DNA of 64,000 nucleotides, taken from the NCBI RefSeq assembly GCF_014192515.1, contig NZ_JACHYB010000001.1, forward strand, positions 1,860,001-1,924,000, given 5' to 3'. The notes under the pieces were generated by a model, which saw only the letters and a list, made by a program, of their open reading frames with translations, searched no databases and had not been told where the DNA came from. The stretch comes from Microbacter margulisiae. GTDB taxonomy: Bacteria; Bacteroidota; Bacteroidia; Bacteroidales; Paludibacteraceae. Position numbers and translations under genes: made by a program. Positions 1-64,000 of the stretch are shown here, in pieces; the stretch's first letter is position 1; each line of letters begins with the position of its first letter.

Positions 1-1
1 T

Positions 2-994
2 GAAGTGGTGATCAACTCGACGGTGCTGGATGACAAGGTACTGTTCAAATCGTCCGATGGCCTGCCTACCTATCACCTGGCCAATGTGGTGGATGATCAC
101 CTGATGGAGATTTCGCATGTGATCCGGGGTGAAGAATGGTTACCATCGGCGCCGTTGCATGTTTTACTCTATCGCGCTTTCGGCTGGGAAGATTCCATGC
201 CACAGTTTGCTCATCTTCCACTGCTGCTCAAACCCGAAGGCAACGGAAAGCTGAGTAAACGGGATGGCGACCGTCTGGGATTTCCCGTCTTCCCTCTTCA
301 ATGGCAAGATCCGAAAACAGGTGACATTTCCAGCGGATACCGCGAGGCAGGCTATTATCCCGAAGCTGTGATCAACTTTCTGGCACTATTGGGATGGCAT
401 CCCGAAACCGATCAGGAAATCTTTACCATGCAGGAATTGATCGAACAATTTTCTTTCGAACGATGTAGCAAAAGCGGAGCCAAATTTGATTTCGAAAAAG
501 CAAAATGGTTCAATCACCATTATTTGCAACAAAAACCGGTATCCGAACTTGTAGCAGCTTTTCAACCCGTACTGAAATCAAAAGGCATTGAAGCCGCGGA
601 CGAAATGGTATCACAGGTGGTTTCCCTGATGAGAGAGCGAATTAACTTCATGCAGGATCTGTGGGATAACACCGATTATTTCTTTGCAGCTCCAACAGTA
701 TATGACGAAAAGTCGGTACAAAAACATTGGAAACCCGAAACAAAGCCGATGCTCGAAGCGCTGGTTCAACTGATTGAGTCATTACCTTCTTTCGGGTCTG
801 ATGCACAGGCTGATGAAGCTCATGTAATGGCGTGGATTCAAAGCAACGGATATAAAACCGGGAATGTAATGAATCCTTTCCGTATCGCTTTGGTAGGCGC
901 CTCCAAAGGCCCCCATCTGTTCGATCTTACGTCTATTATCGGCAAAGAAGAAACCCTGCAACGCCTTCGTAAAGCCATGGCAACACTCGTGTAA
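2..994 (+). CDS. gltX: Glutamyl-tRNA synthetase, C-terminal part (gene runs off the left edge)
   Basis: This enzyme charges tRNA-Glu with glutamate in the cytoplasm. The frame is open to the left edge, so the N-terminal HIGH half of the Rossmann domain lies outside the window. Visible are the late catalytic domain ([27 protein letters not shown]), the KLSKR form of the class I KMSKS loop at 248-262, and the C-terminal alpha-helical anticodon-binding region, ending with the typical [19 protein letters not shown] stretch. About 330 residues are present of roughly 500 expected. The identification is firm; the start is not in the window. A large dispersed repeat begins about 20 bases after the stop codon. 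Confidence 0.95.
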
Positions 995-1012
995 GTCATT
1001 CTCAGCAGGAAG

Positions 1013-1613
1013 TTATTAATTTAACTTTCGCAAGCTCCAAATAATCCGGTTGCTTTAGGTTATTGAGATTTAAAACCTTATTTTGGAAATACCTGACCCT
1101 TAGTAGCATAGATCATATGAAGATCAGGCAAACCTTATTCCCTTATTAATATGAAACGAGTATGTGAATTCTTCATATCCAAGGGGAAGATGATGTTGGA
1201 ATGTGAGTCCGTTACGCCCTTCTAAAAACAAATTATTATCGTATCTAATAAGGGAATAAGGTCAATTACCAGGGTGGTTATTGGTTTCCCTACTAAGGGT
1301 AAGCTACACTCAACATAAGGTTTCGAAATGGGTGCCTGATCCCAATTATCAGAGATGGGATTCAAGTTTCATACGGTAGCTTTTAAAAACAAACATAAAC
1401 AAGGAGACTGAACATTGTTCCTATTGCTTTTTCACTTGAAGTAAAAAAGCTATTTTTCTCTGAAAGTATTATTGTATCTTTATGTCTCAGTATATTTTTT
1501 TTGGTTTTGTTTGACAATATAAAGTTACTGACATTCAGTGATTTTACCAAATTTATATGCTGCTATTTTCTTATATATCAGCAAGTTATTTTACTTGCGA
1601 AAGTTGAATTATT
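1013..1613. repeat. Dispersed structured repeat, copy 1 (inverted-repeat ends)
   Basis: This non-coding element of about 600 bp has a diverged sister at 57698-58352. The ends are imperfect inverted repeats: a left end with TAACTTTCGCAAG (1022-1034) and a right end with CTTGCGAAAGTTGAA (1594-1608). Inside lie a 16-bp perfect inverted repeat, CCTTATTCCCTTATTA (1133-1148) against its complement (1247-1262), and a 25-nt hairpin (1426-1450, GCTTTTT..AAAAAAGC). All three structures recur in the sister copy, while the sequence between them has drifted. No credible protein is encoded; the 70-codon frame at 1501-1713 is not conserved in the sister. It could be a MITE-like element or a structured RNA; neither is proven. 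Confidence 0.75.
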
Positions 1614-1779
1614 AAAAAGAAGAAGATTAGCAGTGAAAAAGAAGTTGATGTCCAATTTTTACTATGGACTTCCTGAATTTTTATTGCGTAACTTTCGTAA
1701 GCTTATACGATAGCAAGGTCAGTGAGTTTCCCCAAAATATGAGGTTTGACCGTTGTAGCCTTTAGACTTTTGACCGAGG

Positions 1780-1855
1780 CGCTCGTTCAACTTTACACCT
1801 TACACTTTCAACCGCAGTTCTTTTTATACCGCGGTTTAGTGTTGTTCACCCTTTG
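1780..1855 (-). repeat. Short dispersed repeat, inverted relative to 55681-55780
   Basis: On the minus strand this stretch reads as purine-rich GTGTAAGGTGTAAAGTTGAA units and matches the sequence at 55681-55780 with several shared blocks (AACTGCGGTTGAAAG versus AACTACGGTTGAAAG; GTGTAAGGTGTAAAG). It is intergenic and has no coding content. Both copies lie within about 2 kb of a copy of the larger structured repeat. Confidence 0.5.
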
Positions 1856-1920
1856 ACTTTAGACTGCTAAGGTGAATTCCTTTGATCAGGGGCACAGGTG
1901 ACAACCTCTTTTGATGCATG

Positions 1921-2730
1921 TTATCTGTATCTGTGCCTATATTCATGGGGAGGCGGTGGTGTGGTTGTAGCATCCAGGTAAGCTGCGCCGGCTATGACAG
2001 CTACCGTTCCCACTCCCCCCATAATATGACCTACCACAGTTGTCCTGCTAACATAAAACATGTTACTTGCCTGATAAACATCAGAAGGAGAGATCGTAGT
2101 CTGAATAATGTTGGACACCCAGAAAGGCTGATCTATATATATTGGATGCGAAAAGCCCTCGTCAGCAGAGAGAGTCAGAAAACATCTGAAAGTAAACGGA
2201 GAATTACCAGGTTCAAAGCTATATTGATCAACCCGGGAGTTTTGCATACTGCCGAATGGCACTTTATGCTTCAATTGCTGAGGAAGAGGAAGAATAAATG
2301 TACTTCTTATCGACATCGGCGTTACAGACACATACGAATTGGGTGGAATAAAACTGACCTGTTCTTTTTTGTTCGCTACACCGCCAGTTTCGGACCCAGA
2401 CAATGAGTAGTTACGAAAATGGATGGCTGCGCCCGTTGTCACAGTATTGATATAAACCTCGTCATTCCAGAGACTCAAACGAGAACCGTCACTGTATATC
2501 ACCGCAGATTTTTTCCAGTCAACATATATTGGCTGTGCTGATTTATTGTACACCTGAATAGTAACCGGACAGTCGGCACCTGAGAAAACATATTGCACTT
2601 TTACACTGTCATTTTCCCATACAAAAGACTGGTTATCGGCTTTGTAAATATTGCTATTCAAAGTAATATACTGATACTGTGTACAAGCTGCAAGTAGTGC
2701 CGAACAGCACAATAAAAAGAAGGTTCTCAT
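1921..2730 (-). CDS. Putative lipoprotein of unknown function
   Basis: The product is 269 residues. I chose the internal ATG at 2730 because it is followed at once by a clean lipoprotein signal peptide (MRTFFLLCCSALLAACTQ) with lipobox LAAC; the longer frame would put 32 unrelated residues in front. The mature part is rich in beta-forming segments, with no motif I recognise. Near the C-terminus is a glycine/alanine-rich hydrophobic stretch (VGTVAVIAGAAYLDA) followed by TTTPPPPHEYRHRYR, a proline run and a basic tail. It stands alone between the dispersed repeats and the divergently transcribed TPR regulator. An envelope-anchored protein is likely; its role is unknown. Confidence 0.75.
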   Translation of the reverse strand: MRTFFLLCCSALLAACTQYQYITLNSNIYKADNQSFVWENDSVKVQYVFSGADCPVTIQVYNKSAQPIYVDWKKSAVIYSDGSRLSLWNDEVYINTVTTGAAIHFRNYSLSGSETGGVANKKEQVSFIPPNSYVSVTPMSIRSTFILPLPQQLKHKVPFGSMQNSRVDQYSFEPGNSPFTFRCFLTLSADEGFSHPIYIDQPFWVSNIIQTTISPSDVYQASNMFYVSRTTVVGHIMGGVGTVAVIAGAAYLDATTTPPPPHEYRHRYR

Positions 2731-3260
2731 GATCGCTAAGGAATTACATGATTGAATGTGCAAAGGTAATATACCATAGTCAGGCATTGATATTGTTGAA
2801 TATATTTTCCTCCTAAGAATGCCCAACAGGGATTAATTTATAAGATGAGCTTATACCCTTAAACGTTGCAAATGCCCACCAGGTAAGCCTAAAAGCGTTA
2901 GAACAACAACTACCATCATCAATCCTTTGAGTCATTAAGGCAGTGTCCATAATTTTCTGTATTCGTGAATATCTACCTCTTCTTTCGCCAGTTCAGTTTC
3001 AGGGTGTTCTGTCCTCTTTTTGCGCCGAAAAATTGAAAGTATTTTGATTCATTCTCCCTGAAAATTGATAGCTGTCAAGTTTGTACACAATTGACTATTT
3101 GCAATGAATTGATAATTAGCATTCTAAAAAAGTTAAAAAGCGTAATGTAAAGTTGATATTTTCTGAAGAAGAAGTATTTTGTATGAATCTAATTTGTATC
3201 TTTAACGCATAATAACCCGAATTCAAGAGGCACTTTCTTCGTTTCTTTTTTCTTTGTGTT
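2731..3260. other. Intergenic region, nothing clear
   Basis: These 530 bases separate the divergent lipoprotein and TPR-regulator genes. The region is AT-rich, with no convincing ORF, RNA gene or repeat. A possible weak promoter box for the downstream gene, TATCTTTA, lies at 3197-3204. Confidence 0.5.
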
Positions 3261-4895
3261 ATGCGCCATTTACTCTTCTTTTGCGTCATCTGTCTGTTCC
3301 TTTCCTCATGCCACGATAGCTTCAGGCATGACAAGATATTACTTTCACGTGCCGACAGCCTGATGGAATCATATCCCAACAGTGCATTATTACTATTAAA
3401 CCACATTACAGATTCACGGCGTCTTCCCGCCCCTGAACAGGCGCTTTATGCCCTATTAAAGAATCAGGCATATGACAAATGCAACATCAGTATACAATCC
3501 GACTCGCTTATTCGCATTGCAACCCGGTATTACAGCACCAGGGATCCACTACGGGCAGGATACGCATGGCTATATCTTGCCCGGATCGATAAAAAAGGAG
3601 GTAATGCCGAAGCATGTGCATCTGCACTACTGAAAGCGGGATCCTACGCCGCTAAAAGCAATAACTTCCAATTACAGGGATTTGTGTATAACGACAAAGC
3701 CATTGAATGTCAGGCACAGGGTCAACCGGATAGTATGTTGTTCTATTACCGGATGGCCTACGGGGCTTTTCAAAAAGCAGGAGACCGGCGCAGTTCCGCT
3801 CTCGGGTTAATCAATATTGCCAATGGTTATTACCTGCAAAATCACTTCAACAGTGCACTGTATTACATTAATTTAGCCAAAAAAGCAACAGATCCTCTCC
3901 ACGAAAGAACACTTACCAACACTATTTATCGTTTCACCGGACTGATTTATTATCACCGGCACAACTATGCCGCAGCGCTTCATAATCTGAAAATCGCCGC
4001 ACAAACATCCGATCAGTACGATTATAACAAATGGATTGATCTGGCAATGGTTTATTTGCAAACCAACAAGCTGGATTCGGCGATGTTATACCTGAAAAAA
4101 TGCACGAATCCGCATGAGATGGCTCCAATCTATTATCAATTGTGGCAAAACCTGTACGAAAAGAAAAAAGATTTCCAAACTGCTCTTTATTATGCAAAGA
4201 AAGATTCCGATGCCAAAGATTCGTTGCGTCAACAAGCGTTGAAAGAAAGCTTTGCAGGAATGGAAAAAAGATATGATTATCAACAATATGCAACAGAAAA
4301 CAAATCATTATGGATGTACAGCAGGCAAAAAAATGTTTTCATCATACTGCTTTTATTGGTGATCAGCCTTACCGCCATATCATTCGTCTTGTTTAAAAGA
4401 AGGCAGAAACACAGGCTCCTTGAACAACAACGCATTCTGAGCACCAAAGAAGAAATGTTAGCAAAACAAGGAGAAGAAAAAAATCTCTTCATCAAAAAGC
4501 AGCTCGATATTCAGCAAGCTATGCTGAAAAACATCAACGAACAAAGAAAAGATATCCAAGCCGATCTCACACAGGCAAGAGGCGTTCGTAAAAATGATAT
4601 CGCAAAAATGCTGGATGAAAAAGAGCAGGAGATATCGAAGCTTTATTATGAAATCACAGCCAACGTCGACATGCTTTACAACCAAATCTCCGAACGCCTG
4701 AGAAAACAATATTCCAACCTAACATCCGGCGACATCTTAATATGCTGTCTGTTGCTTGCCGGATTCGAATCATCCGTCATAACCTCCCTCCTCAACATTC
4801 AGGCAAAATCGTATAACATGCGCCGCACCATCATCCGCAAGCGATTGGGACTGGCACATGATATGAATCTTGCCGATTTTCTCGCCAATTTTTAG
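3261..4895 (+). CDS. TPR-repeat membrane regulator with C-terminal helix-turn-helix-like domain
   Basis: This 544-residue protein has the architecture common in Bacteroidota: a lipoprotein-like signal (MRHLLFFCVICLFLSSCHD), TPR-like helical repeats over about residues 25-335, a single transmembrane segment (about 358-379, VFIILLLLVISLTAISFVLF), a charged coiled coil (about 385-470) and a C-terminal LuxR-like helical domain (about 490-535, SGDILICCLLLAGFESSVITSLL..). Such proteins are thought to sense periplasmic or envelope signals and act at the inner membrane. The gene precedes a run of outer-membrane barrel genes on the same strand, 390 bases downstream, so it may regulate them. That link is inferred from position. 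A weak inverted repeat (4897-4920) follows the stop and could end transcription. Confidence 0.8.
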   Translation: MRHLLFFCVICLFLSSCHDSFRHDKILLSRADSLMESYPNSALLLLNHITDSRRLPAPEQALYALLKNQAYDKCNISIQSDSLIRIATRYYSTRDPLRAGYAWLYLARIDKKGGNAEACASALLKAGSYAAKSNNFQLQGFVYNDKAIECQAQGQPDSMLFYYRMAYGAFQKAGDRRSSALGLINIANGYYLQNHFNSALYYINLAKKATDPLHERTLTNTIYRFTGLIYYHRHNYAAALHNLKIAAQTSDQYDYNKWIDLAMVYLQTNKLDSAMLYLKKCTNPHEMAPIYYQLWQNLYEKKKDFQTALYYAKKDSDAKDSLRQQALKESFAGMEKRYDYQQYATENKSLWMYSRQKNVFIILLLLVISLTAISFVLFKRRQKHRLLEQQRILSTKEEMLAKQGEEKNLFIKKQLDIQQAMLKNINEQRKDIQADLTQARGVRKNDIAKMLDEKEQEISKLYYEITANVDMLYNQISERLRKQYSNLTSGDILICCLLLAGFESSVITSLLNIQAKSYNMRRTIIRKRLGLAHDMNLADFLANF

Positions 4896-5287
4896 TGCCA
4901 AAAACAAGCCTTTTTTTGGCTATTCCGGGCAGATAGGTATCCGTTATTCCAGAGCACAGCCACACATTTCTGGTTTCCAGTGGTTTTCCCAAAACACAAT
5001 ATTTGCAAAATAGGTATTGGCGTTTTTCGCAATTCCTTATCAATCAAAAGATTTAGGAATAACTTTAACCAACCGAATATGCATCCCATTTCAGATAAAA
5101 TATTATTACTTATCCGAAGGCAATAACGACAAACAACATACAATAAATCCTTCATTTTCTCATGCATTCATTTTTCGTCAGGGCGGCGTGAGCCGCTTTG
5201 ACGGACTTTAGAACAGCAAAGCATAAGTCGGACATAACTCAATGTTTAACAAGCAATCGCATATCACTACATTATAGACGATGTACA
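4896..5287. other. Intergenic region with possible weak terminator
   Basis: The only structure seen is GCCAAAAA..TTTTTGGC at 4897-4920, directly after the TPR-regulator stop codon. The remaining bases up to the barrel gene show no ORF that looks real. A frame opening at 5198 is an upstream extension of the barrel gene without a signal peptide. Confidence 0.4.
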
Positions 5288-7759
5288 ATGAAACAAAAGC
5301 ATATTTTCTTTTGGTGGATATTAGCTATTATTCCCATTCAAGCGCAAAACCTTATGGTCAAAGTTGATATTGAAGCTTATAAGATTCCGCATTCAAAAGA
5401 TTCAGTCATAAAACACATTACGTTCGAAAAATTCATACGGCATCAATACAAGACATACCTTTCCTACACAACCACACAATGTAACAATCAATTTATCCTG
5501 CCTAAGGATTCAGGACAGTTCAGAATGTTGGTCAATTCGCAAAACTACAATGAAGACACTCTCTCATTCTCTGTTGATGTTCATACACAAATCGTCAACC
5601 TGGGAAAGATAGTTCTATTACAAAAACTGATGCTAAAAGAATTGAACGAGGTAACCATTGTAGGAGATAAAAAACAATTTGTCAAAATAGATGCTGATAA
5701 AACCACTTACCTCGTAAAAGAAAATCCTCTCCTTGCGTCAGGAACTATGGAAGAAGCGATTAGAAAATTGCCTGGGGTCATGTTAACCCCTACCGGTAGT
5801 ATTAATTTACATGGTAAGGATGCCATGATTTATATTGATGAAGTACCCTGTACCTTATCCGGACAAGATCTGATTAATTATATTCAAAGCTTACCAGCAA
5901 CGACAATTGATAAAATTGAGTTGATAACAAACCCCGGGGCATCTTTTGAAGCGAATGCCAATGGAGCTGTCATCAATATTATTACCCGGACAACCCATTT
6001 TAAGCATTTCAGCGGAACATTGGATTTTACCTATGGAATCAATCAATTTCATAAGAGCACCTATATGCCTTCATTAATGCTCAACGGGAATAATAGAAAC
6101 ATGAATTGGCAAGTTCAAACAGGATATGATCATTTGGAACGAAATACTTCTGATTTTATCAATCGAACATTTACTTCATTTACACCGGAGATCTACTTCT
6201 TTCAACATAATCAATCGGATATTCCGGAACATAATTTTTATTTCAGACCCATGTTGAACTTCAAAATCAACAAAACTTCTCATTTAATCCTCAATTATAA
6301 CCTCAACAGGACAAACACCACGCCATCTATCTTTAGCAACTCTTATAGCCGGAATGTAATGCCTGCCATCGCATATACAAACACATACCGGAATGACACG
6401 AAAAACAGAAACGACGAATTTGTGGCAAAATACAAAACCCTCCTCGACACTTCGGGAAAATCGCTACAGATTACCGGATATTATTTATTGTTCAATAAAC
6501 AAGCAGTCGGAAAATCAATACAAGATCAGATTGATTCAACCTTATACAGTATAAATGACATCCACTTGAGAATTCACAATTTCTATTTGAAATATGACTT
6601 CGAATTACCTTTTGACCGGTTAAAATTCCAACTGAATAGCGGTGGTAAAGTAAGTACATTCCAAGCAAATGATTTAGGACAATATAATTTGGGCAATCAT
6701 AACGTTACTGTTTTCAACTATCCGGCGTACACAAGCCAACTGAATTTTCATTATCAGGAAACCAATCTGGCCTTTTATGCAGAGGGACAAAAGAAATGGG
6801 GAAACCTGCAAGCTTCTGCCGGATTGCGAATGGAAGAGATACATTATACAAGTAGTCTTCCTGATGATACCATCCTGAAAAATACGACTACAAAACTTTT
6901 TCCATCAATTCATCTGTTGTATAAGCTAAGCCCCGCTGTAAATCTTGTAGCCAGTTATACACGAAAAATTGCCATGCCATTTTACGCGCAATTGGATCCA
7001 AACAATAACAGCTACTTCGATAGCTATAATACAGCATCGGGAAATCCCTTTCTACAGCCAACCTTGTACGACAATTATGCCTGTGATTTGACAGCATTTG
7101 ACTACTTCGAAATTGGAGCCATTTATGCCCATATCCATAATGTCAACATCTTGACATACACTACCGATCCCAATTCTTTGGTTACCCGTCAAACATATTT
7201 AAGTTACAGGCACATGCAAAAATTCGACATCTATACGTCCTTCCCTGTTCCTTTCAATATCCTTGCACAAGGAATGGATATTTTTACGCATCCGTTGAAT
7301 CTGGACAAAATGAGTTACCTGTTTTTTGACGTCGAATGGCATAATCAAAAAATACAAGACTATCCCTACATTGTCAACTTCAAACCTTATTGGATAGTAG
7401 ATTGTTCTTTACAACTCCTGTTGCCCTATAAACTGAAATTGTTTGCAGACTATACCTACATATCTACTGGGATATCCCAGATTTACCAACTGGAAAAACC
7501 AACGCAATCTTTCACCATTGATCTGTCACGTAAGTTTTTCAAGGATAACCTTGGCATAACTCTAGAAGCGACAGCCCCACCTGTGGATCATCTCCTAAAT
7601 CCCACAGCCAATTTAAACACAAAATATACAAGTTCATACGATGCTAAATCTTTACGTATTATGCTGACCTATCATTTCGGGAGTTATAGAAACAAAGAAG
7701 AAATGGAAATTAAGACAGAAAAGAAATTTATTGGAAATCAGATAATGCCTGCCATATGA
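5288..7759 (+). CDS. Outer-membrane beta-barrel receptor (TonB-dependent receptor-like)
   Basis: The product is 823 residues. The start at 5288 is chosen because MKQKHIFFWWILAIIPIQA is a good signal peptide; the frame extends 30 codons further up without one. Residues about 20-110 form a short beta-rich N-terminal domain. A plug domain follows (about 115-225), with LKELNEVTIVGDKK, MEEAIRKLPGVML and the DKIELITNPGASFEANANGAVINI signature, and the rest is a large barrel of the OMP_b-brl_3 type. No lipoprotein SusD partner is present, so a glycan SusCD pair is unlikely; the substrate is unknown. It heads a same-strand series with the hydrolase, a second receptor, a GyrI-like protein and an amylase-like lipoprotein. 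Confidence 0.85.
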   Translation: MKQKHIFFWWILAIIPIQAQNLMVKVDIEAYKIPHSKDSVIKHITFEKFIRHQYKTYLSYTTTQCNNQFILPKDSGQFRMLVNSQNYNEDTLSFSVDVHTQIVNLGKIVLLQKLMLKELNEVTIVGDKKQFVKIDADKTTYLVKENPLLASGTMEEAIRKLPGVMLTPTGSINLHGKDAMIYIDEVPCTLSGQDLINYIQSLPATTIDKIELITNPGASFEANANGAVINIITRTTHFKHFSGTLDFTYGINQFHKSTYMPSLMLNGNNRNMNWQVQTGYDHLERNTSDFINRTFTSFTPEIYFFQHNQSDIPEHNFYFRPMLNFKINKTSHLILNYNLNRTNTTPSIFSNSYSRNVMPAIAYTNTYRNDTKNRNDEFVAKYKTLLDTSGKSLQITGYYLLFNKQAVGKSIQDQIDSTLYSINDIHLRIHNFYLKYDFELPFDRLKFQLNSGGKVSTFQANDLGQYNLGNHNVTVFNYPAYTSQLNFHYQETNLAFYAEGQKKWGNLQASAGLRMEEIHYTSSLPDDTILKNTTTKLFPSIHLLYKLSPAVNLVASYTRKIAMPFYAQLDPNNNSYFDSYNTASGNPFLQPTLYDNYACDLTAFDYFEIGAIYAHIHNVNILTYTTDPNSLVTRQTYLSYRHMQKFDIYTSFPVPFNILAQGMDIFTHPLNLDKMSYLFFDVEWHNQKIQDYPYIVNFKPYWIVDCSLQLLLPYKLKLFADYTYISTGISQIYQLEKPTQSFTIDLSRKFFKDNLGITLEATAPPVDHLLNPTANLNTKYTSSYDAKSLRIMLTYHFGSYRNKEEMEIKTEKKFIGNQIMPAI

Positions 7760-7822
7760 TGTAAGATTCAAAATAATCATATCCAAGAATGTATAATCAT
7801 TTGCAAATAAAACTACCAACGT

Positions 7823-8722
7823 ATGAAAAAACTTATTGTTATTATTCTCCTGTTTTTATGCGTGTATGATGTATACGCGCTGTTACCGAATGCTGTTTAT
7901 GCATGGCAGCCTAATATACAAGGATTAATGTTTAAAGAATACAATGTCAAAACGGCTGACGGGTATAACCTGAAGGCATGGTATTATCCTGCACAAAAAG
8001 CTTTATCAAAAGATTCCGCCAAAGCTTATGAAAAGGGGACGCTTATCCGTCCGTTTGTGATTGACACGGCAAAACGGCCTACAATTATTATTTGCAACGG
8101 AGATGCATGTAATATGGAGCAACTACTTGGTCTTGCCCATCTTTATTGTACGAATGGATTTAATGTGATTACATTTGATTGGCGGGGATTTGGAGAAAGT
8201 CAATATTTTCCAATTAATACAAACTACCTCGTCTATCCTCAATTTATTACCGATTACAACGCAATTGTTGATTTCACAGTCAAACTGCCAACCGTTGACA
8301 CCCATAAAATAGGGGTATTTGGATTCTCTACCGGAGCATTCCTCTCATTTTATATTGCAGCAACACGTCCCGAGATAAAAGCGATCGTTGTAAGGGGACT
8401 CTTTACGGATTACCATCACATCATTCCCGGATTAAAGAGACTGGATCCTTCGCGTCCGCTAATTTTACCCAAAGGGATGGATAAATATTCTCCCCGTAAA
8501 CATTGGAATACATTTACCAAACCGATCTTCCTCATTGTCGGGAAATTGGACAAACGGACTCCCCCAAAAAACTCTCTTGAGATTCTTTCAAAGGTCAAAA
8601 GCAATGTACGTGAGTTATGGATTGTAAATAAAGCAGGACACGGCGGAATTGAAGCTCCCGAAATTATAGCGTGGAATTTATTTCAAAAGAAAACTATTAG
8701 CTTTTTCAGGGAAAATCTATAA
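7823..8722 (+). CDS. Secreted alpha/beta hydrolase
   Basis: This 299-residue protein has a signal peptide or N-terminal anchor (MKKLIVIILLFLCVYDVYA) and an alpha/beta-hydrolase core. Visible are the oxyanion region after a beta strand (TIIICNGDACN), DWRGFGES, the nucleophile elbow GFSTG with Ser169, an acid-loop candidate (LIVGKLDKRTPP) and the catalytic His in KAGHGG near residue 273. It resembles the BAAT/YqiA-like serine esterase-peptidase group. It sits 63 bases after one outer-membrane receptor and about 40 bases before the next, so it probably acts in the periplasm on material they import. The exact substrate cannot be read from the sequence. Confidence 0.8.
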   Translation: MKKLIVIILLFLCVYDVYALLPNAVYAWQPNIQGLMFKEYNVKTADGYNLKAWYYPAQKALSKDSAKAYEKGTLIRPFVIDTAKRPTIIICNGDACNMEQLLGLAHLYCTNGFNVITFDWRGFGESQYFPINTNYLVYPQFITDYNAIVDFTVKLPTVDTHKIGVFGFSTGAFLSFYIAATRPEIKAIVVRGLFTDYHHIIPGLKRLDPSRPLILPKGMDKYSPRKHWNTFTKPIFLIVGKLDKRTPPKNSLEILSKVKSNVRELWIVNKAGHGGIEAPEIIAWNLFQKKTISFFRENL

Positions 8723-8762
8723 CCTTCAATCTATGGTCACGGATTCAAAACAGACAAGATCA

Positions 8763-11081
8763 ATGAAACAGATTCTTTGGATACTTTGCTGCCTGGTTGT
8801 ATCAGAATACATCCAAGCAGGCGTAACGCTTACTGGCAAGGTCATGGAGCATAACCATCAACCTTTGGATTATTTCAATGTGGAGGTATTATCGCCTAAA
8901 GATTCAAGCTTAGTGTCCGGAGGAACATTCCTCAACGGGCAATTCCAGTTCAATAACCTGAAAACCCAGTCCTATCTGCTGAAGATCACCAGTATGGGAT
9001 ACAAAGATTATCTGCAACCGGTTACACTGACAAATGAAATCAATACACTGCCGGATGTTGTCCTGCAGACAAAAGAAATGAATGAAGTGACTGTGACTGC
9101 CCGGCTCCCTGTTATTCAAAGCACGGCAGACAGAACGATTGTCACAGTGGAAGGAAGCATTCTCGGCAACACTATCAATGGTATGGATATGTTGTTGAAG
9201 ACTCCTGGACTGATTAAGGATGCACAGGGTAATATCATTGTGGCAGGAAAAGGCATTCCCGTTTTCTACATCGACGGAAAGGAAACCCATTCGATGGATG
9301 AGGTAAAGATGCTCAATCCACAGGACATAAAAACCATCGAAATCATCGACAATCCCTCTGCTGCCTATGATGCCCAGGGGAATGCCGTGGTACTGATCAA
9401 GACTATTAGATACAAACAAGACCAGCTTAGGCTGGGGGAAGCTTTCCGGCAAGCCCGATTCTTCAGCAATGATGAGTTTGTAGAAGGTGTAATTACGAAA
9501 GGAATTATTACGACAGATTTTTATTACGGATACTCACCGGATAATTCCAAAGTCTATGAAAGTGGCTACGCTACGATAGCTGAAAATAATTTCATGAATA
9601 CATCAAAAATAGCAAATGTTTATTCTCAATCTCAGGAAGGACGTTTGTCCATAGATCTTGCTTTGTCAAAAAAACAATTTCTTACCATAGAAGGGAATGG
9701 TTATTATGATCCTTATTATATAGATGAATCAAAATTGCTAACATTCACTTCTCCTTTATATAATAACTTTACTACCTATTCACATAATTCAAACAGAATA
9801 TATCAACTCAATGGGAACTTAACTTATACATTTTTGATGGATACAATAGGACAGACATTGAATGTCATAGCTGATTTTACCAAACAAAAGACTATCTATA
9901 AACAGAATTTTTACAATACACTGATAGGTAGTAAAAATATAACACCTTATTGGAATACAAATGATGACTCCAATGCTCCAATGATTTACTCGTTAAATGT
10001 AGATTATGAGAAACCAATGCATAATATATTTACACTAGAAACAGGAGTCAGATATTATCTGATAACAACAAATAGTCATACTGATTTGACAGGAAGTAAT
10101 AGTCTGATGCAGAGTTATTATACCAATGAACAAAATATTTCTGCTTATGGTTCTATTACCGCAAAATTTACCAAGAAATTGAACGCAAGTGTCGGATTAA
10201 GAGCAGAAAACCTCTACAGAAAGGCACAAAATAACACTCAAGTTTATATAGATAGTGTCAAGCTGAACTTTTTTCCAAGCTTTGCAATTAATTACACCTC
10301 ATCTAACAAGTTTTCAATCGGCTTCTCATATTCTGAGCGGATAACTCGTCCTTCTTTTTCAGCATTAGATCCAAGTCTACAAATTGACTCTTTAATGAAC
10401 AAGCATGGAACCCCATCTTTACAGTCCACCTTAACGCATTCAGCTGAGGTTTCAGCAAAACTGTTTGGTAATATTACACTACATGTTGGATATGAGTATA
10501 ACATACATCCAATCTATTTTTTAGTCTATCAAGATCATAATACCCCTACAATTACAGATATAAGGTTTATTAACGGTAGGAACACAAACGATTTTTACTT
10601 ATATGGACTGTTTGATCAAAGCTTATTCAAATGGTGGAGTATTTCCGCAAGCGGAACTTTATGGACAAATAATTATCTATACTATAATAACAATTTACTC
10701 TTGAGAAATAATAATACTCCTAATTTTTACGGTAATCTGCTTAATATTTTCTCTTTGCCTTATAGTTTGACATTTAATATTGCTCTACAATATCGTAGTG
10801 ATGGTTCATCTGATGCTATTTATCAGCGACATTTTTGCAACTCCGAAATTTCTCTTAACCGAAGTTTTCTAAACCATAGTTTGTTGATCGACCTATCTGT
10901 AAACAATATATTAAAAGAGACGACTATCTGGCAACAATCTGTTCTTAATGGCAATAATATTGACATATCCAGAAATGATAACCGATACGTGAAACTAAGT
11001 ATTACATATAGAATTGGGAAATCAACCTATCAGTATCATTCCAAATCGGCAGATCAAACAGAACAGCAACGGATTAAATAA
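8763..11081 (+). CDS. Outer-membrane beta-barrel receptor with N-terminal carboxypeptidase-regulatory-like domain
   Basis: The product is 772 residues. The ATG at 8763 is preferred because MKQILWILCCLVVSEYIQA is a signal peptide. A carboxypeptidase D regulatory-like beta-sandwich follows (about 22-105, VTLTGKVMEHNHQPL), then a plug (about 110-215, MNEVTVTARLPV, IKTIEIIDNPSAAYDAQGNAVVLI) and a barrel of the OMP_b-brl_3 type. It is paralogous in architecture to the receptor at 5288-7759. From about nucleotide 9460 on, the DNA becomes clearly more AT-rich than the plug-coding part, suggesting that the barrel half has a different recent history. The ligand is unknown. Confidence 0.85.
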   Translation: MKQILWILCCLVVSEYIQAGVTLTGKVMEHNHQPLDYFNVEVLSPKDSSLVSGGTFLNGQFQFNNLKTQSYLLKITSMGYKDYLQPVTLTNEINTLPDVVLQTKEMNEVTVTARLPVIQSTADRTIVTVEGSILGNTINGMDMLLKTPGLIKDAQGNIIVAGKGIPVFYIDGKETHSMDEVKMLNPQDIKTIEIIDNPSAAYDAQGNAVVLIKTIRYKQDQLRLGEAFRQARFFSNDEFVEGVITKGIITTDFYYGYSPDNSKVYESGYATIAENNFMNTSKIANVYSQSQEGRLSIDLALSKKQFLTIEGNGYYDPYYIDESKLLTFTSPLYNNFTTYSHNSNRIYQLNGNLTYTFLMDTIGQTLNVIADFTKQKTIYKQNFYNTLIGSKNITPYWNTNDDSNAPMIYSLNVDYEKPMHNIFTLETGVRYYLITTNSHTDLTGSNSLMQSYYTNEQNISAYGSITAKFTKKLNASVGLRAENLYRKAQNNTQVYIDSVKLNFFPSFAINYTSSNKFSIGFSYSERITRPSFSALDPSLQIDSLMNKHGTPSLQSTLTHSAEVSAKLFGNITLHVGYEYNIHPIYFLVYQDHNTPTITDIRFINGRNTNDFYLYGLFDQSLFKWWSISASGTLWTNNYLYYNNNLLLRNNNTPNFYGNLLNIFSLPYSLTFNIALQYRSDGSSDAIYQRHFCNSEISLNRSFLNHSLLIDLSVNNILKETTIWQQSVLNGNNIDISRNDNRYVKLSITYRIGKSTYQYHSKSADQTEQQRIK

Positions 11082-11249
11082 TAGAGCACAATAGATGCTA
11101 AAGACAGCGAAGCTGAGATTGACAAGTCATTACAAAAACAGGATGCCATAATGCCGCTCTTCCTCTGCAATTACGTAGGGAATGCATTTAGAGAACCATC
11201 GACAGAAATAGATGATTATCTTTGCAATGAAACAGATAATGCAGCGATC

Positions 11250-11870
11250 ATGGCAAAAAGAGATTTCAAAAAAGAGCTGAAGGCTATTTACGACTGTCCC
11301 GCAATAACACCGGTCAGCGTGACCATTCCTGGGATGAACTACCTGATGATTGATGGACAAGGTAATCCAAACACTTCACCAGCGTATCAGGAAGCTATCG
11401 AAACGTTATTCAGCGTCTCTTATACCTTGAAATTTATGATTAAAAAAGCTCCGAATGGATCCGACTACGGTGTGTTGCCTCTGGAAAGCCTGTGGTGGAC
11501 GGAAAATGGAATGCCACCTGATATGGAGCATAAAGAACTGTGGCATTGGACAGCCATGATCATGCAGCCCGAATTTATCACCAAAGAGTTATTGGATGAG
11601 GCCATAAAACAGATAAAAACAAAAAAGAAAGATTTACCAGCGCTTCAAAAAATGAGATTTGAGTATTTTGAAGAGGGAGCTTGCGTACAAATCATGCATA
11701 TTGGCCCATACGCAGCAGAACAGCCTACTATTACGCAGCTTTATGAGTTTATGGCACAAAAGGATGTTGGTTTCAACGGGAAACACCATGAGATCTATCT
11801 TAGCGATATCCGCAAAGCATCTCCAGAAAAACTAAAGACGATAATCAGGCAGCCGGTAAGACCGCGATAA
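11250..11870 (+). CDS. GyrI-like small-molecule-binding domain protein
   Basis: This 206-residue cytoplasmic protein starts at the internal ATG MAKRDFKKELKAIYDC; the longer frame has an unrelated 33-residue leader. It consists of the GyrI/effector-binding-like fold seen in stand-alone proteins of this kind (PGMNYLMIDGQGNPNTSPAYQEAIETLFSVSYTLKF; LESLWW; GACVQIMHIGPYAAEQPTI). In related families the fold binds hydrophobic compounds or DNA gyrase and is fused to AraC/MerR regulators; here no DNA-binding domain is present. It lies between the receptor genes and an amylase-like lipoprotein on the same strand. The family call is good; the function is open. Confidence 0.75.
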   Translation: MAKRDFKKELKAIYDCPAITPVSVTIPGMNYLMIDGQGNPNTSPAYQEAIETLFSVSYTLKFMIKKAPNGSDYGVLPLESLWWTENGMPPDMEHKELWHWTAMIMQPEFITKELLDEAIKQIKTKKKDLPALQKMRFEYFEEGACVQIMHIGPYAAEQPTITQLYEFMAQKDVGFNGKHHEIYLSDIRKASPEKLKTIIRQPVRPR

Positions 11871-11902
11871 GGAACACCATTTGATGAACAAATAAAACGA
11901 GC

Positions 11903-13255
11903 ATGAGATCTGTTCTTCGTTTTTTGTTACTGTCAACCATATTATTGCTATTCGGATGCAGTAAAAGCCATTATGCGCCTGACTCCGGCGGCTTGAATCA
12001 TACGCCCTTTACAAATACACCTTCCATAGACAACATGGTGGTATATGAACTGAATATACCTGTTTTCAGTTCTGAGGGCACACTGTACGGAGCTATGCAA
12101 AGGCTGGACTCGCTAAAAAATTCAGATATTAATGTCATCTGGTTAATGCCAATTTATCCAATAGGAATATTAAAAAGCATCGGTTCCCCTTATTGTGTCA
12201 GAAACTATACGGAAGTAAATACAACATATGGAACGCTTGACAACCTGCGTGCATTTGTCAATAGTGCCCATTCAAAAAATATGGCGGTCATACTCGATTG
12301 GGTTGCCGATCACACGTCGTGGGATAATCCCTGGATTCAAAACAAGTCATGGTATAAACAAGATGCAAACGGCAAGATTATTAGTCCCGCAGGTACAAAC
12401 TGGACAGATGTAGCCCAGCTAAATTATGCGAATACCAATATGCGTATGGCGATGATACAAGCCATGAAATATTGGATTACGCAGGCTAATATTGATGGAT
12501 TCAGATGCGATGCTGCTGATATGATTCCCTCTGATTTCTGGCAACAGGCTATTGACACGCTCAACAGCATAGCAGGTCGTAAATTAATCTTTCTGGCCGA
12601 GGGCACCAATTCTTCAGATTTTGCTGATGGGTTCCAAGTGAATTATGCATGGGACTTTTCAAACAAGATCAAATCCATTTTCAAGGGAGAAAATGCCGGA
12701 GATATCTTTACAACGGATTCAGCTGAATACAGCCTAGTGCCTTCAGGAGATCAAAAATTAAGGTTTATCATTAACCACGACGAAGATAACAGCGATTCAC
12801 TGGCAGGCTATTATCATTCGCCAGCAGGATCTTTAGCCGCTTTTGTGGCAACGGCCTTCATGAGAGGAGTTCCTTTGATCTACAATGGGCAGGAAGTAGC
12901 TTATCCCCATAAAATTCCATTTTATGTAAATGGAGCCTTGCAACCCATCACCTGGAATATCAATCCTGCCATTTATAATGCATACAAGAAAATAATGCAA
13001 ATACGTAGCACGCTTCCCGCTGTGAAAGATGGAAGAATCATGCCTTTTTATAATACCAATGTGATTGCGTTTAAACGCATTGATGCCAGTGAGGAAATAG
13101 CGATAATAGTTAATGTAAGAAATGTTTCGGAAGATTATGCTCTTCCGGTAGGATTAACGAACAGCGTATGGATTAATGCGGAAAATTCCTCTAAAGTTAG
13201 CCTCTCCACTCATGTAACACTATCTCCGTATTCCTACCTTATCCTGAAACAATAA
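11903..13255 (+). CDS. GH13 alpha-amylase-family lipoprotein
   Basis: This 450-residue enzyme begins with a lipoprotein signal (MRSVLRFLLLSTILLLFGCSKS), so it is probably anchored to the envelope. The GH13 (beta/alpha)8 barrel is complete at its catalytic sites: region I VILDWVADHTS, region II DGFRCDAAD with nucleophile Asp203, region III FLAEGTN with acid/base Glu233, and region IV INHDED with Asp293. A C-terminal beta domain follows. It should hydrolyse or rearrange alpha-glucosidic bonds; exact specificity cannot be told. It is the last intact gene of the 5.3-13.3 kb same-strand series. No SusD, SusR or GH97 neighbour is seen, so this is not a standard starch-utilisation locus. Confidence 0.88.
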   Translation: MRSVLRFLLLSTILLLFGCSKSHYAPDSGGLNHTPFTNTPSIDNMVVYELNIPVFSSEGTLYGAMQRLDSLKNSDINVIWLMPIYPIGILKSIGSPYCVRNYTEVNTTYGTLDNLRAFVNSAHSKNMAVILDWVADHTSWDNPWIQNKSWYKQDANGKIISPAGTNWTDVAQLNYANTNMRMAMIQAMKYWITQANIDGFRCDAADMIPSDFWQQAIDTLNSIAGRKLIFLAEGTNSSDFADGFQVNYAWDFSNKIKSIFKGENAGDIFTTDSAEYSLVPSGDQKLRFIINHDEDNSDSLAGYYHSPAGSLAAFVATAFMRGVPLIYNGQEVAYPHKIPFYVNGALQPITWNINPAIYNAYKKIMQIRSTLPAVKDGRIMPFYNTNVIAFKRIDASEEIAIIVNVRNVSEDYALPVGLTNSVWINAENSSKVSLSTHVTLSPYSYLILKQ

Positions 13256-13294
13256 CAACCGGCACTTCTGTTAAACTCAGTAAAACCAATCCCC

Positions 13295-13776
13295 ATGAAG
13301 CAAATGTCAATCACAGGCATAGGTACCAAACTGGTGGTGATAACCATAGGATATGCCATACCCGTAGCTCTGTGCCAGAAGTACTTTTCCATTGATTTTA
13401 CAATCCGGCTACTCCCTCATCCGGCATTGACGATAGCCGGCATTACGTTACTGGCAATCGGAATCCTGGGTCTTCTCTTTTCTTTCATTGCTATAAAAAA
13501 GGCTTATCAAAAAGATGCTCTGTGTACAACAGGCATTTATGCCATATGCCGCCATCCAATCTATGCCTCCTGGATCCTGTACATCACTCCGGCATCATGC
13601 TTTTACTGAGATCATGGCTATTACTGACTATCCCGTTGGTTATGTATCTTGCATTCAGAATTCTAATCAGAAAAGAAGAGTCGTACTTACAAAACCGGTT
13701 TGGAGATAATTACATCGCGTATAAAACCAAAGTCGGTTTATTATTTCCGGTTGTTTGGAGAAATAAAAAACTGTAA
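13295..13776 (+). pseudogene. Isoprenylcysteine/phospholipid methyltransferase-like protein, frameshifted
   Basis: The first frame (13295-13609) encodes MKQMSITGIGTKLV, two hydrophobic helices and the GIYAICRHPIYASWILYI motif of the ICMT/PEMT membrane methyltransferase family, then runs into unrelated residues and a stop. The next frame continues the same family: GIMLLLRSWLLLTIPLVMYL, a membrane helix, then EESYLQNRFGDNYIAYKTKV, its usual end. Joining the two needs one extra base near 13588-13592 (CACTCCGGC), so the gene is either a fresh frameshift mutant or a sequencing error. An intact relative lies at 23806-24489. Restored, the protein would be about 160 residues. Confidence 0.75.
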
Positions 13777-13885
13777 CAAATCAAATACCTTTGATCAGTT
13801 ACAGCCTGAAACAAAAAAAGCTTTACATGCAAGCTTCTATGTGTCAATATTTTTACATTTTCTGAATATGGATTACACTGTATGG

Positions 13886-14254
13886 CTACTTTACACTTCT
13901 TTCAAGCAGCATTTTATTCTCATACATTTGCTTCCCAAGTTCAATTAATAATTCCTCAATACGTTTTTCTTTCTCATTTAATTTTTTCTCCAAATAACAC
14001 TCTACTTGGCTTTGAGCCTGTTCTTTTTTTTGCTCGCTTTTCAACATATTCCCCCGTCCGGTAATCAACCAATCTACATTAATATCGTCAATTGAAAGCA
14101 CAATCTTTTCAATTACATCAGCTCTTGGAATACTCGACCTACCTCTAATGTAATTAGCGATTTGACCGCTTGGAACGCCTATTTTCAGAGAAAACTGCCT
14201 AACGTTTCCATGGAAAAGCACTTTAATTATTTGTTCAATTCTCTCCCCTATCAT
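13886..14254 (-). CDS. Phage-repressor-like helix-turn-helix regulator
   Basis: This 122-residue DNA-binding protein has an N-terminal helix-turn-helix (about residues 18-45, RQFSLKIGVPSGQIANYIRG) followed by the NVDWLITGRGNML motif common in Bacteroidota prophage-type XRE/CI-like regulators. Its C-terminal half is a charged coiled coil (about 75-118) that could mediate oligomerisation. The upstream region on its own strand holds two identical 10-bp direct repeats 20 bp apart (14281-14310), a plausible operator for autoregulation and for control of a rightward transcript. No other phage genes are nearby, so it is probably a mobile-element remnant or a domesticated regulator. Confidence 0.8.
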   Translation of the reverse strand: MIGERIEQIIKVLFHGNVRQFSLKIGVPSGQIANYIRGRSSIPRADVIEKIVLSIDDINVDWLITGRGNMLKSEQKKEQAQSQVECYLEKKLNEKEKRIEELLIELGKQMYENKMLLERSVK

Positions 14255-14280
14255 ATTAATATGTCATAAAACATATAAAA

Positions 14281-14326
14281 TATTTCGTCATTTGATTCTT
14301 TATTTCGTCAATTAGTTGTATGTTTG
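14281..14326. promoter_or_regulatory. Direct-repeat operator and possible divergent promoter of the XRE-type regulator
   Basis: TATTTCGTCA occurs at 14281-14290 and again at 14301-14310, exactly two helical turns apart, starting 27 bp upstream of the regulator start codon. A plus-strand TAnnTTTG box, TATGTTTG, lies just beyond at 14319-14326. The arrangement resembles a repressor operator between divergent transcripts. Confidence 0.45.
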
Positions 14327-14651
14327 CAACTTATTTATGTGTAAATATACATCAATATCATCTAAGTTCTCAAATATAAATGGAAAATTTCAAGTTACTT
14401 AGATGGCAAACGACCTGATTTCGTTTTTATCCATAAACATATGGCGTCAATCCTGAGACCTCAGTACCCATTCGTGATTATCAGGAGATCAAAATTGAAG
14501 TTCATGATAAAGTTTCTTATACAAAAAACACAGACATCTGGCATTCTATCATTTAACGCAAACAATTCAGATACTATAAGTGAAAAGTTCAACACTTGAT
14601 TTCTTTGTTGTGGATATAGTTTTGCCACAAAAATGACAAATCAATAGAAAA

Positions 14652-14795
14652 ATGACAAATCAGGATGATTTACGTGATTATTATGAACAAGAATATATCC
14701 AGTCATATCGGCCCATCAATGGATGCCTTCTTGGGATAGGAATCTTATTTATGGTTTCATGTTTATTGATATTAGGTCTACTATTGGCATTCTAA
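14652..14795 (+). CDS. Small predicted membrane protein (47 residues)
   Basis: The frame starts MTNQDDLRDYYEQEYIQSYR, a charged N-terminus, followed by one hydrophobic segment, CLLGIGILFMVSCLLILGLL, and stops at once after it. This is a typical small single-span membrane protein layout. It is too short for routine ORF calling. No strong ribosome-binding site is visible; an ATGACAAATCA segment just upstream (around 14632) duplicates the start of the gene. It may be transcribed from the divergent promoter opposite the phage-type repressor. Real but unproven; the function is unknown. Confidence 0.4.
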   Translation: MTNQDDLRDYYEQEYIQSYRPINGCLLGIGILFMVSCLLILGLLLAF

Positions 14796-14940
14796 AACCA
14801 TCGGATTTTGCAGATTGAAAGAGCACTGCATTCCCAAAGAGATGATAGTTGATATCTATCAAAACACGAGGCTTTATCTTTACACGACAAGTAGTCTCAT
14901 TCCGTCAAGATAACCCGATTTACTCAATGGATATACAAAA

Positions 14941-14972
14941 ACTGCCTTCCATGCTAACGCACAGAAGGCAGT
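14941..14972 (-). terminator. Rho-independent terminator of secDF
   Basis: A perfect 9-bp stem, ACTGCCTTC with GAAGGCAGT, encloses a 14-nt loop about 20 bases past the secDF stop; on the minus strand it is followed by TTTTTG. Confidence 0.8.
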
Positions 14973-14993
14973 GTCATTTATAATAAACAGCAA

Positions 14994-17900
14994 TTATTTT
15001 GCAGCTTTCAGTTTCTTCCGCTTAGCCTGCCATAGCTGCATCTCGTAAGCAATGGATGAAGCTACCAGGATAGACGAATAGGTTCCGGTTACCACACCAA
15101 TCAGCAAAGCAAATACAAATCCACGGATTACATCCCCACCAAAGATGAAGATAGCCAACAATACCAATGCCACACTTAACGATGTATTAATGGTTCGGCG
15201 TAACGTGTGGTTCATAGCTTCATTCATCAACGAGCTAAGCTCCCGTTTCGGATAGAGCGTTCGATACTCCCTGATCCGGTCGAAGATCACCACCGTATCG
15301 TTGATGGAATACCCGAGAATGGTCAGGATGGCCGCTATAAATGATTGGTCGATCTCGAGGGAGAATGGCATAATGCTATATAACAAGGAATACAAGCCAA
15401 CAACCAACAACACGTCATGCATCAATGATGCCAGCGCACCCACTGAGAATGTAAAGCTGGGGAATCGAAGCAAGATATAAAGAGCAATGCCGACTACGGC
15501 TAAAAATACTGCCCAAATAGCCGAAATCTTAATATCTTCGGCCACTGCCGGTCCTACTTTCTGCGAACTAATAATTTCATGTCTCACAAATTGATCGCGA
15601 GATACAGATGGACTCAAAAGCGGTTTCACCCCATTATAAATCATGGTTTCAATCTGATCATCAATGGTAGTAGAGTTATCTGCAATCTTATAGTTGGTAG
15701 AGATACGTACCTGACGATTATCTGTTCCGATGGAGATAACGCTCACATTCCCATCAAATGCACCTTTCAACAAGTTACGAACCTGATCCGTATTGACCTG
15801 ATGATCGAACTTCACCTGATAGTTGCGTCCACCACTAAAATCGATACCCATACTTAATCCTCTTGTTGCCAAAGAAACAACGCCAGTAAGCAAAATAACT
15901 CCGGATACAATATACCATTTTTTACGGACACCGATAAAGTTAATATTCGGATGTAGCAACCAATGCTTTGTCAGGCGGGTTGAAAATGGCAGATCCTTCA
16001 TATTTTCCCTTTGTGACATGATATCGTACACAAGATGCGAAAGGAATACTGCGGTAAAGAATGAAGTTAAAATACCGATAATGAACGTTGTGGCAAAACC
16101 CTTAATAGGACCTGTACCAAAAATGAACAGAATGATACCTGTCAACAATGAAGTAGCATTTGAGTCGAAAATTGCAGAGAATGCATTCTTAAATCCTTCG
16201 GAAATTGCTTTCCGTTGATTTTTACCGGCTTCTTTTTCCTCACGAATACGTTCATAAATCAGTACGTTTGCATCGACCGCCATACCTAACGTTAACACAA
16301 TACCGGCAATACCCGGCAGGGTAAGTACCGCTCTGAAAGAGGCAAGAATACCCATGATGAAAATCACGTTAATGAGCAAAGCGCCGTCAGCAATCAAACC
16401 CGGAATCCATCCATAGTAGAATACCATAAAGAGAAGCACGAGCAAGAATGCAATGACAAAAGAAATCAAACCATCATGAATGGATTGTGCCCCCAGGGAC
16501 GGACCAACAGTATCTGACTGAACAATACGTGCAGGAGCAGGCATACGACCCGATTTCAACACATTGGCCAAGTCTTTGGCCTCTTCAACGGTAAACCGAC
16601 CCGAAATCTGACTGTTACCTCCTGTTATTTCCTGATTCACAACAGGATAAGAATATACGTAATTATCCAACACGATGGCCACACATTTACCTATATTTTG
16701 TTTGGTCAAAATTGCCCAGGTATTAGCACCAGATGAATTCATCTTCATATCAACCACGGAGTTCGAACCGTATTGGCTATAATCGGCATTTGCATCCGTA
16801 ACCACATTCCCTTGCAGAGCGGGGCCTTCTTTCGTAGTGCTTTTACAAGCAATTAATTCAAAATACTGACCTTTGGGATCAATCGACTTTACTCCCCATT
16901 TCAATGACAAATCAGCGGGGAACAATGCTTTGATCTGAGGCATATTCAAATAATTGTCTATGGTAGAAGTATCCGCAGCCAGGGCAATACCTACGCGAGG
17001 TCCACTCCCCTGAGGGTTGACATCAAGTAAAATACCGAACAACGGGTTCTTTTTCTTGAATGCAGCCATATTTTGCTGATCGGGAGATGCTTTTGTGCTA
17101 TTTTCTTTAATCAAAGCAGCCAGAGAATCTTCCTTACTTTGATGAACCGCAGGTTTAGCAACCTCTGTTTTCGCCGTAGAAGCCTTAGCTGTCTGCGTTG
17201 TATCAGCTGTATTTTTTGAAGCAGAAGACAAAATGTCTACCAATGTGTTGTTGGCACTTGCCAATGCAGGATAAATTTCCTGGATATTATAGGTTTCCCA
17301 GAATTCGAGGTTAGCTGTACCCTGAAGCAATCTCCGTACACGTTCCGGATCTTTCACGCCCGGTAATTCAATCAAGATACGTCCTGTATTCTCCAGTTTT
17401 TGAATGTCCGGCTGTACAACGCCAAAACGGTCGATACGCGAACGCAACACATTAAATGAGTTATCAATTGCACTTGAAACATCTTTTCTCAGCACCGCCA
17501 TGACCTGCTCATTTGTAGCGCTCAACGGAATCTGATCTCTTTTGTCGTAAGTACTAAAAAGCGTAGATAGTTTCGCATTAGGATCGAGTTGTAAATACGA
17601 TTCTTCAAAAAGCGTCAGAAAATCTTTCTGGCTCGAAGCTTCTGCTTTTTGAGCCATTGCTAAAGCTTTATTGAAATTTTCAGGAGGATTGGGAACCGCC
17701 AGTGAACGTAAAATGTCAGCCTGAGAAACTTCGAGCACGACATTCATACCTCCTTTAAGGTCAAGGCCTAAGTTGAGCTCCTTGTCCAAACACTCCTTGT
17801 ATGTATATCCAAACCACACTTTTCGGGGTGAGATTGAATCGATATACCTGTTGTAAAGCGCACTGTCCACTTGGTTGGTGCCAGGTCTTTCAGCATAAGC

Positions 17901-18008
17901 AATGGCTAACTTGTTGTAATGGTTAGTGACAACGCTAAATGATAAATAGAAGAAGCAGACCAAAAGAAGCAGTACAGCTAATACCTGAACAAATCCTTTG
18001 TTTTGCAT
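14994..18008 (-). CDS. secDF: Protein translocase subunits SecD and SecF, fused
   Basis: This 1004-residue inner-membrane protein uses the proton gradient to help pull secreted proteins out of the SecYEG channel. The SecD half starts with a transmembrane helix (about 9-27) and carries LGLDLKGGMNV near residue 84 and TLGMAVDANVLIYERIREE near 576. The SecF half begins at about 690 with GIDFSGGRNYQV near 721 and GYSINDTVVIFDRIRE near 896. SecD and SecF in one chain is usual in Bacteroidota. A low-complexity Thr/Ala/Lys linker of roughly 50 residues (about 263-310) is inserted in the periplasmic SecD part. It is transcribed away from murF, with its own promoter and a clear terminator. Confidence 0.97.
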   Translation of the reverse strand: MQNKGFVQVLAVLLLLVCFFYLSFSVVTNHYNKLAIAYAERPGTNQVDSALYNRYIDSISPRKVWFGYTYKECLDKELNLGLDLKGGMNVVLEVSQADILRSLAVPNPPENFNKALAMAQKAEASSQKDFLTLFEESYLQLDPNAKLSTLFSTYDKRDQIPLSATNEQVMAVLRKDVSSAIDNSFNVLRSRIDRFGVVQPDIQKLENTGRILIELPGVKDPERVRRLLQGTANLEFWETYNIQEIYPALASANNTLVDILSSASKNTADTTQTAKASTAKTEVAKPAVHQSKEDSLAALIKENSTKASPDQQNMAAFKKKNPLFGILLDVNPQGSGPRVGIALAADTSTIDNYLNMPQIKALFPADLSLKWGVKSIDPKGQYFELIACKSTTKEGPALQGNVVTDANADYSQYGSNSVVDMKMNSSGANTWAILTKQNIGKCVAIVLDNYVYSYPVVNQEITGGNSQISGRFTVEEAKDLANVLKSGRMPAPARIVQSDTVGPSLGAQSIHDGLISFVIAFLLVLLFMVFYYGWIPGLIADGALLINVIFIMGILASFRAVLTLPGIAGIVLTLGMAVDANVLIYERIREEKEAGKNQRKAISEGFKNAFSAIFDSNATSLLTGIILFIFGTGPIKGFATTFIIGILTSFFTAVFLSHLVYDIMSQRENMKDLPFSTRLTKHWLLHPNINFIGVRKKWYIVSGVILLTGVVSLATRGLSMGIDFSGGRNYQVKFDHQVNTDQVRNLLKGAFDGNVSVISIGTDNRQVRISTNYKIADNSTTIDDQIETMIYNGVKPLLSPSVSRDQFVRHEIISSQKVGPAVAEDIKISAIWAVFLAVVGIALYILLRFPSFTFSVGALASLMHDVLLVVGLYSLLYSIMPFSLEIDQSFIAAILTILGYSINDTVVIFDRIREYRTLYPKRELSSLMNEAMNHTLRRTINTSLSVALVLLAIFIFGGDVIRGFVFALLIGVVTGTYSSILVASSIAYEMQLWQAKRKKLKAAK

Positions 18009-18071
18009 GAGAAACTAGTTTAATGTAATATATTAATGGATAAATAAATTCCCCTCTTTATTTTGAGCTTG

Positions 18072-18079
18072 CAAATATA
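18072..18079 (-). promoter_or_regulatory. Bacteroidota -7 box of the secDF promoter
   Basis: TATATTTG on the minus strand matches the TAnnTTTG consensus and lies about 65 bases upstream of the secDF start codon. The -33 element is not clear. Confidence 0.5.
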
Positions 18080-18170
18080 GCGATTTTTTAATAATAGTAA
18101 AATGCACCCGGAAAGATTTTTCAAACAGGCCAACCGGCACAATACGGCGAATACCAACCAAATATTTACG

Positions 18171-18178
18171 TACCTTTG
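18171..18178 (+). promoter_or_regulatory. Bacteroidota -7 box of the murF promoter
   Basis: TACCTTTG matches TAnnTTTG, about 97 bases before the murF start codon, and faces away from the secDF promoter in the same intergenic region. Confidence 0.5.
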
Positions 18179-18275
18179 CAACAACATTCTTCAGGAACCA
18201 GGGAGAATGGTCGCTAAATGACTTTTCCCATGATTCATTACTATTGGAAGAACCAACTCATAACAAATCATTGCC

Positions 18276-19571
18276 ATGCCTGTTGAGTCTTTATACGAAA
18301 TCTTTACTTCTTGTTCGGAAGTTACCATTGATAGCCGCCGTTGCAAAGAAGGAGCGCTCTTCTTCGCCATAAAAGGCGATTCATTCGACGGGAATCAATT
18401 TGCACTGAAAGCTTTAGAAAACGGATGCAAGTATGCCGTAATTGATAATCCGGATTATGCGATCGACGGACGATTCATCGTGGTCGACAACGCACTGCGC
18501 CAGTTGCAACAATTAGCGCATTACCACCGGCTACTACTCAATATTCCTGTCATTGCCATTACAGGAACAAACGGAAAGACAACCACGAAAGAACTAATCG
18601 CCGCTGTACTGAATAAACAATTCAACACACTGTTCACCCAGGGGAACCTCAACAATCACATCGGAGTACCACTGACATTGCTACAGCTCAAACTGACGCA
18701 TCAAATGGCTGTGATCGAAATGGGAGCAAATCATCCGGGAGAAATACGCACCTTAGCAGAAATTGCAGCGCCCGATTTTGGCGTTATTACCAATATCGGG
18801 AAAGCGCATCTTGAAGGATTCGGATCGTTTGAAGGAGTTATCAGGACAAAAGGCGAGCTATATGATTACATCCGGGCCCACAAAGGTTCGTTGTTTGTTC
18901 ATACAGATAATCCTATCCTGATGGGTCTGGCCGACAAAGAACACATCATTGGATATAGCACACAATCGGATACTTCTGCATTAATACAGGCAGAAGCCAC
19001 CGGGGATTCCCCTTTTCTTTCCATTACATGGAAGAAACGGGATGCGAATGCTATTCATGAAATAAACATGCATCTGATTGGAAATTACAACACTGAAAAC
19101 GTGGCTGCTGCCATTTGTATAGGGACATTTTTCGGCATTTCACCGTCCCATATCCGTGAAGCGTTAGAAGCATATGAACCGACCAATCATCGGTCACAAT
19201 TTATGGAAACCCCTCACAACCGGCTCATCATTGACACCTATAATGCAAATCCGAGCAGTATGAAGGCCTCCATCAGCAACTTTCAGCAAATAGATGGTTC
19301 TCCCAAAGGGGTAATTCTGGCGGATATGCTTGAGTTAGGCGATTACGCTGCCACAGAACACCAAGCCATCGTGGAGATGTTAAAAGAAGCACAGTTTGAC
19401 AAAGTATTACTGGTCGGGGAACAATTCTCCCGGACAAACTCGCCATTCGACAGATTTCCTTCAACAGATGCTTTGATGGAATATCTGGAAAAACATCCAT
19501 TACAAGGATTCTCCCTATTGGTAAAAGGGTCGCATGGCATGCATCTCGAAAAATGCCTTCCCGGTTTATAA
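18276..19571 (+). CDS. murF: UDP-N-acetylmuramoyl-tripeptide--D-alanyl-D-alanine ligase
   Basis: This 431-residue cytoplasmic Mur ligase adds D-Ala-D-Ala to UDP-MurNAc-tripeptide, the last soluble step of peptidoglycan precursor synthesis. The N-terminal domain has VTIDSRRCKEGALFFAIKG, the ATP site reads GTNGKTTTKE (about residues 93-102), and the central domain has EMGANHPGEI, TNIGKAHLEGFGS and NYNTENVAAAI. The C-terminal part shows DTYNANPSSMKASI. Length and motifs are normal. It lies about 19 kb upstream of the main division cluster, as often in Bacteroidota, and may be co-transcribed with the methyltransferase and permease that follow at short spacing. Confidence 0.95.
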   Translation: MPVESLYEIFTSCSEVTIDSRRCKEGALFFAIKGDSFDGNQFALKALENGCKYAVIDNPDYAIDGRFIVVDNALRQLQQLAHYHRLLLNIPVIAITGTNGKTTTKELIAAVLNKQFNTLFTQGNLNNHIGVPLTLLQLKLTHQMAVIEMGANHPGEIRTLAEIAAPDFGVITNIGKAHLEGFGSFEGVIRTKGELYDYIRAHKGSLFVHTDNPILMGLADKEHIIGYSTQSDTSALIQAEATGDSPFLSITWKKRDANAIHEINMHLIGNYNTENVAAAICIGTFFGISPSHIREALEAYEPTNHRSQFMETPHNRLIIDTYNANPSSMKASISNFQQIDGSPKGVILADMLELGDYAATEHQAIVEMLKEAQFDKVLLVGEQFSRTNSPFDRFPSTDALMEYLEKHPLQGFSLLVKGSHGMHLEKCLPGL

Positions 19572-19604
19572 CAAAACTGAGCCAAGTATAACTATTTGCA
19601 GCCT

Positions 19605-20234
19605 ATGGATGCACTTGAAAACTATATTCTGCAACATCTTGATCCGGAAGATCCATTGCTAAACACACTTTTTCGTGAAACCCATCTGACTCAGATCAAT
19701 CCCCGTATGGCTACCGGACATATACAGGGCAGAGCGCTGGTTATGTTTTGCCGCATGTTACAACCAAAGCGGATTCTCGAACTGGGCACCTTCACGGGAT
19801 ATGCCACATTGTGCATGGCCAGTGTGCTTCCTCCCGACGGAGAGCTGCACACCATTGAAATAGACGATGAACTGGAAGCAATGATCCGGCGTTTTTTTGT
19901 ACAATCGTCTGACGGGGCAAAAATACGATTGCATATAGGCAATACACTGGATATCATTCCACAACTGCAAGGGCCATTTGATCTGGTTTATATGGATGCA
20001 GACAAACGGCAATATACAGAAGATTATGAAGCTGTTCTGCCTCTGGTAAGAAAAGGCGGTTTTATTTTAGCAGACAACACGCTATGGGGAGACAAAGTAC
20101 TATCTGAGCCTCACTCCGGAGATAAACAAACGGCTGGAATACAACGGTTCAACGACCATATTGCCCATGATCACCGCGTGGAAAAAGCCATTATCCCCAT
20201 GCGCGACGGGCTAACCCTGCTCATGAAAAAATAA
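19605..20234 (+). CDS. Class I SAM-dependent O-methyltransferase
   Basis: This 209-residue protein belongs to the caffeoyl-CoA/catechol O-methyltransferase-like group common in bacteria. It shows the SAM-binding motif ELGTFTGYATLCMA (about residues 59-72), the acidic strand HTIEIDDELEA, VYMDADKRQYTEDYE with the metal-binding aspartate, and ILADNTLWGDKV. The ATG at 19605 gives a start directly at MDALENYIL; a TTG three codons earlier is less likely. It sits 33 bases after murF and 9 bases before the permease gene, so the three may share a transcript. The natural acceptor is unknown. Confidence 0.85.
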   Translation: MDALENYILQHLDPEDPLLNTLFRETHLTQINPRMATGHIQGRALVMFCRMLQPKRILELGTFTGYATLCMASVLPPDGELHTIEIDDELEAMIRRFFVQSSDGAKIRLHIGNTLDIIPQLQGPFDLVYMDADKRQYTEDYEAVLPLVRKGGFILADNTLWGDKVLSEPHSGDKQTAGIQRFNDHIAHDHRVEKAIIPMRDGLTLLMKK

Positions 20235-20243
20235 ACGAAAGAC

Positions 20244-21239
20244 ATGTCACGTAACAAACTCCTATTTACCGTACTCTCGATACTCTGCATAACACTTGCC
20301 ATTAGCGATATTGCTTTCGGCAGTGTAGCCATTCCGATGAAATCGGTTTTTGAAGCTTTGTTACATCCTCATCATAACGGATTATATTCGGATATCATCA
20401 TGCAGTTCAGGTTACCGAAAGCGATAACAGCTATCTTAACCGGAGCCGCCTTATCTGTCGCAGGTTTGTTGATGCAGACTTTTTTCCGAAATCCACTCGC
20501 AGGCCCCGATGTTCTTGGCGTCACTTCAGGAGCCAGTATGGGCGTTGCACTTTATGTCATGGCTGCTTCGTGGTTTTCTGCCGCATGGATTGAAAGCCGT
20601 TGGGGACTTATCCTGGCTGCTGTAGCCGGAGCGCTTTTGGTCTTACTGCTAATTTTAGGTGTAGCTGCCCGGTTAAAACAGACGGTCACGCTACTCATTA
20701 TCGGACTGATGTTTTCGGGTATCGTAGGTGCCGTGGTAAGTATTTTACAGAACCTAAGCAATCCTGATGCCGTAAAACTATTTGTTGTGTGGACTTTTGG
20801 CAGCCTGAGTGCCGTCACATGGTACCAATTACAGATCCTGATCCCAATCATTGTACTAGGACTGCTTATTACGCTGACATTGCAAAAAAAGCTGAATGCC
20901 ATGTTATTAGGTGAACATTATGCACAAGGGCTTGGTGTGTCGGTGCGATCGACCCGGCTCGTCATGATTGCCCTCACAGGCATTCTGGCCGGTGCAACAA
21001 CGGCATTCACCGGGCCTATTGCTTTTATCGGTGTCGCCGTACCTCATCTGGCCCGAGCCTTGTTCCAAACCTCCAACCACCGGATTATCACACCGGGGAC
21101 GCTTCTTTGCGGGGTGGCTTTGCTTCTGATATGCGATATTATCTCTCAGCAAACCGCCTATCCACTACCTCTCAATGCAATCAGCGCGTTATTTGGAGCC
21201 CCGTTAATCATCTGGGTGGTACTCAAACAACGGTCATAA
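20244..21239 (+). CDS. FecCD-family ABC transporter permease (iron-siderophore, haem or cobalamin)
   Basis: This 331-residue inner-membrane permease of the BtuC/FecD/FhuB family has about nine or ten hydrophobic segments. Hallmarks include LRLPKAITAILTGAALSVAG, LLMQTFFRNPLAGPDVLGVTSGAS, and the C-terminal FTGPIAFIGVAVPHLARAL segment with the cytoplasmic loop that contacts the ATPase. No substrate-binding protein or ATPase follows directly. The matching FecE-type ATPase lies 9.3 kb away at 30536, beyond a mobile island, on the same strand. I infer that the two were once adjacent. The substrate cannot be told from the permease alone. Confidence 0.92.
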   Translation: MSRNKLLFTVLSILCITLAISDIAFGSVAIPMKSVFEALLHPHHNGLYSDIIMQFRLPKAITAILTGAALSVAGLLMQTFFRNPLAGPDVLGVTSGASMGVALYVMAASWFSAAWIESRWGLILAAVAGALLVLLLILGVAARLKQTVTLLIIGLMFSGIVGAVVSILQNLSNPDAVKLFVVWTFGSLSAVTWYQLQILIPIIVLGLLITLTLQKKLNAMLLGEHYAQGLGVSVRSTRLVMIALTGILAGATTAFTGPIAFIGVAVPHLARALFQTSNHRIITPGTLLCGVALLLICDIISQQTAYPLPLNAISALFGAPLIIWVVLKQRS

Positions 21240-21871
21240 CATAACTTCTCAATTTTCTCAGGTGTTTCAGCGTGTGATAATTTACACGCTACACTATTCA
21301 ACTATTGAATTTTCGCATGTTATACAACACCTGCAAACATGCAATTTTTTAAAATGGAACAATTGATTATCAGGAACATACAACAACTTGTCTTACAAGA
21401 GGCATCCGTCCATTCAATCCCGACCTGCTTTGTGCCTTGACACAAAAAGGAAGCAAAAAATTAACTTCGATGAAAGCACTATGTTCGGCAGAACCAAAAT
21501 GAGATTTTGTCTCTGCCCTCACTGAAGCGTGCTTTTCAAGACTGCATCCGCTTTCGCTCAAAAAATTAGCGTTCATTGGCTCAAATCGCTCAAACAAGAA
21601 CAATTTTAACCATCTGCTTCACTTGTTTGTGCTCACCGGAGGGGCTCATTTGTTTGAAAGGCTTTACGTATAAGCAGGCCGCTTTGCGGATATCATTTTT
21701 ATTTTCCATTACTTAGGTTGTATTTAATCATGTTTTCTGCAAAAATGTGCAGAAAAAAGTTGGAAATTAAAAAAATAATATTGACCTTTGGAACAAATAG
21801 GAGGTAATGAAAAAATTGATCTCAAATGGTCGGTTGAATCCATTAGAGGATATTACGTTAGAATAGCAAGA
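21240..21871. other. Left flank of the accessory island, non-coding
   Basis: No believable gene lies here. Structures seen are the hairpin GCGTGT..ACACGC (about 21270-21289) and TTTTCTGC..GCAGAAAA (21733-21756), the latter just upstream of the recombinase. The stretch at 21370-21690 looks like decayed coding or repeat DNA. The boundary between the old transport operon and the island probably falls in this region. Confidence 0.4.
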
Positions 21872-23518
21872 ATGAATGCTTTCAAAATTACTCATCGCAA
21901 CGAAATGCGCATCTGCATTGACTTTCCGTACAATACAGAGTACATTACGAAACTAAAACTAATACCAGACATCCGATGGAGCCGGACGCTTAACGCCTGG
22001 CATATTCCTTACACGAAAGAAGCGTTTGCTCAGTTGAAAAAACTATTTCCAGATGTTGTATATGAGCATACTCGTAACATACCCGAAAATAGCCCGATAC
22101 TCATTCCTGTTTTAAAAAAAAGAATACAGACGCATGTTGCATTAGGAAATAGCAAGACTCAACCTGCAACTACGCCCTGCATTGAAATTGCTGTATCAGG
22201 CAAACAAATAGTAGTAAAAATGCCTAAAAACGAAACCGATTTACAATTTATCCGTTCGTTTAAGTATGCACACTGGAATAAGACGCAATTTTACTGGACT
22301 GTTCCGAACTTTGGGAATAATGCAGATAAATTGAAAAACTATTTTGCTGAGCGAAATGTAAAACTAACAGAACATAAGCCAATTGGCACTTTCGACAACG
22401 ATAACCCCAAGTGTGGCAAAGATGAATTTATAGTTATAAATAACTCAAACTTGCTATTGAATCTCTATTTCAGTTTTAATAAAAACTTAAGTCAGCAACT
22501 AAAGCAAATACCTTATTGCAAGTGGAATGGAGATAAACGATGTTGGGAAATACCCTATTCCGAAAAGTTTTTGGATGAAGTAAAACGTCTTGCCGAACAA
22601 AATGCATTGCTCCTTATTTATCATGAAGAAAAAAAACTGAAGGTACTACCCCGTAAGTCGAAATTGGATATACAAAACTATCGTTACTGTCCGCAAACCT
22701 ATATCGACAAACTCAGAGAGTTGCGTTACAGCAAGAACACGCTGGAAGTGTACAGGGGTATGTTTGAAGAATTTATCAATTATTACGATGAAGTTGATTT
22801 TGATGATATTACCGAACGAATGATTATTGACTTTTTACGCTATTTAGTAACCGAACGGCATGTGTCCACCTCGTATCAAAACCAGTCCATCAATGCTATT
22901 AAATTTTACTACGAACGGATACTGGGTGGTAGTCGGAAAGTGTATCTGATTGACCGTCCGCGTGAAGAGAAGTTCCTGCCAGAAGTGCTAAGTACCGAAG
23001 AAGTAACCGCCATACTCAACGCCACCGAAAACCTGAAACACAAAGCCATATTGATGACTATCTATTCGGCAGGTTTACGTATAGGAGAAGCAATTAATTT
23101 AAAAATAAAGGACATTGATTCTCAGCGTATGCAAATACGAGTTGAACAGGGGAAAGGCAAAAAAGACAGATATACTTTGCTTAGCAATAAAACATTGGGA
23201 ATACTCCGTAAGTACTTTTTGCAGTATAAACCTAAAGTGTGGATATTTGAAGGGGCAAAAGGAGAACAATATGCAGCGCGAAGTATACAAGAGATATTAC
23301 GAAAATCAGTAGAAAAAGCCGGTATCAAAAAACATATTACCGTACATACATTGCGACATAGTTTTGCGACGCATCTGCTCGAAGCGGGTACGGATTTACG
23401 ATACATACAAAATCTACTTGGACACGCAAGTAGCAAAACGACAGAGATTTATACGCATATAACTACCAAAGGATTCGACCAGATAGTTAGTCCCCTGGAT
23501 AAATTAACCATTTTGTAA
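21872..23518 (+). CDS. Tyrosine recombinase with triplicated N-terminal W-rich module (integron-integrase-like C-terminus)
   Basis: This site-specific recombinase of 548 residues starts from the ATG at 21872; a TTG at 21788 would give 576. The C-terminal catalytic domain is complete: Arg near 403 (SAGLRIGEA), HTLRH near 492-496, GHASSKTTEIYTH and the nucleophile Tyr near 527. It ends VSPLDKL, like the SPLDAL end of integron integrases. A SAM-like core-binding domain (about 270-370) precedes it. The first 245 residues hold three copies (about 12-61, 112-159, 194-242) of a module with pattern I-P..W......W.IPY. I see no long IntI-type insertion in the catalytic domain, so IntI identity is not established. 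It heads the island and faces the same way as the cassettes. Confidence 0.85.
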   Translation: MNAFKITHRNEMRICIDFPYNTEYITKLKLIPDIRWSRTLNAWHIPYTKEAFAQLKKLFPDVVYEHTRNIPENSPILIPVLKKRIQTHVALGNSKTQPATTPCIEIAVSGKQIVVKMPKNETDLQFIRSFKYAHWNKTQFYWTVPNFGNNADKLKNYFAERNVKLTEHKPIGTFDNDNPKCGKDEFIVINNSNLLLNLYFSFNKNLSQQLKQIPYCKWNGDKRCWEIPYSEKFLDEVKRLAEQNALLLIYHEEKKLKVLPRKSKLDIQNYRYCPQTYIDKLRELRYSKNTLEVYRGMFEEFINYYDEVDFDDITERMIIDFLRYLVTERHVSTSYQNQSINAIKFYYERILGGSRKVYLIDRPREEKFLPEVLSTEEVTAILNATENLKHKAILMTIYSAGLRIGEAINLKIKDIDSQRMQIRVEQGKGKKDRYTLLSNKTLGILRKYFLQYKPKVWIFEGAKGEQYAARSIQEILRKSVEKAGIKKHITVHTLRHSFATHLLEAGTDLRYIQNLLGHASSKTTEIYTHITTKGFDQIVSPLDKLTIL

Positions 23519-23805
23519 ATATGATTTGGACAATAGAAAAACAATATTTATCTTGCGGGCGAAATTTATTACATAAAACACAAAGAGCATCTAATAATCA
23601 ACTATGCTTATTCCAATATACGCAATAAATAAAAAACGCCTACTTTACAATAAACAATTATATTTCAATTTATTACAACAACAAACATGCACCCATAAGG
23701 CGGATATATACGCAACTCAGTTGCGCATACAGGAATTGGATAGCGCATACATAGATGTTAGCAACTATGCAATGAAAGGCATTCACATCTGTAAATTTTA
23801 GAATT
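23519..23805. other. Spacer between recombinase and first cassette gene
   Basis: These 287 AT-rich bases are where a primary recombination site (attI-like) would be expected if this is an integron-like system. I see GCGCATAC repeated (around 23722 and 23743) but no defined site. A 65-codon frame at 23604-23801 has low-complexity composition and no family resemblance; I do not call it a gene. Confidence 0.35.
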
Positions 23806-24489
23806 ATGAGAATAAATTATCTTATTAAATTATTTTTTAGTTCTTTCTTATACTTCTTATTCTATGTAATCTTATTTGTATGTGCTGGTCGATTAAATTA
23901 TTGGCAAGGATTGGTTTATGTTTTGATCGGGCTTATCATGTATGTGATATTAAAATACACTGATTTGAGGATAGATTCTGAACTATTAAAAGAGCGTTCA
24001 AAGATTGGAGAAAATACTAAGGATTGGGATAAGATAATATTGGGGTTAATTTTATTTGTTAAAATATCGATGTGTATAGTTGCTGGACTCGATTCTGGCC
24101 GTTATCATTGGTCGCCAAATTTTCATTGGAGCATATATCTTTTAGGAATATTTCTAACAGCTTTAGGACAATTAATATTTCTTATTGCTCAAAGACAGAA
24201 TAAGTTTTTCTCGAGTACAGTAAGAATCCAAGCCGATAGACAACATATTGTTTGTGATACAGGATTATATAAGATAGTTCGACATCCAGCTTATATGAGT
24301 TCAGTAATTGAATCTCTTGGATTTCCATTACTTTTTGGTTCATTATGGAGTGTCATACCGATATGTGTTTTAATTATACTGTTGTTTGTTAGAACAAATT
24401 TAGAGGATAGAACATTAAAGAATGAATTGAAGGGTTATCTCGAATATTCGGGAAAAACTCGATATAAGATTATTCCTTATGTATGGTAA
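23806..24489 (+). CDS. Isoprenylcysteine/phospholipid methyltransferase-like membrane protein
   Basis: This 227-residue protein has about five hydrophobic helices and the C-terminal ICMT/PEMT-type SAM-binding signature: TGLYKIVRHPAYMSSVIESLGFPLLFGS, then RTNLEDRTLKNEL and GYLEYSGKTRYKIIPYVW. It should methylate a lipid or a thiol/amine substrate at the membrane, which cannot be specified. It is the first gene after the recombinase, and its stop is followed 20 bases on by an attC-like inverted repeat, so I read it as cassette 1. A frameshifted relative from another branch of the family is at 13295-13776. Confidence 0.8.
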   Translation: MRINYLIKLFFSSFLYFLFYVILFVCAGRLNYWQGLVYVLIGLIMYVILKYTDLRIDSELLKERSKIGENTKDWDKIILGLILFVKISMCIVAGLDSGRYHWSPNFHWSIYLLGIFLTALGQLIFLIAQRQNKFFSSTVRIQADRQHIVCDTGLYKIVRHPAYMSSVIESLGFPLLFGSLWSVIPICVLIILLFVRTNLEDRTLKNELKGYLEYSGKTRYKIIPYVW

Positions 24490-24746
24490 TGATTTAAAAT
24501 TATAAATATGCACAGTTGCTAACACGCAATATAGCCAAAAAGGGCATTTCTGGTATGCGTAGTTCATCACCCGCATCAATTTCATTGTATCTTGATAGTG
24601 ATGCTCTCCGCACTCCCTTTCAGGCCATATTGCCAACGTCAGACTGCGCAAAAACATCAGCGGATGTTTTTGACTAAGAGATTAGGACTACTAAAAGAAA
24701 AGTGATTAATTACTTGTGTATGTGAGCAATATTTTGTAAATTTATA

Positions 24747-24775
24747 GCATAATACATTCAACAACAGAATTATGC
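24747..24775. promoter_or_regulatory. Inverted repeat over the transposase start codon
   Basis: GCATAAT (24747-24753) and ATTATGC (24769-24775) are perfect inverted repeats, the second containing the transposase ATG. The structure could bury the start codon in RNA and limit translation, a common way to hold down transposition. Confidence 0.4.
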
Positions 24776-26250
24776 AACACATACAAGGCGAAGAACGAAA
24801 TCAGCTTCAAATGTTCTGTTTGGAGCAAATGGTAGAAGCCGACAGTTTCGTTCGGGTAATTGATTACTTTGTAGATACCATCGATTTGGAGAGTTTCGGA
24901 TTTCGGAACGTAAAGCTGAAGGAAGAAGGTCGTCCGCCCTATCATCCTGCTGTGCTAATGAAGTTGTATTTCTATGGCTACAGGTATGGTATTCGCTCTT
25001 CTCGTAAGATGGAACGTGAAGCTAGGTTGAATCTGGAAGTTCGCTGGCTCTTGTGTGAGCAGACACCTTCGGCACGCACCATCTGTATGTTCCGAAAAGA
25101 ATATGCCGAAAGCTTCAAAGCGATCTTTCGCAAGTTTGTTTTTCTGCTCAAAGAGTTGGGCTTGATGGAAGGAAAAACCATTGCCATTGATTCCTTTAAA
25201 GTGAGGGCACAAAACTCACTCAAGCACAATTACAATCAGAAAAAGATAGACCGTCAGCTGGAATATATCGACGGCAGAATAAAAGAATTTGAAGATGCAC
25301 TGGACGAGGCCGATTCGCAGGAACAAAAAACAGTACTGAAAGATAAAATAGCCGTACAGCAAAGTCGCATGGAGAAATATCAGGCTATCGAAGCCGAACT
25401 CAAAGAAACAGGCAAAGACCAGATAAGCACAACAGACCAGGATGCACAATCGGTAGTGTTACAACGGGGAATAACCGTGGTGGGATATAATATACAGGCT
25501 TCGGTGGATGCCAAAAACAAGCTCATTGCCCATTTTGATACAGGAGGAGTAAACGATACCAATGCATTGGGCACAGTGGCTGTTGCCACCAAAGAAGTGT
25601 TGCAGGTGGAGCAAATGGATGTACTGGCAGACAAAGGTTATCATACAGGGGAACAGATCAGGCAGTGTGAACAAAACGGAATCACCACCTATGTGTCGCC
25701 CAAAGAGCCGACTTCGAATGATCCGGATATTTTTCCGATAACAAGTTTTGTGTACGACACTGAAAAAGATTGTTACACTTGTCCGGCAGGAGAAACACTT
25801 ACAACCAATGGCACCTGGCTCACGCATAGCAGCAAAGGATATAAGTCGGCTTACAAGTTTCAACGATACAACAACCCGGCGAAATGTCGCCTGTGCGAAA
25901 TGCATAGTTTGTGTACCAAAAGTAAAAATAACGGCAGAAATATAGACCGCAGTGAGTTTGCTGCGGATGTAGAACAGAACAACCAACGAGTAAAGGAGAA
26001 TCCGGCCTACTACAAACAACGCCAGCAATTGGCCGAGCATCCGTGGGGCACACTCAAACGGCAACGGGGATTTGATTACGTACTGACCCGGGGAAAGAAA
26101 AATGTATTGGGTGAAGTAAGTTTGGTATTTATCGGCTACAACCTGAGCCGGTTGGCCAAGATTGACGGAGGGATAAATGCCCTGAAAAAATTCATTCTGG
26201 AAATAATGGCTTTGCTTTACCCGAAATGGGCTTGTTTAAAGGCCATTTAA
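24772..26250 (+). CDS. IS1182-family transposase
   Basis: This 492-residue DDE transposase has an N-terminal DUF772-type helical domain (MVEADSFVRVIDYFVD; RPPYHPAVLMKLYFYGYRYGIRSSRKMER), the first catalytic Asp in KTIAIDSFKVRAQ, an alpha-helical insertion (about 145-210), a second Asp in DVLADKGYHTGEQI and a zinc-ribbon-like cysteine cluster (CYTCPAGE; KCRLCEMHSLCTKS). The final Glu is in EHPWGTLKRQRGFDYVLTRG. Length and order are intact, so the element may still be mobile. Nothing indicates cargo. Confidence 0.9.
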   Translation: MQHIQGEERNQLQMFCLEQMVEADSFVRVIDYFVDTIDLESFGFRNVKLKEEGRPPYHPAVLMKLYFYGYRYGIRSSRKMEREARLNLEVRWLLCEQTPSARTICMFRKEYAESFKAIFRKFVFLLKELGLMEGKTIAIDSFKVRAQNSLKHNYNQKKIDRQLEYIDGRIKEFEDALDEADSQEQKTVLKDKIAVQQSRMEKYQAIEAELKETGKDQISTTDQDAQSVVLQRGITVVGYNIQASVDAKNKLIAHFDTGGVNDTNALGTVAVATKEVLQVEQMDVLADKGYHTGEQIRQCEQNGITTYVSPKEPTSNDPDIFPITSFVYDTEKDCYTCPAGETLTTNGTWLTHSSKGYKSAYKFQRYNNPAKCRLCEMHSLCTKSKNNGRNIDRSEFAADVEQNNQRVKENPAYYKQRQQLAEHPWGTLKRQRGFDYVLTRGKKNVLGEVSLVFIGYNLSRLAKIDGGINALKKFILEIMALLYPKWACLKAI

Positions 26251-26409
26251 GCAATTAATGAAAATGAATTTGAAAACCAATGGCTGAAAAATGGCATTCA
26301 ACAAACGAAAGCTATGGAAGCCTGAAATGATATAAAAATTGACTATAACGGGAATTAGAGGCGTTTTTGCGCAGACTCGCGTTATGCACAAGTTTAAAAA
26401 CGACACAAA

Positions 26410-26799
26410 ATGAACGACATTGAAATTCAAAAAGCGATTCAGGAAATAATGAAGCTTCAGCAAGCAAATAATAATTTGACTGTTGAGATTGGTCATCTAT
26501 CCGCTAAAGATGAGAACAAAAATACTATAGCAGGACATATTGAAGAGTTGACCAACAACAAAACGAGAATGGAGACAATAAGAAAATCAGTTGGTTTGTT
26601 CTATGCTGTATGGGAGTGCAATTGGAATGGTCAAACATTGATGCCTGAAAATGTTGTTTCTCCACAATTTGACACCAGAATAGACGCTGATAGCTACCTA
26701 ATAAACAATTTGAAATCAAAAAAAATAAAAGGCAAAAAAGAATTCGCAGTATTCCAAACTACTTTGAATGCTGACGGTAAATATGTTGGACACTATTAA
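26410..26799 (+). CDS. Hypothetical cassette protein with N-terminal coiled coil
   Basis: This 129-residue protein is not recognised. Residues 1-60 are charged and helical with coiled-coil spacing (IQKAIQEIMKLQQANNNLTVEIGHL), and the C-terminal half is mixed alpha/beta (VGLFYAVWECNWNGQTLMPENVVSPQF). It starts 29 bases after the GTTATG core of the preceding attC-like site and ends 10 bases before the next gene. The two genes therefore appear to form one two-gene cassette. AT-rich composition matches the rest of the island. No signal peptide or membrane segment is seen. Confidence 0.6.
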   Translation: MNDIEIQKAIQEIMKLQQANNNLTVEIGHLSAKDENKNTIAGHIEELTNNKTRMETIRKSVGLFYAVWECNWNGQTLMPENVVSPQFDTRIDADSYLINNLKSKKIKGKKEFAVFQTTLNADGKYVGHY

Positions 26800-26809
26800 A
26801 CTTTAAACT

Positions 26810-27316
26810 ATGGCAAAAATTAAAAACTATCAGCAATTCATTGAAGATGTTGCGGACAGAAACTTCAGACCATATGTAAAACGGTTTCAAGAACTAGCAG
26901 GACTTAGACCTACTGGCGTAGACGCTAAAGAAACGTATTTGATAGAGGTAACGTTTGACTTTGGAAACTCTTTGTTGGAGCACGAGAGTATTAAAAATTT
27001 CAAAAAGACAAATAACAGATATTATTTGCACCCGGAATTGACAAATCCTCCTGTAAAAGGACACTATCACGTAATTCCTTCTAATGGAAAGCAAGAAATT
27101 TATGCAGTAAATTTAGACGGGACTGCACATCACAAAGTAAACAAAGGTTATCAAATACCTACAAAAGAAGCGGACGAATTAAGAGGTCTTGGTGTTGACA
27201 TAAAAGACGATAGAATCATTGAAAGTATAGAGTTCTTAGAGAGTGACCAGAAACAATTATTGACTGAATCACTAAAACACGACTGCATATCAATATTCAT
27301 CGAAATAGAAGAATAA
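26810..27316 (+). CDS. Hypothetical cassette protein
   Basis: This 168-residue soluble protein is not recognised. It contains a histidine-containing central segment (VKGHYHVIPSNGKQEIYAVNLDGTAHHKVNKGYQIP) and an acidic C-terminus. The HYHV..DGTAHH region looks like a compact beta fold that could bind metal, but no known catalytic motif is complete. It follows the previous gene by 10 bases, so the pair is probably co-transcribed and may work together; a toxin-immunity pair is possible but unsupported. Its stop is followed within 10 bases by the best-preserved attC-like site in the island. Confidence 0.6.
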   Translation: MAKIKNYQQFIEDVADRNFRPYVKRFQELAGLRPTGVDAKETYLIEVTFDFGNSLLEHESIKNFKKTNNRYYLHPELTNPPVKGHYHVIPSNGKQEIYAVNLDGTAHHKVNKGYQIPTKEADELRGLGVDIKDDRIIESIEFLESDQKQLLTESLKHDCISIFIEIEE

Positions 27317-27324
27317 AACCTGTG

Positions 27325-27452
27325 CATAACAATGTATATACAAAATAGGCGAAATAGTAGTAAATTTAACGGTTTCAGCCCGCTTCAAAATCTTAACGGT
27401 TTGATAAGTTTGAAGCCCGCAATCGCCTACTTTGCATATACTTAACGTTATG
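27325..27452 (+). other. attC-like cassette boundary 2, intact doubly nested hairpin
   Basis: The outer arms pair over about 28-30 nt: CATAACAATGTATATAC..AGGCGA (27325-27352) with TCGCCTACTTTGCATATAC..GTTATG (27423-27452). The inner loop contains GCTTCAAA..TTTGAAGC (27382-27389 with about 27409-27416). The ends carry R''-like CATAAC and R'-like GTTATG. The total length of about 128 nt is within the known attC range. Cores deviate from the strict RYYYAAC/GTTRRRY consensus. Confidence 0.6.
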
Positions 27453-27478
27453 TTTAATTTTAAAAAATGAATCAAGTA

Positions 27479-27530
27479 TTGCAATCTCAGTAGAATTGTC
27501 TATCTTTGATACTATCAAATGATACTATCA
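27479..27530 (+). promoter_or_regulatory. fic promoter with tandem palindromic operators
   Basis: A TTG (27479-27481), a 19-nt spacer and TATCTTTG (27501-27508) fit the Bacteroidota promoter. TGATACTATCA, a perfect palindrome about its central base, occurs at 27507-27517 and 27520-27530, overlapping the -7 box and the expected start site. The fic start codon is 13 bases further on. Confidence 0.65.
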
Positions 27531-27543
27531 TAAATCAAAGAAC

Positions 27544-28503
27544 ATGAAACCACCGTATGAAATAACAAGTGAGATTTTAAAATTGACTTCCTCTATTTCA
27601 GAAAAGATAGGCGAAGTAAAATCTGCAAAACTAATTAAACCACCTACTGAATTACGAAAACGAAACAGAATAAAATCAATTCAATCATCACTTGAAATTG
27701 AAGGAAATACTCTTACAGTTGAGCAGATTACCGATTTGATTAATAACAAAAGAGTGCTTGCTCCTCCAAAAGACATTATTGAAGTAAAGAATGCTATCGA
27801 ACTTTATTCTAAGCTTAATGAATTTAATGCATATGAAATAGACTCTTTATGTCGTGCACATGGAATATTAATGAACACATTAATAGAAAATGCTGGACAA
27901 TTCCGAAAAACAGCAGTTGGAATTATGAAAGGAAATAATATCACACATGTAGCACCTTCAGGAGATATCGTTTTTCCTTTAATGAAAGATTTGTTTGATT
28001 ACCTAAAAAACGACAACGATATATTGCTAATAAAAAGTTGTGTATTTCATTATGAATTTGAATTTATTCACCCATTTATTGACGGAAATGGAAGAATGGG
28101 ACGATTATGGCAAACTATGATATTAAAAGACTATTCTCCAGTTTTTGAATACTTACCGATAGAATCACTTATTAAAGAACGCCAACAAGAATATTATGAT
28201 GTTCTTGGAAAATCAGATAATCAGGGGAAATCTACTGGTTTTATTGAATTCATGCTTAAAATTATCGATATTGCTTTAGAAGATTTATTGAAGACCCAAA
28301 ACCAAACATTAACTAGTATCGACAGAATAAGTATTTTTAAAAACTTTATTGGAAATGAATCATTTACAAGACAAGACTATTTAAGACATAATAAAGAAAT
28401 CTCAACTGCAACTGCCAGTAGAGATTTAAAGGAAGCCGTAAATAATGAAGTCATTGAAAAAACTGGAGAGAAACGTTTGACAAAGTATCGATATAAAAAC
28501 TAA
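27544..28503 (+). CDS. Fic-domain AMP-transferase (class II, N-terminal inhibitory motif)
   Basis: This 319-residue Fic protein has the complete active-site motif HPFIDGNGRMGR (about residues 176-187). Fic enzymes usually transfer AMP from ATP to target proteins. An N-terminal helix carries SLEIEGN (about 49-55), matching the (S/T)xxxE(G/N) inhibitory motif of class II Fic proteins, so the protein is probably self-inhibited. The C-terminal 60 residues (TRQDYLRHNKEISTATASRDLKEAV) look like a winged helix, suggesting DNA binding. Tandem palindromes over its promoter suggest autoregulation. It is a single-gene cassette between an intact attC-like site and a split one. Confidence 0.9.
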   Translation: MKPPYEITSEILKLTSSISEKIGEVKSAKLIKPPTELRKRNRIKSIQSSLEIEGNTLTVEQITDLINNKRVLAPPKDIIEVKNAIELYSKLNEFNAYEIDSLCRAHGILMNTLIENAGQFRKTAVGIMKGNNITHVAPSGDIVFPLMKDLFDYLKNDNDILLIKSCVFHYEFEFIHPFIDGNGRMGRLWQTMILKDYSPVFEYLPIESLIKERQQEYYDVLGKSDNQGKSTGFIEFMLKIIDIALEDLLKTQNQTLTSIDRISIFKNFIGNESFTRQDYLRHNKEISTATASRDLKEAVNNEVIEKTGEKRLTKYRYKN

Positions 28504-29222
28504 ACATAACACATAGACTTTCGTGCAGTCGGAACGACTCCCGATAAGATCGGGATCTACGACGCAGCATGAAAGGCAGGTTGAACTTAATTCCCGATAA
28601 GCAGGGACATCCACTAACGAGTGTAAAGAAGAGGAAGATAACTATGGGAAAAGCGGTGTGTTTTAGTGTTCCGCTTGAAGGAGAAAGAAAGACTACAAGA
28701 TAGATAAAAGTTTCACTGACGCAAGTGTTCCGATTGTTAGTTCAAGTCTAAGCGTAGCGGAGACTTGGACTGGAAATAGAATCAGTTTGTAACTGCATGG
28801 AAGTTGATAACCTCAATAGTTAGGGCACCGTAAAATAGTTGCGCCAAACAAGGGAGAGAACGAGAGGATTGTGGCATTACATGTATAAGCCCGGATTGGA
28901 CAGGAAACAAACAGCAGGTGATTATCTGTTCCATAGATATAGGGCGTTTAGTAGAGAACAACGCATGCGTTGTCTCTACAATAACCAAAAAACAACTGAA
29001 ATTAAAGATGAATGATCTAATCTGCTGAATCATTGATCTGATTAAATCGTAGTTCAGACAAAGGTGCGACAGTCAACGCTCCCGCAAATGGAACATCCCG
29101 TGCAACGGTGACCGCAAGTACGCATAGTCCCGATCGTTAGGGGCAAGGGCAAAAAAATGACAGTTGCGGGGATTAAATCGACTATTATCCGCATTATTTG
29201 CGTAGATTATTTTGTTATGCGG
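28504..29222. other. Structured non-coding insert inside attC-like boundary 3
   Basis: An ACATAACAC half-site follows the fic stop (28504-28512), and a TTTTGTTATGCGG half-site closes the region (29210-29222). Between them are about 690 bases without a credible ORF but rich in hairpins: CCCGA..TCGGG (28540-28554), CAAGTCT..AGACTTG (around 28743-28769), a near-perfect palindrome GTAGAGA..TCTCTAC (28951-28979) and TCCGCAT..ATGCGGA near the end. It could be a decayed group II intron or a chain of small repeats; I could not find a domain V. Confidence 0.4.
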
Positions 29223-29263
29223 AGAATAAACCCTATATTAGCCGCAAATTTAGCGGAGAATAA
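29219..29263 (+). repeat. GCGGAGAATAA direct repeat upstream of the second fic gene
   Basis: GCGGAGAATAA occurs at 29219-29229 and 29253-29263, the second copy ending two bases before the start codon and supplying its ribosome-binding site. The stem CCGC..GCGG (29242-29256) lies between. It may act on translation or as a short duplication at the cassette start. Confidence 0.4.
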
Positions 29264-29265
29264 CG

Positions 29266-30366
29266 ATGTATCTATACGAAAATAAAAATTGGCCGACTTT
29301 TGAGTGGAATAGTGACAAACTTTTACCATTACTTTCTCTTGTCCGTAACAAACAAGGCAGATTAATTGGAAAAATGGGGGCTTTGGGTTTTGAACTTCGA
29401 GACCAAGCGAATCTTGAAATCCTGACCCTGGAAATCATTAAATCGACTGAAATTGAAGGTGAAATATTAGATCCCGAACAGGTTCGATCTTCAATTGCCA
29501 GACGTTTAGGACTTGATGTCTCAGGATTGGTATATTCTGAAAGAAACGTGGATGGTGTTGTAGAAATGCTACTTGATGCGACAAGGAATTTCGACAAAGA
29601 ACTTGACAAAGACAGATTATTTTCATGGCATGCAGCATTATTTTCGGGTGGATACAATTTAATGTATAAAATAATCACAGGAAATTGGAGAGATGACTCT
29701 ACAGGTCCGATGCAAGTTATGTCTGGAGCATTAGGAAAAGAAAAGGTCCATTATCAGGCTCCACCGGCAAGTCAACTTGAAAATGAAATGCGAATCTTCT
29801 TCGATTGGTTTAATTTGGAACAAAATGTTGATTCGGTTCTAAAGGCTGCGATTGCACACTTGTGGTTTGTGACGCTTCACCCGTTTGAAGACGGAAACGG
29901 AAGAATTTCTCGCGCATTAAGCGATATGTTGCTTGCTCGTTCTGACGAACAATCGTACCGATTTTACAGCATGTCGACTCAAATACGGAAAGAGAGAAGT
30001 TCGTATTATGACATATTAGAGAAAACACAAAAAGGAAGTTTAGACATAACAAGCTGGCTCGAATGGTTCTTGAATTGTTTATTACATTCGATTGAAAGTT
30101 CGGAGAAACTACTTGAAAAAGTTATTTATAAACACGAATTCTGGCTACGAAACTCAAAAGTGACAATAAATGACAGACAGCGAAAAATACTAAACATGAT
30201 AATGAACGACTTCGAAGGAGTGCTAAATACGACAAAATGGGCAAAGATCGGAAAATGTTCACAAGACACAGCGTTACGTGACATTCAGGATTTAATAGGA
30301 AAAGGAATTCTGGCAAAAACTGAACAAGGGGGTCGAAGTACAAATTATGAATTGAAGACCAACTGA
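29266..30366 (+). CDS. Fic-domain protein with DUF4172-type N-terminus (class II)
   Basis: This 366-residue protein has the N-terminal domain often annotated DUF4172 (about 1-85: NWPTFEWNSDKLLPLLSLVR, GKMGALGFELRDQANLEIL), the inhibitory motif STEIEGE (about 60-66), and the intact Fic motif HPFEDGNGRISR (about 205-216). The C-terminal region (about 300-366; NDRQRKILNMIMNDFEG.., CSQDTALRDIQDLIGKGIL) is a winged-helix-like domain. It is predicted to AMPylate a cellular protein and to be self-inhibited. It differs from the upstream fic gene in its N-terminal domain, so the two are not a recent duplication. It is the last gene of the island, followed by an R''-like GCCTAAC at 30394-30400. Confidence 0.9.
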   Translation: MYLYENKNWPTFEWNSDKLLPLLSLVRNKQGRLIGKMGALGFELRDQANLEILTLEIIKSTEIEGEILDPEQVRSSIARRLGLDVSGLVYSERNVDGVVEMLLDATRNFDKELDKDRLFSWHAALFSGGYNLMYKIITGNWRDDSTGPMQVMSGALGKEKVHYQAPPASQLENEMRIFFDWFNLEQNVDSVLKAAIAHLWFVTLHPFEDGNGRISRALSDMLLARSDEQSYRFYSMSTQIRKERSSYYDILEKTQKGSLDITSWLEWFLNCLLHSIESSEKLLEKVIYKHEFWLRNSKVTINDRQRKILNMIMNDFEGVLNTTKWAKIGKCSQDTALRDIQDLIGKGILAKTEQGGRSTNYELKTN

Positions 30367-30393
30367 TTGAACAAAGTCCCAGCACTAACACAC

Positions 30394-30400
30394 GCCTAAC
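30394..30400 (+). other. R''-like half-site after the last cassette gene
   Basis: GCCTAAC matches the RYYYAAC consensus of integron attC left ends exactly and lies 28 bases after the second fic stop. No matching right arm was found before the ATPase gene, so the terminal site may be truncated. Confidence 0.3.
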
Positions 30401-30535
30401 GTCTATCCCAAAAAATGAAGAAATTGAGCTTGCCAACCGTAAAAACAAATGACCTAAGCACAAAGCCATAAGAATTGCTTTGGAGATAATGACAATGGCC
30501 CTGTATTTAAGTTTATAACCCATAATTTTGAATCA

Positions 30536-31345
30536 ATGTCTGCTTTGAACCACGACTCTTCCATCGAACTCTATACCGAAAACCTTACTATCGGGTATGC
30601 CCGTCACGGCCATCCGCTGATGGTGCAGGAACATCTGCAATTACAGTTGCGCAAAGGAGAACTAGTGTGTCTGGTGGGCCCAAACGGATGTGGAAAATCA
30701 ACATTACTCCATACATTGGCAGGACTCCAGAAGCCTCTTGCCGGCAGCATAATACTTCAAGATAAAGATCTATGTTCATATTCAACGCCAGAAAAGGCTA
30801 AACTTTTATCGCTCACACTGACTGATCGCGTAGAAGTAGACAAAATGAGCGTTTTCGACCTGGTATCCATGGGACGCTATCCTTATACCAACCGGTTTGG
30901 AAAGTTTTCGCCAGACGATATCACGACCATTGAACAGGCAATTGAACAAGTACATTTGTCGGAGAAAAAAAAATGGTCGCTTGACACACTTTCTGATGGT
31001 GAACGCCAGCGGGCCATGATAGCCAAAGTACTTGCCCAAGCCACTCCGGTACTTCTTTTTGATGAACCCACATCACATCTTGACCTAACCAACAGGGTTT
31101 CTACTTTACTTCTACTGAAAACAGTAGCCAAAGCGTTTCAGGTAGCTGTATTACTTTCGACCCATGAACTGGAAATGGCTATGCAACTGGCGGATCAGAT
31201 ATGGTTAATGAGTAACGAAAGCATGGCGGTGGGTGCTACTGAACAATTGATTGCCAACGGAAGCTTCCAGCATGTTTTTCAAAGTGATCTGTTTACCTTT
31301 GATGCCATGGCACGCCGCTTTATCATTCACAACGTTCCGGAATAA
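30536..31345 (+). CDS. FecE/HmuV-type ABC transporter ATP-binding protein
   Basis: This 269-residue ATPase energises import of iron-siderophore, haem or cobalamin. It has Walker A GPNGCGKST (about 55-63), the Q-loop region, the signature LSDGERQRAMIAKVLAQ, Walker B PVLLFDEPTSHLD and the H-loop STHELEMA. The signature starts LSDGE rather than LSGGQ, as in many FecE-family members. It has no permease beside it; the only candidate in the window is the FecCD-type gene at 20244-21239, same strand, across the mobile island. Whether the two are still co-expressed is doubtful. Confidence 0.92.
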   Translation: MSALNHDSSIELYTENLTIGYARHGHPLMVQEHLQLQLRKGELVCLVGPNGCGKSTLLHTLAGLQKPLAGSIILQDKDLCSYSTPEKAKLLSLTLTDRVEVDKMSVFDLVSMGRYPYTNRFGKFSPDDITTIEQAIEQVHLSEKKKWSLDTLSDGERQRAMIAKVLAQATPVLLFDEPTSHLDLTNRVSTLLLLKTVAKAFQVAVLLSTHELEMAMQLADQIWLMSNESMAVGATEQLIANGSFQHVFQSDLFTFDAMARRFIIHNVPE

Positions 31346-31413
31346 AACAATTTATTCGGAGGTTCCCATCAAACAGGGTAACAATAAGAGCCTAAACATG
31401 TTTTAAAATAACT

Positions 31414-31443
31414 GAGGCTGCTCAAAAAACGCTGAACAGCCTC
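31414..31443. terminator. Hairpin between convergent ATPase and hsp20 genes
   Basis: A 7-bp perfect stem, GAGGCTG with CAGCCTC, lies 68 bases after the ATPase stop and 33 bases from the hsp20 stop. T-tracts are weak on both sides, so a bidirectional terminator is likely but not certain. Confidence 0.5.
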
Positions 31444-31475
31444 TTCCAAATGGCAGGACAAATTATATGACCTGA

Positions 31476-31922
31476 TTATTGAATCTCTATCGCTTTAACT
31501 GGTTTAGTTTTAGCTTCATCCTTTTTAGGAATGTTCACCTTCAGGATACCCTCGTCATATCTGGCAGAAATCTTATCATCCTCTACCGTTTCGGGTAATG
31601 TAAATGAACGACTAAAAGACTGATAACTGAATTCGCGTCTGGTAAATTGCTGGTTCTCTTTTGTTTCTTTTTCCACCCTCTTCTCTGACGAAACAATCAG
31701 AACATTGTTATTGACTTCAATCTTGAAATCAGCCTTATCAAATCCTGGAGCGGCCAGTTCCACCTCAAAACAATCGGCTGTTTCTGCAATGTTAACAGCA
31801 GGTAAGGTAGTGTTTGTATCCGAAAAATTACGATTGTTCCAATCCAACCAGTCACGGTCGAAAAAGTCATTCAAAACATTCGGCCATACCGGAAAGTTTT
31901 CAGTTCTTCTTATCAGTGACAT
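31476..31922 (-). CDS. Small heat-shock protein, Hsp20/alpha-crystallin family
   Basis: This 148-residue chaperone binds unfolding proteins without ATP. The start at 31922 is set by a strong AGGAGGTAAC ribosome-binding site and by alignment with the neighbouring paralogue (MSLIRR versus MSLVRF). The alpha-crystallin domain spans about 45-140 (VNIAETADCFEVELAAPGFDKADFKIEV; FTRREFSYQSFSRSFTLPETVEDDKISARYDEGILKVNIPKK), and the C-terminal VKAIEIQ tail provides the I-x-I/V oligomerisation motif. It follows its paralogue on the same strand after 183 bases; the pair probably responds to heat or protein damage. Confidence 0.92.
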   Translation of the reverse strand: MSLIRRTENFPVWPNVLNDFFDRDWLDWNNRNFSDTNTTLPAVNIAETADCFEVELAAPGFDKADFKIEVNNNVLIVSSEKRVEKETKENQQFTRREFSYQSFSRSFTLPETVEDDKISARYDEGILKVNIPKKDEAKTKPVKAIEIQ

Positions 31923-32105
31923 AGTTACCTCCTTTTTTATTAATGATGTGTTGTGTGTTGTTGTATTTCTCTCTCTAATTACAAAGTTTCTGATACATAG
32001 TTGATTTTGCTGTATCATATTTGCATGGGAATAAGTGTTGCCACTTGTGCATCATGATTCCTTACTGTTAGCTTACAGGAAGACGTACAACAGGCATTAT
32101 TTATC

Positions 32106-32543
32106 TCATGCTATAGTTATCATACGAACCGGTTTTGGTTTAGCCTCTTCTTTTTTCGGTATCAACACCTTCAGAATTCCGTTTTCGTATTTGGCCTCAA
32201 TTTTTTCGCTGTCTGCCGTATTGGGCAACGTAAAGGAACGGCTGAAAGACTGATAGTTGAATTCTCTTCGGGTAAACTGTTTATCTTCTTTTGCTTCAGA
32301 TTCCCCTTGTTTATCTGACGAGATAGTCAGCAGGTTATGATTTAACTCAATATGAAAGTCGTTCTTCCCGAAACCAGGGGCAGCAACTTCCACTTCAAAC
32401 TCTTCGCTGCTTTCTTTAATGTTTACCGAAGGCAGTGTAGTGTTGGTTGTAGCATAATTACGATTTGCTCCCTCAAACCAATTGTTTGCAAAAAGAGTGT
32501 CGAACACTGATGGATAGCTGTTTGAAAATCTTACAAGTGACAT
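32106..32543 (-). CDS. Small heat-shock protein, Hsp20/alpha-crystallin family (paralogue)
   Basis: This 145-residue protein is closely similar to the gene downstream of it. Its alpha-crystallin domain lies at about 40-137 (VNIKESSEEFEVEVAAPGFGKNDFHIEL; FTRREFNYQSFSRSFTLPNTADSEKIEAKYENGILKVLIPKK), with a C-terminal VRMITIA tail. It has a GGAGGATTAA ribosome-binding site. The two copies share long identical core blocks but differ in the N-terminal arm, the part that usually sets oligomer form and client choice, which points to tandem duplication followed by specialisation. Confidence 0.92.
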   Translation of the reverse strand: MSLVRFSNSYPSVFDTLFANNWFEGANRNYATTNTTLPSVNIKESSEEFEVEVAAPGFGKNDFHIELNHNLLTISSDKQGESEAKEDKQFTRREFNYQSFSRSFTLPNTADSEKIEAKYENGILKVLIPKKEEAKPKPVRMITIA

Positions 32544-32947
32544 AATTTAATCCTCCATTATTTTTAGTTTGATCTATATTTGATTCTACACGTACCGGCT
32601 CTCAAATAAAATGCCAATACAACCAGATTAATCGTTAAAATATACTATATAATTAAATATCATATTCTTATACAAACAAACACCGTTTAACCCACAGTGA
32701 CATATTGACCTATAAATAAACTTACACATGCCATATTGTCATTAAAAAGAAAAATAATCATTGATTATCAGATACATTACAGACGGAAAGACAAAGGACA
32801 AAAGATTCTCAGAAAGACACCTTGTGCAACTGGCAAGTCATCTATTCATTTTTTTCATCCAGCCTTTGTATGAAAATCACTTATGGGGATAAAATTGTAA
32901 TTTTGCATCTATAAATGCCACGTTCCAGTTATTTTCAAGTTCACCAC
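32544..32947 (+). promoter_or_regulatory. Divergent intergenic region with -7 box for the nuclease-like gene
   Basis: These 400 AT-rich bases lie between the divergent hsp20 and nuclease-like genes. TAATTTTG (32898-32905) fits TAnnTTTG, 43 bases before the downstream start. No other structure was recognised. Confidence 0.4.
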
Positions 32948-34003
32948 ATGAAGTCATTTTTATTTGTCCTGATTTTTAGTGTAACCATAGGTGCCAACCT
33001 TCTTGCGCAACCATTCAACGACAAACAACGCTTCCGGGTGATGAGTTACAATGTTGAAAATTTCTTTGATTCGCAACGGGATTCAGTGGTAAAACCCACC
33101 GAATTCTCTCCTGTCGGCATTCGCAGATGGACCTATTCACGCTATCTTGCAAAACGGAATAACATTGCCAAAGTAATCGCGGCACTGGGAGGATGGACTC
33201 CCCCTGCCCTCGTGGCTTTGTGTGAAATAGAAAACCAGCAGATACTCGAAAATTTAACGCTACATTCACCACTTCGTAATCTTCATTACCGGATCATCCA
33301 TTTCGAATCGCCCGATCCAAGAGGGATTGATGTGGCATTGCTATACCAGCCAAAATTATTCAAACCATTACATGAAGAGCCTTTGCGGATTCGTTTCCCG
33401 GATAGTCCCCACCACCACACAAGGGACATTCTCTACGTCACCGGCACAACACAAGGAAATGACACACTCCATATCTTTGTCAATCATTTTCCTTCCCGTT
33501 ACGGAGGAGAATTGGAATCCGAAAACAGCCGGCTTTTTGTAGCTTCGATATTAAGGCACAAAACAGATTCATTATTCAATGCAAACCCCCAATCCAACAT
33601 CATTATTTTAGGCGATTTCAACGACTATCCCGACAACCGGAGCATAGCGTATGTGTTGAATGCCCTGCCTGAAACATGTTCCATCAGGCCGCACCAACTA
33701 TACAACCTTTTTTATACAACACATACCACAAAAAAAACCGGTTCTTATAAACATGACGGCGAATGGGGTGTACTCGACCAGATCATCGTTTCATCCCACT
33801 TATTGCAGGACACTTCCGGCATTCACACAACAGTTTCATCAGGGAAAGTATTTGCACCCCTTTTTTTACTCGAAAATGAAACAAAAGGATTTGGAGAAAA
33901 GCCTTTTCGTACGTATATTGGCATGAAATATCACGGTGGATTTAGTGACCACCTACCTGTATTTGTTGATTTTCAGGATGGTAACCATAACACACCGCTG
34001 TAA
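32948..34003 (+). CDS. Secreted endonuclease/exonuclease/phosphatase-family protein
   Basis: The product is 351 residues, with the start taken at the internal ATG because MKSFLFVLIFSVTIGANLLAQ is a signal peptide. The EEP fold is complete at its metal and catalytic sites: MSYNVENFFD near the N-terminus, LCEIEN, the FVNHFPSR strand, GDFNDYPDN, and the terminal SDHLPV histidine. Family members cleave phosphodiester or phosphate-ester bonds in DNA, RNA, lipids or inositol phosphates; with a signal peptide, a periplasmic or secreted nuclease is likely. It may be co-transcribed with the metallo-hydrolase 68 bases downstream. Confidence 0.88.
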   Translation: MKSFLFVLIFSVTIGANLLAQPFNDKQRFRVMSYNVENFFDSQRDSVVKPTEFSPVGIRRWTYSRYLAKRNNIAKVIAALGGWTPPALVALCEIENQQILENLTLHSPLRNLHYRIIHFESPDPRGIDVALLYQPKLFKPLHEEPLRIRFPDSPHHHTRDILYVTGTTQGNDTLHIFVNHFPSRYGGELESENSRLFVASILRHKTDSLFNANPQSNIIILGDFNDYPDNRSIAYVLNALPETCSIRPHQLYNLFYTTHTTKKTGSYKHDGEWGVLDQIIVSSHLLQDTSGIHTTVSSGKVFAPLFLLENETKGFGEKPFRTYIGMKYHGGFSDHLPVFVDFQDGNHNTPL

Positions 34004-34070
34004 TTTTAGAACATAGCTAAAAACGACGCATTGCAAACAAAGACAGACAAGTACACTTTAAAATGATGAG

Positions 34071-34781
34071 ATGAAACCTCTATTTACTTTGCTAATTTCT
34101 CTAATTTCCATTACAACTATGGCACAAATACGAACAGACACTTATACAACACCGATGGGAGAACTGAAGATTGCTTATATCATCCACGCCTCGGTTATGT
34201 TGCAAATTGATGGCAAAACCCTTTATACAGATCCATTTACCAATAACAATCAAGTCGATTTTTCAAAATTTCCAAAAGCCGATTTGTTACTTATCACGCA
34301 CGAACATTCTGACCATCTCGATATACAGGCGTACAACAAAATAATCACGCCGAAAACCCACGTAATTACCACGCAGACTGTAGCCAAAATAGCATTCCCT
34401 CATGCAGAAGTACTTGCAAATGGGCAATCTACACATTGGGAAGGAATTGAAATTACGGCAGTCCCGGCATATAACATGGAACACAAACGCCCTGACGGGC
34501 AATTGTTCCATCCCAAAGGTGTGGGGAACGGATATATTCTTGCTTTCGGGACATTCCGCGTTTACATTGCCGGTGACACTGAGAACATTCCGGAAATGAG
34601 TCATTTGGGGAAAATTGACATTGCATTTTTGCCCAAAAACCTGCCTTATACCATGAGTGACGAACAGTTTATTGAAGCTGCGAAACGCATACATCCCAAA
34701 TATCTCTATCCATATCATTATTTCTCGGTCGATCGGGCAGCTTTGCTTAAAGCCCTACCACAAGACATCATTTTAAAATAA
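34071..34781 (+). CDS. Secreted metal-dependent hydrolase, metallo-beta-lactamase fold (UPF0173-like)
   Basis: This 236-residue protein has a signal peptide (MKPLFTLLISLISITTMAQ) and a compact metallo-beta-lactamase fold. The zinc-binding motif is THEHSDHLD (about residues 80-88), followed by GDTE with the bridging aspartate near 166 and a final histidine in YPYHYF near 217. It resembles the UPF0173/UlaG-like group rather than antibiotic-degrading beta-lactamases: it lacks the B1/B2 active-site pattern, and the fold is short. The substrate is unknown. It sits between the nuclease-like gene and a small membrane protein on the same strand. Confidence 0.85.
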   Translation: MKPLFTLLISLISITTMAQIRTDTYTTPMGELKIAYIIHASVMLQIDGKTLYTDPFTNNNQVDFSKFPKADLLLITHEHSDHLDIQAYNKIITPKTHVITTQTVAKIAFPHAEVLANGQSTHWEGIEITAVPAYNMEHKRPDGQLFHPKGVGNGYILAFGTFRVYIAGDTENIPEMSHLGKIDIAFLPKNLPYTMSDEQFIEAAKRIHPKYLYPYHYFSVDRAALLKALPQDIILK

Positions 34782-34805
34782 CTTATACAATATAAACTCT
34801 TGCTT

Positions 34806-35108
34806 ATGAATTTAGACGGAGCCATTATAGGATTTATCTCATTTGTTATTATTGGATTATTTCATCCACTGGTTATAAAAGCCGAATATTATTGGGGGCA
34901 AAAGAGCCGGTGGGCGTTTCTGATTGTAGGCATCCTTACCATTGGAGCTTCATTATGGGCACATCAAACATTGTTAAGCGCCATTTTAGGCGTATTTGGA
35001 TTTTCATGCCTATGGAGCATAAAGGAAATCAAGGAACAGGAACAACGGGTAAAAGACGGACGTTTCCCTCAAAATCCAAAACGAATGAAACAAGCAGAAA
35101 ATCAGTGA
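34806..35108 (+). CDS. DUF4491 family membrane protein
   Basis: This 100-residue inner-membrane protein has three hydrophobic segments (about 6-24, 36-52 and 57-72) and a charged C-terminal tail (EIKEQEQRVKDGRFPQNPKR). The GLFHPLVIKAEYYWG and LWSIKEIKEQEQRV stretches are characteristic of DUF4491, a family I know mainly from Bacteroidales and other gut anaerobes. The ATG at 34806 is preferred over the TTG two codons before. It follows the metallo-hydrolase by 24 bases. Function unknown. Confidence 0.8.
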   Translation: MNLDGAIIGFISFVIIGLFHPLVIKAEYYWGQKSRWAFLIVGILTIGASLWAHQTLLSAILGVFGFSCLWSIKEIKEQEQRVKDGRFPQNPKRMKQAENQ

Positions 35109-35159
35109 TTAAAAACAAGATTGAACCCCGTATCGTAACTAACACCCCAAATAACCCGG

Positions 35160-35570
35160 ATGAGAAACTATATTTTTGAGTTACCCTTTGAAGTACGTGA
35201 TTATGAATGTGATCTTCAAGGCATTGTAAATAACGCAGTCTATCAGAATTACTTTGAACACACCCGTCACAAATTTCTGCTTTCGAAGAACATCAGTTTC
35301 TCCGAACTACACAAGAAAGGTATTGATGCTGTAGTTGTAAAAGTGGAGATTTCGTTCAAACACTCATTACTACCTGATACACCGTTCATATCCAAACTCT
35401 CCCTGAAAAAAGAAGGAGTACGCTATGTATTTCACCAGGCACTTTTCAGTATTGACAATCAAACCTTATTTGCATCAGCACGTACTGAAACGGTAATACT
35501 AAACCAGGGAAAACTGGGATTTACGCCAGAACTGGATGCCATTGTACAGGAAGCAGAAACATTAAGCTAA
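35160..35570 (+). CDS. Acyl-CoA thioesterase, hot-dog fold (4-hydroxybenzoyl-CoA thioesterase type)
   Basis: This 136-residue cytoplasmic enzyme has the thioesterase signature VRDYECDLQGIVNNAVYQNYFEHTRHKFL (about residues 12-40), in which the Asp after YEC and the Asn-Asn turn mark the active site, followed by the beta-sheet of the hot-dog fold. It should hydrolyse an acyl-CoA or acyl-ACP thioester. It lies 51 bases after DUF4491 and is convergent with a lipid acyltransferase gene, so a lipid-related role is possible. Confidence 0.85.
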   Translation: MRNYIFELPFEVRDYECDLQGIVNNAVYQNYFEHTRHKFLLSKNISFSELHKKGIDAVVVKVEISFKHSLLPDTPFISKLSLKKEGVRYVFHQALFSIDNQTLFASARTETVILNQGKLGFTPELDAIVQEAETLS

Positions 35571-35590
35571 ACCAGGTAGAGAGAGAGAAG

Positions 35591-36544
35591 CTACACCGGA
35601 TGTTTAAATAACTCAGCGAGGTATTTCAAATACGGTTCAATATGCCGGCGACGCTTATCTTCAAAGATATCGGCTACGGTAATCATAATGCCTGTATCGA
35701 AAAGATTTGCAAATTCACGGTTAATTCCCGTTCCGAAAGTTCGCATTGTAGGAGACAAGCCAATGTAAGCACTGATTAAAGCGGGAATATTCACGCCCCT
35801 GTTGCGGACAGCCAGGTTGAGTTTGCGATAGTTTTCTTCAAAAGTCTTTTCACAGAAATAATCGTCGTAATGCTTCGTCTCAACGGGACGATAGTCCTCT
35901 TCTTTTAATGACAACAAATGATCTTTATCGGGGAAGTAGCGGTACATGAAGTATAGAATCATATTTCGGGCTTCTTCGTCAAATGTAGGATAAATAGTCA
36001 CTTTTCCAATCAGATAATCCACTTTTTCACTGATAGAAATAGCGCCAAGCCCATCCCATAAATTATCAAGTGCAAAAAGACTTTTGGCCCCCATGCGTGA
36101 TGACTGATACGCCGGCTGAACAAAAGCACGGCCTAAATCAATCGATTTCGGCAAATAGTCATGAATAAACGTATCGGAGAAATGAAACATGTGCGAAGTA
36201 ACCAGGATAGGTTGACCATGCTCATCTAAGCAAGCATCTTTTCCATGTAAAAAACGATATCCACCCATGATTTCCTGGGTATCCTGATTCCATACAATCA
36301 ACTGACGGTAAGGCACCGACATTAAATCAAATTCATCAACATCCTTCTCTTTACCTGTTCCACCCCCTGATTCCCGAAAAGAAATTTCTCTTAACCGGCC
36401 AATCTCATCCATCACATGGGGAGCTTCATGGGCAGTAACAACATAAATGTGATTATTAGCTTTGTTAGTAGGCCTAAGCAATTTATCAGGAGTCAACTCT
36501 TTTAATAATAATTTTTTATCAACAGGAGGAATGATTTCAGTCAT
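35591..36544 (-). CDS. GNAT-type lipid N-acyltransferase, GlsB/OlsB-like (hemolysin-like annotation)
   Basis: This 317-residue protein starts at MTEIIPPVDKK; the longer frame adds an unlikely leader. It contains a GNAT core (about 55-220; IGRLREISFRESGGGTGKEKD, EIMGGYRFLHGKD, SIDLGRAFVQPAYQ, LFALDNLWDGLGA) typical of OlsB-like acyl-ACP-dependent N-acyltransferases. In Bacteroides a related enzyme, GlsB, makes the first intermediate of glycine lipids. The partner O-acyltransferase GlsA, a PlsC-type protein often adjacent, is not next to it here. The family call is confident; the glycine-lipid role is inferred. Confidence 0.78.
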   Translation of the reverse strand: MTEIIPPVDKKLLLKELTPDKLLRPTNKANNHIYVVTAHEAPHVMDEIGRLREISFRESGGGTGKEKDVDEFDLMSVPYRQLIVWNQDTQEIMGGYRFLHGKDACLDEHGQPILVTSHMFHFSDTFIHDYLPKSIDLGRAFVQPAYQSSRMGAKSLFALDNLWDGLGAISISEKVDYLIGKVTIYPTFDEEARNMILYFMYRYFPDKDHLLSLKEEDYRPVETKHYDDYFCEKTFEENYRKLNLAVRNRGVNIPALISAYIGLSPTMRTFGTGINREFANLFDTGIMITVADIFEDKRRRHIEPYLKYLAELFKHPV

Positions 36545-36811
36545 GAGAATAGTGATAAATTGGAGGCAAATGTAAAAATAATATTTGGTAATATCGTATT
36601 TTAGCCCAGGTGTCAATGTAAGACTCCACGAGAAAAAAGATCAGATATTCATTTTAAACTCCACTTTACACCACAAAACCATTTAAGACAGAAAATAAAC
36701 GTTTATAATACTGATTCATTAGATATTAGAAACGACACAACCATTTGAAATCTTTCATAAAACCAAGACAATCCTGTTTATAAACTGTTGAAAAATAAAA
36801 AATCCTTTTAT

Positions 36812-36853
36812 AGTGGGGAATAGTGGGGAATAAGAAAAATAGCCTTATCTTTA
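36812..36853 (+). promoter_or_regulatory. MraZ-box operator and promoter of the division cluster
   Basis: TAGTGGGGAA occurs twice in tandem (36811-36820 and 36821-36830), giving TGGGG motifs exactly 10 bp apart, the spacing of known MraZ-binding boxes. A near-consensus -7 box, TATCTTTA (36846-36853), follows, so the boxes cover the -33 region. MraZ would repress its own operon from here. The rest of the gap 36545-36810 holds nothing clear. Confidence 0.7.
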
Positions 36854-36878
36854 CACATCAAATTGATGAAGGACAAAG

Positions 36879-37346
36879 ATGTATGGTTTTATAGGAAATA
36901 GCGAAGCAAAAGCCGATGTAAAGGGCAGAATCTTTATTCCGGCACATTATCGGAAAGCACTTGCCGAAAATGAAAATTCGCGACTAGTGATGCGAAAAGA
37001 CCCATACAACAATAGTCTGGTTTTCTATCCGGAATCCATTTGGAATGAAAAGCTGAGATTACTCAAGCAAGAGCTTAACGAATGGAATCCGACGCATCAG
37101 CTTTTATTAATGCAATATGTAGCAGAAGCTGAAGAACTAGACATTGACTCCCAAGGACGTGTATTAATTTCGAAGAAATATTTAAATCTGATCGGTGTTG
37201 AAAGCGATGTGCTGTTTGTGGGCATGCTTGACACGTTTGCGCTATGGTCGAAAGAATCATTTGAAAAGGCCAAATACTCACCTGCCGAATTCAGCCATTT
37301 GCTACAATCGATTTTGTCAGCATCCACCCAAAAAGAATCGCATTAA
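36879..37346 (+). CDS. mraZ: Transcriptional regulator MraZ
   Basis: This 155-residue protein is made of two AbrB-like half-domains. The first begins FIGNSEAKADVKGRIFIPAHYRKAL; the second has EELDIDSQGRVLISKKYLNLIGVESDVLFVGM. The DxxGR motif appears in both (DVKGR, DSQGR). MraZ forms a ring-shaped oligomer that binds tandem TGGG boxes upstream of its own gene and controls the division and wall cluster. Such boxes are present at 36812-36830. It is the first gene of the cluster, 97 bases ahead of rsmH. Confidence 0.95.
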   Translation: MYGFIGNSEAKADVKGRIFIPAHYRKALAENENSRLVMRKDPYNNSLVFYPESIWNEKLRLLKQELNEWNPTHQLLLMQYVAEAEELDIDSQGRVLISKKYLNLIGVESDVLFVGMLDTFALWSKESFEKAKYSPAEFSHLLQSILSASTQKESH

Positions 37347-37442
37347 TTGAACGACAACTTATTATCTAAAACGCTAACCACAGCAAGTGATCTTTTCATG
37401 AAATGGTTGGTTTTGCCAATCTTTTATCAATAACGTAACCCT

Positions 37443-38351
37443 ATGAATGCTTATCATGTTCCTGCACTTTTGACAGAAACCATCGAAGGGCTTCGCATTC
37501 ATCCCGACGGGATTTATGTAGACGCAACTTTCGGAGGCGGCGGGCATGCGCGCGAGATCATGCGCCATTTGGGAGAAAAGGGGAAGTTGCTGGCGTTTGA
37601 TCAGGATAAAGAGGCCTATGCCAATCGTATCGATGATTCCCGTTTTACTTTTATTCATGGCAATTTCAGGTTCCTGACCAATTTTCTAAGATATCATCAT
37701 ATTGTTCAGGTTGACGGTATTTTAGCAGATCTGGGAGTCTCGTTTCATCATTTTGACACGCCTAACCGGGGATTTTCCTTCCGATTTGAAGGAGAATTAG
37801 ATATGCGTATGAATCCACAGGCAGACCTTACCGCAGCAATAGTTATCAACAACTATTCCGAAGAACAACTTGCCTTCATTTTTTCTGTTTACGGCGAATT
37901 GAGCAATGCCCGAAAATTAGCGTCGCTGATCGTAAAGCATCGGATGCAACAACCCGTTACAACGATTCAGGAATTTCTGGAAATAATACAACCTGCCTTT
38001 AGGTTTGAACGGGAAAAGAAAGAGATGGCCAAAGCTTTCCAGGCACTGCGCATTGAAGTCAATCATGAAATGAAAGCCTTACAGGAATTTTTGGAACAAA
38101 CCCCATCGGTGCTTAAAAGCAAAGGCCGTTTAGCAATTATTACCTATCATTCTTTAGAAGACCGTATGGTAAAAAACTTTATGCGAAGCGGCAATTGCGA
38201 AGGCATCATACATAAAGATTTTTTTGGTCGTGTCGAAACCCCATTTCAGGTTTTGACCGGGAAACCCATCATTCCATCCACTGAAGAAATTACAAACAAT
38301 CCGCGTTCACGCAGTGCCAAATTACGTGTTGCGGAAAAATCAGGAGATTAA
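37443..38351 (+). CDS. rsmH: 16S rRNA (cytosine-1402-N4)-methyltransferase
   Basis: This 302-residue enzyme (MraW) methylates C1402 in the decoding centre of 16S rRNA using SAM. The start MNAYHVPALLTETIEGL is standard. Motifs seen are DATFGGGGHAREIM (SAM loop, about 28-41), LAFDQDKEAY, GILADLGVSF, RGFSFRFEGELDMRM, and the C-terminal IITYHSLEDRMVKNFM and NPRSRSAKLRVAEK ends. It is second in the division cluster, as in most bacteria, and its stop lies only four bases ahead of the ftsL start. Confidence 0.96.
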   Translation: MNAYHVPALLTETIEGLRIHPDGIYVDATFGGGGHAREIMRHLGEKGKLLAFDQDKEAYANRIDDSRFTFIHGNFRFLTNFLRYHHIVQVDGILADLGVSFHHFDTPNRGFSFRFEGELDMRMNPQADLTAAIVINNYSEEQLAFIFSVYGELSNARKLASLIVKHRMQQPVTTIQEFLEIIQPAFRFEREKKEMAKAFQALRIEVNHEMKALQEFLEQTPSVLKSKGRLAIITYHSLEDRMVKNFMRSGNCEGIIHKDFFGRVETPFQVLTGKPIIPSTEEITNNPRSRSAKLRVAEKSGD

Positions 38352-38355
38352 CGAC

Positions 38356-38730
38356 ATGGCAACAGAAGATTACAACCAACCAGAAGAACAGTCTGTACAA
38401 GATTCTTCCATGAATTGGAGCTGGAATTTTCGTGATTTGTTAAGCGGAAAGATCCTAACAGCTCCTTTTTTCCGCAGACAATTGTTTCTGTTCATTTTCA
38501 TATGTGCAATTGCCATATTTTACATTGACAACCGCTACAATTGCGAACTTCAGATTGCCAAGATAAACGAGCTGCAGGAACAGTTGACAAATGCAAAATA
38601 CGAAGCCTTAACAACTTCTTCAACGTTGTTGCAGTTAAGCAGAGAATCGGAAGTGGCAACCATGATAAAAAATAAAGGATTAGATCTGGAAGAACCTATT
38701 CAGCCAGAAATAGAAATCACCCAACCATGA
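38356..38730 (+). CDS. ftsL: FtsL-like division protein
   Basis: This 124-residue bitopic membrane protein fills the ftsL position between rsmH and the division PBP. The N-terminal 45 residues are cytoplasmic and acidic, a single membrane segment follows (about 51-68, LFLFIFICAIAIFYIDN), then a periplasmic coiled coil (LQIAKINELQEQLTNAKYEALTTSSTLLQLSRES). FtsL proteins stabilise FtsQB and activate FtsWI; sequence identity across phyla is low, so position and topology carry the call. The start follows rsmH by four bases, and the stop overlaps the next start by four bases, indicating translational coupling. Confidence 0.85.
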   Translation: MATEDYNQPEEQSVQDSSMNWSWNFRDLLSGKILTAPFFRRQLFLFIFICAIAIFYIDNRYNCELQIAKINELQEQLTNAKYEALTTSSTLLQLSRESEVATMIKNKGLDLEEPIQPEIEITQP

Positions 38731-40865
38731 ACGAAAACCGACGCGACATATTAATACGTTTTGGGATCGTCTATTTTATCATCGTGATGATTTTCATCGC
38801 TATTATCGTCAAGATCGTGATCATTCAAACCACACAGCGGCCAATGTGGATGAAACTGGCTGCTTCGCTGACACAGCCCGACCGTGTTGCCCCGGCCACA
38901 CGAGGAAACATTTATTCAGAAGATGGTCAGTTATTTGCGAGCACTATGCCCGAATATCACCTTGTTATGGATATGCGAACACAAGCTTTGCATGACACAC
39001 TCCGGCATCACAAAACATCATTGTTTTATGAGAAGGTAGATTCCTTATGCAGGCATTTGGCAGCAAAGTTCGGAGATAAATCAGTACAGGCCTATAAAAT
39101 GGCCCTGGTCAATGCCTACAAAAAAAGGGATCCCCGTTTTTCTGTCTATCCCGATTTAATCTCATATTCAGATCTTAAAGAGGTGCTCCAATTCCCTTTA
39201 TTTAACTTAGGAAGATTACGCAGCGGGCTTATCGAAGATGTATATGCCCGGCGTATCCGGCCCTTCGGAGATATTGGTTCGCGAACCATCGGGGGTATTT
39301 ATGGCGATGAAAGTATGGGAGGAAAAAATGGTATCGAATTGGCTTTCGACACCTTGTTGCGGGGAAAGCCAGGCCTCTATTCACGACAACGCATTGCCGG
39401 CAGTTGGGAAAATGTTGTGGTAGTCCCGCCCGAAAACGGAGCAGACATCATTACGACGCTTAATGCCAATATTCAGGATATTACAGAAAATGCACTACGC
39501 AAAGAACTCATAAAAACAGATGCCAAAGAAGGTTGCGCTATCGTGATGGAAACCAAAACAGGAGAGATAAAAGCGGTAGCCAATCTTACACAACAAAAAG
39601 ACAGCACCTATGCTGAAGCACGCAATGAAGCCTTTGCTGACGAAACAGAACCCGGCTCTACCTTTAAAGTCGCTTCCATCATGGCAGCACTTGATCAGGG
39701 GCTAATCTCTCCCAATGACACCATCAACACAGGCAATGGTGTTTATGATTTTTTTGGGACTAAGATGCATGACTGGAACGAAGATCATGGTGGATTCCAT
39801 AAAATAACGGTAGCCCAGGCAGTCTGGTATTCATCGAACATTGGAGTTTCCCGCACTATTTACAACGCTTACAAAAATAATCCTGCTGCTTTTGTCGATA
39901 AATTATACGAAATGAAATTAAATCAACCGATTCATTTTCATATTCCCGGGGCAGGCATACCTATTATTAAACATCCCGACGAAAAAAACACCCATTGGTC
40001 GTTAACAACGCTTCCGTGGATGTCAATTGGTTATGAAGTTCAGATACCTCCAATTTACACATTGACATTTTACAATGCCATTGCGAACAATGGGAAAATG
40101 ATCAGACCGTTTTTAGTGAAAGCCATTGAAAAAAAGGGAAAAGTAGTCCAAACTTTCTCCACAAGTACCATTAAAGATCAGATATGCAAACCATCAACAC
40201 TGTCCATCATAAAATCAATGTTGCTTGGAGTAGTTGAACACGGGACAGGGGCAAATCTTCAATCGCCTTATGTACAAATTGCGGGAAAATCGGGTACTGC
40301 ACAAATTTCTAAAGGAGCAAGCGGCTACAAAACAGACGGAGTTGAATATCAGGTTTCTTTTTGTGGTTATTTTCCGGCAACCGATCCTCAATATACCGTT
40401 ATTTGTGTTATTAGAAAGCCTAAAATTGGATATGCTTCAGGAGGCCTAATGGCAGGCGCTGTTGTCAAAGAAATTGCACTATTGGTCAATGCCAGTAAAA
40501 TAACACTAACGCCAAATTCATTACCTTCCACGGGTGAAGATAAAATACCCATGATTAAAAGTGGCGATTATAATGACGTCAAAACGGTTTTGTCACGTAT
40601 GTCAATCAATTTCTTAGGTGACAAGAATCAATTTCCATGGATAACAGCCACGGCAGACAGCAATTATGTAACGATCCATTCAATGGCGATACCACAGAAT
40701 GGAGTACCGAATGTTATTTCGATGGGAGCCAAGGATGCCGTTTATTTGTTGGGAAATGCAGGGTTGAATGTTCAGTTGGTTGGATGCGGAAAAGTAATAT
40801 CCCAATCATTACCACCCAATAGTGCATTGCAAAAAGGAGCGACCATTGTACTAACTTTGCATTAA
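38727..40865 (+). CDS. ftsI: Division-specific peptidoglycan transpeptidase (PBP with PASTA domain)
   Basis: This 712-residue class B penicillin-binding protein crosslinks septal peptidoglycan with FtsW. It has an N-terminal membrane anchor (about 9-32), a PBP dimerisation domain (RVAPATRGNIYSEDGQLFA), and a transpeptidase domain with SxxK Ser311 (GSTFK), SSN at 369-371 and KSGTA from Lys521. A C-terminal PASTA domain (about 650-712, GVPNVISMGAKDAVYLLGNAGLNVQLVG) distinguishes it from Proteobacterial FtsI and is usual in Bacteroidota. Its first codon overlaps the ftsL stop. A clear 45-base gap leads to murE. Confidence 0.94.
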   Translation: MNENRRDILIRFGIVYFIIVMIFIAIIVKIVIIQTTQRPMWMKLAASLTQPDRVAPATRGNIYSEDGQLFASTMPEYHLVMDMRTQALHDTLRHHKTSLFYEKVDSLCRHLAAKFGDKSVQAYKMALVNAYKKRDPRFSVYPDLISYSDLKEVLQFPLFNLGRLRSGLIEDVYARRIRPFGDIGSRTIGGIYGDESMGGKNGIELAFDTLLRGKPGLYSRQRIAGSWENVVVVPPENGADIITTLNANIQDITENALRKELIKTDAKEGCAIVMETKTGEIKAVANLTQQKDSTYAEARNEAFADETEPGSTFKVASIMAALDQGLISPNDTINTGNGVYDFFGTKMHDWNEDHGGFHKITVAQAVWYSSNIGVSRTIYNAYKNNPAAFVDKLYEMKLNQPIHFHIPGAGIPIIKHPDEKNTHWSLTTLPWMSIGYEVQIPPIYTLTFYNAIANNGKMIRPFLVKAIEKKGKVVQTFSTSTIKDQICKPSTLSIIKSMLLGVVEHGTGANLQSPYVQIAGKSGTAQISKGASGYKTDGVEYQVSFCGYFPATDPQYTVICVIRKPKIGYASGGLMAGAVVKEIALLVNASKITLTPNSLPSTGEDKIPMIKSGDYNDVKTVLSRMSINFLGDKNQFPWITATADSNYVTIHSMAIPQNGVPNVISMGAKDAVYLLGNAGLNVQLVGCGKVISQSLPPNSALQKGATIVLTLH

Positions 40866-40910
40866 TTTTTAATGTGATATTTTATCGAATAAAATCAATT
40901 CTATTTCAGC

Positions 40911-42368
40911 ATGAATCTCAATGAATTAATAACACATATTCCTATAAATCAAACCATAGGAAATTCAGACATTGAAATCACCCGACTTGAATTCGATTCA
41001 AGAAAAATAGTGTCAGGATCGCTTTTTGTTGCTACGCGGGGAACAGCGGTCGATGGACACACCTTCATCAGCGCTGCTATTGAGAAAGGAGCCACCGCCG
41101 TTGTATGCGAAACGCTCCCGGAAAACCTTTCTGCCGAGGTATGTTATCTGCAAACAGGCAACAGTGCAGAAGCACTGGGGCAACTTGCCCATTGTTGGTT
41201 TGGAGAACCCTCAAAACACTTAACCTTAGTTGGTGTCACCGGTACAAACGGGAAGACAACCATTGCCACGCTGCTTTATCAATTGTTTTTGAAAGAAGGT
41301 TTTTCGGCAGGGCTGCTCTCCACAGTTTGCAATTATATCAACGAACGTGCTGTAGAAGCGACACATACCACTCCGGATCCACTGGAACTGAATTCTTTAT
41401 TGGCAGACATGGTTGAATCAGGATGTACGCATGCATTTATGGAAGTAAGCTCTCATGCTGTCGATCAGCGCAGGATTGCAGGATTGGAATTTGCAGGAGC
41501 CATTTTCACCAACCTTACGCGCGACCATATGGACTATCATCATACCGTAGAAAATTATCTGAAGGCAAAAAAACGCTTTTTTGATGACCTGGCTCCGGAA
41601 GCTTTTGCATTAACCAATGCCGATGATAAAAACGGATTTGTGATGCTTCAAAACACAAAAGCAAAAAAATTCAGTTATGCCACACGTACCATAGCTGATT
41701 TTAAGGGAAAAATCATTGAAGAAAGCTTTGAAGGCATGCTCCTGCAAATCAATGAACATGAAGTCTCTGTGCCTTTTATCGGACGGTTTAATGTTTCCAA
41801 TTTATTAGCTGTAGCCGGAGCAGCCATATTATTAGGTATTCCCGAAATTGAAGCGCTACAACAGTTGAGTACATTACATCCTGTTTCAGGACGATTCGAA
41901 GCACTGCGATCGCCAAGCGGATACACTGCTATTGTTGACTATGCCCACACTCCTGACGCGTTGAACAACGTACTTTCAACCATCAATGACATTGTGAAAG
42001 GAAAAAATGAAGTCATCACCGTAGTGGGTTGCGGAGGAAACAGAGACAAGGGGAAACGCCCTATGATGGCCAAAGAGGCCGTAACAGCAAGCACAAAGGT
42101 CATCATAACATCCGATAATCCAAGAGATGAAGAACCGATGGACATCATCAACGATATGTTAGCTGGATTAAGTACAACAGAAAAGCGACACACCCTGACC
42201 TTAGTTAATCGTGAGCAGGCAATACGCGCCGCCTGTATGCTTGCAAAACCGGGCGATGTCATTCTTGTAGCAGGAAAGGGACATGAAGATTATCAAATTA
42301 TCAAAGGAGTAAAGCATCACTTTGACGACAAGGAAGTGCTGCTGGAATTTTTCAAAACAGAACAATAA
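40911..42368 (+). CDS. murE: UDP-N-acetylmuramoyl-L-alanyl-D-glutamate--2,6-diaminopimelate ligase
   Basis: This 485-residue Mur ligase adds the third residue of the stem peptide. Motifs: [22 protein letters not shown] in the N-terminal domain, the ATP loop [12 protein letters not shown] (about 112-123), [34 protein letters not shown] and the C-terminal [10 protein letters not shown]. The DNPR signature marks enzymes that add meso-diaminopimelate rather than lysine, so the organism should have DAP-type peptidoglycan. It lies in the normal order between the division PBP and mraY. Confidence 0.96.
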
Positions 42369-42403
42369 ACCCATCTTGTACAACCCAATAACCCATATTC
42401 AAC

Positions 42404-43666
42404 ATGCTGTATTATTTATTCGATTATCTCCATAGATTGCATTTCCCCGGAGCTGGTGTTTTCAGTTATATATCATTCCGGGCAGGGATGGCTTTCATTT
42501 TTGCCATGCTTTTTGCAACCATTTTTGGCAAGAAAATCATCCGTTACCTGCAAAAGAAACAGATTGGGGAAACTATCCGTGAGATAGGTCTGGAGGGTCA
42601 ATTGGCAAAAAAAGGAACGCCAACCATGGGAGGTGTCATCATTATCTTTGCAATCATCGCTCCCATGTTATTATTCAGCATATTAGACAACATATACACC
42701 ATATTAATGCTTATTGCCACCATCTGGATGGGATGCATCGGATTCCTGGACGACTATATCAAAGTGTTTCGCAAGAATAAAGAAGGATTAAATGGTAAAT
42801 TCAAAATTGTCGGGCAGGTAGGACTCGGTTTAATTGTGGGCCTGACGCTGTATTTAAGCCCGGCAGTCATGATCAGGGAAAATGTTGGCGTAAAATATAC
42901 GGGAGACAATCAGGAAATTGTGCTTTATCGCAATTATGATTTCAAATCCACTCAAACTACCATTCCATTTGTCAAGAATCACAACCTGGACTATGCCGAT
43001 GCTTTTCGTTTCTTAGGCGATCATGCACAAAGCTGGGGTTGGGTATTATTTATTTTAGTCACCATTTTTATTGTGACCGCAGTATCCAACGGAGCCAATA
43101 TGACAGACGGACTGGATGGCCTTGCGACAGGATCATCAGCCATTATTGGAGTGACGCTTGGCATTTTAGCCTATTTGTCGAGTAATATTAACTATGCCTC
43201 GTACCTGAATATCATGTATATACCCAACGCAGGAGAATTGGTGGTATTTGCAGCAGCATTTATCGGAGCAACCGTCGGTTTTTTGTGGTACAATTCTTTC
43301 CCGGCACAGGTGTTTATGGGAGATACAGGAAGTCTGACCTTAGGCGGTATCATTGCTGTCTTTGCCGTGATCATTCATAAAGAGCTGCTTATCCCGATTC
43401 TTTGCGGCATCTTCTTAGTAGAAAACATATCCGTTATGATGCAGGTCAGTTACTTTAAGTTTACCAAGAAAAAATATGGAGAAGGAAAACGAATCTTTAA
43501 GATGGCTCCCCTTCATCATCATTTCCAAAAACAGGGGAATAGTGGTATTCAGGCGATCATGCAAAAACCTATTGCCGCAATACCGGAATCTAAAATTGTG
43601 GTTCGCTTTTGGATCGTGGGCTTAATCTTAGCATCACTGACCATCATAACATTGAAGATGAGATAA
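42404..43666 (+). CDS. mraY: Phospho-N-acetylmuramoyl-pentapeptide-transferase
   Basis: This 420-residue integral membrane enzyme transfers phospho-MurNAc-pentapeptide to undecaprenyl phosphate, forming lipid I. About ten transmembrane segments are present. Key motifs are [22 protein letters not shown] with the catalytic Asp pair, [24 protein letters not shown] and the C-terminal [13 protein letters not shown] loop of about 65 residues ([21 protein letters not shown]..) between membrane segments makes it longer than the E. coli enzyme, as in other Bacteroidota. It lies 36 bases after murE and 15 bases before murD. Confidence 0.96.
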
Positions 43667-43680
43667 TAAATCAGTTCAAC

Positions 43681-45027
43681 ATGAACAAGGGAAAATACGA
43701 TATTGTGGTACTGGGCGCCGGCATTAGCGGAATAGGCGCTGCTGTTTTGGCAAAAACCAAAAACTTCTCCGTCTTTGTATCCGACAATGGAACCATTTCG
43801 GATGACGACAAAGCCGTTTTAGCGCAATATACTATTCCGTGGGAAGAAGGGCATCATTCCACTCCGTTGATTTTAGAAGCACAAGAAGTAATCAAAAGCC
43901 CCGGGATTCCGCAAAAAGCACCTATCATCCAACAACTGCATGAACAGGGGATTCCTGTTATTTCAGAGATTGAATTTGCCAAGCGTTATACCCATGCAAA
44001 AATGATCTGCATTACCGGAAGTAACGGAAAAACCACGACAACATCCCTCATCTATTATACCCTGAAGAATGCCGGATTAAATGTCGGGTTAGCCGGTAAC
44101 ATCGGGCAAAGCTTCGCACTGCAGGTGGCAACCTGCAATTTCGATTATTATGTTATCGAGCTGAGCAGTTTTCAATTGGATAACATGTATGATTTCAAGG
44201 CCGACATAGCCATTCTATTAAACATAACACCCGATCACCTGGATCGTTACAACTATCAGTTCCAGCAATATATTGACGCAAAATTCCGAATCATCCAAAA
44301 CCAGACTGAGAATGATATTTTCATTTATTGGAATGATGATCCGGTCATTACGGCAGAACTGGACAAGCGAAACATACATGCGCAGCAATTCCCTTTTGCG
44401 TTGGAACACAAAAAGGGAGAAAAAGCCTACCTACAAGACAATCAACTCATCATGAACACTCCATCAAACACATTTGCCATACCTCGCGAAGAGATCGCTT
44501 TACAGGGATTGCATAATCTGTATAATTCCATGGCAGCGGGATTAGCAGCATCTTCTGTTGATGTAAAAAAAGAAACGATCAGGGATTCGTTCCGTAACTT
44601 TCAGGGAGTGCCGCATCGTTTAGAATATGTGGCTTCCGTCCGGGGCATCCGTTTTATCAATGATTCGAAAGCTACCAATGTCAATTCCTGCTGGTATGCC
44701 CTTCAAAGCATGGACACCCCCGTTGTCCTTATTCTTGGCGGGACAGACAAAGGCAACGATTACTCCGAAATAGAAGCATTGGTCCAGGAGAAAGCACATA
44801 CCCTGATATTCCTCGGAGTGGACAACAGCAAACTCCATACCTTTTTCGACAAAATGGGGAAACCCATGATTGATGTAAGATCCATGGAAGAAGCTGTGCA
44901 GACTGCCTACAAAGGAGCAAACAAAGGAGACACGGTGCTGCTTTCGCCATGCTGCGCAAGCTTCGATCTGTTCAAAAACTATGAAGACCGTGGAGATCAA
45001 TTCAAGACAGTAGTACGAAATTTATAA
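43681..45027 (+). CDS. murD: UDP-N-acetylmuramoylalanine--D-glutamate ligase
   Basis: This 448-residue cytoplasmic Mur ligase adds D-glutamate to UDP-MurNAc-L-Ala. The start MNKGKYDIVVLGAGISG at 43681 gives the expected Rossmann loop; the longer frame overlaps mraY. The ATP loop is GSNGKTTTTSLI (about 115-126). Further motifs are ELSSFQLDNM, LNITPDHLDRY, FRNFQGVPHRLEYV, INDSKATNVNS and LSPCCASFDLFKNYEDRGDQF at the C-terminus. Length and motifs are normal. Next comes an unusual small membrane gene 22 bases downstream. Confidence 0.96.
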   Translation: MNKGKYDIVVLGAGISGIGAAVLAKTKNFSVFVSDNGTISDDDKAVLAQYTIPWEEGHHSTPLILEAQEVIKSPGIPQKAPIIQQLHEQGIPVISEIEFAKRYTHAKMICITGSNGKTTTTSLIYYTLKNAGLNVGLAGNIGQSFALQVATCNFDYYVIELSSFQLDNMYDFKADIAILLNITPDHLDRYNYQFQQYIDAKFRIIQNQTENDIFIYWNDDPVITAELDKRNIHAQQFPFALEHKKGEKAYLQDNQLIMNTPSNTFAIPREEIALQGLHNLYNSMAAGLAASSVDVKKETIRDSFRNFQGVPHRLEYVASVRGIRFINDSKATNVNSCWYALQSMDTPVVLILGGTDKGNDYSEIEALVQEKAHTLIFLGVDNSKLHTFFDKMGKPMIDVRSMEEAVQTAYKGANKGDTVLLSPCCASFDLFKNYEDRGDQFKTVVRNL

Positions 45028-45049
45028 CTATTCATCATACCTAATAATC

Positions 45050-45346
45050 ATGCTTTTTTATACGAAAAAAAATATTCATCACTGGGCCTTCTGGCATCAA
45101 AGGCGGAAGATATGGTTCTATTGCCTTGCGGGTTTAGGGTTGGCCGTGAGTGCATTCATACTCTTGCTTGGAGTTGAAATCGCCATTCATCATTACCTGT
45201 CGCTCATCCGAACTCTGGCTATTATTGTTCTCATGTTTGCAAGCGGCTTTGTATTGGGATGGTTGGCGTGGATGGAAAACGAGGACAACTATTACAATTG
45301 GCTGGTACAGCAACACGAAGCAAAGAAAAAAGAACAAGCAGGATAA
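45050..45346 (+). CDS. Small two-span membrane protein inside the division cluster
   Basis: This 98-residue protein of unknown function lies between murD and ftsW. It has a basic N-terminus (FYTKKNIHHWAFWHQRRKIW), two hydrophobic segments (about 22-43 and 54-76) and a C-terminal tail ending in HEAKKKEQAG. Tight spacing after murD (22 bases) and same orientation argue that it is a real part of the operon. I know of no named division protein with this sequence; topology suggests both ends in the cytoplasm. It could be a lineage-specific divisome or lipid II factor, but that is inference from position only. Confidence 0.65.
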   Translation: MLFYTKKNIHHWAFWHQRRKIWFYCLAGLGLAVSAFILLLGVEIAIHHYLSLIRTLAIIVLMFASGFVLGWLAWMENEDNYYNWLVQQHEAKKKEQAG

Positions 45347-45441
45347 ACCCCGCAATCACAGAACCGACCACTCAAAAAACACTATTTATGTAGCATAACA
45401 GCAGCTCGATAACTACTTTCAATAAAAACAATGGCAAACGA

Positions 45442-46638
45442 ATGAGAGAATTTTTCAATAAATACTTACAAGGCGACAAGGTAATCTGGACTGTCTTCTT
45501 TTTGCTCTGTGCTATCTCAAGTGTAGAACTTTACAGTGCAAGCAGTTCGTTAGCTTTTCGTGCCGCCAATCATGCCGCACCGTTCCTGAGGCATTTTGCA
45601 TTTTTGTGCATTGGCGCATGTTTTGTCATCATTGTTCACATGATCAATTTCAAAAAAATCAACAAGCTAGCCTACATCTTACTTGCATTTTCCATTTTGG
45701 CATTACTGTTTGCCATTGCAAAAGGTGTCTCCGCCAACGATGCTAAGCGGTGGATCGGCATCGGAGGATTTCAGTTCCAACCTTCGGAACTTGCCAAGAT
45801 AGCACTGATCATTGTGGTTGCCGATCTCATTTCGAAAGGGAAAACCATTGAAAGTATGAACAAAAACTTCAAAATCATTGTTGGAGCTACGTTATTGGTT
45901 TGTGGGTTAATTTTTCTGGAGAACCTCTCCACAGCCTTAATCCTGTTTAGTGTTGTCATTTTGATGATGATCATCGGACGGGTACCTTTCAAAAAGATCG
46001 GTAAATTACTGGGAATTTTATTACTGGTAGGCTCATTTTTTGTTTTGCTCATGCAAATCGTGCCCCAAAAGAAAGTATGGAAAGGATTGGATCGTTTCTA
46101 CACCTGGGAATCACGTCTGACTAACTTTGTTCACACCAAGGGAAAACAAAACCAATATGTCATTACCGATCAAAACTATCAGGTCATGCATGGCGAGATC
46201 GCCATTGCGCGGGGCGGTTTACTTGGTGTGATGCCGGGCAACAGTCTGGAACGTAACTTTCTTCCACAAGCTTATGCCGATTACATCTACGCCATTATCG
46301 TTGAAGAATTGGGATTGGTAGGAGGTCTGTTCGTGATGGCGTTGTATCTTTTCCTTCTCTTTCGAGCGGGACAAATCGCATGGAGGTGCAATGATGCCTA
46401 TCCTTCATTGCTGGTGATCGGGCTTACACTCATGATCGTTTTGCAAGCACTCGTCAGCATGGGTGTTACAGCACATCTGGGTCCCGTAACAGGACAACCG
46501 CTTCCTATGGTAAGCCGCGGGGGAACATCCATCATTGTGACCAGCATCTACTTTGGCATCATTTTAAGTGTCAGCCGTTATGCCAAGAAAAACAAATCAT
46601 CCAACGATGCAGGAGCGGGAAATAACAATCCATCCTGA
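45442..46638 (+). CDS. ftsW: Septal peptidoglycan glycosyltransferase FtsW
   Basis: This 398-residue SEDS-family membrane protein polymerises glycan strands at the septum together with the division PBP. About ten membrane segments are present. SEDS hallmarks are AKRWIGIGGFQFQPSELAKIALIIV (with the conserved FQPSE), FLPQAYADYIYAIIVEELGLVGG with the catalytic acidic residue, and QPLPMVSRGGTSII. An upstream in-frame ATG at 45431 runs into a stop, so the start is clear. It is followed after 72 bases by murG. Confidence 0.95.
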   Translation: MREFFNKYLQGDKVIWTVFFLLCAISSVELYSASSSLAFRAANHAAPFLRHFAFLCIGACFVIIVHMINFKKINKLAYILLAFSILALLFAIAKGVSANDAKRWIGIGGFQFQPSELAKIALIIVVADLISKGKTIESMNKNFKIIVGATLLVCGLIFLENLSTALILFSVVILMMIIGRVPFKKIGKLLGILLLVGSFFVLLMQIVPQKKVWKGLDRFYTWESRLTNFVHTKGKQNQYVITDQNYQVMHGEIAIARGGLLGVMPGNSLERNFLPQAYADYIYAIIVEELGLVGGLFVMALYLFLLFRAGQIAWRCNDAYPSLLVIGLTLMIVLQALVSMGVTAHLGPVTGQPLPMVSRGGTSIIVTSIYFGIILSVSRYAKKNKSSNDAGAGNNNPS

Positions 46639-46710
46639 AACGAACATCTCTATCTTCAAAAGACCATTTAAGTATCCCATAACTCCTTTTTAGGACAAAA
46701 ATATTCACCA

Positions 46711-47817
46711 ATGAAAGCAGTGCACAGATTCATCATAAGCGGAGGCGGAACAGGAGGTCATATTTTTCCGGCCATTGCTATTGCCAACGCATTGAAAGAA
46801 AGAGAACCCCAGAGTGATGTCCTTTTTATCGGAGCTGAAGGCCGTATGGAAATGGAAAAAGTACCTGCCGCAGGTTATCAAATCATTGGATTACCCATCC
46901 GTGGATTCGATCGGAAAAATATCTTGCGAAACATCAGCACATTATTTCTTTTATGGAAATCCATGCGGAAAGCCAGGAAGCTAATCCGTAAATATAACCC
47001 AGATGCTGTGATTGGTGTCGGGGGTTATGCAAGCGGCCCCACACTGAAAGTGGCAGCCAAAATGGGCATTCCGACTATTCTACAGGAACAAAACTCATAT
47101 GCAGGTGTAACCAACAAATTACTGGCAAGTAAAGCAGCTTGTTGTTGCGTGGCATACGAAGGAATGGAACGTTTTTTCCCAAAAGACAAAATCATACTGA
47201 CAGGAAATCCGATCCGTCAAAACCTGCAACTCGACCCGGAAAAAACCGATGAAGCTTATCAATATTTTCATCTGGAGAAATCGAAAAAGACCCTGCTTGT
47301 CATTGGTGGAAGTCTGGGCGCCCGCACCATCAACCAAAGCATATTAGGACAGTTAGACAAGCTACAACAAGCCGGCGTGCAGGTCATCTGGCAGACAGGG
47401 AAATACTATTTTGAGCAAATGAAAGCAGCCACTGACGGCAATGTTTCTCCAAATATGATCGTTACTGATTTTATTGCACATATGGATTACGCCTATGCCA
47501 TTGCCGACGTCGTTATTTCAAGAGCAGGGGCAAGCTCCATTTCAGAGTTATGCTTATTAGGCAAAACATCCATTCTGGTGCCATCACCGAATGTAGCCGA
47601 AGATCACCAGACACACAATGCTATGGCATTAGTCAATAAAGATGCAGCCATCATGATCCGGGATGCAGATGCTCCCCAGTCCTTAGTCGATGAGGCCATT
47701 AAATTATTGAATGATACTGACCGGTGTAAGACACTATCCACTCACTGTGCAGCCATGGCGCAACACAATTCGGCAAAACGTATTGCAGAAGAGATATTCA
47801 AACATATCCCAGCATAA
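46711..47817 (+). CDS. murG: UDP-N-acetylglucosamine--MurNAc-pentapeptide GlcNAc transferase
   Basis: This 368-residue GT-B glycosyltransferase on the inner face of the membrane turns lipid I into lipid II. It shows GGGTGGHIFPAIAIA near the N-terminus, GVGGYASGPTLKVA, LQEQNSYAGVTNKLL, the second glycine loop VIGGSLGARTIN, DVVISRAGASSISEL and VPSPNVAEDHQTHNAMAL. Length is normal. It is the last gene of the cluster here: in many Bacteroidota murC, ftsQ, ftsA and ftsZ follow directly, but in this window a transposase fragment and repeats begin instead. Confidence 0.96.
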   Translation: MKAVHRFIISGGGTGGHIFPAIAIANALKEREPQSDVLFIGAEGRMEMEKVPAAGYQIIGLPIRGFDRKNILRNISTLFLLWKSMRKARKLIRKYNPDAVIGVGGYASGPTLKVAAKMGIPTILQEQNSYAGVTNKLLASKAACCCVAYEGMERFFPKDKIILTGNPIRQNLQLDPEKTDEAYQYFHLEKSKKTLLVIGGSLGARTINQSILGQLDKLQQAGVQVIWQTGKYYFEQMKAATDGNVSPNMIVTDFIAHMDYAYAIADVVISRAGASSISELCLLGKTSILVPSPNVAEDHQTHNAMALVNKDAAIMIRDADAPQSLVDEAIKLLNDTDRCKTLSTHCAAMAQHNSAKRIAEEIFKHIPA

Positions 47818-47910
47818 CATGCCCGCCTGACATATCCCCGTTTGTATGCATCACGTCTGCATGATTATTCGGGAATAGCTGTCATATCGTTATTCCATAA
47901 TGATATACAA

Positions 47911-48129
47911 TCATGCTGTGTACAATTGATCGTCTTTCCACAACAACGGATTATTTTCTATATAATTGGCAATACGGCTGTATTCATCCTCATCACGTAT
48001 AACGTGATCGTGGAAACGCTCCTGCCAACCAAAACCGATCTGATGATCAGTACAATATTTTGTCATGGCCGATTTCAGATTCCCCGTCGCCACCGATAAC
48101 AACCCCTTTTGTTCGGATATCCATTCCAT
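47911..48129 (-). pseudogene. REP-associated tyrosine transposase, C-terminal fragment
   Basis: Only the last 72 residues survive. They include the signature end of Y1/RAYT transposases (GFGWQERFHDHVIRDEDEYSRIANYIENNPLLW). The catalytic HUH and tyrosine parts upstream are missing, and the DNA upstream on the minus strand does not continue the family. It lies right after murG, where the expected murC and ftsQAZ genes are absent. Confidence 0.8.
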
Positions 48130-48233
48130 TTTTCCCTGAATTATCGTTTGATCCGTCTGTACGTATCCCGTTTGTATACGCCACCATCCCTACACGCATC
48201 ATTTATATGTTTCCCATTGTACGTCCCATCTGA

Positions 48234-48290
48234 TTTTCTAATCCGATATCAGAATATTCATTTGTTTCTCATGGTATTCTGTTTGCCGGA
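48234..48290 (+). repeat. Direct repeat flanking the barrel gene, copy 1
   Basis: About 57 bp (TTTTCTAATCCGATATC.., ..TGTTTGCCGGA) that recurs with few changes at 49467-49523. The two copies bracket the outer-membrane protein gene at 48321-49421. Confidence 0.6.
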
Positions 48291-48320
48291 CAACAATCTA
48301 CCGGTACGAATAGACGAAAC

Positions 48321-49421
48321 CTAATGCTTAAGTTTAAGATAATATTCCACACCAAGCAAGAAATTGGATTGATTTATGACATGACATTTATATTCAGCCA
48401 TAATATTACATGCATTTGTCAACTTTAGCTTTATACCGAGTGCTGCAAAAGCATTTACCGTGAATTTAGTCTCATGACGTATTTCATTCGAATCAGTTCT
48501 ACTGATCGTTGCGAAATATAGCATCGGAGCCAGTCCAACATAACAATAAGGGGTCACGGTTGAATTTGTAAATTCGTAATTTAGCATTACAGGAAGTTCT
48601 ACAATTTTTGCATTCATAGTTTCATAGTGGTCTTTATAAATATAAATACTATCCATCGTTGAACCATTCTCGAACATCAACCCTGAAAACAGTTTTGGAA
48701 AGAATGCAGTTTGTTTGGAATAGCTAAGCTCTACGCCGTACTTTAACGATAAATTTGAAGATGTGTTGATAAAGTAGTCAGACGTCAAAACATCCAATAC
48801 AATATTGCTTAGATTGTTTTGTGCGATACCTTTTAGCGAAATATTTAGAAAACGGAAACTATCATTGTTGATAAATGCATGATGATATGTAGCGTATTTG
48901 CCATTTAAATACGAAATGAATTTCTGTACGTCTGCTTCATTGAATCTTGTGTTTCTTGCCTGTTTCCACAAATCCGGATACTGCTTTGACAATATGACCA
49001 ATTTGTTTCGATAATTATCATCCTGTATAATCTCATGATCATTCACTGAATCTTTTTTATTTAACATCATGGTATCATTCTTAGAACAAATGTAATAACG
49101 GGTATTCCCGTTAATTATACATTTATATAAGTTGTAATGTCCCTCATTCAGTACTTTTGAATAAAAGCTTTCATGGTCAAAATCTGTTTTGACAAATTTG
49201 CGGTTAAGATTGTCCTCAATGGATACGATGTTTTCATTGGGGACATGTTGCATAAATAAAGAATAAGCTTTGCTTTGTATAGAATAATCAGAAAACACAT
49301 TCTCCCGAAATACAAACAAAGAATCTGCCGTTTGGATTTTATACGTTAGATATATTTTTTGAGCAACAGATAATTGACTAAAGCATATCATGAAGAATGC
49401 AAATATGATTGACTGTCTCAT
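48321..49421 (-). CDS. Outer-membrane beta-barrel protein (PorT-like)
   Basis: This 366-residue protein has a signal peptide (MRQSIIFAFFMICFSQLSVAQ). Residues about 20-180 form a charged N-terminal region without a recognised domain; the last half (about 185-366) has the alternating pattern of an eight- to ten-stranded barrel of the OMP_b-brl_2/PorT-like type (LSLKYGVELSYSKQTAFFPKL, AKIVELPVMLNYEF, TPYCYVGLAPMLYFA, FAALGIKLKL). It ends with the aromatic-ended strand FLLGVEYYLKLKH. It is bracketed by two copies of a 57-bp direct repeat, so it may have moved or been duplicated as a unit. Function unknown. Confidence 0.75.
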   Translation of the reverse strand: MRQSIIFAFFMICFSQLSVAQKIYLTYKIQTADSLFVFRENVFSDYSIQSKAYSLFMQHVPNENIVSIEDNLNRKFVKTDFDHESFYSKVLNEGHYNLYKCIINGNTRYYICSKNDTMMLNKKDSVNDHEIIQDDNYRNKLVILSKQYPDLWKQARNTRFNEADVQKFISYLNGKYATYHHAFINNDSFRFLNISLKGIAQNNLSNIVLDVLTSDYFINTSSNLSLKYGVELSYSKQTAFFPKLFSGLMFENGSTMDSIYIYKDHYETMNAKIVELPVMLNYEFTNSTVTPYCYVGLAPMLYFATISRTDSNEIRHETKFTVNAFAALGIKLKLTNACNIMAEYKCHVINQSNFLLGVEYYLKLKH

Positions 49422-49466
49422 TCTATGTGGATTATATGGAAACTATTATAAATTTATGATTGTGGC

Positions 49467-49523
49467 TTTTCTAATCCGATATCGGAATATTTATTTGTTT
49501 TTTATGGTATCCTGTTTGCCGGA
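49467..49523 (+). repeat. Direct repeat flanking the barrel gene, copy 2
   Basis: Partner of 48234-48290, same orientation, with about 85-90 percent identity by eye over the TTTTCTAATCCGATATC core and the GTTTGCCGGA end. Confidence 0.6.
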
Positions 49524-49549
49524 ACACAGAAACGGATGGACAGAAATGA

Positions 49550-50008
49550 TTATGATTTCATTTTCGAAAAATAATATCCCACGGGGTCATACCAATTTTC
49601 CACAATGACCAGCGTATCATTTTTAATGTGTTCCACAATACATCCCGAAGGGAAAAATCCTCCTTTGGCAGACGTGTATCCTAACGTGGATGTTGAATAA
49701 CCATAGATGGTCGGTTCGTATTTCCAAACGATCGTTGTATCTACTATCGTTCCCTGGGCTTCATTGGTAAAAACAATCCGGTTGGAGTTAATTCTCATAT
49801 ATGAATTGTCCGCAGGATAGGTCTTGTTGTTTGCAAGAAGACCACCCAGAGAATATACATATTTCCAGTTACCCTGAATGTATTGTTGAATGGACGATGC
49901 CGGCTGATCATACAACACCATATTCACCGGCTCATCATCTGCATTGTTACATTGGGCCAGGCAAACAAACGACATCATGGCAGTCATAATCAAAATCATC
50001 TTTTTCAT
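49550..50008 (-). CDS. Small putative lipoprotein, lipocalin-like
   Basis: This 152-residue protein has an N-terminal signal MKKMILIMTAMMSFVCLAQCNN with a possible lipobox LAQC. The mature part contains IQGNWKYVYSLGGLLANN and later beta-strands (RIVFTNEAQGTIVDTTIVWKYEP, HIKNDTLVIVENW), reminiscent of the lipocalin-like small lipoproteins common in Bacteroidota; the fold assignment is tentative. It stands alone among repeats, between the barrel gene and a zone of non-coding repeats. Unknown function. Confidence 0.65.
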   Translation of the reverse strand: MKKMILIMTAMMSFVCLAQCNNADDEPVNMVLYDQPASSIQQYIQGNWKYVYSLGGLLANNKTYPADNSYMRINSNRIVFTNEAQGTIVDTTIVWKYEPTIYGYSTSTLGYTSAKGGFFPSGCIVEHIKNDTLVIVENWYDPVGYYFSKMKS

Positions 50009-50200
50009 CTGTATATAATTTGATGATTATATGTCAGTTTTGTCATTATCTCCTATATTCGATCTAGTGATATCCATGCTTCCCCATGCTGGATCAAGTC
50101 TATAACCTGTGAGAATATCAACCAACATAAAAATTCCCGTTCATAACATTATTATGGTTTGGCACGGTTTACAAAACCGTATCAACATGGGGCATTTTTC

Positions 50201-50342
50201 TCAATCTTATCAATCAAGATGCAGCCATTTTATTTTCATAATAAAATTCTCTTTTCTCCGGCTTTTATTCAATCGGTGTCGGCACTGTGATTTTTATGAT
50301 GATAGGATTCCATTGATTTTTGTGTGTTATACATAATAATCC
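50201..50342 (+). repeat. Long intergenic repeat, copy A
   Basis: A repeat of about 140 bp containing CAGCCATTTTATTT, TTTTCTCCGGC, TTCAATCGGTGTCGGCACTG and a TGATAGGATTCCATTGAT end. Further copies lie at 50485-50578 (3' end missing) and 51931-52074, all in the same orientation. Confidence 0.7.
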
Positions 50343-50409
50343 ACGATCAGCATCAATGGCTTTTCCCTGTTGTCAAAACACTTATCACTTCTTTTAATCA
50401 TCCTAATCA

Positions 50410-50490
50410 TTGAATCATATAAATCATGGTGCTGACATTTTCCCTCAATCATTTAATCATATAAATCATGGTGCAGACGTTTTCCCTCAA
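50410..50490 (+). repeat. Minisatellite, two units of about 38 bp
   Basis: Two tandem units of the form AATCATATAAATCATGGTGC followed by A/TGAC..TTTTCCCTCA. Related units (33 bp) occur four times at 52141-52272. It directly precedes repeat copy B. Confidence 0.6.
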
Positions 50491-50578
50491 TCTTATAAAT
50501 CAAGATACAGCCATTTTATTTTCATAATAAGATCTTCTCTTTTCTCCGGCCTTTGTTCAATCGGTGTCGGCACTGTGA
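50485..50578 (+). repeat. Long intergenic repeat, copy B (truncated)
   Basis: Matches copies A and C from CAATCTTA through TCGGCACTGTGA, then diverges. Copies B and C enclose the two small hypothetical genes at 50970-51536. The rest of 50579-50969 is AT-rich with nothing recognised. Confidence 0.65.
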
Positions 50579-50969
50579 CAAAGTGAATTGCAGGAGCAAA
50601 ATCTGATAATTGTACGTCAGACAATCAAGGAACATAGGTAGCTGTTAATCTGGCCTTTTAGTCGTTTTTCAGTCGTCATTCAATATACCGTCAGATAATA
50701 TTGTATGTTAACACTAAAGTCTGTTTTAGTATATAGTGCTTTTTATCAGCCAAACAAGTATAGCCTAAATGATTATCTAAATGAACAAAGCTAAAATCAT
50801 TAACTCTATACAGAGCATTGCGTTTATCTTTAAATACATTTCAACTGTCTAAGTGAGCACAAAACAATATACTGTGACCACCTAGTCTATTATCAGAAAG
50901 CTATAAAAGCCACTGTAAGATAGCGTCAAATAAATCTAACTTGCAGTGGTTTTTGGACTATTTGGGTGA

Positions 50970-51260
50970 TTAGTCTTTTTGTAATTCCTGATCAGTTTCA
51001 ACGTAATCAGAAACTCCATTGTAAATCATTGCAATATACTTTTCACCATGTCTTAGCGCTTTTTCTTCATCGTCGAAAATTGCACAATTATCATTTTCTA
51101 ATGAAATTGGACAAAATTTCGTATAAGTGGTATTAGGCTTAACTCTATATACACAGTGGTATTTGATTGTAGTCAATTTTGAATCAATATCCACATAAGT
51201 GCCATGTTCAACAAAAAGCTCAATAATCTCTCGATTATTTGTCTGTAATATTTTTTTCAT
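50970..51260 (-). CDS. Small hypothetical protein
   Basis: This 96-residue soluble acidic protein is not recognised. It begins MKKILQTNNREIIELFVEHG and has a central VYRVKPNTTYTKFCPISL segment and a helical C-terminal region (DEEKALRHGEKYIAMIYNG). It starts four bases after the stop of the gene at 51264-51536, so the two are probably translated from one message and may work together. AT-rich composition and flanking by direct repeat copies B and C suggest recent gain. No toxin or antitoxin motif is seen. Confidence 0.55.
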   Translation of the reverse strand: MKKILQTNNREIIELFVEHGTYVDIDSKLTTIKYHCVYRVKPNTTYTKFCPISLENDNCAIFDDEEKALRHGEKYIAMIYNGVSDYVETDQELQKD

Positions 51261-51263
51261 AAT

Positions 51264-51536
51264 TCATTTAAGATTATGTAGTTTTTGAAGTATTGATTTT
51301 ATATCATCCTCAAGTTTATTGTTTATTTCCTTGGTTATTCTTCCCTTTGATTTCAGAAAATTCTTTACAGTATTTTCAATTACATTGTTAAGTTCAATAT
51401 AAAAACCTACTTTTTGATTTTTGTCATTATAAATAACTGCAATAGTATCGTTTGAATCATATGGATATGGAAAATATATAACAAAATATGTCTCTATTTT
51501 CTCCTTGTCTGTTTTAATCACATATGCTTTTGCCAT
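51264..51536 (-). CDS. Small hypothetical protein
   Basis: This 90-residue protein has an N-terminal beta-rich half (AYVIKTDKEKIETYFVIYFPY, TIAVIYNDKNQKVGFYIELN) and a helical, lysine-rich C-terminal half (IENTVKNFLKSKGRITKEINNKLEDDIKSILQKL). I do not recognise the family. It is the first gene of a two-gene unit with 50970-51260. The pattern fits many small accessory pairs, including toxin-antitoxin or phage-defence pairs, but nothing in the sequence decides it. Confidence 0.55.
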   Translation of the reverse strand: MAKAYVIKTDKEKIETYFVIYFPYPYDSNDTIAVIYNDKNQKVGFYIELNNVIENTVKNFLKSKGRITKEINNKLEDDIKSILQKLHNLK

Positions 51537-51930
51537 AAATAATAAATTTTATTTCTATCTACTTATAAACTACCGCTCCATACTGTTTACTAGATTCTTT
51601 GGTTACTCCATATTTTTGATTTAGATTCTTATTTTAATCTTTCACTCAACGTACTACAAATCCATAAAGATATCCCTGTGATTTTATTTTCCACTGCTTC
51701 ATTTGATATTTTCATCTAAACTTGCAGTCTTTTTCTTTTTTTGAACAGAACCCGACATCTATGTATGTACAACACTCTCGCATACATTTCATAACCATGT
51801 CGTGATATTGCACGCTGTTATATTGTTTTATGCGTTAATACCTAGTTTATTAATCGGTTTTTTCTTTATTCAAATCCCTTGTTTGTTATATCGGTATAAA
51901 TCCCGGTAGCTTTGCTGCTGCGGGGATTTT

Positions 51931-52074
51931 CCCCAATCTTACGAATCTCACCACAGCCATTTTATTTCCACCATAAGATCTTCTTTTCTCCGGCCTTTGT
52001 TCAATCGGTGTCGGCACTGTGATTTCTATGATGATAGGATTCCATTGATTTTTTTGTGTTATACATAATAATCC
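51931..52074 (+). repeat. Long intergenic repeat, copy C
   Basis: Full-length copy, nearly colinear with copy A from CAATCTTA to CATAATAATCC. The DNA from 51537 to 51930 just upstream is AT-rich without other features. Confidence 0.7.
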
Positions 52075-52140
52075 GTTATTTGCATAAGCTGCTTTCCCTA
52101 TCGTCGGAATCATCAAATTCCTCTTTAATCATCCCCATCA

Positions 52141-52272
52141 TTTAATCACATAAATCAAGGTGCTGACATTTGTTTTAATCATATAAATCAAGGTGCAGAC
52201 ATTTGTTTCAATCACACAAATCACAGTGCAGACATTTTCCCCCAATCACACAAATCATGCTGCTGACATTGT
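52141..52272 (+). repeat. Minisatellite, four units of about 33 bp
   Basis: Four tandem units with consensus TTTAATCAYATAAATCAAGG followed by TGCWGACATTTGT. They are related to the two-unit array at 50410-50490, so the long repeat and the minisatellite occur together twice. Confidence 0.7.
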
Positions 52273-52699
52273 TCCGATTGCTATCAAAGCAACCCTGTAA
52301 CATACCATATTGTTAATATAATACGGCCTTAAAGTTCACGATTATTTTTTAGACATCCAAACATTTTTGGCATTATTTTTCGCCTACATTGAATTTTTTT
52401 GGCAAAGCGAACAAAAAGAAAGCGAAAATCTACTTTGAGAGAAGACTTCTCTATCATTATCTTGTTTTTTCTTAGTTTCTCAACTTCTTTAACTTATTAC
52501 CATTCAGTTATTTTGTAATTCGGTTATTTGATGCTCCAACTCCACCCGCTTCGCTCATCCCCGGAAAGATTGAAGGATTGAGGGACTGAGTGATTGAGGG
52601 TTACAACTTCCTTAACTTCCTATATCTTCTTTAGCTTCGTGCTATTCATGTATCTTCTAAGTTTCTGGCTTTCTTTTATTGTCAATTGTCATGATTTAA

Positions 52700-52894
52700 A
52701 GATGTCAGAGCTAACGCTCCGATGTGATGGAATAGAATATTGTATCCTATTAAGATTACAGGACTACGTCCCTTAACCGGTAAAGGATGTTTTGTAAACA
52801 TATGAATATAGCCATAAAGCAGGAGCGTAGCTCTGGCATCTTCGTAGAAAACGATACCCATCACATCAAAACAGCCGCGTAGCGGTGACATCTT
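52700..52894. repeat. Palindromic element with four small hairpins
   Basis: The ends are inverted repeats (GATGTC..GATGTGATGG on the left, CCCATCACATC..GACATC on the right). Inside are four tiny hairpins with near-identical loops: GAGC-TAAC-GCTC (52708-52719), GGAC-TAC-GTCC (52761-52771), GAGC-GTA-GCTC (52823-52833) and CCGC-GTA-GCGG (52874-52884). A fragment of it (AAGATCACAGGGCTACGTCCC) recurs near 55605. Non-coding. Confidence 0.6.
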
Positions 52895-53023
52895 CCATTC
52901 ATTTATAATGTGAAATCCGGGCACACATGATAATTAAGCAGATTGTTTTCATTGTCCATTGAATGTGTCTTCTTTTACTTCTGATGTTCTGATTTCTACT
53001 AAACCACCAATTTTTATACCATA

Positions 53024-53049
53024 AAAGCGTGACCTCGAAGCCACGCTTT
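53024..53049 (-). terminator. Rho-independent terminator downstream of the FN3-like gene
   Basis: An 8-bp stem, AAAGCGTG with CACGCTTT, followed on the minus strand by TTTTATGG, 80 bases past the stop of the gene at 53129-53743. Confidence 0.6.
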
Positions 53050-53128
53050 CACGATGTGCAATCCTATGGATTTTGTTACAGGTAAAATTATGGGAAACGC
53101 TCCCTGTTGAAGAATCGCCTCACACCAA

Positions 53129-53743
53129 TCATTGCACAATACGGCTCACCGGTTCGCAAAATGCAGAGGTTCCGTCCTTGGTAACGGCAGCCGAGCGAAA
53201 ATAATAACGGGTCCCGATGGTGAGGTTTTCGGCAATATATTCCACTTGCGTGGAAACACCTAATGTAACCCAATCTTTTTCGGTAGCCGGCAATGCCCCA
53301 ACGATTATTTGCCAGATATACGAACGGGATCCTGTAACCGCTTTGCGGCGCAAACGAACCGATCCGGACATTGCACCATCTTCAACCATCAATATGGGCT
53401 GTTTACGGGGAGAAGGATCTTTTGAAAGGGTAAAGCCCGCTTGCAAAATAATGGCCTCGTCCCCATCGGCAATCCGCTCCACATACGCTGCCAGTTTCCG
53501 GAAGATAGCATCGGTTTCTTCCTCTGTCTGATGCATCAGGGCCGTGTCGGCCGTGCTCCCGTCACGGGCTTTCTGCGCTGCCGTTTCAAATTCATCCAGT
53601 TTCTTTTCAGCATCAGCGATTGGCACATCGGGTGTGGGGAAAAGGGTATTATCCTTCATTTTTGCCACCACATTGCGGTAGTAAGCAATCTTTTCCCAAA
53701 TAGATAAACGAACAAAACTAAGCACTAACTTTGGCTTTCTCAT
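53129..53743 (-). CDS. Hypothetical protein with C-terminal fibronectin type III-like domain
   Basis: This 204-residue protein starts at MRKPKLVLSFVRLSIWEKI. No signal peptide is evident. Residues about 1-115 are mostly helical (AEKKLDEFETAAQKARDG, TEEETDAIFRKLAAYVERIADGDEAIILQAGF), and about 120-204 resemble a fibronectin type III domain (GSVRLRRKAVTGSRSYIWQI, ..TRYYFRSAAVTKDGTSAFCEPVSRIVQ). Proteins with this layout are common as stand-alone genes in Bacteroidota, without a known role. It is more GC-rich than the surrounding repeats and has its own terminator, so it is a real, resident gene. Confidence 0.75.
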   Translation of the reverse strand: MRKPKLVLSFVRLSIWEKIAYYRNVVAKMKDNTLFPTPDVPIADAEKKLDEFETAAQKARDGSTADTALMHQTEEETDAIFRKLAAYVERIADGDEAIILQAGFTLSKDPSPRKQPILMVEDGAMSGSVRLRRKAVTGSRSYIWQIIVGALPATEKDWVTLGVSTQVEYIAENLTIGTRYYFRSAAVTKDGTSAFCEPVSRIVQ

Positions 53744-54046
53744 ACCATAATAAAATTTAGATATTAAAAAATAGAACATATAATCACCGCCCTATCTGCG
53801 GATAGAGTTTCTTTTCCTTATCTCCTTTCTTCCCTGCCTGTGTTGTTTGGGTTTATCGCATCTCAGCCGGACACCCTGTTATTTTTTTGCGGAATGAATA
53901 AATAAATTGTGGGCACATCGCATCTTCAGGCGTTTAACTTCCCTTTGCTGACACAGTTTATTCAATAGGCCCGGGATAGAATATCAATGAAAGCCCTTTC
54001 CTGACATACTTTACTGAACAGACCCACAGCCCTTCTTTACAAAAGT

Positions 54047-54317
54047 GCTTTGCAAGCTTACATTGTTATTATGCAGCCTTACATTGTCACTTTGCAAGCT
54101 TACATTGTTACTATGTAAGCTTACATTGTTACTTTGCAAGCTTACATTGTTACTATGTGAGCTTACATTGTCACTTTGCAGGCTTACATTGTTACTATGT
54201 GAGCTTACATTGTTACTTTGCAAGCTTACATTGTCACTTTGCAGGTTTACATTGTTACTATGTAAGCTTACATTGTTACTTTGCAAGCTTACATTGTCAC
54301 TATGTAAGCTTACATTG
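54047..54317. repeat. 21-bp tandem repeat, about 13 units
   Basis: The unit is close to AAGCTTACATTGTTACTTTGC, 21 bp, repeated about 13 times. Units alternate between CTTTGC and CTATGT ends, giving a 42-bp higher period. Because 21 is divisible by three, the minus strand stays open (54011-54451) and would encode a heptapeptide repeat N-N-V-S-L-Q-S / N-N-V-S-L-H-S. I do not call that frame a gene: its non-repeat parts look non-coding, and the plus strand is open too. The rest of 53744-54046 shows nothing. Confidence 0.8.
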
Positions 54318-54728
54318 GCGAAATTCACCTTGTAAAATGTTTTTTTTACCCGATATGGAAGAAAAAGAGTGTCAAAGAGCATCAGGAAACAGATCACCTG
54401 TCTGATTCCCGACGCAAAGGAAAGGCAGCAACACCTCAAAACCTTTACCATTTGTTAAGGCCACGGGATGCCGGATGTTATTTATGTTTTTTTATAATAT
54501 ATCCTCAGGGGGAATGAAACGATAGATTATTTGCCATGGGAAGTCAATTCCTGAAATCCTTCAAAGCTTTTGTGAATGGGGCAATGATGTGGCGTGGGAA
54601 TGGTGTGGGGGAAGATTTACGGCGGGCTATTTTCCATCGCGGATGTGCTTATGTCCTTTTCCCGCAGGGACATGGATGCATCTGTTGACCGGATGGGGCA
54701 AAAACAGCCGGAAAGGGAACGCAACCTG

Positions 54729-55439
54729 CTATGTGTCGGTGATGAAGCCCAGACAAAGCAGGATGGAGTGTATAATTTTACCGGGTATAGGCCCATTCGA
54801 ATGGATCTGTTTCCGGGCAAACTCCTTTATCACACGACTTAGCGAAGGGGGCTCAATGGCGATGTAGGATGCAATTTTGCGTTTGTAAACCGAGGAGAGT
54901 AATTGCGGATAACGCTCTGTCACTATCCGGTAGCGTTCGGTGGCATCATTTTGCAACAACAAAAGGTTATGATTGTGACGGTAGGAGTTGTGGCATGCCA
55001 TGACAATCTGTTCAATACGCATCAGTTCCGGATATTGCTGTTGCAGGCGCTTAAGGTCACAGACCGCTATCCGGTAAAGCAGCCCCTCCTGCACCATTTC
55101 CAGATTGTGTTCCGAAGCGCACTTTAACTGCATGCTGAAGTATGAACCGACAAAATCGCCCGGGAAATAGAAACCGGTAGTGGTTGTCTCGTTGCTGCCG
55201 TTGGCAGAGCTGCATACTACCCCACTGGCTATCAACCAGACATAACGGGCGCAACTCCCTTCATGTAAAAATAACTCATTCTTCTTAAACCGGCATGGGA
55301 TAAAATAGGTTGACAGGACATTGGGTACTTTGCGTTCAAAGTCCCGTACCAAGCGGATTAATTGCTCATATTGAGGTGAGAGATAGCTATTGGCGCACTC
55401 TTGCAGGTGAAGGTTATGTTCAAGAAATTGTGTCAACAT
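54729..55439 (-). CDS. Crp/Fnr-family transcriptional regulator
   Basis: This 236-residue protein has an N-terminal cyclic-nucleotide-binding-like beta barrel (about 25-130; FKKNELFLHEGSCARYVWLIASGVV, TTTGFYFPGDFVGSYFSMQL), a dimerisation helix (about 135-165) and a C-terminal helix-turn-helix (about 190-225; KIASYIAIEPPSLSRVIKEF). The start at MLTQFLEHNLHL is preferred over an upstream extension. The barrel lacks the canonical cAMP-binding arginine-serine pattern, as in most Bacteroidota members, so the signal is unknown. No neighbouring operon suggests its target. Confidence 0.85.
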   Translation of the reverse strand: MLTQFLEHNLHLQECANSYLSPQYEQLIRLVRDFERKVPNVLSTYFIPCRFKKNELFLHEGSCARYVWLIASGVVCSSANGSNETTTTGFYFPGDFVGSYFSMQLKCASEHNLEMVQEGLLYRIAVCDLKRLQQQYPELMRIEQIVMACHNSYRHNHNLLLLQNDATERYRIVTERYPQLLSSVYKRKIASYIAIEPPSLSRVIKEFARKQIHSNGPIPGKIIHSILLCLGFITDT

Positions 55440-56016
55440 GATAAATACAAAACACAAATTTATGAAATGTAATAAGATCAACAAATGGGTTAAGGGTTAA
55501 TTAATTACAAATCAATAACAATAGCGAAAGTATTATTTGGAAAAACCTTTCTAAAACCATTTCAACTCATTTATGATGGTAGATGTTTTATTAATCTATT
55601 ATTAAGATCACAGGGCTACGTCCCTTAAAATTGAAAGATCAAAGGATTGAGGGATTGAGGGATAAACAGCGGTGGAAAGGTGCAAAGGCGAACAGCGGTC
55701 TAAAGAGAACTACGGTTGAAAGTTTAAGGTGTAAAGACAAATAGCAGTGTAAAGTGTAAGGTGTAAAGTTGAATGAAGCGTAGAGACCTCAAAGGTTTTG
55801 AAAACCTTTGAGGTCTGTAACATATAAATAAATTTAAAAGCCGGAGGCAAATTAAACAAGGATTGAAGGTTTGAGGGTATAACTTCCTGATTTTTTTATT
55901 GTTCATCATCAATAGTTGCCTTGTGCTTCAGCGTTTGAAAAGCATTTGCTAATTTTGCAGAGGCAAATCACAGTGGGCTTTCACGCCTAACGCTTTTAAT
56001 TCGAAATTTAACCCAT
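55440..56016. other. Intergenic repeat-rich region
   Basis: Contains a fragment of the four-hairpin element (about 55595-55630), a purine-rich repeat related to 1780-1855 (55681-55780) and the 33-nt palindrome at 55784-55816. A TAnnTTTG box (TAATTTTG, 55950-55957) lies 59 bases before ettA and is its probable promoter. Confidence 0.6.
55784..55816. repeat. Perfect 33-nt palindrome
   Basis: AGACCTCAAAGGTTTT, one central G, then the exact reverse complement. It is a perfect 16-bp stem, and I recall similar intergenic palindromes from other Bacteroidota. It could act as a terminator-like hairpin or mark a REP-type element. Confidence 0.7.
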
Positions 56017-57684
56017 ATGAGTGACGACAAAAAGATTATTTTTTCCATGGTGGGCGTAAGCAAATCGTTTACCCCTCAGAAACAAACTCTTAAAAACATC
56101 TACCTTTCCTTCTTCTATGGTGCCAAAATAGGCATCATCGGACTTAATGGTTCAGGAAAATCCACGCTAATGAAAATCATTGCAGGAGAAGAGACTAACT
56201 ATGAAGGCCAGGTCGTTTTTTCACCCGGCTATTCCGTTGGATATTTTCCTCAGGAACCCCGATTAGACCCTGATAAGACCGTAAAACAGGTTGTACAGGA
56301 AGGTGTGCAGGAAACCATGGATCTGCTCAATGAATTTGAAGCAATTAATGCTCAGTTTGCAGAGCCGGATGCTGATTTCGATGCCCTTATTGCACGACAA
56401 GGTGTGCTTCAGGAAAAACTTGACCATGTAGATGCCTGGAACATTGACAACAAACTGGAACGTGCCATGGATGCGTTACGTTGTCCGGACGAAGATGCCC
56501 TCATCAGCACTTTATCGGGAGGAGAACTCCGGCGGGTAGCGCTTTGCCGGTTGTTATTGCAACAACCCGACATTCTGCTGCTGGATGAACCCACCAACCA
56601 TTTGGATGCCGAATCGATTGAATGGCTTGAGCATCACTTACAGCAATATGAAGGGACAGTAATCGCCATCACCCACGACCGTTACTTTCTGGACAACGTG
56701 GCAGGATGGATTCTGGAACTGGATCGTGGTGAAGGCATTCCATGGAAAGGCAACTATTCATCATGGCTGGAACAAAAGACACAACGGCTGGCCCAGGAAG
56801 AGAAACAAGCCAGCAAACGCCGCAAAACACTTGAAAGAGAACTAGAATGGGTGCGGATGGCTCCTAAAGCACGCCATGCTAAAAGCCAGGCACGTTTATC
56901 AGCTTACGATCGCCTGTTGAATGAAGACACCAAAGAACGGGAAGAGAAACTGGAAATCTTCATTCCCAACGGGCCACGGTTAGGAAATAAGGTCATTGAA
57001 GCTAAAGGAATAAGCAAAGCATTCGGAGAAAAGCTGTTATTTGATAACCTGTCGTTCGCATTGCCTCCAAATGGTATCGTAGGTATTATAGGACCAAACG
57101 GAGCTGGAAAGACAACGTTATTCCGGTTAATGATGGGATTGGAAACGCCTGATAAAGGTTCGTTTGAAATGGGTGAGACCGTCCGCTTGGGCTATGCAGA
57201 TCAAACCCACGTGGACATCGATCCGGAGAAAACGGTTTATCAAACCATCTCGGGAGGACAGGAACTGATCCGTATCGGAGGACGTGAAGTAAATGCACGT
57301 GCCTATTTATCAAGGTTTAATATTACCGGAGGAGATCAGGAAAAATTGTGCGGCGTACTTTCCGGAGGAGAAAGAAACAGGCTCCATCTTGCCATAACAC
57401 TAAAATCAGAGGCAAATGTGCTGCTGTTGGATGAACCCACAAATGACATAGATGTCAACACATTACGCGCTCTGGAAGAAGGACTGACAGACTTTGCTGG
57501 ATGTGCTGTTGTGGTGTCTCACGACCGATGGTTCTTAGACCGTATATGTACCCATATCCTGGCTTTTGAAGGAAACTCGGAAGTTGTCTTCTTTGAAGGT
57601 TCTTATTCGGAATACGAAGAAAACAAGATGAAGCGCCTGGGCGATATTACTCCCAAACGAATACATTATCGTAAGTTGGTATAG
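56017..57684 (+). CDS. ettA: Energy-dependent translational throttle protein EttA (ABC-F)
   Basis: This 555-residue soluble twin-ATPase of the ABC-F family binds the ribosomal E site and gates entry into elongation according to ATP/ADP level. First cassette: GLNGSGKST (about 43-51), signature LSGGELRRVAL, LLLDEPTNHLD. The linker has the EttA-type arm (KTLERELEWVRMAPKARHAKSQARL). Second cassette: GPNGAGKTT, LSGGERNRLHLA, LLLDEPTNDID. Catalytic glutamates are intact. It is alone in its transcription unit, with a -7 box at 55950 and the large dispersed repeat starting 14 bases after its stop. Confidence 0.95.
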   Translation: MSDDKKIIFSMVGVSKSFTPQKQTLKNIYLSFFYGAKIGIIGLNGSGKSTLMKIIAGEETNYEGQVVFSPGYSVGYFPQEPRLDPDKTVKQVVQEGVQETMDLLNEFEAINAQFAEPDADFDALIARQGVLQEKLDHVDAWNIDNKLERAMDALRCPDEDALISTLSGGELRRVALCRLLLQQPDILLLDEPTNHLDAESIEWLEHHLQQYEGTVIAITHDRYFLDNVAGWILELDRGEGIPWKGNYSSWLEQKTQRLAQEEKQASKRRKTLERELEWVRMAPKARHAKSQARLSAYDRLLNEDTKEREEKLEIFIPNGPRLGNKVIEAKGISKAFGEKLLFDNLSFALPPNGIVGIIGPNGAGKTTLFRLMMGLETPDKGSFEMGETVRLGYADQTHVDIDPEKTVYQTISGGQELIRIGGREVNARAYLSRFNITGGDQEKLCGVLSGGERNRLHLAITLKSEANVLLLDEPTNDIDVNTLRALEEGLTDFAGCAVVVSHDRWFLDRICTHILAFEGNSEVVFFEGSYSEYEENKMKRLGDITPKRIHYRKLV

Positions 57685-57697
57685 GGAAAGTAAAGAA

Positions 57698-58352
57698 TTA
57701 ATAATTCAACTTTCGCACGATTCAATTAACCCGGTTAAGTTTGGCTTTTGAGATTGAAAACCTTATTTTAGAAGTAACCGAACCTTAGTACAATAGATCA
57801 TATTAAGATCAGACAAACCTTATTCCCTTATTACATGAAACGAGCACGACAAATAAAGCATGACACACAAAGAAATGTTTATGTGTGAGTTCCATGTGAC
57901 ATTTAAAAACAAATTATAAACACATGAAATGAGCCGTATTTTTTTTACATCCAAAACATAATAGTATTTGGATATTAGGCTCTTAACTTCTTGTAAACAA
58001 ATTATCCTCGTATGCAATAAATAAGGGAATAAGGTCAATTACATGGGTGATTATTGTTTCTGCTGCTAAGGGAAACCAATAAAATCAAATAAGGTCCCTG
58101 AATGGTTGCCTGATCCAGAGTGTCAGAAATGGAATTCGAATTTTATACGGTAACTTTTAGAAACATAAACATATAAAAATGGAGATTGTTCCTATTGCTT
58201 TTTCACTTGAAGTAAAAAAGCTATTTATCTCTGAAAGTATTAGTGTATCTTTTACAACTCGAAATTACTGATTTTCAGCGACTTTATAAAATTCATATGC
58301 TGCTTTTTTAAATAAATCAGTAAGTTACCTTACTTGCGAAAGTTGAGTATAT
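57698..58352. repeat. Dispersed structured repeat, copy 2
   Basis: Sister of 1013-1613. Left end AATTCAACTTTCGCA (57703-57717), right end CTTGCGAAAGTTGA (58333-58346), internal arms CCTTATTCCCTTATT (57818-57832) and AATAAGGGAATAAGG (58019-58033), hairpin at 58197-58221. The block ATTGTTCCTATTGC..TGAAAGTATTA (58185-58238) is nearly identical to copy 1. It is longer by about 50 bases between the inner arms. Non-coding. Confidence 0.75.
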
Positions 58353-58502
58353 AACTGAATATATTATTGAGACTTTACACATTTACTATTGTTACTTTGA
58401 ACTGATTGAAAAAGTAACATACACGAGGTAAGGAGTAAGAGTTACGAGATAAAATTGAACGTTACCAAAATCAATAAATTACTTACCTCTAAAAAATGCA
58501 TT

Positions 58503-59747
58503 ATGAACAAAGAAGATTTATCATTTAACGGAAAACTATTGAATACGCCTTATGGTAAGCCCGATGTGTATGGTGCATTGAGCATGCCCGTATATAATTC
58601 TGTTGCTTACGAATTTGACACAGCAGAGGAAATGGAGGCAGCTTTTACCGGTAAATCGGCCGATCATGCCTATTCTCGTATAACCAATCCCACGGTTCAG
58701 TATTTTGAAAACCGCATCCAAACCATCACGGGCGCGCTGAGTGTAACTGCACTGAATTCGGGTATGGCAGCTATCAGTAATACCATTATTACCTTGGCCA
58801 AAACAGGTAGTAATATTGTTACTTCAAAACACCTATTTGGAAACACCTATTCATTTTTTGCTTCAACGATGGCTGCGTTTGGTGTAGAAACACGCTTTTG
58901 CGACCTGACCAATTCCGACGAAGTAGAAGCACGTATTGACAAAGATACCTGTGCTGTTTTTCTGGAGATTATGACAAATCCCCAACTCGAGGTGGTGGAT
59001 CTGAAAGCGCTATCGACAATCTGCAAACAAAAAGAAGTCCCGTTAGTGGCCGACACGACGATCATTCCCTTTTGTTCTTTTAATGCAAAAGACTTTGGCA
59101 TCAACATAGAAATTGTGTCGAGTACCAAATATATTTCGGGAGGTGCAACGAGTCTTGGCGGTTTGATTCTGGATTATGGAAACTTCAACTGGCTGTTGAC
59201 TCCAAAATTACACACCATGACTGAAAAATTTGGTACGATAGCTTTTACAACGAAGTTACGCAAGGAAATTCACCGGAATTTGGGTGCATATATGACCCCG
59301 CAAGTAGCCTATATGCAAATATTGGGACTGGAAACGCTGACTCTACGCTATGAAAAAGCTACGGACACTTGCTTCAAGCTGGTTGAAAGACTGGATAAGC
59401 TGTCGGAAGTAGAGTCAATCAATTATACAGGGTTGTGTTCGAATAAATATTATGAGTTAAGCAAAAGTCAATTTGGCGACCGCCCCGGAGCTATGTTTAC
59501 ATTCAATCTTGCCTCGCGCGAAGCCTGTTTTGAATTTATGAATAAACTGAAAGTGGTGCGCCGTGCCACCAACCTGTTTGACAATAAAACGCTGGCTATC
59601 CACCCTGCCAGTACCATTTTCGGAACATTTACCCCCGAAGTGCGTAAGGAAATGAATGTGTCGGACAAGACTATCCGCATTTCGGTGGGATTGGAAAGTG
59701 TGGAGGATTTATATGCCGACTTTGTGCAAGCGTTACTCAAAGCATAA
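58503..59747 (+). CDS. PLP-dependent Cys/Met-metabolism enzyme (O-acetylhomoserine sulfhydrylase/methionine gamma-lyase type)
   Basis: This 414-residue cytoplasmic enzyme starts at MNKEDLSFNGKLL; 16 further upstream codons are unlikely to be used. It shows the Cys/Met-metabolism PLP fold: YGALSMPVYNSVAYEFD, AYSRITNPTVQYFENRI, SGMAAISNTIITLAK, and the PLP-lysine segment SSTKYISGGATSLGG (about residues 201-215). Members make homocysteine from O-acetylhomoserine and sulfide or cleave methionine or cystathionine; the motifs do not separate these. I looked for a SAM-type riboswitch upstream and found only the dispersed repeat. Confidence 0.88.
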   Translation: MNKEDLSFNGKLLNTPYGKPDVYGALSMPVYNSVAYEFDTAEEMEAAFTGKSADHAYSRITNPTVQYFENRIQTITGALSVTALNSGMAAISNTIITLAKTGSNIVTSKHLFGNTYSFFASTMAAFGVETRFCDLTNSDEVEARIDKDTCAVFLEIMTNPQLEVVDLKALSTICKQKEVPLVADTTIIPFCSFNAKDFGINIEIVSSTKYISGGATSLGGLILDYGNFNWLLTPKLHTMTEKFGTIAFTTKLRKEIHRNLGAYMTPQVAYMQILGLETLTLRYEKATDTCFKLVERLDKLSEVESINYTGLCSNKYYELSKSQFGDRPGAMFTFNLASREACFEFMNKLKVVRRATNLFDNKTLAIHPASTIFGTFTPEVRKEMNVSDKTIRISVGLESVEDLYADFVQALLKA

Positions 59748-59966
59748 TACAATTATGTATCATCAAAACAGAAACAACTCATTGAGTAAATCGATTCGAT
59801 AGTTTTTGCTTTTGCTGTGGGACGTGTAACTGCAACATTGACAATAAAGCATACATTGAGATACTCCCCCGTCGCCGGCACAAGTTCTTTGACTTTTGAC
59901 ATGAATGTATGATTTTTGATATTTTAGACACCACCTCCAAAATCACAGGGGCAAAATAAGAGCACA

Positions 59967-60003
59967 AAAAAGGGCGGCTATTTTACAATAGCTGCCCTTT
60001 TTA
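59967..60003. terminator. Bidirectional rho-independent terminator
   Basis: AAAGGGC-GGCTATT, loop, AATAGC-TGCCCTTT, with A-tract before and T-tract after, so it can stop both the PLP enzyme transcript from the left and pgk from the right. The rest of 59748-60100 holds no gene. Confidence 0.85.
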
Positions 60004-60100
60004 TATTTAAATCCTCCCTGGCTTTTTTCGACCAGGAAAGGGTACGATTCTATTTATTTTCCACATTTACTTATCTTAAAATTTAATGTCAAGAAAACAA

Positions 60101-61366
60101 TTAATATCCGCGAATGGCTTCGATGCCAGGAAGTACTTTTCCTTCGATCATTTCGAGTAAAGCTCCACCACCGGTAGAAACATAGCTTACCTGACCGGCC
60201 AAACCCAATTTATTGATTGCAGCAACGGAATCACCTCCACCAATCAATGAGAAAGCACCGCTTTTGGTTGCAGCAACAATAGATTCGGCAATGGCTTTGG
60301 TACCACCGGCAAATGCATCCATTTCGAAAACACCTGCAGGGCCATTCCACAAAATAGTTTTTGAGTTCTTAATCACCTCAGTCATCTGATTAACGGCAGC
60401 AGGACCTAAGTCAAGACCAAGCCATCCGTCAGGAATGACATCATTGTTGCAAACTTTAGTTGCAGCATCAGCAGCAAATTTATCTGCGATGATCGAATCA
60501 ACCGGTAACACAAGATTCACATTATTGGCTTTCGCTTTAGCTAATATGTCATTGGCTAAATCCAACATGTCATCCTCGCATAAGGAATTACCAACATGAC
60601 CACCCTGCGCTTTAGCAAATGTAAATGCCATACCACCAACAATCAAAAGATTGTCCACTTTGGTAAGCAGGTTTTCAATGATCGTAATCTTGGTAGAAAC
60701 CTTAGAACCGCCAATAATTGCAGTTACCGGATGAACGGCTGTCTTAAGCACTTTCTCAACAGCTTCCACCTCGTTTTGCATCAGGTAACCAAACATTTTG
60801 TGGTCGGTATCAAAATAAGCAGCTATCAAAGCAGTTGAAGCATGAGCACGGTGAGCTGTTCCGAATGCATCGTTGACATAACAATCGGCATACGAAGCCA
60901 ATGTTTTGGAAAATTCTTTCTGCGAAGCCTTAACAGCTTTCTTAGCAGCAGCTTTTTCTTCATCGGAGACATCATCCTTCAAACCACGGGGTTTACCTTC
61001 TTCTTCAGCGTAGAAACGAAGGTTTTCGAGCATCAAAACTTCGCCTGATTTTAATGATGCAGCCTTAGCAGCCGTTTCTGCACCCATACAATCATCGGCA
61101 AACTGAACTGTCACGCCCAAGAGAGAGGAAACATGACCCACAATATGCTTCAATGAAAAATTAGGATCAGGATTCTTTTTCGGACGACCCAGATGTGAAC
61201 CAATTATCACACTTCCGCCATCGGACAGAATCTTTTTCAATGTAGGAAGTGCTGCACGAATACGTGTGTCATCGGTAATCTCAAACTTATCGTTCAAAGG
61301 CACATTAAAATCCACACGAACAAAAGCTTTTTTACCGGCAAAATTAAATTTGTCAAGAGTTTGCAT
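60101..61366 (-). CDS. pgk: Phosphoglycerate kinase
   Basis: This 421-residue glycolytic enzyme interconverts 1,3-bisphosphoglycerate plus ADP and 3-phosphoglycerate plus ATP. The ATG at 61366 is used; a GTG two codons before is unlikely. Motifs: [95 protein letters not shown] and [16 protein letters not shown]. Length and motifs are normal. It lies downstream of folE on the same strand, with a 107-base gap, and ends at a bidirectional terminator. Confidence 0.97.
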
Positions 61367-61473
61367 AATCACTATGTATTTAAAAATGAATTGGAATGCT
61401 TCTTCAAAAATAAGCTTTTCTGGCGATACTACGATGCATTAAAAGGCACAAGTAATGACTTTTATCTTTTTTA

Positions 61474-62055
61474 TTATTTGCGCTGAATGAGGTTAATGAA
61501 CTCTTCGCGCGTCTTGGCGCTTTCAAACACACCCGTAAAATCAGATGTGGTAGTAATCGATCCCGGTTTCTGGACGCCGCGCATTTGCATACACATATGC
61601 TGAGCCTCTATAACGACCATCACGCCAAGCGGATTCAACGTGCTTTGAATACACTCTTTAATCTGAGTCGTCATGCGTTCCTGCACCTGCAACCGGTGTG
61701 CAAAGACATCTACCACACGTGCAATTTTACTTAGTCCTGTAATATAATGATTGGGAATGTAGGCGACATGAGCCTTCCCGAAAAACGGCAACAAATGATG
61801 TTCGCACATCGAGTAAAATTCAATCTCTTTCACGATAACCATTTGGCGATAATCTTCGCGAAATTTAGCCGATAAGAGGATTTCTTCTGCGTTTTGGGTA
61901 TAGCCCTGCGTCATAAACTGCATGGCCAAAGCAACACGTTCGGGAGTGCGTATTAAACCTTCGCGGTTTACATCTTCTCCCAATAATCTGAGGATCGCAC
62001 TGTAATGCTCCATCAATTGTTCCGTGACACTTTCTTCAGCGGATACTACTTCCAT
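61474..62055 (-). CDS. folE: GTP cyclohydrolase I
   Basis: This 193-residue enzyme converts GTP to dihydroneopterin triphosphate, the first step of folate and pterin synthesis. [22 protein letters not shown] is taken as the start; the longer frame begins in non-coding DNA. The zinc and catalytic motif is [15 protein letters not shown] (Cys and His ligands), followed by [35 protein letters not shown] and the second zinc cysteine in [11 protein letters not shown]. Length fits type I FolE. It faces away from trmB, with a 236-base divergent region between them. Confidence 0.95.
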
Positions 62056-62263
62056 GATGATTCGTTTTGAGTTGCAAAAGTAGGAAAAATTTATGGGATT
62101 GCGGACATGGCCAGCCATGAACTACATCTTATGAATGACTCAGTTACTCCTACCCCATTTTCACAACCAACACCCGGTTTATGTAACCTGACTCATTTGA
62201 TTCTGATTGCCATTCATACCCTTTCTCCCGTTTAACAGATTTCCAAAAGGTCAAAAATATGCC

Positions 62264-62271
62264 TATCTTTG
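62264..62271 (+). promoter_or_regulatory. Bacteroidota -7 box of trmB
   Basis: TATCTTTG, a perfect TAnnTTTG, sits 20 bases before the ATG at 62292. Because it lies downstream of the in-frame ATG at 62259, it decides the trmB start. Confidence 0.7.
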
Positions 62272-62291
62272 TATCACATTTATTAAAGGCT

Positions 62292-63050
62292 ATGGGAAAG
62301 AACAAGTTGCAAAAATTCAAAGATATAGAAGAATTTCCGCACGTGTTTCAAATGCCTTATTCGGAACTTGTTTCGGGTAAGGTTTTTGAGCAAAAAGGAA
62401 AATGGCACGCTTTCTTTTCCAATGAACGCCCGATTGTGTTGGAATTAGGCTGCGGAAGAGGCGAATATACAGTCGGCTTAGCAGAACGTTTCCCTGAAAA
62501 GAACTTTATCGGAGTAGATATCAAAGGGGCGCGGTTGTGGGCAGGCGCTAAGGAAGCTATTCAAAAGCAACTGACGAATGTAGCTTTTGTACGGACACAC
62601 ATTGAACTTATCCCCTATTTCTTTGCTCAAAATGAGATTAGCGAGATATGGCTGACCTTTCCGGATCCACAAATGAAAAAACGTAACAAAAGGCTTACTT
62701 CTACACGTTTGATGCAACAATATGAGCAAATCCTGGTTCCCAACGGAGATATTCATCTAAAGACAGACAGCGCCTTTTTATACACTTACACCCAGGAAAT
62801 GGCAAAACTCAATGGGTTGCCGGTTATTAACGAACTGGAAGATATTGCTCCCATCGCCACGTCCGATCCTGTTTTGTCAATCCGTACCTATTATGAACAA
62901 CAATGGATGGCGCGGGGCATTACCATTAAATACCTGCACTTCAAGCTGAAACATCCTGTTCAATGGGAAGAACCGGATATCCTTATTCCCCTGGATGAAT
63001 ACCGCAGTTATGGGCGTGAAAAACGAAGCGAGCTTCAACTGAGGGTTTAA
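62292..63050 (+). CDS. trmB: tRNA (guanine-46-N7)-methyltransferase
   Basis: This 252-residue SAM-dependent enzyme methylates G46 in the variable loop of tRNAs. [19 protein letters not shown] is the start, fixed by the promoter box just upstream. Motifs: [36 protein letters not shown] (SAM site, about residues 47-82), [19 protein letters not shown] with the family Pro-Asp-Pro motif, and [12 protein letters not shown]. Length is normal for bacterial TrmB. It is followed 51 bases later by the Mrp-like gene, with which it may share a transcript. Confidence 0.95.
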
Positions 63051-63101
63051 TCCCATCAGGAAGCGATTGTAAAAGTAAATATTTTAATAACATATGAATC
63101 T

Positions 63102-64000
63102 ATGACACTTTATCCAAAATTGATTTTAGATGCTCTTGTGCATGTCCGTTATCCCGGCACAGGAGTTGACGTGGTAACGGCAAACATGGTGGAGGACAAC
63201 ATTCGTATTGAAGGCAACAAGGTATCGTTCTCTTTAATCTTTGAAAAACCAAATGATCCATTTGTCAAATCAGTCGTCAAAGCTTGCGAACAAGCTATCC
63301 TGACATACGTTGGAGCAGAAGTTGAAATTGCAGGAAATATTACAGTAAAAATAAAAGAGGTACAACATACGGTGCCGGAAAAACCGTTACAGGGAGTAAA
63401 ACACATTGTAGCTGTTTTCTCAGGCAAAGGCGGTGTTGGAAAATCCACTGTAGCGGCCAACCTGTCTGTTGCCATGATGAAACTGGGATACCGGGTCGGC
63501 TTGCTGGATGCTGATATTTACGGGCCTTCTGTTCCGAAAATGTTTAACGTTGAAGATGCCCAACCTTTTGTTGAGAAAATCAATGGCAAAGATCTTATTG
63601 TCCCGGTTGAACAATACGGCATGAAAATCTTATCAATCGGATTTTTTGTCGACCGCACCAATGCACTGGTTTGGCGTGGAGCCATGATCACTACAGCCAT
63701 CAAACAATTAATCAACGATGCCAGTTGGGGCGATCTGGATTATCTTTTTCTGGATATGCCTCCGGGAACAGGAGATATTCCTTTAACGGTAGTGCAAACC
63801 GTAAAGCTATCCGGGGTTATTGTTGTTGGAACGCCACAGGAAGTTGCATTAGCCGACGTACGTAAAGGCGTCAACATGTTTACCAATAAAAATATTGATG
63901 TGCCTGTGTTAGGCGTAGTAGAAAACATGGCATGGTTTACGCCGGCAGAATTACCTAATAATAAATATTACATCTTTGGCAAAGAGGGATGCAAACGACT
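63102..64000 (+). CDS. apbC: Mrp/ApbC-type iron-sulfur carrier ATPase, N-terminal part (runs off the right edge)
   Basis: The frame opens at ATG 63102 (MTLYPKLILDALVHVRYPGTGVDVV) and is still open at the window end, about 299 codons. Residues 1-95 are a MIP18/DUF59-like domain, typical of Mrp proteins fused to it. The ATPase follows with a deviant Walker A, SGKGGVGKSTVAANL (about 106-120), LLDADIYGPSVPKMF, and LFLDMPPGTGDIPLTV. Proteins of this type carry and transfer Fe-S clusters in the cytosol. An upstream ATG at 63094 meets a stop after three codons. The C-terminal part with the CxxC cluster site lies outside the window. Confidence 0.92.
   Translation, partial: MTLYPKLILDALVHVRYPGTGVDVVTANMVEDNIRIEGNKVSFSLIFEKPNDPFVKSVVKACEQAILTYVGAEVEIAGNITVKIKEVQHTVPEKPLQGVKHIVAVFSGKGGVGKSTVAANLSVAMMKLGYRVGLLDADIYGPSVPKMFNVEDAQPFVEKINGKDLIVPVEQYGMKILSIGFFVDRTNALVWRGAMITTAIKQLINDASWGDLDYLFLDMPPGTGDIPLTVVQTVKLSGVIVVGTPQEVALADVRKGVNMFTNKNIDVPVLGVVENMAWFTPAELPNNKYYIFGKEGCKR

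Follow-up and report, generated by a model that had tools for sequence, protein, structure and literature searches.

The window analysed here, a stretch of 64,000 nucleotides of Microbacter margulisiae (contig NZ_JACHYB010000001.1, positions 1,860,001 to 1,924,000), contains an element in which a tyrosine recombinase gene is followed by a series of gene units, seated between an ABC permease gene that ends at 21239 and an ATPase gene that starts at 30536 (Table 1). In a genome of the same genus (L198) the gap between these two transporter genes is 13 bp, and in a further genome (L200) they are also adjacent. As the sequence-only reading had described, the gene units lie 3' of the recombinase on the same strand, and they encode an ICMT-like methyltransferase, two ORFs without family match, a Fic protein and a DUF4172-Fic protein.

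Table 1. Features of the recombinase-associated element (positions are those of the window).
Feature	Position	Strand	Evidence or remark
Whole element, seated between two ABC transporter genes	21240..30535	+	Transporter genes 13 bp apart in L198, adjacent in L200
Tyrosine recombinase	21872..23518	+	PF00589 E 1e-41; PF13495 E 7e-15
N-terminal module, three repeats	21872..22645 (about 21872-22066, 22184-22399, 22421-22645)	+	Repeat alignment, HMM
Putative attI	23740..23771	+	GCGCATACATAGAT, then GTT at 23757 = cassette 1 start; repeated at cassette 1 end
Cassette 1, ICMT-like methyltransferase (ORF 23806-24489)	23757..24524	+	Ends match 15/16; PF04140 E 1.5e-9
attC-like site A, interrupted at its R' core by insertion sequence	24512..24649	-	Left part 42.3 bits, E 4.1e-7; outside training set
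IS1182-family insertion sequence, seated at site A R' core	24640..26378	+	NF033551 364 bits; inverted ends
Cassette 2, two ORFs without family match (26410-26799, 26810-27316)	26381..27330	+	Matching ends
attC-like site B, whole	27319..27458	-	93.6 bits, but training-set member
Cassette 3, Fic protein (ORF 27544-28503)	27447..28510	+	Matching ends; PF02661 E 4.6e-19; PADLOC SoFic 155.8 bits
Stretch without clear gene, many dispersed repeats, expected place of site C	28511..29213	.	
Probable fourth cassette, DUF4172-Fic protein (ORF 29266-30366), degraded end	29214..30402	+	PF13776 E 5.8e-32

The open frame of the recombinase spans 21788-23518, and the alignment of relatives placed the conserved start at residue 29 of this frame, encoded at 21872, which is the start residue in most of them. 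The protein contains the catalytic domain of tyrosine recombinases (PF00589) and ends in ...IVSPLDKLTIL, with the C-terminal VSPLDKL reported earlier. Its top NCBIfam match was TIGR02249, at 218.9 bits and below the cut-off of 265, and it also fell below the NCBIfam Xer cut-offs, with 191.2 vs. 329.6 bits for XerD and 182.1 vs. 335.15 bits for XerC. The additional N-terminal modules that had been noted were recovered by repeat alignment and HMM as three repeats; searches of this part of the protein against Pfam gave no match at E ≤ 10, and the assignment of the module to HARP by sequence was rejected on the same result.

The sequence-only reading had proposed four core-bearing boundaries, one of them a full nested hairpin. 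Two of these stood as sites: 27325/27447 is whole (site B), and 24517/26381 represents one attC-like site whose R' core is interrupted by an IS1182-family element (site A), all four copies of which in this genome are seated at CG/TTA. The other two are partial: of 28504/29214 the 5' R'' part alone is present, the next 690 bp or so having no clear gene, and 30394 is a remnant with no hairpin. A group II intron in place of the expected site C was rejected, with no Rfam match at E ≤ 1, and the covariance model found no attC-like site at the fourth cassette. The bottom strand of site B formed the nested hairpin with a z of -3.77, none of 200 shuffles being as stable, while its top strand scored 14.2 bits in the covariance model. 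With a cruder first palindrome scorer, site B reached 13.8 and six shuffles up to 12.8, a margin too narrow for this site, so that homologous loci were brought in. Matching ends were found for three cassettes of the window (23756/24509, 26381/27316 and 27447/28496).

Comparison across genomes revealed a close link between such sites and the recombinase family. Matches of the covariance model lay downstream of the family recombinase and co-oriented with it in 266 of 275 cases, and in 214 of 223 when the 52 training sites, downstream and co-oriented by construction, were set aside. Of the 104 genomes with the recombinase, 93 also had sites according to the model, compared with 95 of the 291 genomes that lack it (Fisher p 7e-25); omitting the 34 training-site genomes, sites were present in 59 of 70 recombinase genomes against the same 95 of 291 (p 2e-15). 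A fixed-geometry scan over 105 loci (17 forward and 3 reverse, 3.3 expected per strand) was superseded by a symmetric gapped scorer, which treats both strands and weights all mismatches alike, and which found 126 sites in 829 kb of downstream sequence and 11 in 579 kb upstream of the recombinase. Related sites beside other family members, proposed earlier as a check, were indeed found: they were present at 50 of the 53 loci in which the recombinase measures 330 aa or more and is followed by 3 kb or more of sequence, including 15 of the 18 of these loci that gave no training site. The median spacing of sites in arrays was 924 bp. In a sample of one genome per species, cassette sites occurred in at least 188 and the recombinase in at least 104 of 395 genomes of the phylum of the window, both counts being lower bounds, with three (recombinase) and eight (sites) candidates scored per genome; as judged from these sequences, the cassette platform is widespread in Bacteroidota. 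The genome of the window itself also has CALIN-type clusters of at least two co-oriented sites without an adjoining family recombinase, on C1 at 283-286 kb, 543-551 kb and 924-928 kb; the sites within each cluster share one direction, which most ORFs follow.

Each site is an imperfect palindrome with a GTT core and with R and L arms that pair, and its commonest length is about 124 nt. The stem was 94.8% paired, and its covariation of 0.722 was far above that of shuffles (0.175) and of slid pairings (0.133 or less). An A.C mismatch 15 nt inside the core, which is a G.T wobble on the bottom strand, was found in 143 of 196 sites (the 275 matches minus 52 training sites and 27 unresolved ones), and its mirrored form in none. 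When sites were picked regardless of mismatch type, the A.C at +15 was present in 90 of 119 (80 of 112 distinct), again with no mirrored form, whereas it occurred in none of 33 classical attC sites of the same phylum. Extra bases were evenly distributed in the 196 wobble sites (42 in the 5' arm vs. 42 in the 3' arm), in contrast to the 34 classical sites of the same phylum, with 76 in the 5' arm vs. 1 in the 3' arm; the latter set comprises 27 upstream and 7 downstream sites with scores of at least 14, with a few likely chance palindromes among them. The bottom strand was the more stable in 96 of 113 wobble sites (mean -2.6 kcal/mol) and in 19 of 26 classical sites (mean -0.8 kcal/mol). Spacer asymmetry (3' over 5') was rejected as a family-specific trait and not used as a difference, since classical sites show the same.

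The cassettes themselves were studied in the 37 that passed an end-match filter, in 32 of which the longest ORF is on the array strand. Constant gene content between sites, named beforehand as an argument against cassettes, was not observed: site sequences recur in other genera with 67-97% identity, while only one of the 37 cassettes shares a long stretch with another array (981 bp, among listed sequence matches above 120 bp). Counted on sites with a mismatch at +14 to +16, the first six outer positions of a cassette start paired with its own end at 0.83-0.93, and position 8 at 0.03; within an array, the start of a cassette fits its own end better than the ends of the others. C.A was present at position 8 in 31 of 41. 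Of 50 arrays, 26 had a junction 3' of the recombinase, a putative attI, that matches the end of the first cassette, 16 of these junctions lying 60-130 bp past the stop codon. Cassettes in the genome of the window include AbiJ-like, AbiGi-like and Fic proteins.

The association of sites with the recombinase, the varying cassettes and the lack of the IntI insertion support the earlier view of a Bacteroidota integron-like cassette system, and the window is read here, with a probability of roughly 85%, as an integron-like gene-capture system parallel to IntI/attC, with a different enzyme, in which the strand would be chosen by wobbles. In the proposed mechanism, excised cassettes would be circular and would be reinserted through recombination at the C^GTT core of the bottom strand in its folded state. 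Whereas IntI reads extrahelical bases to discriminate bottom from top strand, this enzyme would use fixed G.T wobbles. These wobbles, at outer position 8, inner +15 and often +10 or +11/12, may act by making the bottom hairpin better paired. Read-through could express the cassettes that lie 3' of the recombinase.

Like classical integrons, this system has a tyrosine recombinase, asymmetric spacers, R cores of the GTT type in folded imperfect palindromes, mostly single-gene cassettes in one orientation and site clusters free of an integrase; the putative attI beside the recombinase in many relatives would be a further common feature. Classical integrons, however, have the IntI additional domain, which the wobble-site family lacks, and their attC sites have one-sided extrahelical bases instead of fixed G.T wobbles. 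In the system of the window the array is downstream of and co-oriented with the recombinase, not divergent from it (exceptions to the divergent order exist among IntI), and one to three N-terminal modules are present in most array-bearing recombinases. Its cassette ends pair outward over 12 nt, with position 8 mismatched in nearly all cases, a difference for which the classical side rests on 13 pairs, possibly with missed sites between. In the inverse integrons of the Treponema type the integrase, an IntI protein, is oriented as its cassettes; the same-strand order is common to both, but the family lacks the IntI additional domain. PMC9668308 describes typical Spirochaetota IntIs as generally in reverse orientation, and archaeal integrons as having attI directly downstream of the integrase gene and IntIs that retain the additional domain; on that description, the putative attI 3' of the recombinase would be shared with the archaeal integrons, while the additional domain is not. 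Compared to XerC/XerD and archaeal XerA, only the family is linked to cassette arrays. No description of a wobble-marked system was found in a search of open-licence PubMed Central papers.

An ordinary integron whose integrase lost the additional domain, with classical sites and wobbles due to drift, is an unlikely explanation. It would account for the same overall plan, the similar spacer asymmetry and the TIGR02249 match as the best in NCBIfam, and the phylogenetic tree does not settle whether IntI branches from within the recombinase family. In this tree (51 of 130 rows, with Xer rows only above 250 aa), however, 10 IntI rows of the same phylum grouped as one clade (100/100), with all 35 family rows outside it. 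Six Xer-like proteins from the genome of the window and from same-genus, same-family and same-order genomes formed a separate clade (100/100). The IntI-specific insertion, whose absence had been noted for the window protein, is missing across the whole family and not in one lineage, its 41 IntI-only columns being filled in 0-2% of family rows; seven of 13 Xer frames in this alignment were miscalled (8-66 aa long) and have no bearing on the insertion. The control loci L065-L105 had few palindromes (eight loci with a match), and 20 classical IntI loci served as control instead; these were barely detected by the wobble-site model (best 22.8 bits, E 0.026). A wobble that is fixed in position in most sites and never mirrored also argues against drift.

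Still less probable is a reading in which the short module-less relatives, some with upstream and divergent sites, do the work and the long recombinases are passengers of the arrays. The seven model matches that are upstream and divergent are all next to module-less members (four loci), and the genome of the window has a 283-aa member on a second contig; no match at E ≤ 0.01 was found near this module-less copy, though, and downstream sites occurred at only 3 of 13 loci with a recombinase below 330 aa and 3 kb or more of downstream sequence, against nearly all long-recombinase loci. A chance gathering of mobile repeats, terminators or other repeats near a tyrosine recombinase, with no cassette moved, is a very improbable account of the hairpins: sites do occur without a nearby recombinase and dispersed repeats fill part of the third gap of the window, but the side and orientation relative to the recombinase are nearly fixed, cassette starts fit their own ends best, unrelated genes are carried by the same site families, and a one-sided A.C mismatch is needless for terminators.

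The N-terminal module was folded alone, because the catalytic core fills the structure search of the whole model; the third module reached a pLDDT of 89 (AlphaFold2). Its predicted fold may lie near DNA-distortion-binding domains, namely the XPB damage-recognition domain, the T4 UvsW N-domain, MutS domain I and the SMARCAL1 HARP, with weak scores, and eIF1/aIF1 translation factors match it equally well (6.8-6.3). The modules may contribute to recognition of the hairpin or of its wobbles, which is the least certain step of the proposed mechanism.

Taken further, the gene-capture reading would make the system a second, independent integron solution in Bacteroidota, with an enzyme without the insertion that reads extrahelical bases, modules near the MutS domain I/XPB damage-recognition fold, and wobbles that set the strand and the orientation of captured genes; we give this even odds. 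It would explain the near-absence of IntI-profile matches in the class of the window (one of 84 genomes over the cut-off) despite common cassette arrays. If mobile, these cassettes would represent a large unseen reservoir of mobile genes in the phylum, and strand choice encoded in two ways, through bulges together with the IntI insertion or through wobbles in its absence, may be available for natural comparison.

A search of the genome contigs revealed at least 80 loci with relatives of the window recombinase, and a family member was found at E <= 1e-60 in 104 of 395 Bacteroidota genomes. Sufficient sequence lay downstream of 69 of 82 hits; palindromes were scored in 60 fetched regions of up to ~20 kb, with an equal penalty for every mismatch and neither strand favoured. 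At a threshold score of >= 15, 126 palindromes were located downstream of the recombinase (829 kb), as compared to 11 upstream (579 kb). Six fetched contigs (L128, L130, L131, L152, L156, and L162) ended within ~300 bases of the recombinase match, as expected from repeats in short-read assemblies.

The covariance model of the attC-like sites (R1) was built on 53 bottom-strand sites chosen for a mismatch at core position +15 and for location downstream of a recombinase; since the sites were selected on both, neither the invariance of the mismatch (49 of 53) nor the downstream placing within this alignment is independent evidence. Independently of the selection, 94.8% of stem cells were paired, and stem covariation reached 0.722, whereas shuffles gave 0.175 and slid versions no more than 0.133. 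Applied to 97 loci (E <= 0.01), R1 gave 275 matches, being 266 downstream and co-oriented with the recombinase, two upstream and co-oriented, and seven upstream and divergent; after subtraction of 52 training sites, 214 of 223 were downstream and co-oriented. All seven divergent matches adjoin module-less recombinases (loci L136, L165, L056, and L146), in a layout as in classical (IntI/attC) integrons. The sequence-only reading had called for such a model search, and related sites do adjoin other recombinases of the family: where 3 kb or more lay downstream, a site followed 50 of 53 recombinases of at least 330 aa and 3 of 13 shorter ones, and was also present at 15 of the 18 long-recombinase loci that gave no training site. 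Across the phylum, sites at E <= 1e-5 occurred in 188 of 395 genomes, comprising 93 of 104 with the recombinase and 95 of 291 without it (Fisher p 7e-25); with the 34 training-site genomes left out, they were found in 59 of 70 recombinase genomes (p 2e-15).

Within the window, two of the four boundaries first proposed were recovered as hairpins (sites A and B), while C and D were partial. Site B is a long hairpin, more stable in the bottom strand (z -3.77) than in the top (z -3.03), and site A is a hairpin of the same kind, its R' core interrupted by an insertion sequence. A repeat search showed that three cassettes start and end with reverse-complementary sequences, and the ~690 bp beyond the R'' arm of cassette 3 contain short repeats dispersed in related genomes.

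Locations of the features in the window and of related loci
Feature	Location	Strand or source	Remark
Recombinase open frame	21788-23518	+	
PF13495 and PF00589	C-terminal half of recombinase	Pfam	
Three copies of ~75-residue module	N-terminal half of recombinase	repeats	
First-cassette junction	23757		238 nt past recombinase stop
Cassette starts/ends	23756/24509, 26381/27316, 27447/28496	repeat search	
Site A	24512-24649		
IS1182-family element	24640-26378		further own-genome copies L228, L229, L230/L231
Site B	27319-27458		
Site C	28504/29214		
Short repeats dispersed in genus	28511-29213		~127 bp at end matches one same-family and one same-genus genome
Site D	30394		
Recombinase-less sites, own genome (G000)	C1 283-286, 443-454, 543-551, 924-928 kb; 96 kb		L219-L222; L218
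Long-site array	L050 11701-18839		seven sites of 174-177 nt
Short-site array (Rufibacter)	L032 12771-20731		~58-61 nt, GGCCGACGGCC loop
Recombinase pieces, same-genus genome	G005:C59:13535-13847		start and end pieces side by side

The insertion sequence in site A is an IS1182-type element present in its own genome as three whole copies (95-100% identical) and one diverged copy in two pieces. All four are hosted by a CG / TTA junction in one orientation; the site model scored the left flanks of two (L227, 42.3 bits; L229, 22.5 bits, E 0.0019), and did not recognise those of the other two. This seating suggests an element that seeks out the core, and gives an independent mark of C^GTT.

The recombinase starts, in most aligned relatives, at the residue encoded at 21872, and its N-terminal module had no Pfam match. 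It is followed on the same strand by genes for an ICMT-like methyltransferase, the IS1182-family transposase, two small unknown ORFs, a Fic protein, and a DUF4172-Fic protein. The flanking ABC permease and ATPase genes lie 9.3 kb apart in the window, only 13 bp apart in a same-genus genome (L198) and adjacent in another genome (L200), thus indicating that the recombinase and cassette block is an insertion. A search of seven same-genus genomes detected no whole family recombinase, with only short pieces among the matches listed; in one of these genomes, G005, which has such pieces, no sites were found at E <= 0.1.

Elsewhere in its own genome, R1 gave 16 matches at E <= 1 in several clusters, in each of which the sites point one way and most ORFs follow that direction; no family recombinase was found at the clusters outside the window. 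Their cargo includes AbiJ-like, AbiGi-like, HNH, trypsin-like, and methyltransferase proteins. The sites of L050 depart from the usual length of 142 nt, and therefore form an array with its own site subtype; those of L032 belong to a different size class.

The sites were compared with 34 palindromes from 20 loci with true IntI, defined as scoring over the TIGR02249 cut-off; such proteins occurred in 84 of 296 phylum genomes, and one of the 84 belongs to the class of the window. In classical sites, the 5' arm contained 76 extra bases and the 3' arm one, whereas the 196 non-training sites of the new family had 42 in each. Conversely, A was opposite C at +15 in 143 of these 196 sites (mirror image 0), but in 0 of 33 classical sites. 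In an unselected set, this pair, a T.G wobble in the bottom strand, was found in 90 of 119 sites (80 of 112 distinct; mirror 0). Secondary positions lay at +10 and +11/12. By DNA folding, 96 of 113 new-family sites were more stable as bottom strand (mean -2.6 kcal/mol), as compared to 19 of 26 classical ones (mean -0.8). R1 scarcely detected the classical loci, with a best score of 22.8 bits (E 0.026). In classical integrons, the first extrahelical base is described, in PMC2727003, as the main director of strand choice.

In 30 cassettes shorter than 900 bp, the start paired with its own end at frequencies of 0.87, 0.83, 0.83, 0.87, 0.93, 0.90, and 0.53 at positions 1-7 outward of the core, 0.03 at position 8, and 0.77, 0.83, 0.80, and 0.63 thereafter. 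Comparison values were 0.82, 0.80, 0.65, 0.43, 0.56, and 0.34 between the R'' and R' arms of a single site, and 0.65, 0.49, 0.36, 0.23, 0.57, and 0.38 for other pairs of the same array. Of 41 cassettes, 31 had C.A (bottom-strand G.T) at position 8, nine had G.A, and one had A.A; the cassette-end letters gave C.A in each of the three window cassettes.

The IntI-specific stretch (31 + 10 columns) was occupied in 0-2% of family rows, and the window protein scored below the cut-offs of TIGR02249 (218.9 bits; 265) and NF040815 (216.7; 220). In a 51-row tree, IntI and Xer-like proteins each formed one clade (100/100); the tree fixes neither the order of family groups nor whether IntI arose within the family. 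Where at least 3 kb lay downstream, R1 found downstream sites at 47 of 49 loci with at least one detected module and at 6 of 17 with none. The third module of the window, folded with 27 relatives, was predicted (mean pLDDT 89) as strand-strand-helix-strand-strand-helix-strand, and its nearest solved structures, all weak, were UvsW, XPB, eIF1/aIF1 translation factors, SMARCAL1 HARP, and MutS domain I. Our guess from this model is that the module might act in reading distorted DNA.

When 37 cassettes with matching ends were compared against all arrays, one proved to have a long segment (981 bp, 76%) in common with another array. Site sequences recur in other arrays at 67-97% identity, within a genus and in other genera, and for L129 and L151 also in another class (93-97%). 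The first-cassette start was found beyond the recombinase stop in 26 of 50 arrays, 60-130 bp past it in 16 of the 26, and was often preceded by sequences like CATATATAAACAA; we take this junction as a putative attI. Under the strict IntI definition, the system does not qualify as an integron, since tests for the additional domain and for one-sided extrahelical bases found neither, and it is possibly a class fully separate from integrons. Judged from its sequences, it would work like an integron.
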